A stretch of DNA of 64,000 nucleotides from assembly GCA_028713125.1 (NCBI GenBank), contig JAQTOU010000004.1, positions 198,835 through 262,834 of the forward strand. Direction: 5' to 3'. Below are positions 1-64,000 of this stretch, one piece after another (the first letter of the stretch is position 1; each line of letters begins with the position of its first letter). Under the pieces are notes generated by a model. That model did not search any database. It had not been told where the DNA came from and saw only the letters and a list, made by a program, of their open reading frames with translations. A program made the translations under genes and the position numbers. This stretch comes from Elusimicrobiales bacterium (GTDB taxonomy: Bacteria; Elusimicrobiota; Elusimicrobia; Elusimicrobiales; UBA9959).

Positions 1-2
1 TG

Positions 3-242
3 GCGGGGGACCTGGTGTACAAGAGGAATTTCGGGGACCTGAACGCGCCGCGTGACGGCGGCAACAACGTGGACGGGAGCGGGCGGTGCACGACCACGCA
101 GACGAACGAGGCTTGCTGGCCGAAGGTGAACAGCTACGGGCAGACGGTGGCGCCGGGCGTTTACTTCGCGGTGATCCGGTTCCAGGCGACTGACGGTACC
201 CGCGACGTCTGCCAGACTATTAAGAAGATACTGATACCGTAA
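3..242 (+). CDS. C-terminal end of a long secreted protein (partial)
   Basis: The frame is open at the left edge and ends at TAA 240-242, so only the last 79 residues are seen. The pattern GDLVYKRNFGDLN, then a Gly/Asn-rich turn, then VAPGVYFAVIRF and a Lys-rich IKKILIP end, is that of the FlgD-like Ig fold found at the C-terminus of many large exported proteins. There it closes the chain and can act as a sorting or anchoring domain. Three cysteines lie in this tail. The PorV-like barrel gene follows immediately, which fits a secreted substrate beside an outer-membrane factor, but that link is inference. A GTG at 15 could be mistaken for a start; the upstream in-frame codons and the domain shape argue that this is a C-terminus. 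Confidence 0.7.
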   Translation, partial: AGDLVYKRNFGDLNAPRDGGNNVDGSGRCTTTQTNEACWPKVNSYGQTVAPGVYFAVIRFQATDGTRDVCQTIKKILIP

Positions 243-323
243 CTATCGGGAATCAAGGATCGAGAATCGAGGATCGGGAGATTGTGTCGGGAGAGGCTGC
301 GATTTTTTACGAGGGTAAATTTT

Positions 324-1322
324 ATGAAGAAGAGAAAAAACTTTAGAAAAAGGGTTTTGGGGCTAGTCTTTTTAGCCTCGGCCTTCATTCCTCTGCCCTC
401 AGCCAGCCTGCGCGCCGCCGATACCAAGATAGGCACCGAGGGCGCGGCCTTCATGAAGATCCCCACCGGCAGCCCCAGGGCGCAGGCGCTGGGCAATAAC
501 GGCGTTTCGCTGATGGAGGGTGGCGAAGCCATGGGGATAAACCCGGCCGGCATCGCCTCCGCGCAGATGCGCGAAGTTTCTTTCTCGCACCTCAGCTGGA
601 TACAGGAATATTCCGGACAGTACATGTCCTACGTCCATCCCATCGGCCAGTCCGTAGTGGCCGTCAATTACGCCTATTTCGGGCTGAAGGGGTTCGACGT
701 GCGCGACTCCGAGGGAAAACCACAGTACGGCGCCGACGTCAAGGTGCGCAACAGCTACGCCAGCTTCTCAATCGCCAAAGGCTTTTTCCTGGAAAGGTTC
801 CTGATCGGGGTCAGCGCGAAAGAAGTGATGGAAGACAATTACACCAAGGAATACAAGAACCTGGTCTTCGATTTCGGCGCGGTGCTGCGCCTGGGCCGCA
901 AGCTCTCGCTCGGCTGGTCCGGGGCCAATATGTCCGGCAAGAAGCACCAGGTAGTGAAGGTCAACCGCCTCGGCGGGGCCTACGCTTTTAACCCTTTCGT
1001 CACCCTGCTGCTGGAGCAGAAAACCTATTCGGACCGCAAGGGCAGGCTGGGCGGCGGCCTGGAGCTTACCCTGCCGGAAGAGCTGCTGCAGGTCGGCCGC
1101 GTCTCGCTGCGCGCCGGCTACGCTCCCGGGGACAATTACGGCAAGAATATGACCGACAAGACCCTGGACAGCCTGGGCATGAACGAATCTACCGGCATCT
1201 CCTTCGGCGTGGGGCTGTACAGCGCGCAGGCGCTTGGCTACGGCATGGGTTTCGACTATACCCTGGCGCCTTACGGCGCCCTGGGGAAAGCGAGCCAGCT
1301 TGCGGTGCGGGTGCAGTTCTAA
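324..1322 (+). CDS. PorV/UPF0164-like outer-membrane beta-barrel protein
   Basis: Predicted outer-membrane barrel of 332 residues. A basic start and hydrophobic stretch (MKKRKNFRKR, then LGLVFLASAFIPLPSAS, cut near LRAAD) form a Sec signal. The mature N-terminus has the family signature GAAFMKIPTGSPRAQALG followed by a GxxAMGINPAGIA turn, typical of PorV/PorQ/UPF0164 proteins. The rest alternates aromatic and polar residues as in beta strands and ends in an aromatic residue (VRVQF). The ATG at 324 is preferred over a TTG at 282 because it has GAGG at 311-314 and gives a clean signal peptide. PorV proteins assist export of C-terminally tagged proteins in type IX systems; whether this one does is unknown. 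The next gene begins four bases after its stop. Confidence 0.75.
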   Translation: MKKRKNFRKRVLGLVFLASAFIPLPSASLRAADTKIGTEGAAFMKIPTGSPRAQALGNNGVSLMEGGEAMGINPAGIASAQMREVSFSHLSWIQEYSGQYMSYVHPIGQSVVAVNYAYFGLKGFDVRDSEGKPQYGADVKVRNSYASFSIAKGFFLERFLIGVSAKEVMEDNYTKEYKNLVFDFGAVLRLGRKLSLGWSGANMSGKKHQVVKVNRLGGAYAFNPFVTLLLEQKTYSDRKGRLGGGLELTLPEELLQVGRVSLRAGYAPGDNYGKNMTDKTLDSLGMNESTGISFGVGLYSAQALGYGMGFDYTLAPYGALGKASQLAVRVQF

Positions 1323-1326
1323 GGGT

Positions 1327-1494
1327 ATGAAAATAAAGCGGAAGGGCCAGACGACTATAGAGTACCTGCTGGTCACTGTTTCGCTGCTTGTGGTTTTCGT
1401 AGTCATGTACAAGTCGCTGCAGTACGCGCTGGCCGGCCAGTTCAAGCGCGGCGGCCTGGTGATAATCAAGATGTACAAAGTGGACCCCTGGTAG
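1327..1494 (+). CDS. Small Flp-type (class III) prepilin
   Basis: A 55-residue protein with a short basic leader MKIKRKG and the prepilin peptidase site G/QTTIEYLLV. The Glu at position +5 and following Tyr are characteristic of Flp pilins. A hydrophobic helix (LLVTVSLLVVFVVMYKSL) and a short tail follow. The leader is only 7 residues, so mature size is about 48. The start is four bases after the barrel stop, suggesting translational coupling. It differs from the second pilin at 1631 in its tail (KMYKVDPW instead of a Gly/Ser-rich end), so it may be a minor or capping pilin. A longer reading from 1234 overlaps the barrel gene and lacks a prepilin-type leader. Confidence 0.75.
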   Translation: MKIKRKGQTTIEYLLVTVSLLVVFVVMYKSLQYALAGQFKRGGLVIIKMYKVDPW

Positions 1495-1530
1495 GTGGAG
1501 AAGAGTTGCTTGGCCGTCTGGCCGTCTGAT

Positions 1531-1591
1531 GCGCATAGCGCTTGATACGGCATGGCCATAGGCCTAAAGCGCATAGCGCCTGTTACGGCAT
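1531..1591 (+). repeat. Pair of 23-bp direct repeats upstream of the major pilin
   Basis: Copies at 1531-1553 and 1569-1591 differ at two positions. Each begins GCGCATAGCGC, itself a near inverted repeat, and ends TACGGCAT. A short tandem TGGCCGTC/TGGCCGTC lies just before (1510-1527). The 136-bp gap between the two pilin genes holds no other coding sequence. The repeats could be operator half-sites for the strongly expressed pilin or remnants of a small element. Confidence 0.6.
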
Positions 1592-1630
1592 AAACATAGT
1601 TTTAAAATTGTTTACGGAGGAACGCAAAAA

Positions 1631-1822
1631 ATGAATAAGTTATTCAAAAGCAGGAAAGGCCAGAACACCGTGGAATACCTTCTGATGCTCGCGGTGGTCG
1701 TGGGCGTGGTGCTCATAGCCGGCGTGGCCCTTAAGAAGTACATGCCGACGCTGTTCCAGAGCATACAGGGTATGATCAACGGCGCCGCCAGCACGCTGGG
1801 CGCTTCCGGCGGAAACCAGTAA
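1631..1822 (+). CDS. flp: Flp-type major prepilin
   Basis: A 63-residue prepilin: leader MNKLFKSRKG, cleavage site G/QNTVEYLLM with Glu +5 and Tyr +6, then a continuous hydrophobic helix, and a polar Gly/Ser/Ala-rich end (GAASTLGASGGNQ). Length and motif are those of Flp, the fibre subunit of Tad pili, processed at the inner membrane and polymerised into the pilus. GGAGG at 1616-1620 is 10 bases before the ATG, one of the best ribosome sites in this operon and fitting for the most abundant product. It is followed by stable hairpins before tadE, which may raise pilin over machine components. Confidence 0.88.
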   Translation: MNKLFKSRKGQNTVEYLLMLAVVVGVVLIAGVALKKYMPTLFQSIQGMINGAASTLGASGGNQ

Positions 1823-1824
1823 GA

Positions 1825-1900
1825 AACCGGATTTGGCCGGTTCCGGCGCGGAAAGCGCCGGGACCGGGTCATATAGCGGTTTTTCCGGGCCAGAGCCCGG
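1825..1900 (+). promoter_or_regulatory. Three consecutive hairpins between flp and tadE
   Basis: Three inverted repeats lie in a row: AACCGG 1825-1830 with CCGGTT 1837-1842; CCGGCGC 1843-1849 with GCGCCGG 1855-1861; CCGGGC 1885-1890 with GCCCGG 1895-1900. A T5 run (1880-1884) lies between the second and third. They could act as a partial terminator or as a 3' RNA stabiliser for pilin mRNA. No function is proven by sequence alone. Confidence 0.6.
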
Positions 1901-1916
1901 AGAAAGTTGCGTCTTT

Positions 1917-2432
1917 ATGAGCGTGAAACGGTTCCCGGCCGGGCCGCGGGCTGCCGCGGCGTATATGATGCTGCGCCTAAAAAGGGCGGGGCAGGTAACT
2001 ATCGAACTGCTGCTGGTGCTGCCGGTCTTCATGCTGCTGCTGTTCTTTATAATGGAAATGGGCAATATGGGTTTTAATACCATTCTGGCCCATCACTGCA
2101 CGTACGAGCTCGCCCGGATAGGGTCGCTGGTCGCCGGGCCTACCGGCTCCGGCTCGGGCGGCGGCCAGGCCATCGCCAATATGAAGATGAAGAAAGTGCT
2201 CGACCAGATGTTCAACGCTTCGCCCAATATCAGCGTGGACGGCGTGCTGGTGCCCACTCTCAAGGACCCGCAGTCCGGCCAGATGGGCGAGGACCTGGTA
2301 GTGACGCTTAAATACAGGTACAAGCTCATTTTCCCGGGCTCCAGCCAGCTGCTTTCGGACGTGAAGGGCCAGCGCGTAAAGGATATAACAGTAAGCGTGC
2401 AGATGCCGGTGGAGAAGCCTTACTTCCAATAG
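1917..2432 (+). CDS. TadE-like pseudopilin
   Basis: A 171-residue protein with an N-terminal prepilin-like site AGQVTIELLLVLPVFMLLLFF, the TadE hallmark (Gly/Gln, Glu +5, then a hydrophobic helix). The C-terminal ~120 residues form a soluble domain with a Gly/Ser linker (GPTGSGSGGGQ). TadE proteins are minor pseudopilins of Tad pili that help initiate or anchor the fibre. ATG 1917 is chosen (GGAGA at 1899-1903); ATGs at 1965 and 1968 would give a more usual short leader but have no evident ribosome site. It sits between the major pilin and cpaB. Confidence 0.78.
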   Translation: MSVKRFPAGPRAAAAYMMLRLKRAGQVTIELLLVLPVFMLLLFFIMEMGNMGFNTILAHHCTYELARIGSLVAGPTGSGSGGGQAIANMKMKKVLDQMFNASPNISVDGVLVPTLKDPQSGQMGEDLVVTLKYRYKLIFPGSSQLLSDVKGQRVKDITVSVQMPVEKPYFQ

Positions 2433-2507
2433 GGCGGCCGGCGAAACAGCTTTTGAATTTAACACGGATTTAACGGGAAGTTAATAATTTAGTTGGAGAA
2501 TATACAT

Positions 2508-3263
2508 ATGGAAAAGAAAGGCATGCTCGTCCCCGTCCTGCTGGCTCTGGCCGCGGCCGGTATTTACTGGTGGGTGCTTACCTCCAAAGAGCGCACCCTG
2601 GCCGCCCAGACCGAGCGCGCCACCGTGCTGGTAGCCCGGTTCGACCTGCCGGCCCGCACAATCATGAACGTCGACGTGGTCGAGACCAGGGAAGTCCCGC
2701 GCATGTACCTCGAGCAGGACGCCTACGAGGTCAAGACCCAGTCCGACATCAAGCTTGTAAGCAACCTTGTGACTTTGATCCGCATCCCCAAAGGCAACCA
2801 GATAACGAATTCGGCGCTGGTCTCCCTCAGCCCCGAGGCCGGCCTCAGCGTGAAAGTCCCGCCCGGCTACCGCGGCTGCGTGCTGCCCCTCGAGAGCGAC
2901 CTGCTCCGCCTGATAAAGCCCGGCGACCGCGTGGACATTTTGGTCAGCTTCGACGCCGTGATGGGAGACAACCGCAAGGAAAAAGTGACCGCCACCATTT
3001 TGCAGAACGTGCTGGTGCTCGGCGTAGGCTCGAACCTCGGCCAGGGCCTTTCCGGCTCGCAGGCCAAGGCCAAGGCCGCTGCCGAAGCCGCCGACCAGGC
3101 TTTCTCGGAGAAAGCGGCGCTCAGCCTGGCGCTCAACCCCAACGAGGCGCAGTACCTGGCCCTTTCCGTCAAGCAGGGCACGGTGGACGTGATCGTGCGC
3201 GGCCTCGGCGACGTGGAGCTGCACCCGATGGCGATAGCTTCTTTCAAGCAGCTTATAAAATAA
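2508..3263 (+). CDS. cpaB: CpaB/RcpC-like Tad pilus assembly protein
   Basis: A 251-residue periplasmic protein anchored by an N-terminal membrane segment (VPVLLALAAAGIYWWVL). It carries an SAF-type domain around residues 40-115 (ATVLVARFDLPARTIM ... IPKGNQITNSALV) and a second conserved region (VPPGYRGCVLPLESDLLRLI, PGDRVDILVSFD) typical of CpaB/RcpC, which supports the secretin in the outer membrane. An Ala/Lys/Gln-rich insertion follows (about residues 182-205). GGAG at 2495-2498 precedes ATG 2508; a TTG at 2493 overlaps this ribosome site and is rejected. The next gene starts 10 bases downstream. Confidence 0.85.
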   Translation: MEKKGMLVPVLLALAAAGIYWWVLTSKERTLAAQTERATVLVARFDLPARTIMNVDVVETREVPRMYLEQDAYEVKTQSDIKLVSNLVTLIRIPKGNQITNSALVSLSPEAGLSVKVPPGYRGCVLPLESDLLRLIKPGDRVDILVSFDAVMGDNRKEKVTATILQNVLVLGVGSNLGQGLSGSQAKAKAAAEAADQAFSEKAALSLALNPNEAQYLALSVKQGTVDVIVRGLGDVELHPMAIASFKQLIK

Positions 3264-3272
3264 GGATACTCT

Positions 3273-3995
3273 ATGAAAAAACTAATTTTTTCCTTAGCCG
3301 TGCTGGCCCTCCCGGCCATCGCGGGGGCCGAGGCCACGCAGATGGTGGCCGTCAGCGCCGACATCGTGGAGATAAGCGGCTCGATCCAGAAGACGCGGGG
3401 CTTTTCCTGGAACCAGTTCTTCGACTTCAACGAAAAGACCATCCCGGGCATCATAACGCTGGGCGACTTCGAGCGCAAGACGCAGCTGACGGCCTCGCTC
3501 AAGCTGCTTGAGACCGAGGGCAAGGCGCAGATCCTGTCCAATCCCAAGGTCATAACCAAGAGCGGCACGCAGGCCAATTTCACCGTGGGCGGCGAGATCC
3601 CGGTGCCCTATTCCAATAACCAGGGCGTCGGCGCCGAGTTCAAGAAGTTCGGCGTGATCCTGGTGGTGCTGCCCGTGGTCCTGGCCGAGAAGAAGGACAC
3701 CGTGGACGTCCAGATCCAGCTTGAAGTCTCCAACCCCGACTATTCCAAGCCCGTCGTCACCTCCGGAACCACGATACCCTCGATGGTGACCCGCCAGATC
3801 CAGACCGAGGTGGAGCTTAAGAGCGGCGAAACGCTCGTCATCGGCGGCCTCAAGCAGAGCAAGCGCAACGTTTCCAAGAACCGCGTTCCGATCCTGGGCA
3901 GCCTGCCGCTGATCGGCGCGCTTTTCAGCTCCACCGACATAGTCGAGGAGCAGAGCTCGCTGTTCCTGTTCGTGACTTTCGACATCATTAAATAG
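3273..3995 (+). CDS. Short secretin-domain protein (CpaC/RcpA-like)
   Basis: A 240-residue exported protein (signal MKKLIFSLAVLALPAIAGAEA). Nearly all of the mature chain is secretin core: ILSNPKVITKSGTQANFTVG, GGEIPVPY, VELKSGETLVIGGL, and the C-terminal VPILGSLPLIGALFSS box. It would form the outer-membrane ring through which the Tad pilus passes. Typical CpaC/RcpA secretins are roughly twice as long and carry N-terminal periplasmic domains such as BON; here only a short segment separates the signal from the core. There is no frameshift and the start is clean, so this is a genuine short form. CpaB next door may supply the missing periplasmic part, which is inference. Confidence 0.82.
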   Translation: MKKLIFSLAVLALPAIAGAEATQMVAVSADIVEISGSIQKTRGFSWNQFFDFNEKTIPGIITLGDFERKTQLTASLKLLETEGKAQILSNPKVITKSGTQANFTVGGEIPVPYSNNQGVGAEFKKFGVILVVLPVVLAEKKDTVDVQIQLEVSNPDYSKPVVTSGTTIPSMVTRQIQTEVELKSGETLVIGGLKQSKRNVSKNRVPILGSLPLIGALFSSTDIVEEQSSLFLFVTFDIIK

Positions 3996-4025
3996 TCAGG
4001 CAGCCAGGCCCCCGGGCCTACTTAT

Positions 4026-6245
4026 ATGGAAGAACAGAATCTAGCGCCGCGCGTCATAACTTTCTCGGGCCCTAAAGAGGGCGTGGGCAAGACCTCGGTC
4101 GTCATGAATTTGGCGCTGGCCTGGGCCAATTACCAGAAGCGCAACGTGCTGATCCTGCCGCTGGACCCGATGTGCCGCGCCGAGCACGCGCAGCTGCTGG
4201 GCCTCAACCCGCCCTCGATGGCGGAGATCATCCAGCAGCTGGGCCGCGAATCGGTGGGCGCGCTGGGCGCCCTCCTGAAAGGCAAGATCCCGATATCGCA
4301 GTGGGGCGTCGGCGTGCTTCCTTTGAGCAAGCGCCGCTCGGACGTGGCCAAGATGTCGCCTGACATCATCCTCCCGATGCTTTCGAGGCTGTCGCAGAAT
4401 TTCGACATCTTCATAGACGTGGACCCTTACTTCCCGATGCAGGTCTTCGCTTTCGACATCTCGGACCTGGTGTTCTGGGTCTCGAATTCGAACGTTTCCT
4501 CGCTGAACGCCACGGCCGGCATTTTCAGGGAGATAAACGAGCTGCATTTCCCGATGAACAAGTTCGAGGTGGTCGCCAACCTCTTCGACATGCCCGGCGC
4601 CGTCGGCCCCAAGGAAGTGGAGAAGTTCTACAAGCAGATGGGCAAGGACATCCTGGCCTTCATGCCCTGGGAGGACGCGCTTCCCGCCTACGCCAACCAG
4701 AACAAGATCCTGATCACCGAGCAGCCGAACACCCAGTGGGTGCGCATCCTGCGCGTCCTGCTCGGGCGCCTGGCCGAGCTCAAGCCCACCGAGAAGCTCT
4801 GGGCGTCGAACGTAACGACGGCCGAGTTCTCCGGCGGCTCCGACATGCTCTGGCGCCAGACCGAGAAAGAAGCGCCGCTGACCCCCGCCGCGGGCCCGTC
4901 CAAGGACCAGTCCCAGGCCGGCTCGCCGCGCGTGGACGTCCCTCCTTTCTGGGAAGAGCTCAAGATGAAAGTGCACCGCAACGTGGTCACCGCGCTGGAG
5001 ACCGAGCGCGTTAAAATTTCCGACGATCCCGCCCTGAACCTGGAGACCCGAAAGCGCGTGGACGGCATTATCAACGGCCTCCTGCAGAAGGAGACCGCCA
5101 CGCCCCTGACCCGCGAACAGCGCGTCAAGTTCATCAACGAGCTGCTGGACGAGATCTTGGGCCTGGGCCCGCTGGAAGAGCTGATGCGCGACCCGTCCGT
5201 GACCGAGATCATGGTCAACTCTTTCGACAAGGTCTATATAGAAAAGGCCGGTAAGCTGATCCTTACCAAATATAAGTTCCGCAACGACGAGCAGATCATG
5301 CAGGTCATGAAGCGCATCGTCGCCCCGCTCGGCCGGCGCATCGACGAATCCGTGCCGCTGGTGGACGCCCGCCTGAAGGACGGCTCCCGCGTGAACGGCA
5401 TCATCCCGCCGCTGGCGGTGTCCGGCCCGACGCTGACCATCCGCCGCTTCTCCGCGAAACCTTTCACCGACGCCGAGCTGATAAAGAAAGGCAGCATCTC
5501 GCAGACCGGCGTAGAATTCCTGAAAGCCTGCGTAAAGCTGCGCAAGGACATCATCATCTCCGGCGGTACCGGCACGGGCAAAACGACTTTCCTGAACATG
5601 TTGTCCAGCTACATTCCCGAGGACGAGCGCATCGTGACCGTAGAGGACACGGCCGAACTCAGGCTGCAGCAGGACCACTGGGTCCGCCTGGAGTCCCGCC
5701 CGCCCAACATCGAAGGCAAGGGCGAGGTCAGCATCCGCGACCTCGTCAAGAACTGTCTTCGTATGCGCCCCGACCGCATCGTCGTCGGCGAAGTCCGGTC
5801 TTCCGAAGCCCTGGACATGTTACAGGCCATGAACACGGGCCATGAAGGCTCGCTGGCCACCATCCACGCCAACACCCCGCGCGACGCGCTGACCCGCATG
5901 GAGGCCATGTGTCTGATGGCCGGCGCCGACCTGCCCATCTGGGCTTTGCGCGAAATGATCGCGTCGGCCGTGCACATGATCGTGCAGCTGACGCGCTTCT
6001 CCGACGGTACCCGCAAGATCACCGCGATCACGGAGATCACGGGCCGCGAGGAGAACCAGATCACGATCCACGATATTTTCAAGTACCACCAGACCGGGAT
6101 GGACGAGAACGGCAAGGTGGTGGGGTACTTCGCGGCCACCGGCGACCCACCCAAGTTCTACAAGGATTTCGAGACCCACGGCATGAAGGTCCCCCTGGAT
6201 ATCTTCTGGACGGAAGAACAGAAAAGGCAGAGGGCGGGGAGATAA
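4026..6245 (+). CDS. Fused TadZ/CpaE-type ATPase and TadA/CpaF secretion motor
   Basis: One 739-residue chain joins two normally separate proteins. Residues 1-~265 are a MinD/ParA-family domain with a deviant Walker A ([10 protein letters not shown], Lys17 and Lys22) and a [12 protein letters not shown] region, like CpaE/TadZ, which localises the pilus machine. A Pro/Ser-rich linker (~285-305) follows. Residues ~310-739 are a complete CpaF/TadA ATPase: an N-terminal domain with [15 protein letters not shown], Walker [11 protein letters not shown] (Lys near 519), an Asp box (VTVEDTAEL), Walker B ([11 protein letters not shown]) and a His box ([11 protein letters not shown]). It would power pilus assembly at the inner membrane. 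No internal ribosome site or stop separates the halves. Confidence 0.9.
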
Positions 6246-6284
6246 GGGGAGATCGGGGATCGTCGGGAACAAGATCGAAGAGTT

Positions 6285-7844
6285 ATGAAGAAACTGGCGG
6301 CTGTAATAATATTGCTCGGAGCTTTCGCGGGGAAACCCGCGGAGGCCGGCGTCTTTACGCAGGCGGAGATGGAAGAGGTTTCCTGCGCCGCCCTTAAGAC
6401 GCAGCTTTTTTATTATTATCTCGACCCCGCGAGGGACCCGAAAGTCGTGAATTTCCCGATGACCTGCAAGGGGGTAAAGTCCAATTTCGTCATGCCCAAG
6501 TGGGTGGAGCCCGCCGTGGTGGAGATGTCGGGGAGAAAAGTCTGGAGGGATCCGGAGGAAGGCGAGATCTCCGAGGCCACGCTCTGGCAGACCCCGGTCT
6601 CCATAATCTACGAATACCTTGAGCTCACCCGCAAGACCTTCCCGCCGGAGTCCGGCGGCGCCAATATCCAGCCCGGGCTGCTGGTGAAGGAATACGCGGA
6701 TATCCGCATCCGCTTCCAGATGTCGATGGACAGGCTTTACCGCGCCCGCACCCGCGACGTCACCATGGGCGATTCGATGGGGGGGCGCGGCCGCACCATC
6801 ATGTCCCATTTCGTCCTTATCCTTAAGGAGATGGAGTCTATAGCCGACGCGATCTCCAGCACCAACCAGCGCCGCTACGCCGACGCCGTGCTGGCCTCGG
6901 CGGTGCTCAGCCAGGACGCTTTCCGCACGCTTTTCAGGGAATCGCGCAAATACGAGCCCCCGCCCAAAGAATCGGACAAGGCCAAGGTCTTAAATACGGC
7001 GCTTTCCATGCTGGGCATCATCCTGATCTTCCTGGCGGTGCAGGCCTTCTTCGCGATGAACGACGATAAGACCAACGCGATGATGGGCGACTACTCCAAA
7101 AAGGTCTCGACCTTCACCGAGGCCTTCTCGCGCCAGTTCATAAACATCAACGTGAAATACCTGGTGCTCGGGCCGGCGGCGCTCTTCTCCCTGCTGGGCC
7201 TGCTCACCATGAATATTTTCGCTTTCCTCATCTTCAGCGCGATCGGCATGGCCATCGGCATGCGCACTCCCCAATTCGTGCTGAACACGATGAAGGCCGC
7301 CCGCGGCCGGAAGGTCGACACGCAGCTCATGGACGGCCTCATCCTGCTCTCCAACTGTCTCCGCTCGGGCCTGGACATCGTGCAGGGCTTCGAGATGGTC
7401 TCGAAAGACCTCATTCCCCCTATTTCCGACGAGTTCGGCCTGGTGATAAAGAACTACCAGCTCGGCATGACCTTCGAGAAGTCGCTCGGCGTGATGGAGG
7501 AGCGCGTCGACTCCAAGATGCTCGCCTACATGATCCGCGCCATAGTGCTGCAGCGCGCGGTCGGCGGCAACCTGACCAAAGTTTTCGAACGCATCGTCAT
7601 CGACATCCGCGAGGAGTCCAAGCTGGAAGAAAAGACCAAGGCCATGACGGCCCAGCAGAAGATCCAGTCCATCGTCGTGGGCATCATGCCCTGGGTGATG
7701 GTGAGCGTCATGTTCATGTTCCAGCCCGAGACGATGATAAAGTTCTACAGTTCGCCGCTGGGCATGGCCACCGCGTGCTTCTGCGTCATCTGGGTGGCGA
7801 TAGGCATGAAAGTCGTGGCCAGCCTGGGGAACATACGCGTATGA
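6285..7844 (+). CDS. tadB: TadB-like inner-membrane platform protein with exported N-terminal domain
   Basis: A 519-residue protein. Residues 1-~21 are a signal peptide (MKKLAAVIILLGAFAGKPAEAG), followed by about 210 residues without membrane segments, then membrane helices (about 236-258 and a pair near 290-335), then a type II secretion F domain (about 350-475, including LRSGLDIVQGFEMVSKD and AVGGNLTKVFERI) and C-terminal helices. The last part is ordinary TadB, the platform contacting the TadA motor. TadB is usually about 300 residues, so the exported N-terminal domain is an addition of unknown role. The final codons overlap tadC by 4 bases (ATGA). Confidence 0.83.
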   Translation: MKKLAAVIILLGAFAGKPAEAGVFTQAEMEEVSCAALKTQLFYYYLDPARDPKVVNFPMTCKGVKSNFVMPKWVEPAVVEMSGRKVWRDPEEGEISEATLWQTPVSIIYEYLELTRKTFPPESGGANIQPGLLVKEYADIRIRFQMSMDRLYRARTRDVTMGDSMGGRGRTIMSHFVLILKEMESIADAISSTNQRRYADAVLASAVLSQDAFRTLFRESRKYEPPPKESDKAKVLNTALSMLGIILIFLAVQAFFAMNDDKTNAMMGDYSKKVSTFTEAFSRQFININVKYLVLGPAALFSLLGLLTMNIFAFLIFSAIGMAIGMRTPQFVLNTMKAARGRKVDTQLMDGLILLSNCLRSGLDIVQGFEMVSKDLIPPISDEFGLVIKNYQLGMTFEKSLGVMEERVDSKMLAYMIRAIVLQRAVGGNLTKVFERIVIDIREESKLEEKTKAMTAQQKIQSIVVGIMPWVMVSVMFMFQPETMIKFYSSPLGMATACFCVIWVAIGMKVVASLGNIRV

Positions 7845-8740
7845 GCCCTGATAAAATAACAAGCGCGGTCCTCGTGATCATCTCCATGGTAGGCTCCTTC
7901 GCGGCCTTCACGGCGGTGCAGCGCTTTTTCGCGCCGCGCGAAGAGGCGCGCTCCGCGATAGGCGACATCAGCGACATGGAGGGGAAGGAGACCTCCGCCT
8001 TCTCGAAGCTGGAGAACAGCAAGAATTTCTGGGATAAACTGGACCTTTTCTTCGCCCGGCAGCTGGGCATGGAGAAGAAGCTGGACGAGACCTTCATGCT
8101 GCTGGGCAGCCCGGCCACCACCAACCCGCTGAAGATGCTGCATATAAAGCTGATGGCCGGCGCGGCCCTCCCTACCGTATCCTTTGTGCTTACCGGGTCC
8201 CCTTTCTGCGTCATCTTCGCGCCTCTGGGCTTCCTGCTGCCCGACGCGGCCATCTGGGCCGGCCGCATCCGCAACCGCCAGGAAAGCATCATCCGCAACT
8301 TTCCCACCTTCGTCGACCTCGGGGCGCTGATGATCGAGTCCGGCCTGGACTATATGACCGCTTTCGACCGCATCGTGAAGATAGCCCCTGTAAAGACCGG
8401 TCTCGAGCTGGAGATAGAGAAGACCATCAACGAAGTGCAGCTCGGCTACGCCCGCCGCGACGCGCTGCGGCGTCTGTCGCTGCGCACCGGCCTGCAGGAA
8501 GTGCGCTCCTTCGTGGGCCTGATCGTGCAGTCGGACGAGCTGGGGACCAGCCTGGTGGAGCTGATGCGCAACTATTCCGCGGACATGCGTTTCCGCCGCC
8601 TTAACAAGGCCGAGAAGCTGGCCGCCCAGGCTTCCACCAAGATGCTGATCCCGCTGTTCATCTTCATTTTCCCGGTGGTGTTCATACTGATGCTGGCCCC
8701 GATGATAATGGACCTGGTTACCGGCGGCATGCCGTTCTAG
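7841..8740 (+). CDS. tadC: TadC-like inner-membrane platform protein
   Basis: A 299-residue membrane protein starting at the ATG that overlaps the tadB stop, so the two are translationally coupled. It has an N-terminal helix (ITSAVLVIISMVGSFAAF), central helices (LMAGAALPTVSFVL and following), a type II secretion F domain (FPTFVDLGALMIESGLDYM ... LVELMRNYSADMRFRRLNKAEKLA) and a last helix (LFIFIFPVVFILMLAPMI). TadB and TadC form the paired inner-membrane platform of Tad pili. A longer in-frame reading from 7775 lies inside tadB and is rejected. Confidence 0.87.
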   Translation: MSPDKITSAVLVIISMVGSFAAFTAVQRFFAPREEARSAIGDISDMEGKETSAFSKLENSKNFWDKLDLFFARQLGMEKKLDETFMLLGSPATTNPLKMLHIKLMAGAALPTVSFVLTGSPFCVIFAPLGFLLPDAAIWAGRIRNRQESIIRNFPTFVDLGALMIESGLDYMTAFDRIVKIAPVKTGLELEIEKTINEVQLGYARRDALRRLSLRTGLQEVRSFVGLIVQSDELGTSLVELMRNYSADMRFRRLNKAEKLAAQASTKMLIPLFIFIFPVVFILMLAPMIMDLVTGGMPF

Positions 8741-8749
8741 AGGCTTTTT

Positions 8750-10066
8750 ATGACGAACATATTTCTGGCGATACTTTTCTCGGCCGCGCTCTGCGCCCCC
8801 GCTTCCGCGCAGATCAAGCGCGTGAAAAGCGAGGAATCGCTGTTCCTCGATCTCCAGAAAACGGGGCTCGGCGCCCTGAACGAGATGGACGAAAAGCGGA
8901 AGTTCCTGGAGCTGGTGCGCCTTGAGAAGGTCAAGCTGCAGGGGAAGATGCTCGGAGACATCTACGACAACGCCTACGAGTATTACCGCAACGGCAACTA
9001 CGAGGACGCCAAGGACCTGGCCCTGAAGATCATCGCCATCGACCCCAATCACCAGGACGCGCACATGCTGCTGGAGGCCTCCAACCAGCTGCGCGGCAGC
9101 CTGCGCCCGGGCATGAGCGAGAAGCTGATGATCGAGGACCGCTTCAAGACGGCCCTTTCCTATTATACCGAGGGCCGCATCGTGGAGGCCCACACCAAGA
9201 TGACCGAGGTCGTCAAGCTCGCCCCGAACAATATCAAGGCGAAGTACTGGCTTTCCAAGATGAAAGAAGACCTCAAGGAATATTATTTCCAGAAAGGCTC
9301 GTCGGACTACCAGAACCGGGACCTGAAAAGCTCGCTCGATAATTTTTACAGCGCGCTGATGATAAGGCCGAGGGACACCCTGGTCATAACCTGGATCACC
9401 CGGGTGGAAGACGAGCTGCGCCAGCAGAAGGCCAACGATATGCTCAAGGCCGCGCTGGAGTTCTACGCCCAGGGCAAGCTGAAGGACGCCTACGAGGGCC
9501 TCAAGCGCGCCCTGGAGGTGCAGCCGGGTGATTCCAAGGCCAACAAGCTCCTGGCCGAGGTGAAGAGCGAGCTGGAGAACGGCTTCCTGGCCGCCGGCAA
9601 GAAGCTTTACGGGGCGCGCCGGTACCCTGACGCGATAGGCGAATGGGACAAGGCGAAGCCCTATACCGCCAATATGGCCTATATCAACAACCTTATTTCT
9701 CGCGCCCGCCAGCAGATGAAGCTGGAAGGGGACGAGAAGAAGCGCCGCGCCGACGAAGCCGCGCGCCGCGCCAAGGCGGAGGAAGAAGCTGCCGCGAAGG
9801 AAGAGGCTGACCGCAAAAAGGCCGAGGCCGAGGCCAAGCGCAAGGGCGTGGCCATCGAGGAAGTCGGCAAGAAGCCCCAGGGCGTGACCGAGGAGAACCG
9901 CCTGGCCGCGCAGCAGCATTATATGGAGGGCATCAAGTCCTTCCAGAACTCCAATTACGACAAGGCCCGCGACGAATGGACGATCGCCCGGCAGCTCGAC
10001 CCCGGCAACGCCGACGCGGCGGCCGGCCTCAAGCGCATCGAGTCCATCCTCTCCGGCGGGCAATAG
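8750..10066 (+). CDS. Secreted TPR protein at the end of the Tad operon (TadD-like position)
   Basis: A 438-residue exported protein (signal MTNIFLAILFSAALCAPASAQ). At least five tetratricopeptide-like helical pairs are visible: YEYYRNGNYEDAKDLALKII near residue 75, LSYYTEGRIVEAHTKMTEVV, YFQKGSSDYQNRDLKSSLDN, LEFYAQGKLKDAYEGLKRAL, and a last one near 400 (YMEGIKSFQNSNYDKARDEW). Between the fourth and last is a long charged coiled-coil stretch (about 325-375) of Glu, Ala, Lys and Arg. TadD in other Tad loci is a TPR lipoprotein that helps the secretin; this protein has no lipobox, so equivalence is by position and fold only. It starts 9 bases after tadC and ends the operon at a terminator. Confidence 0.78.
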   Translation: MTNIFLAILFSAALCAPASAQIKRVKSEESLFLDLQKTGLGALNEMDEKRKFLELVRLEKVKLQGKMLGDIYDNAYEYYRNGNYEDAKDLALKIIAIDPNHQDAHMLLEASNQLRGSLRPGMSEKLMIEDRFKTALSYYTEGRIVEAHTKMTEVVKLAPNNIKAKYWLSKMKEDLKEYYFQKGSSDYQNRDLKSSLDNFYSALMIRPRDTLVITWITRVEDELRQQKANDMLKAALEFYAQGKLKDAYEGLKRALEVQPGDSKANKLLAEVKSELENGFLAAGKKLYGARRYPDAIGEWDKAKPYTANMAYINNLISRARQQMKLEGDEKKRRADEAARRAKAEEEAAAKEEADRKKAEAEAKRKGVAIEEVGKKPQGVTEENRLAAQQHYMEGIKSFQNSNYDKARDEWTIARQLDPGNADAAAGLKRIESILSGGQ

Positions 10067-10085
10067 GCGCACGGCGCGGGGACGA

Positions 10086-10118
10086 GGGGCCGCCCTGACA
10101 AGGGGCGGCTCCTTTTTT
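10086..10118 (+). terminator. Rho-independent terminator of the Tad operon
   Basis: Stem GGGGCCGCCC (10086-10095) with GGGCGGCTCC (10103-10112), one G-U pair, followed by T6 at 10113-10118. It lies 20 bases after the TPR gene stop and closes the operon that begins upstream of 324. Confidence 0.88.
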
Positions 10119-10220
10119 AGAGGCCGTTTTTTAACCGTTCTGTAACAAGTTTGAAACGCGCTTTATGTAGAATTTATTCAGGTCAACGCTCTCACGGCTT
10201 TTTGCCCAGAGGATAAATTT

Positions 10221-11336
10221 ATGCGGCTTACAGTTAAATGGCTGATGTGGTTCATCGGGATAGGCATCTACGTGATGTTCCTGGGCGGCATTTTCTATTA
10301 CAACCTTTTCAAGTGGACCTTCGACGAGAAGCTCAAGCAGGACGTCATCGAGACCGTCAAGGTCTACGCGCCCACCATGCGCAACGGCCTGCTCAATAAC
10401 GCCAACGCGATCTCTTTCGAAGAGTACGACATCATGATCTCGCTGAACAAGGACGAGCGCATCACTTCGCTGCTCTACCTCAGCCGCTCCGGCCGCGTGC
10501 GCTGGCACAAGGAATCCCGCTTTATCGGCATGGGCTGGGACGAGCTGCAGAAGCAGGTCCCGCCGCCTACCGACGCCATCGCGCAGGCGCATATCTCCAA
10601 GATGCCGAAGGTGCGCCAGGTGAAGGGCGAGCCTTTGTACGAGATAGCCATCCCTTTCTCCGTGCGCGGCGAGATCATCGGAATAGTGGACCTGATGGTG
10701 TCCAGGGCCGGCGCGGAGCTTCTCATAGGCTCGGCGATGCGCAAGTACGTGTTCGGCGCCATCGGCGTGCTTTTCCTGCTGGGCCTGCCGCTCTATTTCT
10801 TCTTCCACCACTACGTGATCTCCCCGATGGACGCGCTGCGCGACAGTGTGGAAAGCGTTTCCCTGAAGAATTTCGACCTGCGCTTCCCGGCGCGCACCGA
10901 CGAGTTCGGAGACCTTTCGGGAGCCATTACGCGGCTGATGGGGAAAATGAAGGTGGAGATAGAAGGGATCTCCAACCGCGACCGCACCTACAAGGAGGCG
11001 GAACAGCGCTGGTGGCGCTCGCTCCTCAACATCATCGTCCCGTCCACGAACTACGTGATAGTGGTGGACGAGAACAACAGCATCCTTTACGCCAATTTCG
11101 AGCTTAACTCCGGGATGGATTCCAAGACCATCCACCTCCTGGACGTGGTGGACAGCCAGCAGCAGACCCTGCTGCGCCTCGTCGGCCAGGCCTTCGAGCA
11201 GCCCGACCAGATGGTCGAGGGCGAGAGCGTCTTCAAGGGCCAGAACTTCAACGTAAAGGTCCTCCACGTCGGCCAGACCGCCGAAACCAACCGCACCCTG
11301 ATCCTCTTCTACCCCAAAGCCGAAATATCCATGTAA
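10221..11336 (+). CDS. Membrane sensor with periplasmic domain and HAMP, no kinase
   Basis: A 371-residue inner-membrane signalling protein. Helix 1 (WFIGIGIYVMFLGGIFYY, about 10-28), a ~145-residue periplasmic sensing domain, helix 2 (about 176-196, FGAIGVLFLLGLPLYFFF), a HAMP linker (VISPMDALRDSVESV ... DEFGDLSGAITRLMGKM), and a cytoplasmic region that reads like a PAS fold (NYVIVVDENNSILYANFEL near residue 275). The chain ends there: there is no histidine-kinase, GGDEF or chemoreceptor output domain. It probably passes its signal to a partner such as the regulators downstream, which is inference. An AT-richer leader (10135-10185) after the preceding terminator probably holds its promoter. 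Confidence 0.75.
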   Translation: MRLTVKWLMWFIGIGIYVMFLGGIFYYNLFKWTFDEKLKQDVIETVKVYAPTMRNGLLNNANAISFEEYDIMISLNKDERITSLLYLSRSGRVRWHKESRFIGMGWDELQKQVPPPTDAIAQAHISKMPKVRQVKGEPLYEIAIPFSVRGEIIGIVDLMVSRAGAELLIGSAMRKYVFGAIGVLFLLGLPLYFFFHHYVISPMDALRDSVESVSLKNFDLRFPARTDEFGDLSGAITRLMGKMKVEIEGISNRDRTYKEAEQRWWRSLLNIIVPSTNYVIVVDENNSILYANFELNSGMDSKTIHLLDVVDSQQQTLLRLVGQAFEQPDQMVEGESVFKGQNFNVKVLHVGQTAETNRTLILFYPKAEISM

Positions 11337-11347
11337 GACAGCGAGAA

Positions 11348-11793
11348 GACCGCGGGATGCGAAGTCGGGGCCTGGCAAGGGTATGGGCCCTTCGCTCACG
11401 GGCTCTCGCACACCGTGCTCGGCCCTCCTCTCACTGCAGTGGCCTGCTGGCCACCCGGCCATTCCCGCGCTTACGCAAGCGTCGGCCTCCGAGAGGTCGC
11501 TCAGAACCCATACCCTTGCCACCCCTCCGCTCGGTTTTGTCGGCCAGCGAGTTTTCCGTTAAGGTGATGATCTGGGCGGAGACCGTGCGGGCCGGGTTAG
11601 CAAAACCCTCGGAGAGCCCGCCGGTTGCATAGCCCGGCGGGCGAACACGGAGCGAGGCCACGGTGTGGCCGAGCGCGTTTTGCGTTCCGGCCCGCACGGT
11701 AGGCCGCCCAGCCGTCCGCCGCTTATGCGGTGTAGGCGAGGGTGTTTTGCGTTCTGGCCCCTGTGGTAGGCCCCGACTTTGCATCTCGCGGTC
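11348..11793. repeat. 446-bp element bounded by 26-bp imperfect inverted repeats
   Basis: The ends 11348-11373 and 11768-11793 are reverse complements with two mismatches. Nested inside are a 15-bp perfect inverted pair (11373-11387 with 11507-11521), a 14-bp perfect pair (11582-11595 with 11687-11700), a 9-bp hairpin (11616-11624 with 11634-11642) and a ~29-bp imperfect direct repeat beginning GTTTTGCGTTC (near 11677 and 11744). This fills the 547-bp gap between two genes. It has no convincing gene, and I see no target-site duplication. It resembles a non-autonomous (MITE-like) element or a large structured RNA. Confidence 0.65.
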
Positions 11794-11807
11794 CCCGACT
11801 TTTACTA

Positions 11808-11838
11808 TTGTTAATTTTCCTGAATAATTATGTATTAT
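11808..11838 (+). promoter_or_regulatory. Candidate promoter of the small membrane protein
   Basis: TTGTTA at 11808-11813 and TATTAT at 11833-11838, spacing 19, inside a sharply AT-rich stretch immediately after the inverted-repeat element. The spacing is long, so the match is only fair. A CGGGC-TCT-GCCCG hairpin follows in the leader (near 11850-11862). Confidence 0.4.
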
Positions 11839-11883
11839 ATTAGCAACACGGGCTCTGCCCGGGGTTATTTATTTGGAGGAAAC

Positions 11884-12180
11884 ATGAAACTTGAAGTACG
11901 CAATATCAGCGTCGGTTCCTTGGTGACCTCTTCGGTGCCGCTGGTGATTTTCAGCCTGGCGCTGCTCGGCGGGATCGTGACCTTCATGGTGGTCCCCAAC
12001 GTGCAGCTGGCTTCCATGACCGCCGCCCAGAAACTGATGAGCGTGGGCCTTTACGCCCTGCTTTACGTGGTCATAAGCACGGCGGTACTGGTGTTCGCCT
12101 CCTTCGTGTACAACGTGCTTACCGGGGTGCTCGGCCTGCGCGGCATCACTTTCGACATAGAAGAAATACATCACGATTAA
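11884..12180 (+). CDS. Small two-helix membrane protein (DUF3566-like)
   Basis: A 98-residue protein with N-terminal KLEVRNISVGSLV, two membrane helices (VPLVIFSLALLGGIVTFMVV and LYALLYVVISTAVLVFASFVY), then a conserved-looking end NVLTGVLGLRGITFDIEEI. The helix-loop-helix shape with the tyrosine/asparagine and Gly-rich turn before a beta-like end resembles the DUF3566 family, whose function is unknown. GGAGGA at 11875-11880 supports ATG 11884; an upstream ATG at 11830 lies in the promoter region. It stands alone between the repeat element and the regulator genes. Confidence 0.65.
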   Translation: MKLEVRNISVGSLVTSSVPLVIFSLALLGGIVTFMVVPNVQLASMTAAQKLMSVGLYALLYVVISTAVLVFASFVYNVLTGVLGLRGITFDIEEIHHD

Positions 12181-12270
12181 CGAGTTCTGTTGACGACCCC
12201 GGTTAGAGCCGGCGGCGGCTTGCCCGTGTGATCGGTCGTCGGCGGTTCCGTTCGCAATTTAGGAGAACCT

Positions 12271-13029
12271 GTGAAAATAAACATCATTTTTGCCTCGAAG
12301 GACCTGTCCCGGGCTTCGCTGATACTGGAGATGCTCGCGCGCCAGGGCTACGCCGTCGCCACCGCGCACCGCGCGCGCGAGGTGATGGGGATGCTGGCCG
12401 AGAAATCCTTCGACATGGTAATGATCGGCCAGAACCTGGCCGACGAAGAAGGGCTGACCTTCCTGCGCAACCTCAGGGCCAAGAACAAGAATATCCCGGT
12501 CATAGCCATGCTGGAATCGCCTGACACCTTCCTGGACCATATGCCGTCCGGCCTCAGCATGGAGACCCTGCTGCCGCACGGGCACACCGGGCGGGAGACG
12601 CCCAAGATCTCCTACAAACTGGCCTTCTTCCAGCTCGGCGCCGACGAGTGCCTGGCCTACAGCCAGGACCTCCACGAGAGCGTGGCCCGCGTGCGGGCCG
12701 TCGTGCGCCGCACCGTGAGCGTGCAGGCGGACGAAGTGCTCAAGATGAACGAGATAGAGCTGAACATGTCCAGCTACACCGTCAAGATCAACAACAAGGA
12801 AATAAAGGTGACGGCCAAGGAATTCGACCTGCTGTACGTGTTCCTTAGCTCCCCCAACCGCGTCCTGTCCAGGCCCTACCTGATAGAGCGCGTCTGGGGC
12901 TACAATTATTTCGGTTCCCCGCGCACGGTCGACGTGCACGTCCGCCGGCTGCGCTCCAAGATGGGCAAGGCCTCGCGCTACGTGCACACGGTGCCCTGCG
13001 TGGGCTACAAGCTGGTTCCCGCAAAATAG
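12271..13029 (+). CDS. OmpR-type regulator with a degenerate receiver
   Basis: A 252-residue regulator starting at GTG 12271 after AGGAG (12261-12265). The N-terminal ~145 residues fold like a receiver but lack its chemistry. The acidic pair is replaced (IIFASKD), the phospho-acceptor Asp is Gly (FDMVMIGQNLADEEG), and the conserved Lys after GADE is missing (ECLAYSQD). An insertion of about 25 residues (around PSGLSMETLLPHG) enlarges the domain. The C-terminal winged helix is intact: TAKEFDLLYVFLSSPNRVLS, then RTVDVHVRRLRSKMG and a VGYKLVP hairpin. It should bind DNA but not be switched by phosphorylation; it may respond to a ligand or partner. Confidence 0.85.
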   Translation: MKINIIFASKDLSRASLILEMLARQGYAVATAHRAREVMGMLAEKSFDMVMIGQNLADEEGLTFLRNLRAKNKNIPVIAMLESPDTFLDHMPSGLSMETLLPHGHTGRETPKISYKLAFFQLGADECLAYSQDLHESVARVRAVVRRTVSVQADEVLKMNEIELNMSSYTVKINNKEIKVTAKEFDLLYVFLSSPNRVLSRPYLIERVWGYNYFGSPRTVDVHVRRLRSKMGKASRYVHTVPCVGYKLVPAK

Positions 13030-13084
13030 GGCGGGGGGACAAGGTCGGGGAGCGGGTAAATTTTAAGAAAACTGGAGAAAAACT

Positions 13085-13462
13085 ATGGCTGCACAAAAGA
13101 TCCTGATAATAGACGACGACGCGCACCTGCGCGAGAGCCTGGCCGAGGTCCTGGACATGGAGGGCTTCACCTGCTTCCAGGCGGGCAACGCGAAGACCGG
13201 CATAGACTCCGCCAAGAAGCACAAGCCCGAAGTGGTAATAATGGACATCCAGCTGCCCGACTCCTCCGGCTTCCAGATCTGCCAGGAGCTGCGCCGGTTC
13301 TCCAAGGACTTCATCCTGATCATGATGACCGGCCGCTTCCTCTCCGCCGAGGAGAAGACGCAGGGCTTCTCCCTGGGCGCCGACGAATACATGACCAAGC
13401 CTTTCGATATCCCGGAACTGTGCATCCGCATCCGCCAGCTGCTTACCAGGAAGGGGAAATAA
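13085..13462 (+). CDS. Single-domain response regulator
   Basis: A 125-residue CheY-like receiver with all catalytic residues: acidic cluster IIDDD (10-12), phospho-acceptor Asp54 (VIMDIQLPD), Thr in MMTG, and Lys in YMTKPF. There is no output domain. GGAGA at 13073-13077 precedes the ATG. It shares its stop with the start of the next gene (TAATG), so the two are co-translated. It may shuttle phosphate from one of the kinases downstream to an effector. Confidence 0.88.
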   Translation: MAAQKILIIDDDAHLRESLAEVLDMEGFTCFQAGNAKTGIDSAKKHKPEVVIMDIQLPDSSGFQICQELRRFSKDFILIMMTGRFLSAEEKTQGFSLGADEYMTKPFDIPELCIRIRQLLTRKGK

Positions 13463-14937
13463 TGAAAAGGGCCGCCCTGCTCCTTCTCGCGGTCCTTCTT
13501 GCCAGCCCGGCTTTCGCCCAGCAGCCCCCCGCGGCCGCGAAGCCCGCTGCCGCCAAAGCCGCCGTCTCCGCCGCGAATCCCGCGGCCGGCCAGCTGGAGC
13601 TCTACCTCGAGGCCATGGACGGCCAGGGGTGGCAGTGGTTCTTCCTCGCCGATACCGTGAGGCGCCGCCTGGACGGGGCCGGGCTTAAGGTATACCCGCT
13701 GGTGGCCAAAAGCGCCGACGGAACTTTCGCCGCCCGCCGCGGGGAGACGGAACTGGCCGAATCCGTGCGGCTCGCCGTGCTCGCCAAGGCCTATCCCGGC
13801 AAGCTGCTCAACTATCTTAACGCGCGCTCCCTAAGCCCCGCGGCCGACGGCTGGCGCGACGCCGCCGTCTTCGCCGGCGTCAACCCGGACGAGCTTGAAA
13901 AGCTCGCCGCCTCCGAGGGGACTGCCGACCTCGCGGACGCGTATAAAAGGTCGTCCGCCGCCGGCGTGACGGAGACCGCGCTGTTCCTGGGGGGGAAGCC
14001 CTACGAAGGTTCCCAGCGCCTGATGCCGCTTTACGCGGCGGTCAATAGCTCCCTGCCCGCGGCGAAGCGCGTCCCGCCCCCGCCCGGCTATACCCCCAAG
14101 CCCAAGGCGCCCCCGCCCGGCTTCTGGGTGGTACTCAGCTCCGGCATTTCCGCCAACGACGCGCTGGTCGGCGTGTTCGACAGGTATTTCGAAGGCATAA
14201 AGCCGCTTATCCTTGATTACGGCTCGGCGGACCGCGCCGCCCGCTTCCCTTCCCTGGAGTTCGTCCCCGCTTATATCCTGGCCGCCACGCCGGAGGCCAG
14301 GGCCCGCCTTGACGCCGAGATAAAGGCCGGCCTTTTCAAGGAGAACGCCGGCTACCTGGTTTACGAGGACAGGCAGCGCGCCGGGCTTTACGCCGGGCGC
14401 CCGGAGAAGAAAAATACGCTGGAGATCTTCGTGATGAGCCAGTGCCCCTTCGGCGTGCTCGCGGAGAACGCCGTGCTGGAGGCCGAGAAGAACAAGCTGC
14501 TGCCGGAAGGCCTGAAAATAGAGATACACTTTATCGGCGAAGCCAGGAAGGACGAGAAAGGCGCGTGGGTCTTCTCGAGCCTGCACGGGAAGGCGGAGTG
14601 GGAGGAAGACGCCAGGCAGATCTTCATAGCCGGGAAATTCCCGGACAAGTTCAACGCTTACCTGCTGGAGCGCAACAAGGCCATAACCTCCCCGGACTGG
14701 CAGAGCGCCGCTAAAGCCGTCGGCATCGACGCCGCGGCCGTGACCGCCGGGGCCGAGGAAGCCAATAACCTGCTGGCCGCCGATTTCGCGGCCACGGGAG
14801 CTCTCGGGATAGGCACTTCCCCGTCGTTCATGGTGAACGGCCAAAGCTTCATGGTGGGGCTCGGGGAGCTGACGAAGGTCGCCGGCTTCGGCAAGATCCC
14901 GCCGCCGGGCCAGCCCGCCGCCGGCTGCGCGAAGTAG
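13462..14937 (+). CDS. Exported DsbA/thioredoxin-like protein with one active-site Cys
   Basis: A 491-residue exported protein (signal MKRAALLLLAVLLASPAFAQ, then an Ala/Pro-rich linker). A middle region of ~270 residues is unrecognised and has a proline-rich hinge (PPPPGYTPKPKAPPPG). From about residue 313 there is a thioredoxin-like fold: LEIFVMSQCPFGVLAENAV and a cis-proline loop GTSPSFMVNG. The expected second cysteine of the CxxC pair is Gly, so this is a monothiol site; the only other Cys I see in this domain is four residues from the end (GCAK). It overlaps the preceding receiver gene by one base, an odd pairing of a cytoplasmic receiver with a periplasmic protein. Confidence 0.75.
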   Translation: MKRAALLLLAVLLASPAFAQQPPAAAKPAAAKAAVSAANPAAGQLELYLEAMDGQGWQWFFLADTVRRRLDGAGLKVYPLVAKSADGTFAARRGETELAESVRLAVLAKAYPGKLLNYLNARSLSPAADGWRDAAVFAGVNPDELEKLAASEGTADLADAYKRSSAAGVTETALFLGGKPYEGSQRLMPLYAAVNSSLPAAKRVPPPPGYTPKPKAPPPGFWVVLSSGISANDALVGVFDRYFEGIKPLILDYGSADRAARFPSLEFVPAYILAATPEARARLDAEIKAGLFKENAGYLVYEDRQRAGLYAGRPEKKNTLEIFVMSQCPFGVLAENAVLEAEKNKLLPEGLKIEIHFIGEARKDEKGAWVFSSLHGKAEWEEDARQIFIAGKFPDKFNAYLLERNKAITSPDWQSAAKAVGIDAAAVTAGAEEANNLLAADFAATGALGIGTSPSFMVNGQSFMVGLGELTKVAGFGKIPPPGQPAAGCAK

Positions 14938-14943
14938 GCGTTA

Positions 14944-14974
14944 ACGGCCGGCCTCCAGGCCGGCCGTTTTCTTT
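14944..14974 (+). terminator. Rho-independent terminator
   Basis: A near-perfect stem, ACGGCCGGCC with GGCCGGCCGT around a short TCCA loop (14944-14967), followed by a T-rich run to 14974. It ends the regulator/receiver/DsbA-like transcript. Confidence 0.9.
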
Positions 14975-15048
14975 GGGGGCGAAACAATTTCGTAACAGCC
15001 TTTTAGGATAATATACTTGTCCTGAAGTTTTAAGGCCTGGTTTATTAT

Positions 15049-16941
15049 ATGACAGAAGTTCCAAAGAAAAGAGGAAGGCTGTTCTACAAGTTCCTCCTGA
15101 TTTTCCTCATAGTCTCGCTGGTCCCGCTCGGCATCGTCGGCTATTACCTCGTGAACCTCAGCCAGGTCACGCTTAACAGGGCCATCTCCCGCGACCAGGA
15201 GTCGCTGGCCGTCGGCTTCGCCGACACCGTCTCGAGCTACATCATCAATTTCCGCAACGTGCTTTCCGACGCGGCCCACCTGGAGGATTTCGCCTCCATG
15301 AACACGGCCAAGCAGCAGGGCCTGGTGGACCACATCATGGTGCTCCACGCGGCCTTCCTCGAGATCTCCGTCATAGACGCTTCGGGCCAGGAGAAGGTGC
15401 GCCTGGGGCGCTTCGAGCACGAAAGCAAGATGCGCGATTTCTCCGGCGACGCGCTGTTCGCCAAAGTCATGCGCGCTGGCGAATTCGTGGGGGGCCTGGA
15501 GAAGTACCAGGGCAAATATCCCGCTATCACCATGGGCGCGCAGATAGTGAACCCGGCGACGAACCAGCCGGCGGGCGCGATCCTCGCAAAGATGAGCCTC
15601 ACCGCGATCTCGAGCCTGCTCAAGACCGGCTTCCCGGAGACCACGCACACGCAGGCCGCCGTGATAGATTCCAGCGGCTTCCTGATAGCCCATTCCAACT
15701 CCAAGGAAATTTACAAGCCCGACGCCAAGCTGCCCGACGACGTGCTCCGCATCCTGCTGCAGAACGACGCAAAGACCGGGGGCGGCGAGCTCATCCTGGA
15801 GACCGGCGAGCGGGTGCTGGGGGCCTTCGCCGAGGTCTCGGACCTGGGCTGGGTGGTCTACATCCAGCGCTCCGTTTCCGTGGCCTACTCGGCCTCCAAC
15901 GACATGATGAAGCGCACCCGGAACATGATGCTGATAGTCACGGTCTTCGTTCTGTTCCTAGGCTACGCGGTCTCGCTGATCATCACGCAGCCCATCTCGG
16001 CCCTGCGTGAGGCCGCGATCAAGCTCGGCGAGGGGGACTTCGACTACCTGCCCGACCTCAGCATGCCCAACGACGAGATCGGGGAGCTGGCCCACACTTT
16101 CATGCAGATGAGCGAATCTCTCAAGGTCAAGACGGCCGAGATCATGTCGGCCAAGGACGAGCTCGAGCGCCTGAACCGGAGCCTGGAGAACCGCGTAGAG
16201 GCCCGCACCCGCGAGCTGAAGTCGGCGCAGGACGAGCTGATCAAGAAAGAGCGCCTGGCCGCCATCGGGCAGATGGCCTCCGTCGTAGGCCACGAGATCC
16301 GCAACCCGCTGGCCGTCATCAATAATTCCATTTATTTCATCAAGACCAAGACCAATGCCCAGCCCAACCCCGAGCCCAAGGTCATCAAGCATATAGCCAT
16401 CATCGAGTCCGAGATCCGGCAGGCGAACGGCATCATCGACGAGATCTTGGGTTTCGCCCGCACGCGCGAGCTCAACCCCAAGCTGGTGCACCTGAACTCC
16501 TACCTGGAAGACCTCACCATGTCCTTCCCGGTGCCCCCGCATATCGAGATGGTGAAGAACTTCGCCGGCGAGAACCCGACGGTGAACATCGACTCCGACG
16601 AGATGTCGCAGGCGCTGCGGAACCTGATCAAGAACGGCATCGAGGTCATGCCGGAGCACGGCAAGCTCTACGTGCGCAGCGAGATGGTCGACGCGGGCAC
16701 CGTCCGCATCGACGTGGAGGATACCGGCTGCGGCATGCCCAAGGAAACTGCCGAGAAGATCTTCGCCCCGTTCTTCACCACCAAGGCGCGCGGCACGGGC
16801 CTGGGCCTCGCCGTGGTGAAAAAGGTGGCCGACCGCCACAAGGGCAAGGTGGAAGTCTCAAGCGTTGTGGGCCAGGGCACCTGCTTCAAATTTTACATCC
16901 CGGTGGTCCAGAACCCGCCCCCGCCCGCCCCGCGCGGATAA
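15049..16941 (+). CDS. Membrane histidine kinase, Cache-HAMP-coiled coil-HisKA-HATPase
   Basis: A 630-residue sensor kinase. Helix 1 (FYKFLLIFLIVSLVPLGIVG), a large double-Cache-like periplasmic domain (about 40-280), helix 2 (MMLIVTVFVLFLGYAVSLII), HAMP (PISALREAAIKLGEGDF ... DEIGELAHTFMQM), a coiled coil (about 365-400), H box GHEIRNPLAVINNSIYF with the phospho-accepting His, N box NLIKNGIEVMP, G1 DTGCGMP and G2 TGLGLAVVKKV. The H-box style is NtrB-like. It probably phosphorylates a receiver in this island, but no partner can be named from sequence. The chain ends in a Pro-rich tail. The start lacks a strong ribosome site. Confidence 0.92.
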   Translation: MTEVPKKRGRLFYKFLLIFLIVSLVPLGIVGYYLVNLSQVTLNRAISRDQESLAVGFADTVSSYIINFRNVLSDAAHLEDFASMNTAKQQGLVDHIMVLHAAFLEISVIDASGQEKVRLGRFEHESKMRDFSGDALFAKVMRAGEFVGGLEKYQGKYPAITMGAQIVNPATNQPAGAILAKMSLTAISSLLKTGFPETTHTQAAVIDSSGFLIAHSNSKEIYKPDAKLPDDVLRILLQNDAKTGGGELILETGERVLGAFAEVSDLGWVVYIQRSVSVAYSASNDMMKRTRNMMLIVTVFVLFLGYAVSLIITQPISALREAAIKLGEGDFDYLPDLSMPNDEIGELAHTFMQMSESLKVKTAEIMSAKDELERLNRSLENRVEARTRELKSAQDELIKKERLAAIGQMASVVGHEIRNPLAVINNSIYFIKTKTNAQPNPEPKVIKHIAIIESEIRQANGIIDEILGFARTRELNPKLVHLNSYLEDLTMSFPVPPHIEMVKNFAGENPTVNIDSDEMSQALRNLIKNGIEVMPEHGKLYVRSEMVDAGTVRIDVEDTGCGMPKETAEKIFAPFFTTKARGTGLGLAVVKKVADRHKGKVEVSSVVGQGTCFKFYIPVVQNPPPPAPRG

Positions 16942-16944
16942 CCC

Positions 16945-16973
16945 TTGTATTCCGCCTTATAAAGTAATATAAA
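16945..16973 (+). promoter_or_regulatory. Candidate sigma-70 promoter for the receiver-kinase gene
   Basis: TTGTAT at 16945-16950, a 17-bp spacer, and TATAAA at 16968-16973, in an AT-rich gap between two kinase genes. Spacing is ideal; the -35 match is partial. It would allow the next two genes to be transcribed separately. Confidence 0.5.
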
Positions 16974-17012
16974 TATGAAGAGCGTGCGGCCAGCGCCGCC
17001 CGCCCCTACAAC

Positions 17013-18182
17013 ATGGAAAGCAAAATTTTAGTAGTTGACGACGACGCCCACCTGCGCGAAACGCTCCGCGACCTCCTGGAAATGGAAGGCTACAAGGTGT
17101 TCGAGGCCGGCTCCGGCGCCGAGGCCATGAAGATGGTCGTCTCCGATTTTTTCCACGTCATCCTGATGGACTTCAACCTGACCGACAAGACCGGCATCGA
17201 AGTCATCAAGGACATCCGCAAGCTCAATACCGACAGCCAGATCCTGATGATGACCGCCCACGCCTCGCTCGACACCGCGGTGCGCGCCATCCAGGAATCG
17301 GTCTACGATTTCCTGATCAAGCCCGTCGATTTCAACTACCTGCGCCGCTCCATCAAAAAGGCCGAGGAGAAACTTTACCTCGAGCAGGAGAACAAGCGCC
17401 TCATCGACATGCTGAAGCACAATAACGAGGAACTGGACCGCCTCAACGGCATGAAATCCAAATTCATGTCGATGGCCTCCCACGACCTGTCCAACTCCCT
17501 GATGACGCTGCAGATCAGCTTCGAGATGCTGGCCGCCACGGTCAACCCGAACCCGGACCAGAAGAAGAAGATGGATTTCATCAATACCAGCATCGCGCAG
17601 ATCTCCCGCCTGATCGGGGACCTGGTGGACTGGGCCTCCATCGAGCAGGGCAAGCTCCGCATGGAGAAGAACTATTTCGAGATGGACAAGATGGTGACCG
17701 AGATGATCGTGGGCCCCAAGGCCCGCGCCCAGCAGAAGAACATCGAGATCACGGCGGAATGCTCGCCGGGCCTGAAGATGGTCTGCGCCGACAAGCGCCG
17801 CATAGGCCAGGTGCTGCTCAATTTGCTCGAGAACGGCATCCGCCACACCCAGCGCGGCGGCAAGATCACCGTCTTCGTCACCCCGCTCGAGGATTCCGTC
17901 TGCGTTTCAGTGAAGGACACCGGCGAAGGCATTGACCCGGAAGTCCTCCCGAAGCTTTTCCAGAGTTTTTACCAGCCGGCCGGCGGCAAATCGCCGCACG
18001 GGCGCCTGGGACTGGGCCTGTCCATCTCGAAGGAGATAGTGCAGAACCACGAGGGGAAGATCATGGTGGAGAGCGAGGGCGTGGGCAAGGGCTCGGCCTT
18101 CAAGTTCACCATCCCCTTCGCCAAGGAGCCGCCCCCCGCGGACGCGAAAGGCGGGCCGGCGCCGGACGAAGGGCATCGCTAG
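17013..18182 (+). CDS. Receiver-histidine kinase fusion, cytoplasmic
   Basis: A 389-residue soluble protein. Residues 1-~120 are a complete receiver (VVDDD, phospho-acceptor in ILMDFNLTD, Lys in LIKPVDF). A coiled coil (about 115-148) leads to a HisKA domain with the H box ASHDLSNSLMTLQISFEML, where the residue after His is Asp rather than the commoner Glu. Then come N box LLENGIRHT, G1 DTGEGID and G2 GRLGLGLSISKEIV. Such receiver-kinase fusions act as phospho-input relays. There is no membrane segment, so its signal likely comes from the membrane kinase just upstream; this is inference from adjacency. Confidence 0.9.
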   Translation: MESKILVVDDDAHLRETLRDLLEMEGYKVFEAGSGAEAMKMVVSDFFHVILMDFNLTDKTGIEVIKDIRKLNTDSQILMMTAHASLDTAVRAIQESVYDFLIKPVDFNYLRRSIKKAEEKLYLEQENKRLIDMLKHNNEELDRLNGMKSKFMSMASHDLSNSLMTLQISFEMLAATVNPNPDQKKKMDFINTSIAQISRLIGDLVDWASIEQGKLRMEKNYFEMDKMVTEMIVGPKARAQQKNIEITAECSPGLKMVCADKRRIGQVLLNLLENGIRHTQRGGKITVFVTPLEDSVCVSVKDTGEGIDPEVLPKLFQSFYQPAGGKSPHGRLGLGLSISKEIVQNHEGKIMVESEGVGKGSAFKFTIPFAKEPPPADAKGGPAPDEGHR

Positions 18183-18222
18183 CGCAGTGTCAGCCGACAA
18201 ATTGGGTACAAGGAGCTTAACT

Positions 18223-18897
18223 ATGGCCGTTGCAAAGAAAAACGTGACAGTTCTGATAGCGGATGACCAGACACTCTTCAGGGAAGGCATCAAGGACCTC
18301 CTGGAAGACGAGAAAGGCATCACTGTGGTAGGTGAGGCCGCGAACGGGCCCGAAGTGGTCGCCATGGCCAAGAAGCTTAAGCCTGACGTCATCCTCATGG
18401 ACATCAAGCTGCCGCAGATGGACGGCGTCGCCGCCACCCGCATAATCCGCAAGGAATGCCCCAATACCAATGTTCTCATCCTCTCCGGCTACGAGGACGA
18501 AGCTCATGTGACCGAAGCCATACAGGCCGGCGCCAACGGCTACCTGTCCAAGATGCTGCCCGCTTCCGAGCTGGTACACGCGCTCAAGACCTTCAACTCG
18601 GAGGGCGTGATGATACCGCAGCCTATCATGGGCAAGCTGATCCAGGGCCTTCGCCAGATGGGTACCCCCGGCTACGACAGCGCCCCGGACGCGCTGACCG
18701 CCACCGAGATCAAGGTTATGGCCCTGCTGGGCAAGGGCAAGAGCAATAAAGAGATAGCCGCCGAACTGGGCTGCAGCGTTAAGACGATCAAGAACCACCT
18801 TAACAGCATCTTCCAGAAGCTTGGCGTGAACAACCGCACCGAAGCGGTGGTAAGGGCCATAGAGAAGGGCCTTATCTCCCCGGAAGACGGCAGGTAA
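18223..18897 (+). CDS. NarL/FixJ-type response regulator
   Basis: A 224-residue regulator with receiver (LIADDQTLFREG, phospho-acceptor in ILMDIKLPQMDG, Lys in YLSKM) and a LuxR-type helix-turn-helix (LTATEIKVMALLGKGKSNKE, GCSVKTIKNHLNSIFQKLGV, NRTEAVVRAI). AAGGAG at 18210-18215 places the start at ATG 18223; a GTG-type start at 18187 would bury this ribosome site. It lies 40 bases after the receiver-kinase, its most likely cognate partner, and ends at a terminator. Confidence 0.92.
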   Translation: MAVAKKNVTVLIADDQTLFREGIKDLLEDEKGITVVGEAANGPEVVAMAKKLKPDVILMDIKLPQMDGVAATRIIRKECPNTNVLILSGYEDEAHVTEAIQAGANGYLSKMLPASELVHALKTFNSEGVMIPQPIMGKLIQGLRQMGTPGYDSAPDALTATEIKVMALLGKGKSNKEIAAELGCSVKTIKNHLNSIFQKLGVNNRTEAVVRAIEKGLISPEDGR

Positions 18898-18918
18898 GAA
18901 CCGCACTTCCAGCAAAAG

Positions 18919-18948
18919 CGGCCGGTCCTGCAAAGGCCGGCCGTTTTT
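18919..18948 (+). terminator. Rho-independent terminator of the signalling island
   Basis: Stem CGGCCGG..CC (18919-18928, one T bulge) with GGCCGGCCG (18935-18943) and T5 at 18944-18948. Confidence 0.88.
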
Positions 18949-19007
18949 CTGTGGTTCCGGCCGCTTAATAATATAGAAACAACGGGTTTGTACACTATAT
19001 ATAAGCC

Positions 19008-19036
19008 TTGAATTAGGCTGTTTTTGGTGGTATAAC
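19008..19036 (+). promoter_or_regulatory. Sigma-70-type promoter of the second pilin cluster
   Basis: TTGAAT at 19008-19013, 17-bp spacer, TATAAC at 19031-19036 followed by ATT. The same boxes and the same trailing ATT occur upstream of the gene at 22912. The start point would lie about 45 bases before the pilin ATG. Confidence 0.68.
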
Positions 19037-19087
19037 ATTGCGATAGCGGGGGATCGGGAACCGGAGACGACAGGAGAACGGAGATAG

Positions 19088-19357
19088 ATGAAGAAAGCGG
19101 GGATTATTTTACAGGTTAAAATTTCACTGCGGCGGGTTTACCGCCGCGGGGAGGCGGCTTTTTATTCGCTTCCCTCCGGGCTGTCCCCTGCCGCCTTCAG
19201 GGCGAGGCCGGGGCAGAGCACGGTAGAGTACCTGCTCATGCTGGCCGTCGTGGCCGGCATGGCCTCGATGATAGGCGTGCTGTTCCACCGCCGCATCCTG
19301 GGCGGCCTGTTCACGCTGGTGGGCATGATAGTAGGCGCGGGGACGCCGACCTCCTGA
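19088..19357 (+). CDS. Flp-like prepilin with an unusually long leader
   Basis: An 89-residue prepilin with cleavage site PG/QSTVEYLLMLAVVAGM (Glu +5, Tyr +6), a hydrophobic helix, and a short tail ending GAGTPTS. The leader before the cleavage site is about 42 residues and basic, against 7-10 in the two pilins at the first locus. The mature part is about 47 residues. An alternative start inside the leader is possible but no internal ATG/ribosome site is evident. It begins a cluster with TadG-like and TadE-like proteins, only 4 bases before the next gene. Confidence 0.72.
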   Translation: MKKAGIILQVKISLRRVYRRGEAAFYSLPSGLSPAAFRARPGQSTVEYLLMLAVVAGMASMIGVLFHRRILGGLFTLVGMIVGAGTPTS

Positions 19358-19361
19358 CTTT

Positions 19362-20522
19362 ATGAAGAGGACCACGGGGAATATATTCAAGCGGCTCCGG
19401 CGGCCCGCCGCGCGGGCCGGGCAGATCCTCATTCCCTCCCTGCTGGTCATCCCGTCGCTGCTGATCTTCGTCTACCTGCTTTTCGAGACCACCAAGCTCT
19501 CGCGCGAAAAAATACGCCAGCAGTTCGCCACGGACTCCGCCGCTTTCATCCAGATGGGCGACTATACCAATTTGCTGAACCGCACGGCCTATGTCAACGG
19601 GGCCTTCCCTTACCGTATTTTTAAAGAAGCTTACGAATGTCCCAACCCGGAGACGCCGCTGCAGATGGCCTCCGGCTCGGGGCAGATCTGCCCCTACGAC
19701 ATGCTTTACGCGGCCGGGCTGTTCCCCAAATATACCGGCGACGTCAAGGGCGCGCAGCCGGCCTCGCTAGACGGCAATAAGAAATGGGACATAGTGTTCG
19801 ATCCCTCCGCCAGGCCGGAGTTCGCCTCCAACCCGACCTCCAAGACCGACAAGCCGGTGCTGGACCTGATAACGCAGGACCAGGGCGTCAAGATAATGAT
19901 CGAGTGGGGCACCGCCATCGGCTATTACAAGTTCTATTCGCAGGTCTACAGCCTGCTGGGCTCCGTCGAGGAGTCGCAGTGGACGGTCTTCGACCGGCTC
20001 ACCGAAAGCTTCAATTTCTTCCGCAAATCCTACTACCTGAACGCGAACACCCCCGACTGCGTGAAGAACGCCGGGACTTGCGGGAACGACGGGATCTACA
20101 GCAGCGGCGGCTTCAATTCGAACAAGCTGACCAAGGGCAGCAATTTTTTCATGCATTACGCCCTGAAGATACAGTTCCACGCCAAGGTTTTCACCGGCGC
20201 CAGCCTGCCCCCGTATTACCTGGGCAAGACCAACCCGCCCATGGACATGACCAGCATGTCCCCGGACGGCCTGTTCCAGCTGGCGACGGTCTCCGACGGC
20301 AGGCTGAAGAAATTCGGCGACGGGCTGGACGTCTTCCAGGGCTGGGACACCCCTACGAATTATTTCAACGTGGACTTTAACCAGATCGGGAAGTGCACCG
20401 AGACCGGCAGGCCCTGCGTGCACGCGCTGGTGACTTCCCAGTGCCCGCAGCTGACCTCCGCCGGGAACAACTGCGTCTGGCCGGCCCCGACGCCCAAATA
20501 CCAGACCAGGCTTTACCCGTAG
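19362..20522 (+). CDS. TadG/TadE-like pseudopilin with large periplasmic domain
   Basis: A 386-residue protein. A basic N-terminus with a Gly/Gln prepilin-like junction (ARAGQILIPSLLVIPSLLIF) leads to one membrane helix and then LSREKIRQQFATDSAAF, the region that in TadG reads as a polar helix after the membrane. The remaining ~310 residues are periplasmic, aromatic-rich and contain about eight cysteines (for example DCVKNAGTCG and the C-terminal KCTETGRPC region) that could form disulfides. Function in the fibre or as an adhesive tip is inference. The Glu +5 of true pilins is absent here. Confidence 0.62.
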   Translation: MKRTTGNIFKRLRRPAARAGQILIPSLLVIPSLLIFVYLLFETTKLSREKIRQQFATDSAAFIQMGDYTNLLNRTAYVNGAFPYRIFKEAYECPNPETPLQMASGSGQICPYDMLYAAGLFPKYTGDVKGAQPASLDGNKKWDIVFDPSARPEFASNPTSKTDKPVLDLITQDQGVKIMIEWGTAIGYYKFYSQVYSLLGSVEESQWTVFDRLTESFNFFRKSYYLNANTPDCVKNAGTCGNDGIYSSGGFNSNKLTKGSNFFMHYALKIQFHAKVFTGASLPPYYLGKTNPPMDMTSMSPDGLFQLATVSDGRLKKFGDGLDVFQGWDTPTNYFNVDFNQIGKCTETGRPCVHALVTSQCPQLTSAGNNCVWPAPTPKYQTRLYP

Positions 20523-20527
20523 GCGCT

Positions 20528-21112
20528 ATGAAGAAGACCATGAAAACCATCTCAGGACGCCTGGCCCGCGCGGCCTCCTGCCTCATGGAAGGGCGGCCCG
20601 GCCAGGCTATGACCGAGGTGGTCCTGCTCTTCCCGCTTTTCCTGCTGATCGTCTTCATTACCGCCAAGATCTTCGCGCTGCTGGTGCTGATCCAGAAGCT
20701 TGAAATAGCCTCCTATTACGCCGCCCGCCGCTGGCAGCTGGAATCCCACCTTAACGCCGACCAGGCCGTCTGGGACGAGAATACCCTGAAGAAAGATATA
20801 GAGAAGAACGTGCGAAAATATATAGGTTTCGACAAGCCCGCCGTGAGCAAATTCCTCAACCTCAAGGAAATGAAGATCGAAGTGGTGCGCACCCAGGTCT
20901 GGAACGTGATAACCCTGACGGTGACCACGTCTCCGGCCGGCGTGAAGATGCTGTGCAAGTATCCCTCGCAGGCGGTCTGCGCCCACCCGTACGGCAAGGC
21001 CTGCGCCGACGGCTACGCCTATCTCTGCCAGGGCGGGAAATCGATGGAGGTCATAAAGTACGTTCCCAACCGCGACCGCCCGATACAGTTCGTGCTGCCG
21101 GGCCTGAAGTAA
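20528..21112 (+). CDS. TadE-like pseudopilin
   Basis: A 194-residue protein: 24-residue leader, cleavage-like site PGQAMTEVVLLFPLFLLIVF (Gly/Gln, Glu +5), a membrane helix and a soluble C-terminal domain with four cysteines (LCKYPSQAVCAH, GKACADGYAYLC). It starts 5 bases after the TadG-like stop and is followed closely by the FtsH-type protease. A longer reading from 20393 overlaps the upstream gene and is rejected. Confidence 0.75.
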   Translation: MKKTMKTISGRLARAASCLMEGRPGQAMTEVVLLFPLFLLIVFITAKIFALLVLIQKLEIASYYAARRWQLESHLNADQAVWDENTLKKDIEKNVRKYIGFDKPAVSKFLNLKEMKIEVVRTQVWNVITLTVTTSPAGVKMLCKYPSQAVCAHPYGKACADGYAYLCQGGKSMEVIKYVPNRDRPIQFVLPGLK

Positions 21113-21123
21113 AGGATAACAAC

Positions 21124-22755
21124 ATGCTTTGGTTTAAAATTAAACTGTTTTTTCAGCGGCACTGGGTGGGGCTTTCGATAGCGGCCATCGTCGTCGGGGC
21201 GGTGCTCTTCCCGATCTGGTACCTCGCCGGGGTGGAGGAGAATACCAGACGCTATATCATCAGCATGAACGTGGCCAGCATGCCGTGGATGGTGCTGAAT
21301 ACGGTCATTTTTGTCGGGTTCCTGTACCTGATGCAGTCGGGCGGCCTGAGCGCTCTGAAAAAAAGCAAGGTGGACGCGGCGGCGGTCAATATCAAATTCT
21401 CCGACGTTATAGGGCTGACGGAGGCCAAGCGCGAGGCGTGGGAGGTGGTGCAGCTGATCAAGGACCGCACCCGCGTCAAGGCGATCGGCGGCAAGATCCT
21501 CAAAGGCGTCCTGCTCGTCGGGCCCCCGGGCTGCGGCAAGACCCTGCTGGCCAAGGCGGTGGCGACGGAGGCCGGCGTGCCTTTCATCTCCATCTCGGGG
21601 TCGGAATTCGTCGAGGTCTTCGTCGGTGTGGGCGCCAGCCGCGTGCGCAAGCTTTTCAAGCAGGCCAAGGAATACGCGCAGGCCCACGGCTCCTGCATAA
21701 TTTTCATCGACGAGATAGAGGTCATCGGGCGCAAGCGCGTGCTCTACGACGCTTTCGGCGGCGGCTCCGAGACCAACAGCACGCAGAACCAGCTCCTGGT
21801 GGAGATGGACGGCCTCGAGTCCGGCGCCAATGTCGTGGTCTTCGCTGCCACCAACGCGCTCGAGGAGATCCTCGACGACGCGCTGCTGAGGCCGGGCCGC
21901 TTCGACCGCAAAATCTTCGTCGGGCGCCCTAACCTGGAGGAGCGCGAAGCGCTGTTCGGCTACTATTTGGGCAAGGTTAAGTATTCTCCGGAAATAGAGG
22001 TTCCGCGCCTGGCCCGCAAGGCCGTGCACAAGACGCCGGCCGAGATAGAGAACATCGTGAAGGAAGCCGCCCTGATAGCCGCCCGCGGCTCGCGCGACAT
22101 GATCGGTTATAAAGATTTCAGCGAGGCCATAGACCGCATCGACCTGGGCGTGGCCCACCGCCTGAACCTGAACCCGCACGAGAAAGAAATGACGGCCTTC
22201 CACGAAGCGGGCCACCTGCTGGCCCTTTATCTCACCCATCCCACCAACGACGTGTTCAAGGTCTCCATCCTGAACCGCGGCGGCGCCATGGGCGTGGTGC
22301 ATTCCATGCCGTCGGAGGAGATCTACGCCTCCGACGCCAATACCCTGCTGGCCCATATCCGCACCTCGCTGGGCGGCTACGCCGCCGAGAAAATAAAGTA
22401 CGGCGTGACCACGGAGGGCGTCAGTTCCGACTTCGCCAATATCACCAGGCTGGCGCACAATATGGTGTGGAAGCTGGGCATGGGCAAGACCGGTTTCCTG
22501 GGGGATTTTACCGTTATTCCCCAGCACGAGCGCTCCAGCGATATAAATAACACCCTTAACCGCGAGTCGCAGGATATAATCAAAGAGCAGTACGCCCTGG
22601 TGGACGCGCTCCTCAGGGAAAACTGGCCTATAGTCGAGCGCTTCGTCAAGGAGCTCCTCGCCCGCGAGGAGCTGGATTACGACGAGATAGTCGCTGTCTT
22701 CGCCGAATACGGCAAACCCCCGAAGCCGCTGAAAACAGGGGTCCCCGGGGCCTAG
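21124..22755 (+). CDS. FtsH-type AAA+ zinc metalloprotease with short periplasmic segment
   Basis: A 543-residue inner-membrane protease. Two membrane helices ([20 protein letters not shown], about 17-36; [19 protein letters not shown], about 57-75) are separated by only ~20 residues, whereas classical FtsH has a periplasmic domain near 70 residues. The AAA module is complete: Walker A GPPGCGKT, pore loop [10 protein letters not shown], Walker [23 protein letters not shown]. The protease domain has the HEAGH zinc site and an Asp in VSSDFANIT. It degrades membrane proteins using ATP and zinc. It starts 11 bases after a TadE-like gene, so it may police pseudopilins rather than serve as the housekeeping copy; that is inference. 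Confidence 0.9.
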
Positions 22756-22759
22756 TCCG

Positions 22760-22786
22760 CGGCGCCCGGCTTTTAAGGGCCGGCGC
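22760..22786 (+). terminator. Hairpin after the FtsH-type gene (weak terminator)
   Basis: GCGCCCGGC and GGCCGGCGC flank TTTTAAG. There is no U-tract after the stem, so termination here is uncertain; the next promoter begins 9 bases later. Confidence 0.4.
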
Positions 22787-22794
22787 TCCACCCC

Positions 22795-22823
22795 TTGAAT
22801 TTCGGCGTTTCCTCTGCTATAAC
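22795..22823 (+). promoter_or_regulatory. Sigma-70-type promoter of the cysteine-tailed protein
   Basis: TTGAAT at 22795-22800, 17-bp spacer, TATAAC at 22818-22823 followed by ATT, the same arrangement as at 19008-19036. A leader of about 80 bases precedes the ATG, with GGAGG at 22901-22905. Confidence 0.7.
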
Positions 22824-22911
22824 ATTCAGGTGAAATAAAGGCCTTGGAGATGGTGAGTTACCAGTCCCCAGACCTTAAGTTTTATTTGTCGTACGCGCGG
22901 TCGGAGGTTCT

Positions 22912-24405
22912 ATGCCTTCAGATGAAGAAAAAGAGGCGGCGGGACAGGAAAGAGCGGAGAATGAGCCCGCCGAAAGGGAAATAAAGGACCAGTTCGCCGA
23001 CGGACAGGCGCCGGCGGAAGGTTCTATTCCCGGGGACGAGTCCGAAGAGCAGGAGCCCGAAAGAGAAGAAACCCCCGAAGAGAAAAAAAGCAATAAAGAG
23101 AAAAAATTCTGGCTGCTTTCGCTGGGCCTTATCCTCCTGCTTCTGTCCGGCGGCGGCTTCTACGCGGTCACCGGAATGAGCAAGGCCGCGCATAAGCTTG
23201 GCAGCGGCCAGGACTATGAGCAGCTCTCGGCCAACAGCACTATTTACGACGGGAAGGCGGGCCAGGCCGGGAGCCGGGATTATTTCCGGCAGGACCAGGG
23301 AGGCGCCGGGGAGCAGGCCGCGGGCGTGCCTTCGGGCGGGGCCGCCGGCGACAGGGTCAATCCTTCCCTGGTCCGCACCAGGGAAGAACTGGTGGCGGAC
23401 GCGGCCGGGAAGCGCGCGACTCAAGGTTCCGGCTCCGGCGGCAGCTCCGGCGGCCAGGAGGGGAATTCTTCTTCCGGGGGAGCTCCCGGGGCGGCCCCGG
23501 CGGGGCAGGGGGGGATGGCTGAAAAACTGCAGGCCAGGGCCTTCCTCTCGGCCGGCCCCATGGGAGCCAAGAGCTCGAAAGGCAGCGTTTCCGGCCTTCC
23601 CGCCGGAGCTCCGTCTTTCCAGGGCAACGGCGTCGCGATAGGCAAGGCTTCGGACCAGCGGGAAACAGCCAGGATGTCGCCCAAGCAGGCCGGGCGGGGC
23701 TCGGTGTTGGACGCTATGAAAGGCTCTTTCAAGGCCTCTTTATACGGCGCGCGCCTCGCCTCCAAGGACGCGGCCAGGGGCTGGACGGCCCGGGCTTTCG
23801 ACGGCAGCGCCGAGGCCACCACCGCTATCCAGTACGACGAAGAAATGCGCAAGCTGGATAAAGTGAATCCGGACGCCATCCCCGGCTTCCTGCGCGACCA
23901 GGACCTCAGCGCCGGGGGCGCCAAGGGCCTGTCGGTATCCGACGTGGCCAAGCCGAAGATAGACAAGGAAGGAAGCAAAGAGGCGCTGGCCGCCGATAAG
24001 GACTACCAGGCGAAAAAAGAAGCCGGCGAGTTTTCAGGCAGCATGATCAATAATCTGTTCAAAGGCCTGCCGGGCACCGATTCTCCCGGAGACGACCGCG
24101 CCGGGCCTAAACCTCCCGGAGACGGCCGCGCCGGGCCCAGGCCTCCCGACGGCCCGGAATCCTTCGTCAATCCGGAGGACCAGCCGGATATAACCGCGGT
24201 GGGTATAGGGGATATTGTAGAGACCGAAGGCTTCGGCGGCGAGTGCGGCTGCACGGCCCAGGCGCCCTGCTGCTGCCTGCCGCCTAATACGGCCAGCCAG
24301 AATTGCCCGCTGTACGGGCCCTTCCTGCCCAATGACCCCTGCGGCGCCGCGATATACGGCGGAGGCGACGCCGGCACGAGCGGCGCCGTCATGGCCGGAC
24401 AGTAA
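22912..24405 (+). CDS. Unrecognised single-pass membrane protein, Gly/Ser-rich with Cys-rich tail
   Basis: I do not recognise this 497-residue protein. Residues 1-66 are highly acidic (Glu/Pro/Lys-rich), residues ~67-88 are one membrane helix (FWLLSLGLILLLLSGGGFYAV), giving a cytoplasmic N-terminus and a periplasmic remainder. The remainder is low-complexity, with a Gly/Ser tract near 165-190, a proline/Asp/Gly repeat near 390-420 (PGDDRAGPKPPGDGRAGPRP) and a tail with seven cysteines in about 35 residues (GECGCTAQAPCCCLPP and following). The cysteines suggest disulfide cross-links or metal binding outside the membrane. It has its own promoter, shared in design with the pilin cluster upstream. 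Confidence 0.6.
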   Translation: MPSDEEKEAAGQERAENEPAEREIKDQFADGQAPAEGSIPGDESEEQEPEREETPEEKKSNKEKKFWLLSLGLILLLLSGGGFYAVTGMSKAAHKLGSGQDYEQLSANSTIYDGKAGQAGSRDYFRQDQGGAGEQAAGVPSGGAAGDRVNPSLVRTREELVADAAGKRATQGSGSGGSSGGQEGNSSSGGAPGAAPAGQGGMAEKLQARAFLSAGPMGAKSSKGSVSGLPAGAPSFQGNGVAIGKASDQRETARMSPKQAGRGSVLDAMKGSFKASLYGARLASKDAARGWTARAFDGSAEATTAIQYDEEMRKLDKVNPDAIPGFLRDQDLSAGGAKGLSVSDVAKPKIDKEGSKEALAADKDYQAKKEAGEFSGSMINNLFKGLPGTDSPGDDRAGPKPPGDGRAGPRPPDGPESFVNPEDQPDITAVGIGDIVETEGFGGECGCTAQAPCCCLPPNTASQNCPLYGPFLPNDPCGAAIYGGGDAGTSGAVMAGQ

Positions 24406-24445
24406 GCGCCCGGCGCCGTTAAGACTACACGCTTCGGAGTAATTA

Positions 24446-25561
24446 ATGAGAAAAAAGCTGCTTTTGATTTTCCCGCTTTTCGCCGCGGCCTGCTCCGGGA
24501 AGCTTCCCGAGCAGGAAGTCCTTAAAATATTTTCCCGCCACAGCTACGAGGAATATTCCCCGCAGAAGATCTCCGGCCTGCTGAAGGAGAAAGGCGCCGC
24601 CGGGCTCGCCGAGCTGGACCGGCACGCGCTGGTGCTGAAAGCCAGGCGGCCGGTCAAGGCCAGGCCCTCGGAAAGGAATTTTTCATCCGGCCTCCTCTTC
24701 GGAGAGCGCCGCGGCGGGATCTTTATCCTGAAAGTTTTCAGCGACTCGCCAGGGGCCGCGGCCGGCTTCAGGGACGGGGACAGGGTGCTGGCGCTGGACG
24801 GCGAGGCGGCTTCTCCCGAAGCGGTACGCCGGCTGGTAGAGGGGGGCGCTTTCTTCCGTCTGAAAGCGGAGCGCCGCGGCGCGGCCGGGCCCTTTGAGGC
24901 CGGGGTGCCCAGGAACGATTTCTTCTTCCCTCCCTCTTTCGCTTTTTACGACAGGGATTCCCGCACGGCTTTTCTGCGCCTGGGCCTTTTTTTCGAAGGC
25001 TCCTCGAAGGCCGTGCTGGCCGGCCTGGACGCGCTGTACCGGGTGGGGGCCGTGAACGTTATTTTCGATCTCCGGGACAATCCGGGCGGCGTGCCCGCGG
25101 AGGCGGCGGAGGTCCTTAGGGCTTTTGCGCCCAAAGCCGGCCCGGTTTTCGAGGTCAGGTCCCGCCATAAAGGCTATTCGGCCCTTTACGGCGCGGCGGA
25201 AAAGGGGCGGTTCGCCGGCATGAGGCAGGCCGCGATCGTCAATTCTGGGACCTCCAAGGCCGCTGAAGTTTTCGCCCGCTCCCTTAAAGAACTCTCCGGT
25301 GCCACGCTGGTAGGGGAGACCATGGCCGGAAGCGTCTCGCTTGTGCGCGCTTTCAGCCTCGGCGACGGGCGCGGCCTGGAACTGTCCGTAGCGAGGATGT
25401 TCCCGCCTTCAGGACTGGATATGGAAGGGAAGGGCGCGGAACCGGATATTAAAGCCGGCGCGCCAGGCCGGGTCTGGGACGATTCCAGGGAAACGACCCT
25501 GCTAGGAGACCAGGCCTATGCCGCTGCCGCCGGTCTTTTTGACGCCGGAGTACGCCGCTAG
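24446..25561 (+). CDS. S41-family lipoprotein with PDZ domain, probably catalytically altered
   Basis: A 371-residue lipoprotein (signal MRKKLLLIFPLFAAAC; Cys16 as lipid anchor). A PDZ-like domain spans about 85-150 (IFILKVFSDSPGAAAGFRDG, DRVLALDG) and an S41 C-terminal-processing-protease fold follows (FDLRDNPGG near 210; NSGTSKAAEVF; LVGETMAGS; GKGAEPDI). In active S41 enzymes the nucleophile Ser lies three residues before the conserved Glu (as in TASASE), and a Lys lies 25 residues later. Here those positions read Lys (TSKAAE) and Ser (MAGS), still 25 apart. The usual dyad is therefore absent or exchanged, suggesting a binding rather than cleaving role. The next element is an RNA leader. 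Confidence 0.78.
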   Translation: MRKKLLLIFPLFAAACSGKLPEQEVLKIFSRHSYEEYSPQKISGLLKEKGAAGLAELDRHALVLKARRPVKARPSERNFSSGLLFGERRGGIFILKVFSDSPGAAAGFRDGDRVLALDGEAASPEAVRRLVEGGAFFRLKAERRGAAGPFEAGVPRNDFFFPPSFAFYDRDSRTAFLRLGLFFEGSSKAVLAGLDALYRVGAVNVIFDLRDNPGGVPAEAAEVLRAFAPKAGPVFEVRSRHKGYSALYGAAEKGRFAGMRQAAIVNSGTSKAAEVFARSLKELSGATLVGETMAGSVSLVRAFSLGDGRGLELSVARMFPPSGLDMEGKGAEPDIKAGAPGRVWDDSRETTLLGDQAYAAAAGLFDAGVRR

Positions 25562-25602
25562 CCGCCTGAGGTTCATCGCCTCCTTCGCGGCATACTTGCG
25601 GG

Positions 25603-25616
25603 CTTGACAAGTCAAG
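25603..25616. promoter_or_regulatory. Palindromic operator-like site
   Basis: CTTGACAAGTCAAG is a perfect palindrome, placed 10 bases upstream of the -35 box at 25626. Such a position suits an activator or repressor; no regulator can be named. Confidence 0.45.
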
Positions 25617-25625
25617 AATTGGGCC

Positions 25626-25653
25626 TTGACAACAGCTCTCTATCTGCTATAAT
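25626..25653 (+). promoter_or_regulatory. Near-consensus sigma-70 promoter of the leader RNA
   Basis: Perfect TTGACA at 25626-25631 and perfect TATAAT at 25648-25653 with a 16-bp spacer, the strongest promoter I see in the window. The start point would be near 25660, directly before the structured RNA, with no protein start in reach. Confidence 0.85.
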
Positions 25654-25659
25654 ATATTT

Positions 25660-25803
25660 GCAGTGCGGTGTAGTGCAGTGCCTCGCCCATCTGGCTTGGT
25701 AGTGAGCAGGTGCGGTGCAGTTGCGGGCGGTTGCGGTCGCAGACAGACGCGGTGCGGTAGCGTAGGCGCGGTGTGTGTCCCAGATGGGCGAGGCGTTTTA
25801 TTT
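25660..25803 (+). ncRNA. Unrecognised structured small RNA
   Basis: About 144 bases between the promoter and a terminator-like end. GCCTCGCCCATCTGG (25680-25694) pairs perfectly with 25780-25794 (15 bp), followed by GTTTTATTT. The ~85-base interior is rich in G and U and repeats GCGGT at least six times (near 25712, 25726, 25733, 25749, 25754, 25768), with little internal Watson-Crick pairing. That leaves it open to bind a protein or another RNA. It lacks the 4.5S GGAAGCAGC motif and tmRNA features. A 6S-like role is possible from the long closing stem, but I see no matching apical arm. Confidence 0.6.
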
Positions 25804-25810
25804 GGGTAGT

Positions 25811-25890
25811 GTCCGATAATAGCAAAGCCGGCTAAAGCCGGCGGCGCAAAGCTAAGACCCGCTAAATGCGCGGGGGTCAGGCTGCCGAAG
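25811..25890 (+). promoter_or_regulatory. GEMM-I cyclic-dinucleotide riboswitch aptamer, GEMM-Ib (cGAMP-type) signature
   Basis: The order of conserved blocks is that of GEMM-I: AATAGCAAAG (25818-25827), a hairpin GCCGGC-TAAA-GCCGGC (25827-25842), GGCGCAAAGC (25843-25852, A25848 as the base that stacks between the ligand purines), a second stem GACCC (25856-25860) with GGGTC (25874-25878), then AGGCTGCCGAAG (25879-25890) with the ligand-pairing C at 25885. The base three before the first AAA is A25821. This position is G in c-di-GMP aptamers and A in the cGAMP-selective GEMM-Ib group, where AAUA is also seen. The TAAA loop is not a GNRA tetraloop and the receptor is poor, a caveat. A terminator follows, as expected for an expression platform. 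Confidence 0.78.
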
Positions 25891-25937
25891 ATGAAAGACC
25901 GTCCGGTCAGTGCCGGCGTGTTTGGAACGGATTTAGG

Positions 25938-26009
25938 CCGTTTCTGCTGTCTTCGGGGTATTAGCCCAGCACCGGGTTAAGGCGAAGAGAGCAGAAGCGG
26001 TCTTTTTTT
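25938..26009 (+). terminator. Long terminator hairpin, likely riboswitch expression platform
   Basis: An 18-bp stem (25938-25955 with 25983-26000; one G-U, one G-G mismatch) around a 27-base loop, then a T7 run at 26003-26009. GGAACGG at 25924-25930 can instead pair with CCGTTTC at 25938-25944, taking the 5' arm of the terminator, so it is a candidate antiterminator between aptamer and terminator. Confidence 0.8.
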
Positions 26010-26166
26010 GCGCTCTTTGGCGGGCTCCTGGCGAGGCGAAGCCTCGGCAGGAATTTATCGAGGCTCAACCTCAATAGGAAAGCCGGGGAGGGAAAATGTT
26101 CTGTGCGGCCAAGGGTACGGAAAGGTCTTCCAGGCGGATTTCGATCCGTTCACAAATATATAATAT
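26010..26166 (+). other. Leader downstream of the terminator with two small hairpins
   Basis: No gene is accepted here. CGAGGC-GAA-GCCTCG (26032-26046) and GAGG-CTCAA-CCTC (26060-26072) can form hairpins. GGGGAGGG at 26085-26092 stands before an ATG at 26096, which opens a 56-residue in-frame extension of the HEAT protein; this longer start is judged less likely than 26264. Confidence 0.5.
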
Positions 26167-26194
26167 TTGCGAAACAGTATTTTTATATTATAAT
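26167..26194 (+). promoter_or_regulatory. Candidate promoter of the HEAT-repeat gene
   Basis: TTGCGA at 26167-26172, 16-bp spacer and perfect TATAAT at 26189-26194, in a strongly AT-rich patch. It lies inside the possible N-terminal extension and so supports translation from ATG 26264. Confidence 0.55.
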
Positions 26195-26263
26195 AGTTTA
26201 ATATCTATGCTTTGCCGCAAAATAGAAGTTCAGCGGCAAGGCGTGGTTGTTTTTTGTCGGCCT

Positions 26264-26941
26264 ATGTCCAAGCTTTATTTAATCTTATTACTATTATTGC
26301 CCGTCGGAGCTTTTGCCGCCGAAAAAAAGCAGCAGGCTCCCGCCGTCCCCGCGAAAAAGCAACAGGCGCAGGCTCCCGTAAAAAATATCACGAAGACCGA
26401 TGAGGTCCTGCTGCGGGAGCATCGCGCGCGTCTCGCTGAAATTTCAAATATAGAGAAAGCGCCCGGCCCCGGCAAAGCCGCAGCGCTTAAGCCCATGCTT
26501 TCAGACAAGAACCCGCTGGTGAGGGGGGAGGCCGCCGAAGCTATGGGCAAAACGAAGGACCCGGCCGCCCTTGGCGAGCTTTCCACGGCCGTAAAAAGCG
26601 AAGACGAGCATACCCGCTGGGGCGCGGTGCGAGGCCTGGCGGACCTGGGGGACAATAGGGCCGTGCCGCCGCTGATCACGGCGCTTGGCCACCCGGAGGA
26701 GAATACCCGCTGGAAAGCGGCGCAGGCGCTGGGTGAACTGAAAGATGTCCGGGCGGTCGACGCCCTGGCCGCGGCGGCCCGCTCGGACAAGAACAAAAAT
26801 GTCAGGCTGGCCGCTATCGAAGCCCTGATGAAAATAGGCGGTCCTAAGGCGGCTGCCGCAGCGGAAGGCCTGAAAAGCGACCCGGACCCGGAAATAAAGG
26901 CCTGGGCCGGAGCCGCGGCGGAAAAGCTGAAGCAGAAATAG
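26264..26941 (+). CDS. Exported HEAT-repeat protein
   Basis: A 225-residue protein with a signal peptide (MSKLYLILLLLLPVGAFAA), a Lys/Gln/Ala-rich linker, and four to five HEAT-like helical repeats of about 31 residues in the PBS-lyase style: NPLVRGEAAEAMGKTKDPAA, HTRWGAVRGLADLGDNRAVP, NTRWKAAQALGELKDVRAVD, NVRLAAIEALMKIGG. Such solenoids bind proteins; here it would act in the periplasm. The start at 26264 is chosen because it begins a textbook signal peptide and has a promoter 70 bases upstream. ATG 26096 has a better ribosome site but would bury the signal. It lies between the riboswitch leader and the giant gene. Confidence 0.75.
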   Translation: MSKLYLILLLLLPVGAFAAEKKQQAPAVPAKKQQAQAPVKNITKTDEVLLREHRARLAEISNIEKAPGPGKAAALKPMLSDKNPLVRGEAAEAMGKTKDPAALGELSTAVKSEDEHTRWGAVRGLADLGDNRAVPPLITALGHPEENTRWKAAQALGELKDVRAVDALAAAARSDKNKNVRLAAIEALMKIGGPKAAAAAEGLKSDPDPEIKAWAGAAAEKLKQK

Positions 26942-26968
26942 CAAAAAGGCGTCCGGACCCTTTTTTGC
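26941..26968 (+). terminator. Terminator between HEAT gene and giant gene
   Basis: GCAAAAAGG and CCTTTTTTGC enclose the palindrome GTCCGGAC, giving an A-stem/T-tail hairpin that starts on the last base of the stop codon. It could work in both directions. An AT-rich stretch (26987-27020) after it may hold a weak promoter for the giant gene. Confidence 0.7.
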
Positions 26969-27085
26969 TTATGGCAGGTGCGGAAATTGTTTTTGTTTTA
27001 TATATATTATTGGCATATTTCTATGTCCTGACGCGGTAAGCACTATAAGAGAGCGTATAAGAAACTGTTTCCGGTTTTTTGCGAT

Positions 27086-30000
27086 ATGAACCTAAAGAAC
27101 GGCCAAAAAGGAAAACTGAACGGATTTAGATCCGTCCTGGCCGGCTTTTGGTCGAAAAGCAGGAAACTAAGCCGCATCCCCCTGGCTCTGTGCCTGGGCT
27201 TTGTTTTCTTAGCGGGGAATATCGCTTCCGGCCTTGAACTGGACCTGGGCGGCGGCAACACCTCGTTTTCCAGCGCGAGGAAGATCGTTTACAATTCCGC
27301 CTGGGACAGGTACTGGTTCTTCTACAACGGCGTAGACCAGGGCGGCCAGCTCGTTTACCGCACCTACAAGAAAGGCGACGCCGATATCGGCTACGGCCCC
27401 GGCTTAGGCCCCGAAACCCGTGTTTTTCCCTCGATCGGAACCCTGGGGCAGTCCGGCGCTATTTACTACGACCAGTACAACAACCAGGTTTACGCAATGG
27501 CGCCCCCGAACGCCTGGCAGGGCCCCCTCCACCTGATACGCGGCACGCTTAATGTGGACGGGACCATCACTTTCGGTACCTACCAGACGCGCACGCCCAC
27601 CGTAAAATACAATGACGGAACCGCCAGGAACACCGGCGTGGGCGTTAACATGGTCGGAGACATTGCCCTGATGGCGGGCGGCAATGTCATCGTAGTGGCC
27701 GGCGGCGTAGTGCAGGCAGGCGTCAGGGAACTGGGCGGTTTCGAAGGCTGGACGAATATAACCGTCCCGGCTTTCCCGTCCAATGAAATCAACGCCACCG
27801 ACGGAACGGCTATCGCGAAAGGCGATACTACCAGGACGAGCGCGAACCGCGCTTATCCTACGCAGCAGCTCCCCTCGCTGATGAGGCTGCCGGCTAACGG
27901 CTCGGCCCTGTTCGCTTACCGCGAAGACGGGAACGCCACGACCCAATTCCTGACTATCGATAAATATACCAGCACGACCAGGGTGAACGAGGTCGGCCAG
28001 GCCGCGAACCACCCTGTGCGCACTTATTTCAATGCGCCGGAGACGGACGGGTTCTCGGTAGCTCCGGCCGAAGCGGCGGAGCTGGCGCATATCGCCTATG
28101 TTGACTCCGCCAGCAATCTTTACTATGTAAAGCGCACCGCGGCCACGCCCACTTACTCGGCTTACGTTTCGGTGGACGCCGGGAATCCAGCTACCGCGCC
28201 CTCTATCGGCAATGTTTATGTCCCCGGCATTGCGGCCTTTGCGGACAATTTCACTTACCTGGTCTGGCAGGGAGCCGGAAATTCCCTGAATCTTGCCGTT
28301 TCCGTAGCCACCGCCCCGGCCGTGGCGGGTTCGTGGACCATAACCCGCAACTTCGCTACCGGCTCCTACCCCGTGATCCCCGCGGTTTCTACGGCACCGC
28401 TGGTTCCTGTCATGTACACCGGCATGGACGGAAACGTAAAAACCAGTTTCTTCGTGGTAACGGCCTCGGCCGCGCCCACCTTCTCGGCCGTCGCCGTAGC
28501 CAGTTCCCCCGTTACCGCTCCTTATACCACTAATACCTACGACTGGGTGGTTACGGGCTCCGGCTTCTGGACCCTTCCAAGTATGGATATCGGCATGACG
28601 GGCGCGGTTTACAAGGCCGGCGTTTTTACCACCGACGTCACTGTTACTTCCGTGACCTATGTGTCCCCGACTTCGGTGAGGGTGAGCGTAGTCCTGGTCC
28701 CGTCCGACACTTTCGGCGGAACCTATGAGCTTCGCCTCGCAGCCCCGAATTTAGCGCAGGCCGTCGGGCGTTTCTTCGCTTTCCCCGGCGCGCCCACTGT
28801 TACCCTGGTGAAAGACCCGGACGGCGGCGATCAGCGGACTTCCGGCGCCGTTTTCCAGACCAGCGCCTCCGGCATCTACCGGAATATCCAGGTAAAAGGA
28901 ACCGGTTTCATGGACTGGCGCTCGGCGGGCGCCGGGGCTACTACGCTGCGGGTGGTCACGGGCGGCGGCGTTCCCAACTCCTTTATAACTACCGACGATT
29001 ACGGCCCGACTTTCAATGCCGGGTCCGGGGCCGGCGATTTCACCGCCAGGCTGACTATATTGCCCGGGGCCCTGGCCGGCGGGCCCTATGAAGTCCGTGT
29101 GGTCAACCCTACGAGCCCCAACGGAACCAATGCGACGCAATACGCGTCAATGCTCACCACCTTTACCGTGACGGCGGCGCTTGCGCCTATAACCTTCCCG
29201 GCCATAGGCAACGGCGTCGACGCTACCGGCTTGCCTACGATCGCTATAACGAGCGTAACCGGGACGGTGTCTTATTCCCCGGTCGGAGCGCAGGCTTCGC
29301 TGCTGGGCGCGCAGCTCTTGATAACGAGACTTTCGGACGGCTATGTGTGGAATGACGGCGCCCAGGATTATGTCGGCCCTACCGGGGCGGACTTTTTCAA
29401 TGTAGGCGCTGCAAGTCCCTGGTCCTATAACTGGGCTCCCGGCGACGACGAATATTCCATAGTCGCCAGGGGCCTGACCTCCGACTCGCCCAGGAACGAC
29501 GCCGGGGTTCTGACTAATACCGGCGGCGCCTGGTCCTCCCCTCTTTATATAAATACCGTAGGTAATGTCCCGGCCATACCTCCTGCCGTGCAGCCGGTCA
29601 TAACCGGCGCCGGCCAGACCCGGTTCGCGAACAGCAGAAAGATCATTTATGTAAAGGAATTTAACAGGTACTGGTTCTTTTACACCAATGCGGACGGCAA
29701 AATGGTGTACACCTCCTATAAGGACGGAGTTTTTTCAACCCAGGGCTATGTCTTCGCCGGGGTAGGCGGCGCAAGCGGTTACGGCAGCATCTGGCATGAC
29801 CCAAAGCTTAACCAGGTCTACGCAGTAGCCCCGCCGGCCACGAACGCCCAGCCTATAAATTTAAGGAGAGGTACCTTAAACAGCGACGGAACCATCACCT
29901 GGGGCAACCCGGTAACCCGGAACAATACCAGGACTTCGGCCAATTTCCCCGGCGGCGTCTACCTGGTCCCGACCAGCCCGCCCACGCTTACGGCCGTGGT

Positions 30001-33000
30001 CGGAGGCGTGACCAGCAATACCAGGGCTTTTACCGGGACGCGCAATATATCGCTGGTCGGGGCCAACGACATCCACACCAGCGACGGGACGACCCTTGAA
30101 TACGGCGACGGCCAGACGGAAGCGCCGGCGGTCCTGAACACTTTCGCCGGGATAACCCCCGTGGGCGCCGGCACGGACTTCCTCGTCACCTTCCGCGACG
30201 GAAACGGAACCCCCGACGCCGGGTACATGGTGATGCGGCGCTATAATTCCGGCGGCGCTCTCCAGGAGACCAACGCTTTCGCCGTGGGCGACACCAATAT
30301 CGTGGGCAATACCGAGGGCAACGGTTTTTCCTCGGTAAATGAGCCCGGCACGGAGAATGTCCACTTCGCCTATATAGACTCCAGCGGTTATCTGCGGTAT
30401 ACGCGGCGCACCGGCAATGCCACCTGGGCTTTCGGGGCCGGCTCGGAGGCGATCGTAGATAATACCGGGGCCATAGGCGTTTCCCCGCTGACCAATCCTA
30501 CTATAGGCCTGGCGAAGTACGTGGACGGAAGCAAAAAAGTGTATATAGTCTGGACTTCCACGTATTCGACGCTGAATTATGTCAGTTTCCCGGCCGACGT
30601 AACCACCGGGCCCGCGGCTCCGCGCACTAATGACGCAGTCTGGAGGTTCTCGCTTGACTGGCGCAACGGCGATTACGCGATAGTCCTGGCCACTACCACT
30701 TCGCCCTACCCGCTCGCGGTGGAATACGAGGGCGTCGGCGGAGCCCTGAACTTCAACTTTATCCCCGTGTCAACGTATTCGGCCCCCGGTATCGGCCTGG
30801 CCACTATAGTAAATTCCCCGGCGGAAGCTCCTTACACTACCAATAAGTTCGACATAGTGATAACGGGCGGCAGCGGCTTCTACAAGATGCCGGAGCTGGA
30901 GAACCGCGGGCCCACCGCCTGGATTATCAAGGACGGTCTTGACCAGGGCGATATTAAAGTGACTTCCACGACCTATGTATCTTTCACTTCGATAAAGATA
31001 AGCGTGGAGGTGGTCCCCTCCGATACCTTTACCGGCGGGCCTTACGAGATAGTGGTGCAGAACCCGGATTACAGGGAGGGCAGGGGCAGATTCATCTCTA
31101 TCCCGAAGCCCGTGATAAGCGTCGCCAGCGACCCGGATCCGGGGGATAACAGGACTTCAGGCGCCGGCTTCCCGAACAATGCCGCCACTTCCGCGGTTTA
31201 CAGGGATATCCTTATCAAGGGTACGGGTTTTATGGACTGGCGCGCGGTGGGCGGCGGCGCTACCGACCTGGAAGTGGTGGTCGGGGGAAATCCAACCAAA
31301 GAGGTCTGGCTCGCGGGCTACGGGACGACTTTTACCCCCGGCACGGGAGCCGCAGAATTCACCGCCAGGCTGAAGATCTCGACCAGCGCCGCCGCCGGCG
31401 GGCCTTACGAGATAAGGGCGGTCAACCCGACCAGCCCTTCCGGAATGAACCCGGCGCAGTACGGTTCGCTCAGCAGCACTTTTACCATTACTATTCCCAC
31501 GGCCGCCGTTTCCTATCCCGCTATAGGCGACGGGCTTGATTTGCTGGGTAATACCACCGGTTTCACTTCTATAAGGGGCGGAATGTATTTCGGCCCCAAG
31601 AGCGGGCAGGCTTATTCGGACGGCTCGGCCGATTTCTCCACCCAGGTGCGCATTAAAAGGGTGAACGACAGCTATATCTGGAACCCTACCGAGCTCCAGT
31701 TCCAGCCCCCGTCCTGGTTCAATGACGAGGACGCTTTCGCGGTCACCGCTTCCTCGGACCCCTGGTCCTTCCCCTGGAACCCGGAGGACGGCGAATACCA
31801 GATCGTGGTCAGGGGCAGGACTTCGGACGGGCCGAGAAAAACAAACGGCCTTCCCGAGAAGACCGGCGGCCCGGAATCAACGGTCCTTACTATATTAAAG
31901 GACAATTCGGCTCCCGTGGTGGATATTACCAGGCCGGCGCCCCGCTCAGGCGCGAACGCGTCCGGCGCTTTCCCTTTAAAAGTGAATATCAACGATTCAC
32001 TGGGCGCCGGCTCTACCGGCTCCGGCGTGAAAAAGGCCTGGCTAGCCGTGATGACCAAGGACCCGGCCGACCCCGCCGTCTACCTGGAGGATACTTCCAC
32101 CGATACCTGGGTCTCCTGGTGTAATACCGCCGCCTATAGTAAAGACGGCGGCTGCGCGACAAACAGCACAGCCGGCGGCGGCAGCGGGACCTTCGGCTGG
32201 AAAACGGGCTATGCCGGGACGGTGAACGAGGACAGGCGCGTCTGGCTCTCCACCGGGACCACCAGCGTCGCCACGCCGATGGAGTGGACCACCAAATACC
32301 TGTTCCGCTCGCTTAATATAGATAACGTTACCGGTGATGTGCGCATCCCTACCTGGGTTAACGGCAAGGAATATTTCATAGCCGTAGTCTCCACCGACGC
32401 CCTGGCGCTGACCGGGACCTCTGACACGGATCTTTCACTCGGCTCGTGGAACGACGTCAATCCCGCGGTGAATACCGGCTACAGGTTCATTTACGACGTG
32501 ACGGCTCCGACGATAACGGCTCACTCCGGCATCGCCGGCCTTTCCAGCGACATCAACAATCCGACCTGGCTCAACAGCCTGAGCATCGCCAGCGGAACGG
32601 TCGTGGACAATGTAGCGCATATTCTAGATCCCAGGCTGATCTACGTCAGGATCTACGATATCACCTCGCAGAAATATTTAAACACCTCCACGTTCAAGTT
32701 CGATGTCAGCAACCCGCTGACAGCCTGGTACGAGGTCAGTACCAAGTACGATTTATGGACCTATGACCTTTCGGCCGTGAAATGGGTAACCGGCGACCGC
32801 TACAAGGTTGAGATCTGGGGCAAGGACGGCGCCGGCAACCAGGTCCAGAGCCAGACCGGTACCAATCCCGACGCCCCGGCCAACGGCACGCCGCTGTATA
32901 CCAGGTATTTCGCCTATGACGCGGCCAAGCCTTCGCTGAACATAATCAGCCCCATCGTAACGAACCCGAACTATATAGGCGGCGCTCTCACGCTGCAGAT

Positions 33001-36000
33001 CTCCTCCGGCTCGGCTTTCGAGGGCGGCGCTAACGAGTCCGGCATAGCCAGCGTGGAATACGCGCTGCAGTATAACCAGACCGACCCCACGCGGCACTGG
33101 GAGCACTTCACTTCCTCCGGCGTCTGGCGCTATCCTTACGTAGGCGATAAATGGAACCAGTCCTGCGACCCGGCCACCGGCTGCGGCGCGGCCAGCACCG
33201 GCCCCGTCTCGCGCGTCTGGGTCTCGTCGAATATAGCCTGGGTGGAAAGCCAGAGCTACATCCTCAAGATCCGCGCCACGGACAAAGCCGGCAACGTGTC
33301 CAGCGACCAGAGCGTCACTTTCACTTACGATATCGCCAAGCCTACTTCCGCCGTCACTTACCCGCTGAACGAACAGGAATACACCACGCACGTGCTGTCC
33401 ATCTCCGGCACGGCTCTCGACCTGACCTCCACCGGCGTGCCGACCGGCATGGACCAGAACTTCAATGTGGGCGTCAGGCGCCACTCAGACGATTACTGGT
33501 GGAACGGCAGCACCTGGACCGCGGTGCGCGCGGACCCGTCCTTCCTGATCGACTCCGGCGTGGGCGAAAAGTCGTGGACTATGACGCTGCCGGCGGCTTT
33601 CTACGACCTGCTGACCGTGACCAGGGACACCTTCACGGTATACAGCTGGGGCACCGACCTGGTCAATAACCCCTCCTTGGCCTACGCCAACGTCGAGTCG
33701 TCCCTGACCGCGAAGAGCGTTTACTATTTCAGGTCCGCAATGCCGCTGGTCGACGTGAAGTGGCCCCCGGCCGCCACCATCCAGAACAGCGTTTCCTCCG
33801 TTACGCTGGACGTGAGCGCCGTCGGCGCCGGCGTAGACAGGGTCTGGGCGGTCTTCCTGGACACTAATAATTACTACTGGGCCGGCTCCAGCTGGAGCCT
33901 CGCGGGCAGTTACGACCCGGCCACCAACCCGGCTATCTGGCTGTCCACGGATACGGCTTTCTCCGGAACCCCGGACACGATCTTCTCTCCGCCGCGCTCC
34001 GAATCGCACATCCTGCTCACCTTCGACAGGACCGCCACCACCGTGAAGTCCCCGCTGTTCCAGGACGCGCGCGAATACAAGATCTTCGTCAGGGCCAGGA
34101 ACTCCGTAGGGCAGACGGCGGACACGTACGTGGACCCCGGCAATTACATGTTCATTTACGACGTGATGCGCCCCACCGTGACGGCCTCGGCGGCGATAGA
34201 GGCTTTCTCCGACGATTCCGGCAACCCGGCCTGGGTTACTGACATGAGCCAGGTGAACGGCGTGATGACGGATAATTACGCCGGCGGCCTCAATAATTTC
34301 TACGTCTACGCCAGGGTGTGGAGCATAGACCAGAATAAATACCTGAACCCCACCGGGCTGCAGTTCGACCTGCTGCCCGGCGAGGGCGCCCTGGCCTGGA
34401 AGACGCTGACCCTGCCCGGGGCGCTCTACAGCAAGGACTGGGCCTGGGACACCTCGGGGGCCGCGTGGACCGGCGGGTTCCGCTACAGGCTGGAGATCTA
34501 CGGCCGGGACACCGCTGGCAATTCCCACGGCTCGTCCGGAGCGCCCGTCTATACCAAGTATTTCAGGTTCGACAATGTAAAGCCCCTTTTCAAGGTAACC
34601 TACCCGGTCGCCGGGAGCTACGGTCTCAATTCCCTGGATAAACTGCTCGGAACCGCCTCCGACCCGGCCCCCGGTTCCGGCGTGCAGCTGATCGAGTACA
34701 AGCTGGAGCACCCGCCCATAGCCAAGTGGCAGTATTACACTTCTTCCGGGGTGTGGAAAGACCAGGCCGCCGAGGTCTGGAACGTCGCGGAAACCACCAC
34801 CACCACGCCTTTCGATACCTGGCTTTCCTCCAACGTGGTCTGGGCCAACGGCGAAGAATATACTTTCGTGTCCCGGGCGAAGGATACGGCCGGCAATTAC
34901 GGCCTGGCTTATTCCACCCTGGTCTTTAAATACGACCTTACCGCCCCCGAGGCCGCCGTGCTGGCCCCCGTGGACGGCGGAACCTATTCCCAGCAGCTTA
35001 CCGTGATCGGCGGAACCATAATGGATATGCCTTATACGGGCCGCCAGGCGGGGCTGGAACTGTTCAAGGTCGGCGTCAAGAGGGCCTCCGACGGCAAATG
35101 GTGGAACGGGACCGTGCTGGGCTGGCAGGACGCCCGCTCCGACGTCGCGCATAGCCCCCCGGCGGGCCAGAACTGGACGCACCAGAGCCTGGGCGGCTTC
35201 TGGACCGGGGCGCCCTCGGCGGATACTTTCTACGTTTACGCCTGGGGCCAGGACAAGGTCTACCTGCCCGATATCTCCTACCAGAACATCGAATCCTCCG
35301 TCACGCTGAAGCGCACCTTCAGCTACGAGGTGCAGGCCCCGTCCTCCACGGTGAACCAGCCGGTCAATAATGAATGGTACAGCGGCAATGCCGGCTACCA
35401 GCTGCTCGAGCTGGCGGGTACGGCGAACGATAACCCCGTTTCCGGCCCCGGCGCCGGCGGCTCGGTAAGCCAGATGCAGACCCAGGTAAGGCGCGGCAAC
35501 GACGACGCCAAGTGCTGGAACGGCTCCACGGCCTTCGACGCCGACTGCAGCCTGGTCACCTCCTGGTTCAACCTGACCCTTATTTCCGGCAGCACCTGGA
35601 GCTACTCCACCACGGACATCTGGCCAAAGGCGGACGACGGCCTGTCGTACCGCGTGCGCTTCCGCTCCAAGGACACCGCCAAGGACGCGGCCGATTCACC
35701 GTCGCCCAACGTCGAAAGCGTCTTCGAGTCCGGCCGCAACGAGAAGACCTTCAAGGTCGACAAGACCGCGCCCCTCGCTCATATAATAACCCCTAATACT
35801 TACGACGTTTACAGCTTCACCGGTATTTCGGGCACGGCTTCGGACGCCAATACCCTGATCAAGAAAGTGCAGGTGGCTTTCTTCAGCGTCGCTTCCGGCC
35901 AATGGTGGGACCCGAATACCGCCGGCACCTTCAACCAGGGGGACGGGACCAACCCGCCGCCCGACAGCGCCTACGTGGACGCCTCCACCGACACGGCCAA

Positions 36001-39000
36001 CCCCGTGAACTGGTCGGTCGCCGTTTCCAGCATCCCGACGATGATCAATGACCAGATCTACAGGATCTTCGTGCGCGCCACGGACGCGGTCGGGAATAAA
36101 ACGGCTTTCCCCGGCCAGGCTTCCTATACTACGCCGCCCGTCCAGTCCAAATTCATCGTGATACGCAAGCTCGCCCCCAGCCCGATAACCACCCTTACCA
36201 ACCCGGCGGTCGGAGAACCGCATTTCGCCCCGTCCGGCCTCACTTCTTTCGCAGGTACGCTCGCCGCCGGCAATACGGTGCAGGTCCGCATTACCAATGT
36301 TACTTCCAGCCCGGACACGGTCTGGGTGCCCGCGAAATGTTTAACTTATACCGCGGGCTCCTGCACGCTGTGGGACGCCGCCTGGACGCCCGCCTGGGTT
36401 TCCACCGCTGCCTACCTGGCCGGCTGTTCGGATTCCACCTACGTGATCGGGGAATCTACCTGCGGCTTCAATGGGGCCGACAGCCTGCTCTGGACCAAGA
36501 ACGTCAGCGGCATCTGGCCGGCCGGAACCGCCAGGATGAAGGTTGAAGTCCGCGGCGCCAGTGAAGAGGGCGGCAGCACCGTCGTAAAAGAGCCGCCGCC
36601 GTTCGCCGAAAGGTTCTTCATCATGGACGGAGACGATCCCCTCGCCGACTTCCTCAAACCTGCGGCCGAGTACGAGCGCTCCATGCCGTCCATAACCGGC
36701 ACGGCGCAGGACGCCTCTCCCGGAACCATAAGCGCCGTAGAGGTGACCATCTCTACGGGAACGTCCGGCCTTGAGAAGTACTGGAACGGGACCACCTGGG
36801 CTGCCCCGCCCTACTGGTTCCCCGTGACCGCCGATAATCCGCCCTTCGATACCAGCAACGAGCCGTGGAACCTCTCCTCCGCCCTGCCTGTCTGGCAGAA
36901 CTCGAAGACCTACTGGCTGCAGATAAAGGTGACGGATAAGGCCGGGCGCGTTAAATATATCCCTTCCGCCGGCTCGGCGATAAGCTTCACCATAGATACG
37001 GCTTCGCCCACGGCCAGGATCCTGTACCCGACCGGGGCGGCCGGCATAAACAGCATCCCGGAACTTTCCGGTACCGCCTCCGATAACGGCCGCAACGAGA
37101 GCGTTCAGGTAGCCATAGAGAAGTGGGACGACCCGCAGATGTGGTACGACGGCACCGGCTTCAATAAGCTGCAGACGGAGCCTTATTGGAATATCGTAAG
37201 CGGCGCGAACGGCTACCTGTCTCCCGACGCCACCAGCTGGACTTACGCCACCGCGGACGCGACTTTCTTCGGCGGGCTCCAATACCTGGTGCTTACGCGT
37301 TCTACCGACGTGGCCGGCAATCTGCAGGAGACCCTGGCCGTCAATATTTCTTCGCGCATAATTTACGTTGACAAGGCGCCGCCGGCTACCGTGATCACGC
37401 TGCCGCTCGACTACGGCAACGGGAGCAGCGGGCGTTACAAGTCCGCCAATATAGGGCGGACGGCCACTTCGTCACGCTTCTACGGCTCCGCCACCGATAC
37501 CATCGGCGCCCCCAACAATGCGGGAGTGGAGAAGACGCAGATAAAGCTTTCCTACGTCACTCCCCTCCCTGCCGGCGACACCTGGTACTGGGTAACCAAC
37601 GTTTTCAGCTCCGGCGCCGTCGCCGAGGCCGCGTCCTGGATGAGCGCCTCCGGAGCCGGGGGCTGGATCTACACTAACGATATCACCTGGCCCGCCGGCG
37701 ACAGGGAATACAAACTGGAAGCCAGGTCCATGGACGCGACGCGGCCGGCCGGCGGCGGGACAGAGGGGAACTGGGAGACGACCTTTGCCGTCGGTACCGA
37801 TATCATGCGGTTCATCGTGGACGATACGCCGCCGCTGGTGGCCATCACCACACCCACGGAACTTTCGCTCGGCGGAAGCAGCAATATTTACGGCACCGCC
37901 GACGCCGACATCGCCGGCTTGAACAAGACGCAGGTGAGGATCTCCACCGGGGCCGGCGCCGCTATCAGGTACTGGAGCGCGGCCGGCTCGGCCTGGGTTA
38001 CCGAGCCCGAGACCTGGAACGACTCTATCAAACTGGGGCCCACTTCCTGGTATTACACTATCCCCGCGGCGCTGCTGGTGGAGAAGTCCACCTATACCGT
38101 GGACGCCAGGGCGCTGGACTATGCCGGCAATTACTCCGTGGTCTATTCCACCAGGGATTTCCTTAACCAGCGCCCGCTCAGCCAGGTGCTGGCGCCGGCG
38201 CTGCCTGCGTACAGGACCCTGACCACGCTGAGCGGAGAGGCCAATGACAATACCGGCATCGGGGCCGTGGTTTTCAGCATCTTCAACTACGACCAGAACA
38301 AATGTTACGACCCCGCGCAGGACCCGCCCTGGAAGACCTTAGGTTGTCTTTCCGACAACGACGCGCCCTGGGTGACGCCGCAGACCAGTATCTGGGACTC
38401 CTCGGCCACCTGGTCCTATGCCGTGGAGGATTCCACCTGGACCAGCGGCGCGCATTTCAGGGTGAGGTCCAGGTCAATGGACAAGTACGGGAACTGGGAT
38501 ATCACCTACGCAACTGCGACTTTCCAGTTCGACACCGAGATCCCCATCTCCACCATCACCTATCCCGCCGACGGGGCGCATCTCGCCCTCTCCGCCAAAC
38601 CTATTACAATACAGGGTAGCGCCTTCGATGGGTTTTCCGGCGTCAGCGATGTGAGGATCTACTTCAGGAAAACCAACGGCGACTACTGGGACGGCATCGG
38701 CTGGTCGGTGTCGCCAAAAGACCTTACCGCAGTTCCGCCTTATTCGAACTGGAGCAAAGCTATTGGCGGAGCCGCGGCGGCCTATATAGACGGTGAGCGC
38801 TATACCCTGGAAACCTGGGCGAAAGACCTTGCTACCAATACGGAGACATTGTCGCTCAAGTCCACCTTCGTTTACGATATAACGAAGCCCACCGGCTCCA
38901 TAGTCTACCCGTATAATAATGGCTATATAAGCCAGACAGGCAAGATAGAGGGCGGCTCCTACGATATTCCGTACGGCAAGGTCGGCGACGTCAAAGTGAG

Positions 39001-42000
39001 GATAAAGCAGCTGAGCGGGGCGAAGCCCGACCATTACTGGCGCGTGGCGGATTCGAGCTGGACCCTGCAGGGCGCCCCCGAGGTCTGGAACAGCGCCGTC
39101 GGGTACGGCACGCTGAGCTCCGCCGCCACCTGGTGGCAGCTGAACACGACCCCCTGGCAGACCGGTGAAATTTACGAGATCAACTCCTATGCCGTCGACA
39201 AGGCCGGGAATGCCGAGCTTGTCTTCTCTACCGCTACGGGCGTAAAGGCGGACTTCACGCCCGCTTATTCCACAATTACGTTCCCGGCCGAGGGCGTGAC
39301 CTACGGTGAAACGCCTATTTCGCAGGTGACCGGCACGGCCAACGACGACGCTCCGGGCGAAGTCAATAAGATCTACCTGCAGTTCGCCTATACCCCCAGC
39401 GGCCAGAACGGCGCTATAACCTGGTCTTTCGACGGCACTAACTGGCAGAATAACAATACTACCTGGCTGCCGACCTCGTCCGTCACCCTGGCCGGCGTGA
39501 ACTGGACCTACAATATCCCTGACACCCTGTGGCAGTGGAATGATTCCTGGTATTCCGTAAGAGCCTATACAAAGGACAAGGCCGATAATACGGAGTTGAC
39601 GGTCTGGCGCAAGAATTTATTCTACAGCGCGCCCTACCCGCTTACCTGGGTGAACGCCCCGGTGAACAGCAGCTATGTCAAGACCAAGCCGCAGATGATC
39701 TCCGGCGGCGCCACCAAGTTCACCTATTCGAATACCACAAACGTGAAGATCTCGGTGGAAAGGAAGAGCGACGGCTATTATTGGTACGGCAGTTCTTTCT
39801 CGGCGCCCGGTTTCATAGAGGGGGCGCCCCGGGCCTTCCTCCCCACCAGCAATGTGAGCATTCTGGGCGATTCCAGCCTGTTCTGGGAATGGACGGACAA
39901 TATCTCCACCTCCGCCTGGAACGACAATACTTCGTATTACTTCCTCTCCAAAGGCTTCGGGCCGGCCGGCGAGGAGCAGTTCACGGACCTGGTGGGGAAT
40001 ACGGTCAACTATGATATAACGCTTCCGAATACCGTCATCGCGGCGCCCGCCCCGCTGATCTACCAGACTTTGACCCAGATCTCCGGCAACGCTTCCGACA
40101 CGTCTCCCGGCCTGGTGCAGAAGAACGAGATAAACATACGGGACCTGGCCTATCCTACCACCTACTGGAACCCGGTTTCCGGGGCCTGGCAGGACAGCAT
40201 AGTCTGGGCCACCACTACTTTGACCGCGGGCAACTGGTCGCTGGGCACGGGGCTGCCGCCCTGGGTGGACGGAACCAGTTACCGGATAACCTCCAGGGCT
40301 ACGGACCTGGCCGCCAACGCTCAAATAGGCGCGACGGCGGACTTCCTGGTGGACAGAAGCACGCCCGTGGCGCAGCTGACAAATTTTGTCGCGGTGAACT
40401 CTACCGTACCGGCCGCGAGCGGCCAGGTCAGGTCTTCGCTGGACTCCATCTCCGGTACCGCCTGGGATGTCGCCGGCCCCGGCGGTTCAGCCGGCAAGCT
40501 GGACAAGGTCCTGGTCCACATAAAACAAAGCTCGGGCACGCTGACGTACTGGAAGTGGGATACCAGGGCCTGGAACGCGGGGCAGGTCGAAGAGGCGGGA
40601 GTTTACTGGGGAACCTCCACCATACACGTTCCCGGAGTGGGCATCTCCTCCTGGACCCATTCCGTGCTGCCCCCGTCGAGCGCGTTCACCCAGGGGTATT
40701 CCTACATCGTCCGCGTGAAAGCGCGGGATACTTCGCTGCCGCAGGGAAATACGCAGCAGATCTTTACCCTGGACGAGTCCTCTTTTACGATCATCTGGGA
40801 CGCGCTGCCGCCGTCGGTCTCGGTGACCGGCTACGAAGATCCCGACGCGAACGGCAGGGTGAACCCCGGCACCGACTGGACCATTTCCGGGAACGCTTCC
40901 GATACGCCCGGCGGCGTAACGGGGATCTCCAACATAAAACTGCAGATCGCGAGGCTGGAGGACCAGACGACTTATTACTGGACGGACCCCGGCTGGTCTA
41001 CCACGCCGTCCGAGTTCGAACCCGCCACCCTGCCGCCTAACTGGAGCTATACGATGGCGGCCGCAAACCTGGTTTCCGACCAGAAGTATATGCTCAAAGC
41101 CCGCGGCATCGATAATGCCACGCCGCCGAACTCCGGTTCTTTCGGAGCATCGGTGGATATCATCATAGACACTACGCCGCCTTCCGTGCTGATAACTTCG
41201 CCCACGGCCCCGGCGCATAAGACCGCTTTTACGATCTACGGCACGGCGAACGCCGACCTGGCGGGGCACGAGCTGACCGAAATAAGGATCGCCACCGGGA
41301 CCGGCGGGAATACGAAGTACTGGACGGGGGCCGTCTGGTCCGCGAGCGCCGATACCTGGATAACGACCACCAGGCAGGGGGAGACCTCCTGGTATTACAC
41401 TATCCCCGGCGCAATTTTGGCCAGCGATATCGTTTACACCGCCGACGCCCGCGCGAAAGATCATGCGGGCAATTACTCGACGCTTTACTCCACCTACGTC
41501 TTTACCTACGACGCGGTGGCCCCGTACGCTTCCATTACATACCCGCTGACCGGGGTGGCTTATTCGCAGATAAAAATGTCTACCCCTATCGCGGGTTCAT
41601 CCAACCAGAACGACCAGTCCGACGTCTATTCCAAGGTCAGCGAGGTCAGGGTACAGATAACCAGCGCTCCCGGCGGGTCGGAGCTATGCTTCAACGGCAC
41701 CGCGTTCGTCGGCTGCCCGCAGTGGCTGCCGGCGCAGGGTACGGTGGATAGCTGGAACTATAACGACCCCGACCTTGTTTTCTCGAACGATATACGGTAC
41801 CAGGTGGCGGCCAAAGCTATCGACTTCGCCGGCAATGAATCCGCCGTCGCCGCCGCGCTGATAAAGTACGACCTGGAGAAACCCACTTCCACTATCAATT
41901 ACCCGCTCCCGGGCTTCACCACCGGTTTCACCTATATCTCGGGGACGGCCTCCGATGAGCGCTACGGCGCCAGGACTTATGAAGCCCAGCTCAGTTCTTA

Positions 42001-45000
42001 CACGCTGAAGGTGGCCGTAAAGCGTCTCGACGCGCTCTGGTGGGATGAGGACTCGAACGATTTCAACTCCCCCGATCCGAAGTGGTACGAGGCCAATACC
42101 AGCACCAATGTCACGCCGAACGAATTCACTTTCAGCCTGTCCGGGGACCTGAAGAACTACCTGAACACCCCCGCCAACCAGAACAAGAATTACCGGATAG
42201 TCACCTGGGCCTACGATTTGGCCCTCAACCGCGAATACGGCCCCAATGCCGCCGAGCCGCAGGACGCGGACGTGCCGCCCGGCGTCGGCGTCACTCTCAC
42301 CTACGATAAAGAGAAGCCCGTAACCGCCCTGACCCTGCCGGCCATGACCCTGCCCGCCATAGCGGCGTACAATTCCATGGCCGATATAAAAGGCACGGCG
42401 AAAGATAACGTGGATATTTCCGAAGTGCGCCTGACGGTCTATCTGCCGGGTCTGGCTAAATACTACAATCCCGCGCTTGCCGACGTCTGGGTCTTCGGTT
42501 CGGAGGACAGCGCGCCCTGGCTGCCGGTTCAGGCCGAGAATATTTACGCCTCGTCCCGGACCTGGACCTACAATATACAGAATTCCACCTGGAGCACCGG
42601 GTATACCTACCGCGTGAGGGCCAGGGCCAAAGACATTGCCGGCAATTATGATACTATCTACGCGACCTCCGCTTTCATCTACGATACCGAGGCGCCCATA
42701 TCCACGGTTACCGCTCCGTCCGACGGCGCGTATTATAATACGAAGCTGGCCCTGCTGCGCGGCACCAGCGGCGACCCCAGTCTTTCCGGGGTGAACGACG
42801 TAAAGGTCTACATCCGCAAGTCGAACGGGCAATATTGGGACACGGCTTCATGGCAGGCCCTCCCGCAGCCGCTGCCGGCCGACCCGCCCTATGACAACTG
42901 GACGAGGAACACGGAAGCCGGGATGTTCATCGACGGAGAGCGCTACCGGGTTTACTCGAACGCCACCGACGCCGCCACGAACAAGGAAAGTCCGGACATC
43001 AGTCCCGGCCTTAAAGCCACCTTCGTCTACGACGTGACGCTCCCCACCTCGGCTATCTCCTACCCGGTCGACGCCGGCTATATAAGCCAGACCGGCAAGG
43101 TGACCGGCAGCTCCTATGACACGCCGAACGGCATGGTCAACGACCTTTTCATCCGCATTAAAAAGACCGTGGGCACGGTCGACCAGGACAAGTACTGGAG
43201 CGTGGCCGGCTCCTCCTGGGCGGACGCGGCAATAGAGAACAATGCCCGTACGCAGGGCACGCTCAGCCCCGGCGCCACCTGGTGGCAGCTGAGCGCCATG
43301 CCGTGGGCCAGCGGCGAGGAATACGAGATCAATGCCTGGGCCGTGGACAAGGCCACCAACCGCCAGCTGGTTTACTCCACCGCCACGCTGGTAAAAGCCG
43401 ACTTCACCAACCCGCTTTCCACTATAACCTACCCGACGCACGGTTTGGACGTGCACGCCGAGCTTACCTCTATAACCGGCACGGCTTCGGATATCGCCCC
43501 CGGCCAGCTGAAAAAGGTCCAGGTCTCCTACCGCTGCATGGACAATCCCTACGCCAACAAGTACTGGGACGTCTCCGTCAGCAGCTGGAACTCCAATACC
43601 GAAATCTTTTACGACGCGGTCGTGACCGGCAACGCCTGGCAGGCCACCGGGGCCTCGACTCCCACCTGGTACACCGTGCAGGCCGGCGTGCAGTACCAGA
43701 TCTTCGCCAAGGCCGTCGACCTGGCCAATAATGAAGTTCTCAAACCCGGCGCGGCCGGTCCCAACCCCTCTTCCCTGGTACAGTTCAAGCTGTTCCCTCC
43801 GCCGCCGGTTTCTTATCTTTCGACTCCGCCGGACACTTTCCCGCATTACAAGAACGATTCGCCGCTGACGATAATCGGTACGGCCGTTTACGCCACCACC
43901 GTGGCGCTGCGGATAACCGACTACGGCGGCGACCTTGCCCAGGGCACCGGCAATGACGACAAGGTCTGGGACGGCCATCTCTGGGTTTCCACCGGCTCCG
44001 CCTGGGCCCTGAATCCCGGCTACCTGGGCGTGGACAGCTTCCCTAATCCCGGCTGGCAGTGGAGTATCGGAACCAGTTCCTGGACCGCGAACCATAAATA
44101 CCGCGTGGTTTCCAGGGCCGAGCATACCAACGGCCTGGTAGAAAGCGCGGGCGCGGGCAGGGAATTCGTGATGGACCCCACGGCCCCCTCCGCGGTGATA
44201 ACCAACCCCGACAAAGCTTACCGCGGTTCCCTTACGGCGCTGGCGGGGACGGTCTCGGACGCTGGAGCCGGCGACGTGGTCTCGGCCTATTTCCGCGTGA
44301 AGCGCGAGCTCGAGGCGAAATACTGGAACTGGACGGCTTCCACTTTCACCGTCTCCGGCGCGCCCGGTGACGATACCTACCTGCCGGCCACGCTGGTCTG
44401 GAACGGAACGCTGAAGACCGGCACCGTTGACTACACAACCTCTTATTTCCTGGCCGGGGCCGCCTTCGAGCCGGATCATTCGTACATAGTGGAACTGGTC
44501 GCCACCGACAAGGCGGGCAACCCGGGTTCGGCCATCCCCTTCCAGTTCACCATAGACAGGAGCTCCCCGACAGCGGTCCTGAAGCTGCCGCGCGACCTGA
44601 ACAACAGCGGCATCCGCCAGATAAGCATGGCCTCCGGAACCGTCACGGATAATTACGGCAACGCCGAGGTTTACCTGGCCATGCGGCAGCTGAGCGGCAC
44701 GCCGAAGTGGTTCGACGGTACTCATTTCCAGACCGGCGGCCCCGACCCCGTCTGGCTCTCCATGAGGACGCTCGGCACGCTCTCCGACAATGCCACCTCC
44801 TGGTCCTACGCCCCCGGCGGCCTGGACGGCGAGTTCACCTCCGAGCCTCTGGGGCTTAAATATCTCATTCTCGCCAAGGCGCGCGATATCGCCGGCAATG
44901 AACAGGATATTTTCCAGGTGGGCGTTTCCTCCCTTGTCATACACATCGATAAATGGCCGCCTTCTTCCTACATCACCCTGCCCCTGGACGACGGGAACGG

Positions 45001-48000
45001 TTTCAGCGGCAGGTACAAGTCCGCCAATATCGGCAAGACCGGCACGGGCAGCCTCTTTAACGGCACTTCGGACGATACTCATTATTCCGTTAACAATTCC
45101 ACGGTGGCCGAAGTGGATGTCAGGCTCTCCTATCTTTTCGGGAACGACACTTATTACTGGCAGTCGCCTGGTTTCAGCTCCGGCACTGTGGCCCTGGCGA
45201 ACTCCTGGAAAATAACTTCCATAACCGCGAGCCCGCCTTACTACCCCTGGAATTATGATCCCGATATAATCTGGAAAGCCGGGCTGGGCGACCTGGAGTA
45301 TAAACTCGAGAGCCGGGCTATCGACGACGCCAGGCCGGCAGAGGACACCGGGGCGGGCAATCCGGAAGACCCGCAGTCGCGCGGCGTTAATATCAGGTAT
45401 TTTATCGTTGACGATACCCCGCCTACCGTGCTTATAACCACCCCCGCGGTAAGCGCCGTGCGCACCCTGCCCGGCATAGGCGGGACCGCCTCGGCCGATC
45501 TCGCCGGTTTCAGCAGGGTAGAGCTCAATATTTCCACCGGCGCCGGCGCCGCCCAGCGGTACTGGGACGGCTCCAGCTGGACGCCCGCCGCCAATACCTG
45601 GATAAATATCGCCCCGCTCGGCGCGACTTCCTGGTATTACACCGTGCCGGCCTCCATGCTGCGCGACGACGCCGAGTACACCGCGGTGGCGCGCGCGCTG
45701 GATTACGCCGGCAACTACTCTTCCGTATACTCTACTTATACAGTAACGTATGACATTACTGGCCCGCTGGTCTCATTGGATTTCCCGGTCAATGGCGCCA
45801 CCTATTCGCGCGTGTTCGCCTCCACCCCGCTGGCCGGTACCGGGACCAATAACCAGGTTTCGCCTTATTCCGGGCCCAGCACGGCCGCGGTAAAAATTAC
45901 GGACCTTGAGACTTCTGGCTGCTTTGACGGGACCGGTTTCGTAGGCTGCCCTGTCTGGCTGCCGGCGCAGGGCACCGCCGCGAACTGGACATACAACAGC
46001 CCCAACATCGTCTTTACCAGCGACCACCGCTACCAGTACGACGCGAGGACGGCCGACCTGGCCGGGAATAATTCCGCGGTCTCCAGCGTCGTTACCTATT
46101 TCGACCTGGAGAGACCCACCTCCACGGTGCTCTCGCCTTCGGCGGAATACGTGAACGTCCTGACCTCCGTCTCCGGAGAGGCCAGCGACGAAAGGCTTGG
46201 ACAGCGGGTCTACGAGGCCGGCCTGGGAACTTATACGGTAAGGGTGGCGGTGCACCTTGAGGGCGGCAACTGGTGGAACGGCTCCGCTTTCTCCATCGCC
46301 GAGCCGGTCTGGTTCGAGACCGCCGTGGATACGGCGCCCTACAGCATCGGTAACGCCACCGTTACCTGGACCTACACCCTCACTCCCGGCCTGCAGGCGG
46401 CCATAACCAGTCTCAAGAGCCAGAGATACCGCTTTGTTACCTACGCTTATGACCGCTCATTTAACAGGGAGTACGGCCCGCTTTCCGGCCCCGAACCCCT
46501 GTCGGCCGATATCACCGCGGCGCAGGCCGGCAGGATAATCCAGTTCGATAACGACGTTCCCGTGGCTTTGGCTACGGCCCCGGTCAACCTTACTTACCAG
46601 AACAATGTGTCGGCCATTTACGGCGTGGTGACCGATACCGGAGTCATAACCGGGGTGCAGGTGCTGGTAAAGGCTAGGGGCGTTTACGACGCGGTCTGGA
46701 AAGGAACTGTCGGCGGCGGCGTGGGCGACTGGGATACCAGCCCGGTCACCAAGTATTCGCGCTGGGTCACGGCCTCGTACAGCAACGGCGCCTGGAGCGT
46801 CGTTCTGCCCAATCTCAACTCGGTAAATAACGCCAAGATCTCGGTCTGGGCGCGCGGCTACGACAGGGCCGGGAACTGGCAGGCGCTTCCGACCAACGGC
46901 GACATAGACGCCAATAAGAACGCCGGCGGCGTCACCGACGCCTACTACTTTACTTTCGACAATACTACCCCGCTGACCGACGTGACCGCGCCCTCTTCAT
47001 ACGCCATCGCCGTGGGTACCGGCATGCTGAAAGGTACGGCCTCCGACCCGAACATAGGCGGCGAAGCCAGCGGGGTCAACGAGGTCAAGCTCAGGCTGCG
47101 CCGCTCCGACGGTAAATATCTGAACTTCGGGACCTACGTCTGGGAACTCGCCAGCGACTACCAGGACATCACTACCCTCGCGGTCCCGAACTGGACCAAG
47201 AACATAGCTCCGTCCACACAGGAAAACGGCTACCAGTACTACCTGAACCAGTACGCCGTGGACAGGGCGCTCAATAACTCCGCCGGGGCTTATTTCTCCA
47301 CCTTTACTTTCCTGATGGATACTACGGCGCCGGATTCGAAAGTGAGCAACCCGGGCAATAACAGCTTCATCCAGGGCTCCCTGCCGGCCATAACCGGTAC
47401 CGCGGACGACTCCGTGGAAAATCTGCTGGGGATGACGGACCCCACGCGCAATTACGAGGCGGGCATAGCCGTGCCGGGCGTCCAGGTCTCGCTGCAGCGC
47501 CTCAGCGACGATAAATGGTGGGACGAAGGGAACGGCTGGGTGTCCCAGCGCATCTGGCATCCTACGACCTATACCGGGGCCTCCTCCGGAACCTGGACCT
47601 ACGGCAACCTGGCCGGGGCTATAACCAACAATACCACCTACTACGCAATAAGCCGGGCTACCGATATCGTCGGCAATATGCAGGTGACTTATACCACAAA
47701 CTACTTCGCCGGCGACGCCACGCCCCCGAATTCGAGCGCCCTCGTTCCCTCGGGCCTGGTGTCGGCGATAAACTTCGTCAGCGGCACCGCAAGCGATACT
47801 TCGCCCGGCGAGCTGCGCAACTCCGGGGTGGTCATGATAGCGCTCAAGAGGGTCAGCGTGCCGCAGGCCTGCTACGACAATTCAGCCGCCCCGGCCGCCC
47901 AGTGGACTTCCTGTCCCTCCGGAGGTTACCCAGGCAACCTTCTTTGGTTCTCCACCGCGACCATCAGCGACCCGAAAGGCCAGCCCGGGACCTGGACCTG

Positions 48001-51000
48001 GGACACCTCGGCGCTGAGCTGGATGAACGACTCTTTCTACGAATTGAGGGCGCTGGCCCTGGACAAGGCTGGCAATATGCGTGCCTACCCCCTGGAAACC
48101 GCGCCGGACGTAGCTTTCCACTTCGTGACGCCTGCCGCCGATACAAATATAACCACCCCTGGCAATGAAATGGGCTCAGGCGTCAATATGGGCAACTATA
48201 AGAGCACGGACCTCAGCTCCCTTTTGGGGAACGGCTCCAACCTGCGCTTTAACCTGGCCAATCCCAACAGCTTGCAGATACATTTGAAACGCCTCAAAGA
48301 GCCGGCCTCCTGGTGGTTCGAGCCGGACGGCGGCTACTGGCTGAATACGGACACCTACACTTATACCAATGTCGAGACCGGCTTCGGCAACTGGGGCATG
48401 GGCTTTACCGTTTCGAAGTCCTTCTCGGTGGACAATGCCTCCTACACCTTCACCACTATAGGCTTTAACCCCGCTAACCAGGCGGAGAACCCTCCCACCA
48501 ACCGCACCGTCATAGTCGACGATACCAAACCTTTGAGCGGGGTGAGGGTTCCGGGCCAGCAATATATAAATTCCATGGTCACTATAAGCGGCACGGCCTA
48601 TGACCCGGGCCGCGAGGAACTGCCTGCGCCTGTCCGCGAGGGTCTCAGCAATGTGTCGATCCTTATACAGAATTACCAGGGCCTGTACTGGAACGGCGGA
48701 AAATTCGAGACCCAGATGGCATCCAGCACCATTGCCACCGTCCTGAATTTCGGAACCCTGGAATGGAGCACGGCCACCCTGATCACCCCGGCGCTGCTGG
48801 ACGGCAACGAGTACACTATTTACGTCAAGCCGGTGGACAAGGCCGGCAATGAGCCCGCTTCCAACGAGATGCCCTTCTTCAAAGTGGATTACGATACCGC
48901 GCCGCCCAGTTCGGGTTTTACCGTTCCCGGCAATTACGCTATCCTGAACTCGCTGCCGTCCATAACCGGCACGGCCGCGGACCCGCTCGGTTCAAACTCT
49001 CCGGGCCTGAGGTCGGACCTCGCCCGCGTCGAACTGCAGATCTACGACAACTTCGCGGCGTTCTGGCATGCGGGCGCTAACACTTTTGTCAACGACATCT
49101 CCAGCTTTAATATTGTTTCCGGCCTGAACAGCTGGAGCTATTCGCACGCTTCGCTGAACCCCGCCCTGCAATCAGGCAGGTTCTATGTGTTCCAGTCCAG
49201 GGCTGTCGACAAGGCCGGCAATACCCAGGCCGGTTTCTCCTCCGGCGTCTCCTCAGTGACCGTCATCTGGGACACCGATAAGCCGCAGTCTTTCATGGTG
49301 CTGCCCGTGGAGGGGGGGAACTACAAGCCGTCGGTGCTCGCCAGCGGAAATGAAATTAACGGAACCTCTTCGGACCTTCCCCTTCCTTTCGTAGGGATGA
49401 AGCTGAGCACCACGCAGATAAACCTCTCCTACCTGAGCGATAACGTCACCTATTACTGGGACGGCTCCGCTTTCGTCGCCGCCGCTACGGAGGGAGAGGT
49501 TATCCAGGACAGTTCCTGGAGGGACACCAATAGTTCGGATACCTGGAAATACACCCCCCTGGGCATCGGCAGCTGGGTTTCCGACAAGCCCTATAAACTC
49601 CGGGTGCGCGCTTTCGACAAGGCCGGCCCGATGGGAATACATGGCGGCAACGAGCAGAACCCGTGGACGGTGGTGAACTTCATCGTCGACAATACGCCGC
49701 CGGTCTCCCGCATTTCCACCCCGACGGCGGGCGTCTTCATCCAGGGCAGCCTGCCCCAGATCTCCGGCACGAGCTATGGCGGCCTGTCGGGGCTGGCGGC
49801 CGCCTCCGGCCTTAAGCTGACCATCTCCAACCAGGTGGCCGGAGACACCTGGTATTGGAACGGGCACATCGCCCAGGGCTGGAGTTCCGGCACGGTTATC
49901 GAACTGCCCGTGGATTACACTTCCTCGGCCTCCACTATCACCTGGACCTACCCGCCGGCCACCTGGGACCCGCCCGCCATCTCCATCGACAACCATGTCT
50001 ACACCCTTTCCGTGGCCGGCCTGGACAAAGCCGGCAACGCCGAGACGCCCTCGCCCATAACCGTCACCTCCGACTTCAACTATCCTGTCATCACTATCTC
50101 CACGCCCATGGCCGGGGCGAACTCTTTCTACGGCCCCGGCAGGACTACCGGACAGCTTCTGGGCAGTTCGCTCGACAGCCCCGCCGGCATAGTTCCGCCC
50201 ATCAGGACGCAGATAGCGGATATCTCGCAGTCCGGGGATTTCACCACCATGCCGAAGTGGAACGGCTCGGCCTGGACGGTGGTGGCCTCCACCTGGCTTG
50301 GCGTCGGCAGCCTCGCCCCCTGGTCCTACGCGGAACCTGCGTGGCCGGACAATAAGCGCTTCAGGATAGAGATGAAGGCCGCCGACTACGCCGCCAACCA
50401 GGTTCCTGACGGGACTTATTTGCGCGAATTCATCTACGACGTGAACAAGCCCTCCAGCACCATCATGGTCCCGCTGGCCGCTTTCCATAATCTCGCGCAG
50501 ATAACTGTTTCTTCCGGCTCGGCCTCGGATTGGGTCACTTATGCCGCCACCCAGGCCATGAGCGGCATCGCGGTGGACGGCGTAGAGGTCCAGATAGCCG
50601 TGCAGTCCTCGGGCGATACTTACAACGGGACGGCTTTTACCCCCGGTTCTTTCTGGCGCAAAGCCGCGATCACGCCCACCGCCCAGAACTATGACGCGGT
50701 GCTGACCACGAACATAGTTTCCGGAGTCAGGTGGTCCTACCCGCGCGCGCCGGATACCTGGCCGCCGGCCGTGCCGCTGACCGAAGGCAGCACCTACACG
50801 GTGAGGGCGCGCGCCACGGACCGCTCCTTCAACCAGGAAATTTACGTCGAGAAGTCTTTCTGCTACGACAACTCCGCGCCCACCACCACTATCGTCATGC
50901 CGGGCAACCTCGCCTACACCGCGCTGCCGGTCATTTCAGGCACGGTGCTCGAGAGCTACGGCAGCCTTAACCCCGTGGACGGCATCCAGCTGGTCATCCA

Positions 51001-54000
51001 GCGCGTCGGCAACGACTACTGGAATGGAACGAACTGGGACCCCGCCGGCTCCTGGAACCCGGCGACGCATTGGCGCAACGCCACTTCTTTCGGCGGCGGC
51101 TTCTGGAGCCTGACGGACACGAACCTGGACAACTATTTCAACAGCCTCAGGGGCTCGGTTTCCTCCTTCCAGTTCAGGCTGTATATACGCGGCAAAGACC
51201 TGGCCGGCAACCAGTCCCGGCCCGGAGTCCTGCCCCCGGCCGCCCCCGACGCCACTTTCGTGCTGGACCCCGTGCTGCCTACTTCCAAGGTCACTTTCCC
51301 GTCCAGCGGCGCCTACCTTAACGCCCCCATAACTTTCCTGGCCGGCACGGCCTCCGACGTCAGCGGCGGCACGCCCTCGGACCTGGCCAGGGTGAGGGTG
51401 CGCTTCTCGCGCCTCGATTCCGCCGGAACGCGCTCTTACTACAGCACGCTGAACAGCAACTGGGCCGGCGGCCCGAGCGACTGGCAGTTCGCGGACGTGG
51501 ACGCCGCGCTCACGCCCTGGACCAGGACGCTGCCGGGCGTCACTTTCTACGGTCCGAGCGGCGTAAATAACGCGGACGGCTACCGGTTCGAAATACAGTC
51601 GGAGGCCCGCGACGCCACGCAGCCGGATAACGGCGGCCCTAATACAGAGGTGCTTTATGCCACCTCCACCTTCCTGATGGATTTCAGCACGCCTACGGCT
51701 TTCATACAGCAGCCGGGCCACCTGACCTACCAGCAGACGCTCGGCGCCATAAGCGGCACCGCCGCTGACCCGGTAGCGGGCGGCGGCATCCCGAGCGGCC
51801 TGAAGGCCATCTGGGTGGAGATCTCGGATACCGACAGGAAACCGCAGCAGTTCTGGAATTTCAACCTTCCTACGCCCGTCTGGCAGACCGCGTACAGCTC
51901 CGGGGCTATAACGGCCGCCACTAACTGGAGCGTCGCGGCGTCCTCCCTGCCCAATAACACCGCGGACCTCACAAAATCCTGGTCCGTGGGCAGGTCCAGC
52001 GCTACTTTCGTGATCAAGGTCAAGGCGCAGGACCGGGCCGGCAACTACAGCGATTTCAGCCTGAACCAATCCACGTTCACGCTGGACCTGATGCTCCCTA
52101 TCTCCAAGATCGTCTCTCCCCCGGCCGAGAACGGCTTCTACCTGGTGGTCAGCAGCGTTATCGGAACGGCCGTCGACTATACTTCAGGCATCTCCAGCGT
52201 GCAGGTGCGCATACAGCAGGACCCCTCGCAGGCCCCGGAGAACACCTGCACCGACACCAGCATCAACGGTTATTACTATAACGGCTCCAACTGGCAGCCG
52301 GGCGAGAGCTGGCAGGGAGTTACCACCTACGATGCGGGAACCAGCTCCTGGACCTATAACACCTCCGCCGTGGTCTTCAGGGCCTATTGCTACTATGTGA
52401 TAAGGTCCAGCGCCTCGGATAATATGACCAACGGCGAAAACCCGTGGGGCTCGCGCCGCTTCAGGTTCATGCCGCCGCCGGCGGCTACCCGCGTGAACCT
52501 GCCGGAAAACCTGAAGTATTACAAATCGCTCACTACCGTGAGCGGCACGGCCAACGCGGACACCAAGCGCGTCGGGCTTGAGCTCAGGCGCCTGAGCGAC
52601 AACTGGTACTGGGATTTCAACAGCGCCTGGCAGCTGTCGCTCTCGAGCGTGGCTATCACGCCTTTGCCCGACCATAGCTGGAGCCAGAGCGCCTCGCTGC
52701 CCCAGTTCCTGAGCGGCTCTTCCTATACTTTCCGCTCGGTGGGTATCAGCTTCTCCGAAGTTTACGAGGGCGGCCCGGTGGTCAATACCGTCTACTTCGA
52801 CACGGCCCCGCCCACGGCCCTGGTGCAGCTGCCGTCGGCCGCGCAGTTGTACTACAAGTCCATCCCGAAGCTTGGCGGCCTGGCCCAGGACCCTCCCGGC
52901 GTCTCCCCGCCCGCTTCCGGCATCGGCAAGGTCTGGGCGGAACTTTACGCCGTCAACGGCCCGGATATCTCCAAATACTGGGATAACGCCACCAACTCCT
53001 TCACCGCCTCCTGGAACCAGGCGGGGAACCAGGGCAGCTATTACGTTGCGGTCTCCTCGTGGGAATACGCGGTTTCCTTCCCTACCGCCGCGTACGCCAA
53101 CGGCGCGCAATACCGCGTGCGCGCCAAATCCCTGGATAATACCTACAGCAACAGCACGCTGGAAGGCATCGAGTCCGAATTCTCCGACGTCAACCTGGTC
53201 TTCAATTTCGACGTCACGGTGCCTACCGCCGTGGTCACGTCGGTGACGCCGGGGCAGAGGCGCTCCGGGGTCAGCGCGGCCAGCGGCACGCTTACCGAGG
53301 AGAACGTCCTGGCGAACTCTATCGGCTACCAGCCGGGCATGCAGATCCAGGGCGTGAAGGTCGGGATCAAGTACAATAATTTCAACCAGTACTGGGACCA
53401 TCTCTCGGGCTGGCAGCCCGCCCCCGCGGTCTGGCCCGCCGCTTCCATCTATCAGTCTTCCTGGTCCTACACCAATATGCCGGTCTGGGCGGACGACGGG
53501 TCCTACACTATCTGGGCCGAGGCCACCGACAAAGCCGGCAACGTCCAGACCAACTTTACCGGCAACGGCTCCTCGGTGACTTTCACCGTGGACAAGGCCG
53601 CCCCGGCGCTCGCGGTGCTCGTCCCGGCCGCCAATTCAAAGATCTCGTCCGTGGTCTCGCTGACCGGCACCGCCGACGACCCGAATTGGCTGACCAATTC
53701 CGGCATAGCCGGCGCCTCCAATATACAGGCCCAGGTCTCCTACCTGTCCGGCGCGGACACTTACTATTTCGACAACGCGGCCGCCTTCTCCTCCTCCACG
53801 CTGAACGATACCAACTCCTGGTATAATGCCGGCGTGTGGACCCCGCAGGGCCCGTCCTCCGGAACCTGGATCTACCAGCCCGCCGGCCTGTCGGGCGCTA
53901 TGGTGCCGGATAAAGTCTACCGGTTCAGGGCGCGCGCGCAGGACAATGCAGTGCCCGTACCCAACCCCGCCTCGCTGATGGCTAACGTCGTAACCAACGC

Positions 54001-57000
54001 CAATGTGATCTACGACGTCACCAAGCCCGTCTCCAGGATAATCTACCCGCGGGAAGGCCTGAAGATAAAGGCGAGCAACTGGGCGACGGTCACAGGCACC
54101 GCCGTGGACAATTTGGCCGGTATTTCGGCTCTGAGCCAGCTTGTGGTCAGCATAGCCGAGGTCTCGCCCGCGGCCGCTCACTGGGACGGCCTTGCGGGTC
54201 CCGGGACTTTCACCGCCACTTCCGAAGTCTTCAGACAGCTCGGCGAGGCCACCCTGGGCGCGGCTTATGCCGGCGGCAACTGGAGCTTCAACGCGCCCGC
54301 GCTGCGCGACGGTTATACATACCTGATGAAAGTGCGCGCTTCGGACGATGTTTCCCCGCCCAACACGGAAACGGCGATATCATCCATAACCTTTACTTAC
54401 GACACTACGCCTCCGGCCGCGGCCATCCTCTATCCCTACAGCCTGCCCGACCTGCGCGCCAATATCAAAGCCCTGACTTCTGTCAGCGGCACGGCCTATG
54501 AGCAGTTCGGCATCAAATCCGCCTCCATCTCCGTGCAAGAGGCCGATACGCTGCTTTACTACGACGAGTATGCGGTTCCTATCCCCACTTTCAGCTCGGT
54601 AACGCAGAAATGGCTGACCGCGGCCATCTCCGGCACAGGGCCCGCTTACACCTGGAGCGTGGCGGCGCCGCCTCCGCTTACGGATAATAAGAATTACAAT
54701 ATCCAGGTCACGGCCGACGATGTGGCCGGCAACCTCCTGACGCCGCCTTCCGCCACCGTGGTGCGCTTCGATATCGCGAAGCCCCTTTCAAACCCCACGC
54801 TGCCGCTCAACGGGGATTTCCTTAACGCCCTTGTTTCGGTGAGCGGGACCGCGCAGGACGTCAATTCCAACCCGTCGGGCATGGTGGGCGGCTCGGCCGC
54901 TACGCAGATAAAGATCCAGCGCCCCGACGGGCAGTACTGGACCGGTTCCACCTGGGGCCTGGAAACCTGGCTGCCGTCCTCCGCCGGCCTGAACTGGACC
55001 AAGAACACGGACCTGCCGCCTTCGGACAATAATACCGGGCTGCAGGACGGGTTGCTCTATACCGTAATGACGCGCGCCTATGACGTGGCCGGCAATACGC
55101 AGAGCGTCATCCTCGCCGGGAACTCCTTTACTTTCGACGTCTCCAGCCCCACTGCCTTCGTCTCGCTTCCTTTCAACAATACCAGGAAGATCACTCTCCC
55201 GCTGATCACCGGTACGGCCGCTGACGTTTTTAATACCAATTTCCCGCAGATACGCATCTACGACGCGACGCTTAATTATGCGTGGATGGGGGGTACCGGC
55301 AACTGTGGCGGCGTGACTCTGCCCGGCTGGGTTAACACAGTGTGTTCCGCCAGCCTGGATGTCTGGAACGTGGCGGTCGGATCCTCCTCCGTAGGCGGCA
55401 GCTTTAACTGGAGTTATGATACGTCCTCCCTGCCCTGGCCCAACCGCGACGGCGCGCTGCGTGTGGACGTTAAAGCCACGGACCGCGCCGGCAATTATTC
55501 GGTGGCCTCCTCCACTTTCAGTTTCGACGACGTCGCGCCGGTCTCGCTCGTGACTTACCCGCCGGTGAACGGCACGCTTTATTCCTCCATGACGGCGATA
55601 AGCGGGACCTCTTACGACCAGACCTCTCCAATAAGCAATGTGAATATCCGCATGTGGTACCTGTCCGGGCCGACTACCTATTACTGGCAGCCCGTCGTTC
55701 CCCACTGGTCGGCTTCCGACACGGGCTGGTGGTCGATAGCGAGCGCGCCCGGCTCCAAGGCCACGCCCAACCCCTGGGCCTATAACGACGCCAGCTTCGA
55801 CTTCAACAATCCCGGCGCGGCTACTTTTGCCTGGAAGGAAGGAACGCACGACGGCGGCAACGGCAAGACTTTCTACATAGTGACCAAGGCCAGGGACGGC
55901 ACGACCAATGACGAAGTCTCCCTGACCACCCGCACTTTCGTGTTCGATAACGTGCCCCCGGTATCGGCGCCCGTGATGCCAGGCATCGACACTTCTTATA
56001 ACACCATGCCCCTCATCTGGGGCACCTCCATGGACGCGGTGACCACGGTGGCCAGCGCGAAGATCTCTATCAGGAGCGAGAACGAGCCCGGCGGCGCGAA
56101 GTACTTCGATGGCTCGGCCTTCCTCAATACGAACGAGACCTGGCTGCCGATCCTGCCGCAGAACCTTTTCCAGTCTTCGTGGACTTACTCGCCCACGCTG
56201 CTGACCTTCACTACGGGTTATCATTACGTTATCAAGTCTTCCGCCACCGATTCGATTGGCAATGTGCAGAGCATCGTAGGAGCGTCCCGCTTCCTCTGGG
56301 ATACCACCGAGCCGCAGTCGGCCGTGGTCACACCCGTCAATACGGCCGTGTATAATGACAATAAGGCGATCCTCGGCAATGCCTCTGATACCGGTTTTAC
56401 CAACGGCATAAACGGAACCGGTTCCGGTGTCTATCCGGACCAGCCCTGGCACCGCGGCAAAGTGGAGACGCTGGTCTTCAGGGATACCGCGCCTTTCGTC
56501 CTCCCGGCCCTCGGGCCCATAAACTCCGGCGGCTACGACGATACGGGCTATTTCTGGAACGGTTCCACCTGGACGCCGTCCTCAGGGGTCCCCGTCTGGA
56601 CGCAGGGCCAGTTCACCGATACCCTGGGCAACTGGCAGTATACGGGCCTGGTCTGCGATAACGACGTCGAGCGCGCCGCCCATACCTGCTGGGTGCGCGG
56701 CGAGCCTTACGTCTCGTGGGTGCGCGTCACCGATAATGCCGGTAATGTGGAGAGTATAGTCGACCAAGGCCCCAAGTTCTATATCGCCGCCCCGGCCCAG
56801 AGCTTCGAAGTTACAATGTGCCAGGATTCCGCCTGCAACACGATAATAAACAGCGCCGTGGCGGGCTCCGACGTCTATCTGCAGGTAAGGGCCATGGACG
56901 GACTGAACGGCTCCGGCCAGACCGCCGCCGCATACAACGGCACCGTCAATTATTATGTGGATGGCGTTCCCGGCGGCCCCGAGGTCATGGACAATAATTC

Positions 57001-60000
57001 TTCTCCGGATAACCTTACCGGCTTGCCGATGACCCACACTTTCGTGATCGGCGACTACGGTATCTATACCGCCCCGCTGCGCCTGCGCAAGGCCGCGGTC
57101 CGCACGCTGCGCACCGAGGACCGCGACAATCCGGCTATCTTCGGCTCCAAGAACGTGACCGTGTCCCCGACCACCGCGGATCGCGTGCAGGTCATAGCCG
57201 ATCTGGACAATGCCGGCCAGCTGCCGGCCCCCGGCCGCACCGAGGCCGGCGTGGAAGGCAGCACCGGCACGCCGCGCACCAAGACCGCCGGAACCAGCGT
57301 GCCATTCCTGATGCAGGTCACCGACATGTACTGGAACCTGGTGGTGTCCTCCTACGCCCACGTCTACGTGACCGACACCGATCCGAACAATAATAACCTG
57401 TCGCCGGACGGCTATGTCAATTTCACCGGCTCCACTACCATCTCCAGGACCTTCGTTTCGGCCAGCTACTCCGGCTGGAACGTGCTTGCCTCCAGCCAGG
57501 GACTTATCACCGGCAATATGCGCAACCCGTCCTCCAATGTGCCGGTGATCGCGAATACCGCGGACCGCCTGCTCGCGCTGTTCCCGGGTGAAGACCGCGT
57601 CCAGGGCAAGTTCGACGCGCAGCCTTACGGCAAGTCGGGGACCATCGCCCCGCTGCTGGCCGGAACCACTTTCCAGACCAGGGTTTACGGCGTGGATGAA
57701 TTCTATAATACCGACCTCACGGCCAACTTCAAGATCTTCGCCTCCATTCCCACGGACCCGTACGATACCAACCCGTCGTCCTATACCCTGGCGGGGGGCA
57801 GCACGACCGTCAGCTTCAACCCCGTGGTGGCCGGAACGCAGACCATAAAGGTGGAGAGCCAGGCCCTGCTTCTGAGCGGCGGAACTTCCGTGTATTTCAC
57901 GCCGGACCCGGTGACGGTGTGGTGGAACCGCCCGGTCAAGCTGCACCTTATAGCCCCTCCCGGCCAGGGCCTGCTGTCCGGCCTGCCTCCTTACGGCGCC
58001 AATCCCTCGCCCGGCGGCAAATCCGGCGCCCCGGCCGCGCTGACCGCAGGCGACACCGCCCAGATGACGGTTTACCTGGTGGACCAGTACTATAACGTGG
58101 TGAAGGGCACCACGCCCTTCATGGCCGTATCCTCCAATACGCCCAATGTCCAGATAGATTTCATCGGCGACGATAATATACAGCTGCGCGGGATGCACCC
58201 GACTCCCTACCAGCGCAGCCTGATCGACGGTACCACTAATTTCACCGTGATCCCGGTGACGCGCAACCAGTCGGCCGGCCTTTCCGTCCGGGTGACTGGC
58301 TTCGGCGGTATCGGAACGCAGTTCAGCACCGATACGGTCAGCGGCATAATCGTCAACCCGGCCCCCGCCAAGAAATTGCTTCTGATGGTTCCCAACGAGA
58401 CCGTGGCCGAGGGCATAGGCGAAGGCAAGACAGGCACGGCCGGCCCGCTGATAGCCGGCACCACCTACACTATAACTGTCAGGTCCGTGGACGTCTTCGG
58501 CAACCTAGCCAACGACGGGCGCAGCGTGAAGCTTCTATCCAACGACATCTACGCCGTGATGCCGCCCGCCCAGCTGCTCGACAGCGGCGCCGCCGATATA
58601 ACGGGCTTCGTTCCCAGCGCCGCTACCTCTAACCTGGTGATAGACGCCATCGACTTCGACAATACGACGCCCAAGCTTGCCACCAGCACGGATTCCGGCA
58701 TAACAGTGAACCCCGGGCCGGCTTCGCGCCTGATAGTTCTGCTGCCCACCCAGTACCTGGTGCCCGGCAAAGTCGTTCCTCCCTACGGCGTGGCCGGGGC
58801 TATTTCCACCCAGACGGCCAGCATCTATTTCAACGCCGAGGTTTACGCGGCCGATACCCGCTATAACAGGGTTCCGGACCCCGCCCTCGACAAGACCATC
58901 CGCGTGACCTCCAACGATCCGTTCAGCCCCTCGCTCGGAGACTTCACTATGGTGGACGGCAGCGCCGCCGTGAGCAATATCTCCCTGAGGACGGCCGGCG
59001 CGAGGACGATCACCGTCGCCGATTACAACCCGGCCAGCAATCCGCTCGGAACCACCGTGAGCGGAGGCCTCCTGCTCGATCCTTACGTGCCCACCAGGCT
59101 GCGGGCGATGATCCCCGGCGAGAACCGCGTCAGCGGGTCCGTCACTAACGGCCGTTCCGGCAGCGATATAGGCCAGCAGGCGGGCTTCCCCTTCACCGTT
59201 ACCGTGGACATCACCGACTATGCCTGGAACCTTACGCCCGGCGCCACCCAGGAAGTCCGCCTTGTTTCCGTCAATGACCCCCAGGCCCTGATCGCGCCCG
59301 CCTCCCAGGTCATAACCGGCTCCGCCACTTTCACCGTGACGCCGATAAGGGCCGGCAATACCGTCTTCAGGGCCGAGGCCGTCTCACCGGGCCCGCCGAC
59401 CATGGCCGGCGCTTTCGACCTCGCCACTTCCATCCATGTGGTGCCCGGAGTTCCTCGCCGCCTGCTCCTGATAATGCCTTCGGCTTCGGGAGAGACTTTC
59501 AGCCAGGTCTCCGCTACCGGGCGCGGCGGCCAGCCTACGGTGAAGACGGCCGGCACCGATTTCTCCGTGCAGGTGGGCGTTATCGACGATTACTTCAACC
59601 TTGTGCCCGGCAAACCCGCGGATATAACCGTCAATACGCCCACGGACCCCTATGCGCTGCCCGTGGCCACCGCGTCCATAAATACCGCTTCGGGCTATTC
59701 CGACCTGATCCTGGTTAATATGCGCACCGCCGCCACTCATTACCTGACCGTCACCGCCGACTCCTCATCGGGCCTGAACCCGGAGCCCCAGTCCTCGACC
59801 TTTACCGTGCGGCCCGCGAAACCCATGGGCCTGCAGCTGCTGATGCCTGGCGAGCAGGCCGACCCCGGCTCGGGCAATTATCCGGCCGGAGGGAAAAAGG
59901 CCCTGGCCCCGCCTAATACCCAGACGGCCGGCGCTGGCCTTAACGCCACCGTGAACCTGGTCGACCGCTATATGAACGTCTATAAAGACCTCTCGGTCGG

Positions 60001-63000
60001 GCCCACGGTCTATGTCGTGACCTCGGACATCTATGACATAGACTTCGACAGCGCGCCCCTGAACTACGGGACCCGGCAGATACCGCTCAATTTGGTCACC
60101 AAGACCAATCTGGCCTCGGCCAAGGTGTTCCCGGTCGACGCTTCCGATAACTACGACTGTTCGGAGAACCCTGGCGGGGCCTGTCTCTCGGACGACGCGG
60201 CGGCCAAGGTCTCTTTCAAGGTTTACGCCTCCACCGCCGTGCGCCTCGAGGTCGTTCTCCCGGGCCAGTCCCTGGTGGAAGGCAAGTGCGCGATAAGCCC
60301 TCCCTGCCGCAACACCTCCGCCACCCTTACGTGGCCCGGGCGCAGCGGCCCGCCCTCCCAGCACACCATAGGCGGCGGCGCCCTGTTCGCCGGGGTCTAC
60401 CTGACCGATATCTTCTTTAACAGGGCGACGGAGGCCACGGACGCGGGGCAGGACACCAACCCGGTAGCCGCCATGCCGGAGGTGCGCGTCGCTCTGCCCG
60501 GCGACCCGCACGCCGGCGTTCCCGACGTCCAGACGCTTTCCAACGGCAGCGCGGTGTTCTCCATCAGCCCGCGCGTCTCCATCACTACCTACACCGTGCT
60601 GGCCGCGACCTCCGCGGCCTCCGCGGCGGGCACGGAGCTTTATAATTCCGGGATCTCCACGCTGACCGTCAATCCCGGCCCGGCGGTCAGCATGGGTTAC
60701 GTGGTTACCTCCACCACCGTGGTGGCCGGCATACCTTTCTCGGCGGAGCTGTCCGTGCGCGACTCCTACGGCAATATCTGTTCCACCGGCCCTAACGTTT
60801 ACCTCGGCACCGTGACTTTCGTGGTCACCGACCAGGTAAAGAGCCTGCAGGACCCGAGCCTCACGCAGGCTACCACCATCTACTCCTACTCCGATTACGG
60901 CGTAAAGAACCTCGTGAACTGGTTCGTTCTGCGGAAGGCCGGCCCGGATACGATCGGGGCGCATGACTCGTTCTTTACCACCATCAAAGTGGACCCGCCG
61001 CTGGCCATCGGCGTGATCCCCGGCCCGCCCATGATCTACCGCGTCACTCCGAACGCGGACGAAGAGGTTCCCGCCGGCAAGGCGGACAGCCGCGCCGTGC
61101 GCGAGCTGACGGGCCAGCTCGCCGACTCCTTCGACAACGACATCCCCTCGGCCGGGCTGCCGGCTTACGTGATGATGGGCCGGGTTTACGGCTCCACCGG
61201 CACCCTCAAGTACTGGGACACTCAGTGGAAGGACGTGGGTGTCTCGACGCTTATCTATACTTCGACTTCGGGCCAGGTGGGCATTTCGCCCAAGCTCGGT
61301 TACCAGGTTTCGAGCAAGTCCGGGGACTGGGCCCGCGTCTGGATAGGTACCACCACGGTTCCCGCCAGCCAGGCCGCTTATGACAACTACGCCGCGGCCA
61401 GGCAGAACCTCAGCGGCGTGCTTACTACCACAGGCGGCGACCCGTCCAAACTGGTCCTGGTGCCAAACGCCGGAGACACGGATATAAAGGCCGAGGCCAA
61501 TGTCGGCATAAACGAGATGGCCGGGACCGGCGCGCTGTTCACGGTGGAGCGCCGCGACGATTTCGACAATGTGACCAAGCAGGGCGAGACCGGGGTTTAC
61601 CTGGGCCTCCCCGCCGACCAGGTGGCGGTGCATACCGGGCTGGGCCGGACCATGGCCACTTTCGGCAACGTCGGGGACTATGGTTTCCGCGACTTCGGCG
61701 ACAACGAGTTCGTTTCCGCGGTGATCATCCCGATAAACAAGACCAGGGCCTCCTTCCGCTATAAAGACAGGACTTCCTCCTACTCCGGCGTGGACCCCGC
61801 GACCAACGACTACGAGGACGGCAGGCCCGGCTACTGGCAGCTGGAGGCCCGCTCCGGCGCCATGCAGCCGGCCATCCACCAGCTGCGCCTTACCCCGCAG
61901 GCCATTTCCCAGGTGGCTTTCGGCAATGCGCCCCGCTCCATGACGGCCGGGAAGCTGACCGACAGGTTCCTCGACCTGCAGATCTTCAAGGCCGAGCTGC
62001 GCGACATGTTCGACAATCCGTCGGTGGCCACGGCGCCGGTGACGATAGTGCTGTCTACCTTTACGCGCCAGCCCTCGCTCATCAACGACTCTTTCTCATT
62101 CTCCGCGTCAAGCAGGGTTTCCGGCGCCTTCCCGCCGGTGTTCGCGTCCACGATCACTACCCTGGATATACCGCTCAATGTCTACTCCGCCACTTTCTAC
62201 TATCTTGATACCACGGCCTCCAGCGTCTACCCCTCCTCGGCGGCGCCGATAAAGCCCATCCTGAAGCTGGAGGTTCCCGAGATGACCGGCTGGGCCGCCT
62301 CCACGCAGTCGGTCACTATCACTCCGGACCTGACCTACCGCGTCAATGTCAGCTCCAGCGCCGGGCAGGTCCTGACCGCGGGCGTCACCTCGCAGTTCTT
62401 CCTGATGTCCATAGAGGACCATTACGGCAACCCCACCCCCGTGTCCGGCGGCCAGGAGGACGCTCTCAACGCCGGCGTCGCGTTCACGATGAATTCCAGT
62501 TCGCTCGGCGACGTGAAGTTCGCGGCTCCGAACGCCTCCGGCTTCGTTTCTCCGCCCGGCACGGCCGTGATGGCCCTGGGCCAGGCTACCACCAGCTTCT
62601 ACCTGATAGACACCCTGGTCTCGGCGCCGACGCACCAGATGACCATTACCACGGTGCTGTCGAAGGGCTGGCTGCCGGCCATTTCTTCGTACACCGTTAC
62701 CCCGAACCTGCCGGACCACGTCGCTTTCGCCAGCCTGCCCCGCCGCCTGGTGGCCGGAACCACCGTGCAGTACTTGGATTACCTGCTGGGCATAACCACC
62801 CCGACCCCGGTGGGGGTGGTGCTTAAGGACCGCTATGAGAACAATACCACCACCTCTTCGGTGGTCAGGTTCAGATTCTCTGCGGCGCGCACTACTACGT
62901 TCGGCGGCATAGACGCGTCTACGCCCACGCTGTCCACGAATCCCAGCTGGCACCTGCTTAAGACCAGCCCGTACGACCTTGATATGCCGCCCGGCAGCTC

Positions 63001-64000
63001 CTACGCCAGTATTTACGTCTGGGACACTATCGTAGGCTCGGCGGCGATCACCGTCAACTCGACCATTCTCTCCAACGCGCAGAGCCTGCCGGCGGTAACC
63101 CAGGACCAATTCATAACTCCCGGCAACGCGGCTTACCTGACGCTGCACCATCCCTACGTTCTCACCAACCCGCTGCGCGTGCGCTCGGCCGGCTACCTGA
63201 AGCTGCGCGCCCGCGACCAGTACGGTAATATAGCCTCCGGCGACAGCGTGAACGGGAAATATTACCTGGGCAAGGTCAATATGCGGACCAATACCAAGGG
63301 CTCCGCCGACCTTTGGGCTTATCCCGCTCCGAATACCACCGACTACACCTTTATCCAGGCGGACGCCGGCGAGCACCAGCTGCTGGTGCAGGATACCCTG
63401 GTGGAGACGCTGAAAGTCAGCGCGACCGATTACAACAACCCGCTGATCTACGGCTATACCGGCGACTCGAGCCGCGGTATGCCCGTAGGTTCGAACGCGG
63501 ACGTGGTGCTGTCCGGCCTGGTGATAACTCCCAGGGATTTCGCGCCCGAAGACCCCCTGCCGGTCTCCAAGACCTCGATAGGGATAAGCAAGTACGCCAT
63601 CTACCAGGGCGACGGCGTCATCGCGGACGTGCCCTCCCCCGTGCCCATGCTGCGCCTCACGATGCAGGCCATGCCCGCGGGCGCGCCTTCGTCCTACATG
63701 CAGTCGGTGCAGGTCAAGAGCTCCGGCACGCTGGCTAATTCGGATATCATCGAGATCGGGATGTACGCCGACAATACGGCGGCCGGCCAGCAGGGCGTCT
63801 TCGACGGAGAAGCCGTACTGGGCGCCAAGCCCGTAGATATCTTCATGTCCAGCGGCACCTATGACGAAAGCCTGCGGGGCTGGAAATTCGAGGACCTCAG
63901 CGTCAAGGTCGGCACGGCCGCCATTGTCTCCAACACGGCGCGCAATTTCTTCTTCGCGGTGCGCATGTCCACGGTGGCGGCCACCCCGCGCAGCTTCGCG
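27086..64000 (+). CDS. Giant secreted modular protein, at least 12,305 residues (3' end outside window)
   Basis: One frame runs from ATG 27086 to the window end without a stop. I read long stretches of it (about 27-33 kb, 37-49 kb and 57-64 kb) plus points between, all in phase. An in-frame TGA at 27029 and the absence of other starts fix the beginning, though no clear ribosome site is visible. Residues ~30-50 form an export signal after a long basic region (SRIPLALCLGFVFLAGNIAS). Order: two ~780-residue N-terminal units (to ~1,610), about 62 Ig-like modules (to ~9,900), about 16 filamin/invasin-like modules (to ~12,130), then a different beta-rich region starting VLSGLVITPRDFAPED. No enzyme motif was seen. 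An extended surface fibre for adhesion or contact with other cells is the likely role, by inference. Confidence 0.92.
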   Translation, partial: MNLKNGQKGKLNGFRSVLAGFWSKSRKLSRIPLALCLGFVFLAGNIASGLELDLGGGNTSFSSARKIVYNSAWDRYWFFYNGVDQGGQLVYRTYKKGDADIGYGPGLGPETRVFPSIGTLGQSGAIYYDQYNNQVYAMAPPNAWQGPLHLIRGTLNVDGTITFGTYQTRTPTVKYNDGTARNTGVGVNMVGDIALMAGGNVIVVAGGVVQAGVRELGGFEGWTNITVPAFPSNEINATDGTAIAKGDTTRTSANRAYPTQQLPSLMRLPANGSALFAYREDGNATTQFLTIDKYTSTTRVNEVGQAANHPVRTYFNAPETDGFSVAPAEAAELAHIAYVDSASNLYYVKRTAATPTYSAYVSVDAGNPATAPSIGNVYVPGIAAFADNFTYLVWQGAGNSLNLAVSVATAPAVAGSWTITRNFATGSYPVIPAVSTAPLVPVMYTGMDGNVKTSFFVVTASAAPTFSAVAVASSPVTAPYTTNTYDWVVTGSGFWTLPSMDIGMTGAVYKAGVFTTDVTVTSVTYVSPTSVRVSVVLVPSDTFGGTYELRLAAPNLAQAVGRFFAFPGAPTVTLVKDPDGGDQRTSGAVFQTSASGIYRNIQVKGTGFMDWRSAGAGATTLRVVTGGGVPNSFITTDDYGPTFNAGSGAGDFTARLTILPGALAGGPYEVRVVNPTSPNGTNATQYASMLTTFTVTAALAPITFPAIGNGVDATGLPTIAITSVTGTVSYSPVGAQASLLGAQLLITRLSDGYVWNDGAQDYVGPTGADFFNVGAASPWSYNWAPGDDEYSIVARGLTSDSPRNDAGVLTNTGGAWSSPLYINTVGNVPAIPPAVQPVITGAGQTRFANSRKIIYVKEFNRYWFFYTNADGKMVYTSYKDGVFSTQGYVFAGVGGASGYGSIWHDPKLNQVYAVAPPATNAQPINLRRGTLNSDGTITWGNPVTRNNTRTSANFPGGVYLVPTSPPTLTAVVGGVTSNTRAFTGTRNISLVGANDIHTSDGTTLEYGDGQTEAPAVLNTFAGITPVGAGTDFLVTFRDGNGTPDAGYMVMRRYNSGGALQETNAFAVGDTNIVGNTEGNGFSSVNEPGTENVHFAYIDSSGYLRYTRRTGNATWAFGAGSEAIVDNTGAIGVSPLTNPTIGLAKYVDGSKKVYIVWTSTYSTLNYVSFPADVTTGPAAPRTNDAVWRFSLDWRNGDYAIVLATTTSPYPLAVEYEGVGGALNFNFIPVSTYSAPGIGLATIVNSPAEAPYTTNKFDIVITGGSGFYKMPELENRGPTAWIIKDGLDQGDIKVTSTTYVSFTSIKISVEVVPSDTFTGGPYEIVVQNPDYREGRGRFISIPKPVISVASDPDPGDNRTSGAGFPNNAATSAVYRDILIKGTGFMDWRAVGGGATDLEVVVGGNPTKEVWLAGYGTTFTPGTGAAEFTARLKISTSAAAGGPYEIRAVNPTSPSGMNPAQYGSLSSTFTITIPTAAVSYPAIGDGLDLLGNTTGFTSIRGGMYFGPKSGQAYSDGSADFSTQVRIKRVNDSYIWNPTELQFQPPSWFNDEDAFAVTASSDPWSFPWNPEDGEYQIVVRGRTSDGPRKTNGLPEKTGGPESTVLTILKDNSAPVVDITRPAPRSGANASGAFPLKVNINDSLGAGSTGSGVKKAWLAVMTKDPADPAVYLEDTSTDTWVSWCNTAAYSKDGGCATNSTAGGGSGTFGWKTGYAGTVNEDRRVWLSTGTTSVATPMEWTTKYLFRSLNIDNVTGDVRIPTWVNGKEYFIAVVSTDALALTGTSDTDLSLGSWNDVNPAVNTGYRFIYDVTAPTITAHSGIAGLSSDINNPTWLNSLSIASGTVVDNVAHILDPRLIYVRIYDITSQKYLNTSTFKFDVSNPLTAWYEVSTKYDLWTYDLSAVKWVTGDRYKVEIWGKDGAGNQVQSQTGTNPDAPANGTPLYTRYFAYDAAKPSLNIISPIVTNPNYIGGALTLQISSGSAFEGGANESGIASVEYALQYNQTDPTRHWEHFTSSGVWRYPYVGDKWNQSCDPATGCGAASTGPVSRVWVSSNIAWVESQSYILKIRATDKAGNVSSDQSVTFTYDIAKPTSAVTYPLNEQEYTTHVLSISGTALDLTSTGVPTGMDQNFNVGVRRHSDDYWWNGSTWTAVRADPSFLIDSGVGEKSWTMTLPAAFYDLLTVTRDTFTVYSWGTDLVNNPSLAYANVESSLTAKSVYYFRSAMPLVDVKWPPAATIQNSVSSVTLDVSAVGAGVDRVWAVFLDTNNYYWAGSSWSLAGSYDPATNPAIWLSTDTAFSGTPDTIFSPPRSESHILLTFDRTATTVKSPLFQDAREYKIFVRARNSVGQTADTYVDPGNYMFIYDVMRPTVTASAAIEAFSDDSGNPAWVTDMSQVNGVMTDNYAGGLNNFYVYARVWSIDQNKYLNPTGLQFDLLPGEGALAWKTLTLPGALYSKDWAWDTSGAAWTGGFRYRLEIYGRDTAGNSHGSSGAPVYTKYFRFDNVKPLFKVTYPVAGSYGLNSLDKLLGTASDPAPGSGVQLIEYKLEHPPIAKWQYYTSSGVWKDQAAEVWNVAETTTTTPFDTWLSSNVVWANGEEYTFVSRAKDTAGNYGLAYSTLVFKYDLTAPEAAVLAPVDGGTYSQQLTVIGGTIMDMPYTGRQAGLELFKVGVKRASDGKWWNGTVLGWQDARSDVAHSPPAGQNWTHQSLGGFWTGAPSADTFYVYAWGQDKVYLPDISYQNIESSVTLKRTFSYEVQAPSSTVNQPVNNEWYSGNAGYQLLELAGTANDNPVSGPGAGGSVSQMQTQVRRGNDDAKCWNGSTAFDADCSLVTSWFNLTLISGSTWSYSTTDIWPKADDGLSYRVRFRSKDTAKDAADSPSPNVESVFESGRNEKTFKVDKTAPLAHIITPNTYDVYSFTGISGTASDANTLIKKVQVAFFSVASGQWWDPNTAGTFNQGDGTNPPPDSAYVDASTDTANPVNWSVAVSSIPTMINDQIYRIFVRATDAVGNKTAFPGQASYTTPPVQSKFIVIRKLAPSPITTLTNPAVGEPHFAPSGLTSFAGTLAAGNTVQVRITNVTSSPDTVWVPAKCLTYTAGSCTLWDAAWTPAWVSTAAYLAGCSDSTYVIGESTCGFNGADSLLWTKNVSGIWPAGTARMKVEVRGASEEGGSTVVKEPPPFAERFFIMDGDDPLADFLKPAAEYERSMPSITGTAQDASPGTISAVEVTISTGTSGLEKYWNGTTWAAPPYWFPVTADNPPFDTSNEPWNLSSALPVWQNSKTYWLQIKVTDKAGRVKYIPSAGSAISFTIDTASPTARILYPTGAAGINSIPELSGTASDNGRNESVQVAIEKWDDPQMWYDGTGFNKLQTEPYWNIVSGANGYLSPDATSWTYATADATFFGGLQYLVLTRSTDVAGNLQETLAVNISSRIIYVDKAPPATVITLPLDYGNGSSGRYKSANIGRTATSSRFYGSATDTIGAPNNAGVEKTQIKLSYVTPLPAGDTWYWVTNVFSSGAVAEAASWMSASGAGGWIYTNDITWPAGDREYKLEARSMDATRPAGGGTEGNWETTFAVGTDIMRFIVDDTPPLVAITTPTELSLGGSSNIYGTADADIAGLNKTQVRISTGAGAAIRYWSAAGSAWVTEPETWNDSIKLGPTSWYYTIPAALLVEKSTYTVDARALDYAGNYSVVYSTRDFLNQRPLSQVLAPALPAYRTLTTLSGEANDNTGIGAVVFSIFNYDQNKCYDPAQDPPWKTLGCLSDNDAPWVTPQTSIWDSSATWSYAVEDSTWTSGAHFRVRSRSMDKYGNWDITYATATFQFDTEIPISTITYPADGAHLALSAKPITIQGSAFDGFSGVSDVRIYFRKTNGDYWDGIGWSVSPKDLTAVPPYSNWSKAIGGAAAAYIDGERYTLETWAKDLATNTETLSLKSTFVYDITKPTGSIVYPYNNGYISQTGKIEGGSYDIPYGKVGDVKVRIKQLSGAKPDHYWRVADSSWTLQGAPEVWNSAVGYGTLSSAATWWQLNTTPWQTGEIYEINSYAVDKAGNAELVFSTATGVKADFTPAYSTITFPAEGVTYGETPISQVTGTANDDAPGEVNKIYLQFAYTPSGQNGAITWSFDGTNWQNNNTTWLPTSSVTLAGVNWTYNIPDTLWQWNDSWYSVRAYTKDKADNTELTVWRKNLFYSAPYPLTWVNAPVNSSYVKTKPQMISGGATKFTYSNTTNVKISVERKSDGYYWYGSSFSAPGFIEGAPRAFLPTSNVSILGDSSLFWEWTDNISTSAWNDNTSYYFLSKGFGPAGEEQFTDLVGNTVNYDITLPNTVIAAPAPLIYQTLTQISGNASDTSPGLVQKNEINIRDLAYPTTYWNPVSGAWQDSIVWATTTLTAGNWSLGTGLPPWVDGTSYRITSRATDLAANAQIGATADFLVDRSTPVAQLTNFVAVNSTVPAASGQVRSSLDSISGTAWDVAGPGGSAGKLDKVLVHIKQSSGTLTYWKWDTRAWNAGQVEEAGVYWGTSTIHVPGVGISSWTHSVLPPSSAFTQGYSYIVRVKARDTSLPQGNTQQIFTLDESSFTIIWDALPPSVSVTGYEDPDANGRVNPGTDWTISGNASDTPGGVTGISNIKLQIARLEDQTTYYWTDPGWSTTPSEFEPATLPPNWSYTMAAANLVSDQKYMLKARGIDNATPPNSGSFGASVDIIIDTTPPSVLITSPTAPAHKTAFTIYGTANADLAGHELTEIRIATGTGGNTKYWTGAVWSASADTWITTTRQGETSWYYTIPGAILASDIVYTADARAKDHAGNYSTLYSTYVFTYDAVAPYASITYPLTGVAYSQIKMSTPIAGSSNQNDQSDVYSKVSEVRVQITSAPGGSELCFNGTAFVGCPQWLPAQGTVDSWNYNDPDLVFSNDIRYQVAAKAIDFAGNESAVAAALIKYDLEKPTSTINYPLPGFTTGFTYISGTASDERYGARTYEAQLSSYTLKVAVKRLDALWWDEDSNDFNSPDPKWYEANTSTNVTPNEFTFSLSGDLKNYLNTPANQNKNYRIVTWAYDLALNREYGPNAAEPQDADVPPGVGVTLTYDKEKPVTALTLPAMTLPAIAAYNSMADIKGTAKDNVDISEVRLTVYLPGLAKYYNPALADVWVFGSEDSAPWLPVQAENIYASSRTWTYNIQNSTWSTGYTYRVRARAKDIAGNYDTIYATSAFIYDTEAPISTVTAPSDGAYYNTKLALLRGTSGDPSLSGVNDVKVYIRKSNGQYWDTASWQALPQPLPADPPYDNWTRNTEAGMFIDGERYRVYSNATDAATNKESPDISPGLKATFVYDVTLPTSAISYPVDAGYISQTGKVTGSSYDTPNGMVNDLFIRIKKTVGTVDQDKYWSVAGSSWADAAIENNARTQGTLSPGATWWQLSAMPWASGEEYEINAWAVDKATNRQLVYSTATLVKADFTNPLSTITYPTHGLDVHAELTSITGTASDIAPGQLKKVQVSYRCMDNPYANKYWDVSVSSWNSNTEIFYDAVVTGNAWQATGASTPTWYTVQAGVQYQIFAKAVDLANNEVLKPGAAGPNPSSLVQFKLFPPPPVSYLSTPPDTFPHYKNDSPLTIIGTAVYATTVALRITDYGGDLAQGTGNDDKVWDGHLWVSTGSAWALNPGYLGVDSFPNPGWQWSIGTSSWTANHKYRVVSRAEHTNGLVESAGAGREFVMDPTAPSAVITNPDKAYRGSLTALAGTVSDAGAGDVVSAYFRVKRELEAKYWNWTASTFTVSGAPGDDTYLPATLVWNGTLKTGTVDYTTSYFLAGAAFEPDHSYIVELVATDKAGNPGSAIPFQFTIDRSSPTAVLKLPRDLNNSGIRQISMASGTVTDNYGNAEVYLAMRQLSGTPKWFDGTHFQTGGPDPVWLSMRTLGTLSDNATSWSYAPGGLDGEFTSEPLGLKYLILAKARDIAGNEQDIFQVGVSSLVIHIDKWPPSSYITLPLDDGNGFSGRYKSANIGKTGTGSLFNGTSDDTHYSVNNSTVAEVDVRLSYLFGNDTYYWQSPGFSSGTVALANSWKITSITASPPYYPWNYDPDIIWKAGLGDLEYKLESRAIDDARPAEDTGAGNPEDPQSRGVNIRYFIVDDTPPTVLITTPAVSAVRTLPGIGGTASADLAGFSRVELNISTGAGAAQRYWDGSSWTPAANTWINIAPLGATSWYYTVPASMLRDDAEYTAVARALDYAGNYSSVYSTYTVTYDITGPLVSLDFPVNGATYSRVFASTPLAGTGTNNQVSPYSGPSTAAVKITDLETSGCFDGTGFVGCPVWLPAQGTAANWTYNSPNIVFTSDHRYQYDARTADLAGNNSAVSSVVTYFDLERPTSTVLSPSAEYVNVLTSVSGEASDERLGQRVYEAGLGTYTVRVAVHLEGGNWWNGSAFSIAEPVWFETAVDTAPYSIGNATVTWTYTLTPGLQAAITSLKSQRYRFVTYAYDRSFNREYGPLSGPEPLSADITAAQAGRIIQFDNDVPVALATAPVNLTYQNNVSAIYGVVTDTGVITGVQVLVKARGVYDAVWKGTVGGGVGDWDTSPVTKYSRWVTASYSNGAWSVVLPNLNSVNNAKISVWARGYDRAGNWQALPTNGDIDANKNAGGVTDAYYFTFDNTTPLTDVTAPSSYAIAVGTGMLKGTASDPNIGGEASGVNEVKLRLRRSDGKYLNFGTYVWELASDYQDITTLAVPNWTKNIAPSTQENGYQYYLNQYAVDRALNNSAGAYFSTFTFLMDTTAPDSKVSNPGNNSFIQGSLPAITGTADDSVENLLGMTDPTRNYEAGIAVPGVQVSLQRLSDDKWWDEGNGWVSQRIWHPTTYTGASSGTWTYGNLAGAITNNTTYYAISRATDIVGNMQVTYTTNYFAGDATPPNSSALVPSGLVSAINFVSGTASDTSPGELRNSGVVMIALKRVSVPQACYDNSAAPAAQWTSCPSGGYPGNLLWFSTATISDPKGQPGTWTWDTSALSWMNDSFYELRALALDKAGNMRAYPLETAPDVAFHFVTPAADTNITTPGNEMGSGVNMGNYKSTDLSSLLGNGSNLRFNLANPNSLQIHLKRLKEPASWWFEPDGGYWLNTDTYTYTNVETGFGNWGMGFTVSKSFSVDNASYTFTTIGFNPANQAENPPTNRTVIVDDTKPLSGVRVPGQQYINSMVTISGTAYDPGREELPAPVREGLSNVSILIQNYQGLYWNGGKFETQMASSTIATVLNFGTLEWSTATLITPALLDGNEYTIYVKPVDKAGNEPASNEMPFFKVDYDTAPPSSGFTVPGNYAILNSLPSITGTAADPLGSNSPGLRSDLARVELQIYDNFAAFWHAGANTFVNDISSFNIVSGLNSWSYSHASLNPALQSGRFYVFQSRAVDKAGNTQAGFSSGVSSVTVIWDTDKPQSFMVLPVEGGNYKPSVLASGNEINGTSSDLPLPFVGMKLSTTQINLSYLSDNVTYYWDGSAFVAAATEGEVIQDSSWRDTNSSDTWKYTPLGIGSWVSDKPYKLRVRAFDKAGPMGIHGGNEQNPWTVVNFIVDNTPPVSRISTPTAGVFIQGSLPQISGTSYGGLSGLAAASGLKLTISNQVAGDTWYWNGHIAQGWSSGTVIELPVDYTSSASTITWTYPPATWDPPAISIDNHVYTLSVAGLDKAGNAETPSPITVTSDFNYPVITISTPMAGANSFYGPGRTTGQLLGSSLDSPAGIVPPIRTQIADISQSGDFTTMPKWNGSAWTVVASTWLGVGSLAPWSYAEPAWPDNKRFRIEMKAADYAANQVPDGTYLREFIYDVNKPSSTIMVPLAAFHNLAQITVSSGSASDWVTYAATQAMSGIAVDGVEVQIAVQSSGDTYNGTAFTPGSFWRKAAITPTAQNYDAVLTTNIVSGVRWSYPRAPDTWPPAVPLTEGSTYTVRARATDRSFNQEIYVEKSFCYDNSAPTTTIVMPGNLAYTALPVISGTVLESYGSLNPVDGIQLVIQRVGNDYWNGTNWDPAGSWNPATHWRNATSFGGGFWSLTDTNLDNYFNSLRGSVSSFQFRLYIRGKDLAGNQSRPGVLPPAAPDATFVLDPVLPTSKVTFPSSGAYLNAPITFLAGTASDVSGGTPSDLARVRVRFSRLDSAGTRSYYSTLNSNWAGGPSDWQFADVDAALTPWTRTLPGVTFYGPSGVNNADGYRFEIQSEARDATQPDNGGPNTEVLYATSTFLMDFSTPTAFIQQPGHLTYQQTLGAISGTAADPVAGGGIPSGLKAIWVEISDTDRKPQQFWNFNLPTPVWQTAYSSGAITAATNWSVAASSLPNNTADLTKSWSVGRSSATFVIKVKAQDRAGNYSDFSLNQSTFTLDLMLPISKIVSPPAENGFYLVVSSVIGTAVDYTSGISSVQVRIQQDPSQAPENTCTDTSINGYYYNGSNWQPGESWQGVTTYDAGTSSWTYNTSAVVFRAYCYYVIRSSASDNMTNGENPWGSRRFRFMPPPAATRVNLPENLKYYKSLTTVSGTANADTKRVGLELRRLSDNWYWDFNSAWQLSLSSVAITPLPDHSWSQSASLPQFLSGSSYTFRSVGISFSEVYEGGPVVNTVYFDTAPPTALVQLPSAAQLYYKSIPKLGGLAQDPPGVSPPASGIGKVWAELYAVNGPDISKYWDNATNSFTASWNQAGNQGSYYVAVSSWEYAVSFPTAAYANGAQYRVRAKSLDNTYSNSTLEGIESEFSDVNLVFNFDVTVPTAVVTSVTPGQRRSGVSAASGTLTEENVLANSIGYQPGMQIQGVKVGIKYNNFNQYWDHLSGWQPAPAVWPAASIYQSSWSYTNMPVWADDGSYTIWAEATDKAGNVQTNFTGNGSSVTFTVDKAAPALAVLVPAANSKISSVVSLTGTADDPNWLTNSGIAGASNIQAQVSYLSGADTYYFDNAAAFSSSTLNDTNSWYNAGVWTPQGPSSGTWIYQPAGLSGAMVPDKVYRFRARAQDNAVPVPNPASLMANVVTNANVIYDVTKPVSRIIYPREGLKIKASNWATVTGTAVDNLAGISALSQLVVSIAEVSPAAAHWDGLAGPGTFTATSEVFRQLGEATLGAAYAGGNWSFNAPALRDGYTYLMKVRASDDVSPPNTETAISSITFTYDTTPPAAAILYPYSLPDLRANIKALTSVSGTAYEQFGIKSASISVQEADTLLYYDEYAVPIPTFSSVTQKWLTAAISGTGPAYTWSVAAPPPLTDNKNYNIQVTADDVAGNLLTPPSATVVRFDIAKPLSNPTLPLNGDFLNALVSVSGTAQDVNSNPSGMVGGSAATQIKIQRPDGQYWTGSTWGLETWLPSSAGLNWTKNTDLPPSDNNTGLQDGLLYTVMTRAYDVAGNTQSVILAGNSFTFDVSSPTAFVSLPFNNTRKITLPLITGTAADVFNTNFPQIRIYDATLNYAWMGGTGNCGGVTLPGWVNTVCSASLDVWNVAVGSSSVGGSFNWSYDTSSLPWPNRDGALRVDVKATDRAGNYSVASSTFSFDDVAPVSLVTYPPVNGTLYSSMTAISGTSYDQTSPISNVNIRMWYLSGPTTYYWQPVVPHWSASDTGWWSIASAPGSKATPNPWAYNDASFDFNNPGAATFAWKEGTHDGGNGKTFYIVTKARDGTTNDEVSLTTRTFVFDNVPPVSAPVMPGIDTSYNTMPLIWGTSMDAVTTVASAKISIRSENEPGGAKYFDGSAFLNTNETWLPILPQNLFQSSWTYSPTLLTFTTGYHYVIKSSATDSIGNVQSIVGASRFLWDTTEPQSAVVTPVNTAVYNDNKAILGNASDTGFTNGINGTGSGVYPDQPWHRGKVETLVFRDTAPFVLPALGPINSGGYDDTGYFWNGSTWTPSSGVPVWTQGQFTDTLGNWQYTGLVCDNDVERAAHTCWVRGEPYVSWVRVTDNAGNVESIVDQGPKFYIAAPAQSFEVTMCQDSACNTIINSAVAGSDVYLQVRAMDGLNGSGQTAAAYNGTVNYYVDGVPGGPEVMDNNSSPDNLTGLPMTHTFVIGDYGIYTAPLRLRKAAVRTLRTEDRDNPAIFGSKNVTVSPTTADRVQVIADLDNAGQLPAPGRTEAGVEGSTGTPRTKTAGTSVPFLMQVTDMYWNLVVSSYAHVYVTDTDPNNNNLSPDGYVNFTGSTTISRTFVSASYSGWNVLASSQGLITGNMRNPSSNVPVIANTADRLLALFPGEDRVQGKFDAQPYGKSGTIAPLLAGTTFQTRVYGVDEFYNTDLTANFKIFASIPTDPYDTNPSSYTLAGGSTTVSFNPVVAGTQTIKVESQALLLSGGTSVYFTPDPVTVWWNRPVKLHLIAPPGQGLLSGLPPYGANPSPGGKSGAPAALTAGDTAQMTVYLVDQYYNVVKGTTPFMAVSSNTPNVQIDFIGDDNIQLRGMHPTPYQRSLIDGTTNFTVIPVTRNQSAGLSVRVTGFGGIGTQFSTDTVSGIIVNPAPAKKLLLMVPNETVAEGIGEGKTGTAGPLIAGTTYTITVRSVDVFGNLANDGRSVKLLSNDIYAVMPPAQLLDSGAADITGFVPSAATSNLVIDAIDFDNTTPKLATSTDSGITVNPGPASRLIVLLPTQYLVPGKVVPPYGVAGAISTQTASIYFNAEVYAADTRYNRVPDPALDKTIRVTSNDPFSPSLGDFTMVDGSAAVSNISLRTAGARTITVADYNPASNPLGTTVSGGLLLDPYVPTRLRAMIPGENRVSGSVTNGRSGSDIGQQAGFPFTVTVDITDYAWNLTPGATQEVRLVSVNDPQALIAPASQVITGSATFTVTPIRAGNTVFRAEAVSPGPPTMAGAFDLATSIHVVPGVPRRLLLIMPSASGETFSQVSATGRGGQPTVKTAGTDFSVQVGVIDDYFNLVPGKPADITVNTPTDPYALPVATASINTASGYSDLILVNMRTAATHYLTVTADSSSGLNPEPQSSTFTVRPAKPMGLQLLMPGEQADPGSGNYPAGGKKALAPPNTQTAGAGLNATVNLVDRYMNVYKDLSVGPTVYVVTSDIYDIDFDSAPLNYGTRQIPLNLVTKTNLASAKVFPVDASDNYDCSENPGGACLSDDAAAKVSFKVYASTAVRLEVVLPGQSLVEGKCAISPPCRNTSATLTWPGRSGPPSQHTIGGGALFAGVYLTDIFFNRATEATDAGQDTNPVAAMPEVRVALPGDPHAGVPDVQTLSNGSAVFSISPRVSITTYTVLAATSAASAAGTELYNSGISTLTVNPGPAVSMGYVVTSTTVVAGIPFSAELSVRDSYGNICSTGPNVYLGTVTFVVTDQVKSLQDPSLTQATTIYSYSDYGVKNLVNWFVLRKAGPDTIGAHDSFFTTIKVDPPLAIGVIPGPPMIYRVTPNADEEVPAGKADSRAVRELTGQLADSFDNDIPSAGLPAYVMMGRVYGSTGTLKYWDTQWKDVGVSTLIYTSTSGQVGISPKLGYQVSSKSGDWARVWIGTTTVPASQAAYDNYAAARQNLSGVLTTTGGDPSKLVLVPNAGDTDIKAEANVGINEMAGTGALFTVERRDDFDNVTKQGETGVYLGLPADQVAVHTGLGRTMATFGNVGDYGFRDFGDNEFVSAVIIPINKTRASFRYKDRTSSYSGVDPATNDYEDGRPGYWQLEARSGAMQPAIHQLRLTPQAISQVAFGNAPRSMTAGKLTDRFLDLQIFKAELRDMFDNPSVATAPVTIVLSTFTRQPSLINDSFSFSASSRVSGAFPPVFASTITTLDIPLNVYSATFYYLDTTASSVYPSSAAPIKPILKLEVPEMTGWAASTQSVTITPDLTYRVNVSSSAGQVLTAGVTSQFFLMSIEDHYGNPTPVSGGQEDALNAGVAFTMNSSSLGDVKFAAPNASGFVSPPGTAVMALGQATTSFYLIDTLVSAPTHQMTITTVLSKGWLPAISSYTVTPNLPDHVAFASLPRRLVAGTTVQYLDYLLGITTPTPVGVVLKDRYENNTTTSSVVRFRFSAARTTTFGGIDASTPTLSTNPSWHLLKTSPYDLDMPPGSSYASIYVWDTIVGSAAITVNSTILSNAQSLPAVTQDQFITPGNAAYLTLHHPYVLTNPLRVRSAGYLKLRARDQYGNIASGDSVNGKYYLGKVNMRTNTKGSADLWAYPAPNTTDYTFIQADAGEHQLLVQDTLVETLKVSATDYNNPLIYGYTGDSSRGMPVGSNADVVLSGLVITPRDFAPEDPLPVSKTSIGISKYAIYQGDGVIADVPSPVPMLRLTMQAMPAGAPSSYMQSVQVKSSGTLANSDIIEIGMYADNTAAGQQGVFDGEAVLGAKPVDIFMSSGTYDESLRGWKFEDLSVKVGTAAIVSNTARNFFFAVRMSTVAATPRSFA
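27233..29595 (+). repeat. N-terminal unit 1 of the giant protein
   Basis: Begins SSARKIVYNSAWDRYWFFYNG, a beta-propeller-like segment (W/Y-rich, repeated VVAGG and AYVDSAS turns), continues with TYVSPTSVRVSVVLVPSDTF (IPT/TIG-like), KGTGFMDWRSAGAGATTLRV and NPTSPNGTNATQY, and ends with an Ig-like piece. Each landmark recurs in unit 2. Confidence 0.75.
29596..31930 (+). repeat. N-terminal unit 2 of the giant protein
   Basis: Same landmarks as unit 1: NSRKIIYVKEFNRYWFFYTN, TYVSFTSIKISVEVVPSDTF, KGTGFMDWRAVGGGATDLEV, NPTSPSGMNPAQY. Offsets are 786 residues at the RKI anchor (27281/29639) and 774 at FMDW (28907/31229), so the whole unit was duplicated in tandem. Confidence 0.75.
31930..56790 (+). 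repeat. Array of about 62 Ig-like modules of ~131 residues
   Basis: Each module reads approximately: Asp-x-Thr-x-Pro with ITxP, a GTAxD turn, a VxVxI strand, YWxGxxW, WxYxxP, YxVxxRAxDxAGN, then the next Asp-x-Thr-x-Pro. I located 62 RAxDxAGN-type anchors by eye between 32.83 and 56.73 kb, a mean spacing of 392 bp. Some anchors are degenerate, so the count may be off by a few. Confidence 0.85.
37433..53900 (+). repeat. Higher-order repeat blocks inside the Ig-like array
   Basis: Runs of neighbouring modules recur. RYKSANIG at 37433 and 45011. A block from about 38.16 to 39.29 kb matches 42.31 to 43.44 kb (anchor YISQTGK, offset 1,385 residues). A block from 41.16 to 42.25 kb matches 45.40 to 46.49 kb (anchor FVGCPxWLPAQGT, offset 1,411). 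PGExxK-type modules lie at 39353, 43499 and 47804. Related but more diverged modules lie near 49.3 and 53.6 kb. The blocks are therefore about 10-11 modules long. Confidence 0.7.
57170..63470 (+). repeat. Array of about 16 filamin/invasin-like modules
   Basis: A different module replaces the first: AGTxFxVxVxxxDxxxNxVPG, a VxSND strand, a SGxAxFxV strand and ASRLxVLxPG. Anchors of the type VDxYxN occur 16 times between 57.33 and 63.22 kb (for example DMYWN, DQYYN, DYFN, DRYMN, DHYGN, DQYGN), mean spacing 393 bp, about 131 residues. Confidence 0.8.

Follow-up and report, generated by a model that had tools for sequence, protein, structure and literature searches.

Can the base at a single position tell which cyclic dinucleotide a GEMM-I riboswitch senses, and which genes does such a switch control in the Elusimicrobiota? 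The question is raised by an Elusimicrobiales locus within a 64 kb stretch of DNA, here called the window, for which the first-pass annotation proposed a GEMM-I riboswitch of the cGAMP-sensing subclass beside a Tad pilus island and a giant surface protein. Our best call is that this riboswitch belongs to an ordinary GEMM-I class and serves a new regulon. In the literature on Elusimicrobiota with riboswitch or c-di-GMP, we found nothing relevant.

The aptamer and its target genes

Using cmscan, we found a GEMM-I aptamer as the sole Rfam match across the window. The RF01051 match at 25811-25889 on the plus strand scores 53.6 bits, above the gathering score of 35 bits (E 1.1e-7 for the whole window), and covers the model completely from position 1 to 87. 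In this alignment, model position 11, the column of Vc2 G20, is A25821, and the preceding trinucleotide is AAU. Model positions 12/37 are G-C (G21-C46 in Vc2), positions 13/36 are C-G (C22-G45), position 38 is A (A47), and the ligand-pairing C (C92) is present. A47, C92 and both pairs are kept in all 59 aptamers of the window's family that were read out. The window thus contains a real, full-length GEMM-I riboswitch aptamer, and the significant covariance match bears out the proposed class as well as the A, not G, that the first-pass annotation had read after AAU.

The locus comprises the following features:

25626-25653, plus strand: sigma-70 promoter, TTGACA-16-TATAAT, 12/12 match, with TG before the -10
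25681-25793, plus strand: conserved structured RNA element with a 14-bp stem (25681-25694 / 25780-25793) and a near-invariant inner motif at 25733-25757 (GCGGTCGCAGACAGACGCGG), then GCGTTTTATTT
25811-25889, plus strand: GEMM-I (c-di-GMP-I) aptamer; A25821 at Vc2 position 20, P2 loop UAAA, not GNRA
25937-26009, plus strand: intrinsic terminator, long stem plus U7, -40.2 kcal/mol
26167-26194, plus strand: second promoter-like site, TTGCGA-16-TATAAT, 10/12 match, downstream of the terminator
26264-26941, plus strand: first target gene, secreted HEAT-repeat protein of 225 aa; signal peptide MSKLYLILLLLLPVGAFA, PF13646 (E 1.8e-32)
27086-64000, plus strand, continuing beyond the window as far as extended coordinate 70372 (C35:269206): second target gene, giant Ig-domain surface protein of about 14,428 aa with a signal peptide

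The complete covariance match, A47, C92, G21-C46 and C22-G45 are shared with the c-di-GMP-I aptamers (RF01051; Vc2, Cd1). The window aptamer differs from Vc2 and Cd1 in having A20 for G20, a UAAA P2 loop for GNRA and a short P3 arm. Among its relatives, the P2 loop is GAAA, CAAA or UAAA, and the P3 receptor region is shortened. Docking of a GNRA tetraloop in the P3 receptor is a common, not a universal, feature of GEMM-I aptamers. The c-di-GMP-I-GGC variant (RF03167) also matches the window aptamer from end to end, with 47.5 bits against a gathering score of 59. We rejected it as the best family, since the score lies under the cut-off and the G at position 47 of the variant consensus is absent: by alignment with RF03167 and Vc2 numbering, the G of the window aptamer sits at position 43 and A47 is retained.

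The leader begins downstream of the end of an S41 peptidase gene, and its order of sigma-70 promoter, structured element, aptamer and terminator is conserved. A TTGACA/TGCTATAATAT-type promoter lies upstream of nearly all class-1 aptamers, and the gene order promoter, aptamer, terminator, HEAT-repeat gene, giant gene is conserved in the genus. The structured element between promoter and aptamer, which has no Rfam match, sets the leader apart from those of Vc2 and Cd1, as does the control of a giant Ig-domain protein. Its stem is paired in 100% of the cells among 22 relatives, with 26 cells changed on both sides, a result reached in 0/500 shuffles. Each genome holds a single copy of the inner motif GCGGTCGCAGACAGACGCGG, which occurs nowhere but at this locus and in no other genus. 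The element could also act as a terminator.

The open frame of the giant gene extends from 27032 to extended coordinate 70372, which amounts to 14,446 codons, and encodes bacterial Ig domains (PF19077, PF12245, PF17957) and a FlgD/T9SS-like C-terminus. The giant surface protein of the first-pass annotation is therefore confirmed, and so is the Tad pilus island, where we identified a secretin, a T2SSE ATPase fused to a ParA/MinD-type domain and two T2SSF proteins. A regulon consisting of the HEAT-repeat and giant Ig-domain genes under the GEMM-I aptamer is well supported, which puts a gene that ranks among the largest in bacteria under cyclic-dinucleotide control. The Elusimicrobiota have been noted as a phylum with huge proteins (PMC11573180).

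Position 20 and the ligand

In the window's family, 57 of the 59 aptamers read out carry A20, all of them with U19 and G21-C46. In the phylum outside this family, with GEMM-I aptamers in 139 of 341 genomes, G20 predominates, and A20 occurs sporadically in five others (f3, f5, f12, f13 and f23). Five genomes contain both forms (G033, G034, G061, G067 and G325); in G033, a G20 aptamer (L043:816) and an A20 aptamer (L043:4173) lie 3.4 kb apart. This sporadic distribution and the mixed genomes indicate that A20 is derived from a G20 background inside the Elusimicrobiota, and the change probably took place more than once. Among the matches listed for the exact pattern of A20 with AAU in GTDB are Clostridium, Paenibacillus, Desulfosporosinus, Omnitrophota, Anaerolineales, Deltaproteobacteria and others. 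Judged by this spread across many phyla, A20 is a common natural GEMM-I variant and no Geobacter signature.

Known cGAMP synthases are either Hypr GGDEF enzymes with Ser348 or DncV/SMODS proteins. We took the position of GacA Ser348 from the 6d9m alignment and read the corresponding residue in the eight GGDEF domains of the window's genome, which comprise three full domains (GGDEI, GGEEF, GGEEF) and five of a REC-GGDDF type. None of the eight has the Hypr serine, and all have Asp at this position. The five REC-GGDDF proteins (L035-L039; NPLTxLPG...GHIGGDDF) form a divergent GGDEF-like family that is also present in riboswitch-free relatives. Among relatives and other A20 genomes, Ser-type domains were found in 0/80 readings, all being Asp; adjacent genes are counted double among these readings, and at a few loci the reading pattern did not apply. 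In three A20-bearing Firmicutes genomes, Clostridium and Desulfosporosinus included, the best GacA-like GGDEF matches, a subset of the GGDEFs of each genome, were all of the Asp type. As a positive control, we ran the same search on four Geobacterales-type genomes, and each of them yielded two Ser enzymes. A search for SMODS in the window's own genome found none, and SMODS/DncV was rejected as a source of cGAMP there.

These results bear on the most specific claim of the first-pass annotation. Its GEMM-I identity and the A20 after AAU stood, whereas the step from A20 to a cGAMP-sensing subclass found no support in the form proposed, given that A20 is widespread, that a Hypr GGDEF was not found in the genome, and that the aptamer has G21-C46. 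Judging from sequence comparisons, c-di-GMP is most likely the ligand in preference to cGAMP, which might be tolerated owing to A20; we rate c-di-GMP, possibly in a dual role, at somewhat better than an even chance. The three full enzymes in the genome are canonical Asp GGDEF/GGEEF proteins, and at the pocket G21-C46 agrees with the pair present in c-di-GMP aptamers. Moreover, among the matches listed, Clostridia with exclusively Asp-type top GGDEFs commonly have A20 aptamers of identical core. It has been shown that the G11A mutation of Cd1, the equivalent of position 20, does not abolish c-di-GMP binding, and the same work describes the position as a selectivity factor rather than a hard filter (PMC9262584). 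Against c-di-GMP, the near fixation of A20 (57/59) in a mostly G20 phylum looks like selection on the ligand.

Sensing of cGAMP by the window aptamer is possible, while a selective cGAMP ligand appears unlikely; the remaining, similarly small share of our expectation goes to a ligand other than these two. For a truly cGAMP-selective, GEMM-Ib-like riboswitch, cGAMP would have to come from an enzyme lacking the Hypr serine or from an unrecognised synthase. This explanation, to which we would assign about a quarter of the weight, draws on the U19 that precedes A20 in 57/57 A20 aptamers of the family and on the G20 ancestors, sisters and mixed genomes of the phylum. The Geobacter cGAMP riboswitches of the GEMM-Ib type (4YAZ, pilM, pgcA) likewise have A20 after AAU, the solved example reads AAU-A (PMC7288161), and the G20A mutant of the GEMM-I aptamer Vc2 binds cGAMP (PMC6274999; 4YB1). 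However, beside the pocket the solved aptamer has C15-G40, where the window aptamer has G21-C46, a comparison that involves one solved reference (PMC6274999). In addition, the Geobacter switches are ON switches, and the host here is without a GacA-type Ser GGDEF. The missing Ser-type and SMODS/DncV enzymes, in a search that detects the former in Geobacterales-type genomes, and the wide occurrence of A20 outside cGAMP organisms argue further against selectivity for cGAMP.

A more far-reaching version would make the A20 aptamers of the whole family selective cGAMP sensors, which arose by a G20-to-A20 change, are fed by an independent pathway through REC-GGDDF or another non-Hypr synthase, and control the 14,400-residue surface protein together with its presumed secretion partner. 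We regard it as quite improbable. Since A20 and G20 alternate within one phylum and even within single genomes, and no Hypr enzyme was found, A20 alone is unfit for annotating cGAMP riboswitches. The Elusimicrobiota instead offer a natural test of how A20 affects ligand choice.

Geobacterales-type genomes (L399, L406, L411, L417, L436, L438; Desulfuromonadia) commonly carry a separate aptamer type, GCC-AAACC...ACGGAAAG with a C21-G46 closing pair, beside ordinary G21-C46 forms.

Terminator, antiterminators and the direction of switching

Two strands at the ends of the aptamer are complementary to the 5' strand of the terminator, UGCUGUCUUCGG:

25813-25823, plus strand: predicted antiterminator strand AT2 (CCGAUAAUAGC) at the 5' junction, containing A20; pairs with 25946-25956 (prefix folding)
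25885-25891, plus strand: alternative antiterminator strand AT1 (CCGAAGA) at the 3' end, containing C92; pairs with UCUUCGG at 25950-25956

The terminator itself, taken as 25937-26001, is supported by covariation, with 96.7% of the cells paired, seven pairs changed on both sides and 0/500 shuffles reaching this result. For AT2, 91% of the cells are paired, and covariation as proof of this A20-containing antiterminator had to be discarded as not significant (58/500 shuffles). AT1 is paired in 125 of 126 cells in 18 relatives, yet it is nearly invariant; every class-1a leader has a UCUUCGG complementary to the 3' end of its aptamer. Covariation leaves the antiterminator unproven because its pairs are nearly invariant.

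Prefix folding of growing transcripts showed that the pairing of CCGAUAAUAGC precedes synthesis of the 3' half of the terminator. In the pre-terminator minimum free energy fold, A20 is paired with a U of the terminator 5' strand in 11 of 18 relatives; in the other seven, position 20 is not paired with the platform. The single G20 ortholog, in G033, has C as the partner of position 20 where A20 leaders have U, one compensatory change that is no more than suggestive. The long terminator beats the antiterminator thermodynamically, and the switch must therefore be kinetic.

From this leader layout, in which the aptamer ends pair with the terminator 5' strand, an OFF switch is predicted. Without ligand, the 5' junction strand with A20, the 3' end CCGAAGA with C92, or both would pair with UGCUGUCUUCGG, and RNA polymerase would continue. 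Once ligand is bound, the pocket would hold C92 and the base at position 20, and the UGCUGUCUUCGG strand would be released; the terminator would then form and transcription would end. High levels of the cyclic dinucleotide would in this way turn off a costly surface protein. Taken as a whole, a GEMM-I riboswitch in the leader of the HEAT-repeat and giant Ig-domain genes that acts as a transcriptional OFF switch, most likely on c-di-GMP, stands at about an even chance.

The same aptamer could work as an ON switch in the style of Geobacter pilM, with the ligand preventing the terminator, as has been demonstrated for the Geobacter cGAMP switches (PMC9262584, PMC6456294). We consider this doubtful. 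In pilM, terminator and aptamer are mutually exclusive, whereas here they share no base, and the conserved complementarity runs between the terminator 5' strand and the two ends of the aptamer, which is the layout of the OFF switch Cd1, whose antiterminator links the aptamer 3' end and the terminator 5' strand (PMC9262584).

Transcription from the second promoter, at 26167, could circumvent the predicted OFF switch, and relatives have similar TATTATAAT sites at the same place, as judged by eye. That the aptamer-terminator unit mainly yields a short RNA or attenuated leader, with the HEAT-repeat and giant genes driven from 26167-26194, is nevertheless very doubtful, as a perfect promoter, aptamer and terminator kept throughout the genus, always before these genes, are hard to explain without read-through control.

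Further aptamers in the genus

The window's genome has two GEMM-I aptamers, that of the window (C35:224645) and one at C35:269485. The second, also with A20, starts 279 nt after the stop of the giant gene and directly before a gene for a PorV-like outer-membrane protein, an assignment made by motif (SYGAGARGLGMGGAFFAVADD...) and not by HMM. Throughout the genus, two such aptamers flank a long open frame at a distance of 35-53 kb from each other. Behind most class-1 leaders of the genus, the downstream frame has no stop as far as the sequence was read, and in the relatives where this is readable, class-2 aptamers lie 97-347 nt after the stop or the conserved C-terminus ...GGYIVRVKASSPKGSKVIMRKVGVIH.

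Folding of the class-2 leaders gave no one clear switching model. The second aptamer (L040:7486-7569; C35:269485) overlaps the start of the PorV-like gene, with the 3' strand of P1 reaching the AUG. A terminator-like hairpin (GCCCC...GGGGC-UUUUU) lies within the signal-peptide codons of this gene, and comparable hairpins are present in other genera.

A third aptamer class precedes genes for Kelch-type surface proteins elsewhere. In its members (L069, L078, L099, L105), the promoter -10 abuts the aptamer, and a decoy copy of the aptamer 3' part (GCCGGCCAGGCUACCGAA) just downstream forms the 5' strand of the terminator.
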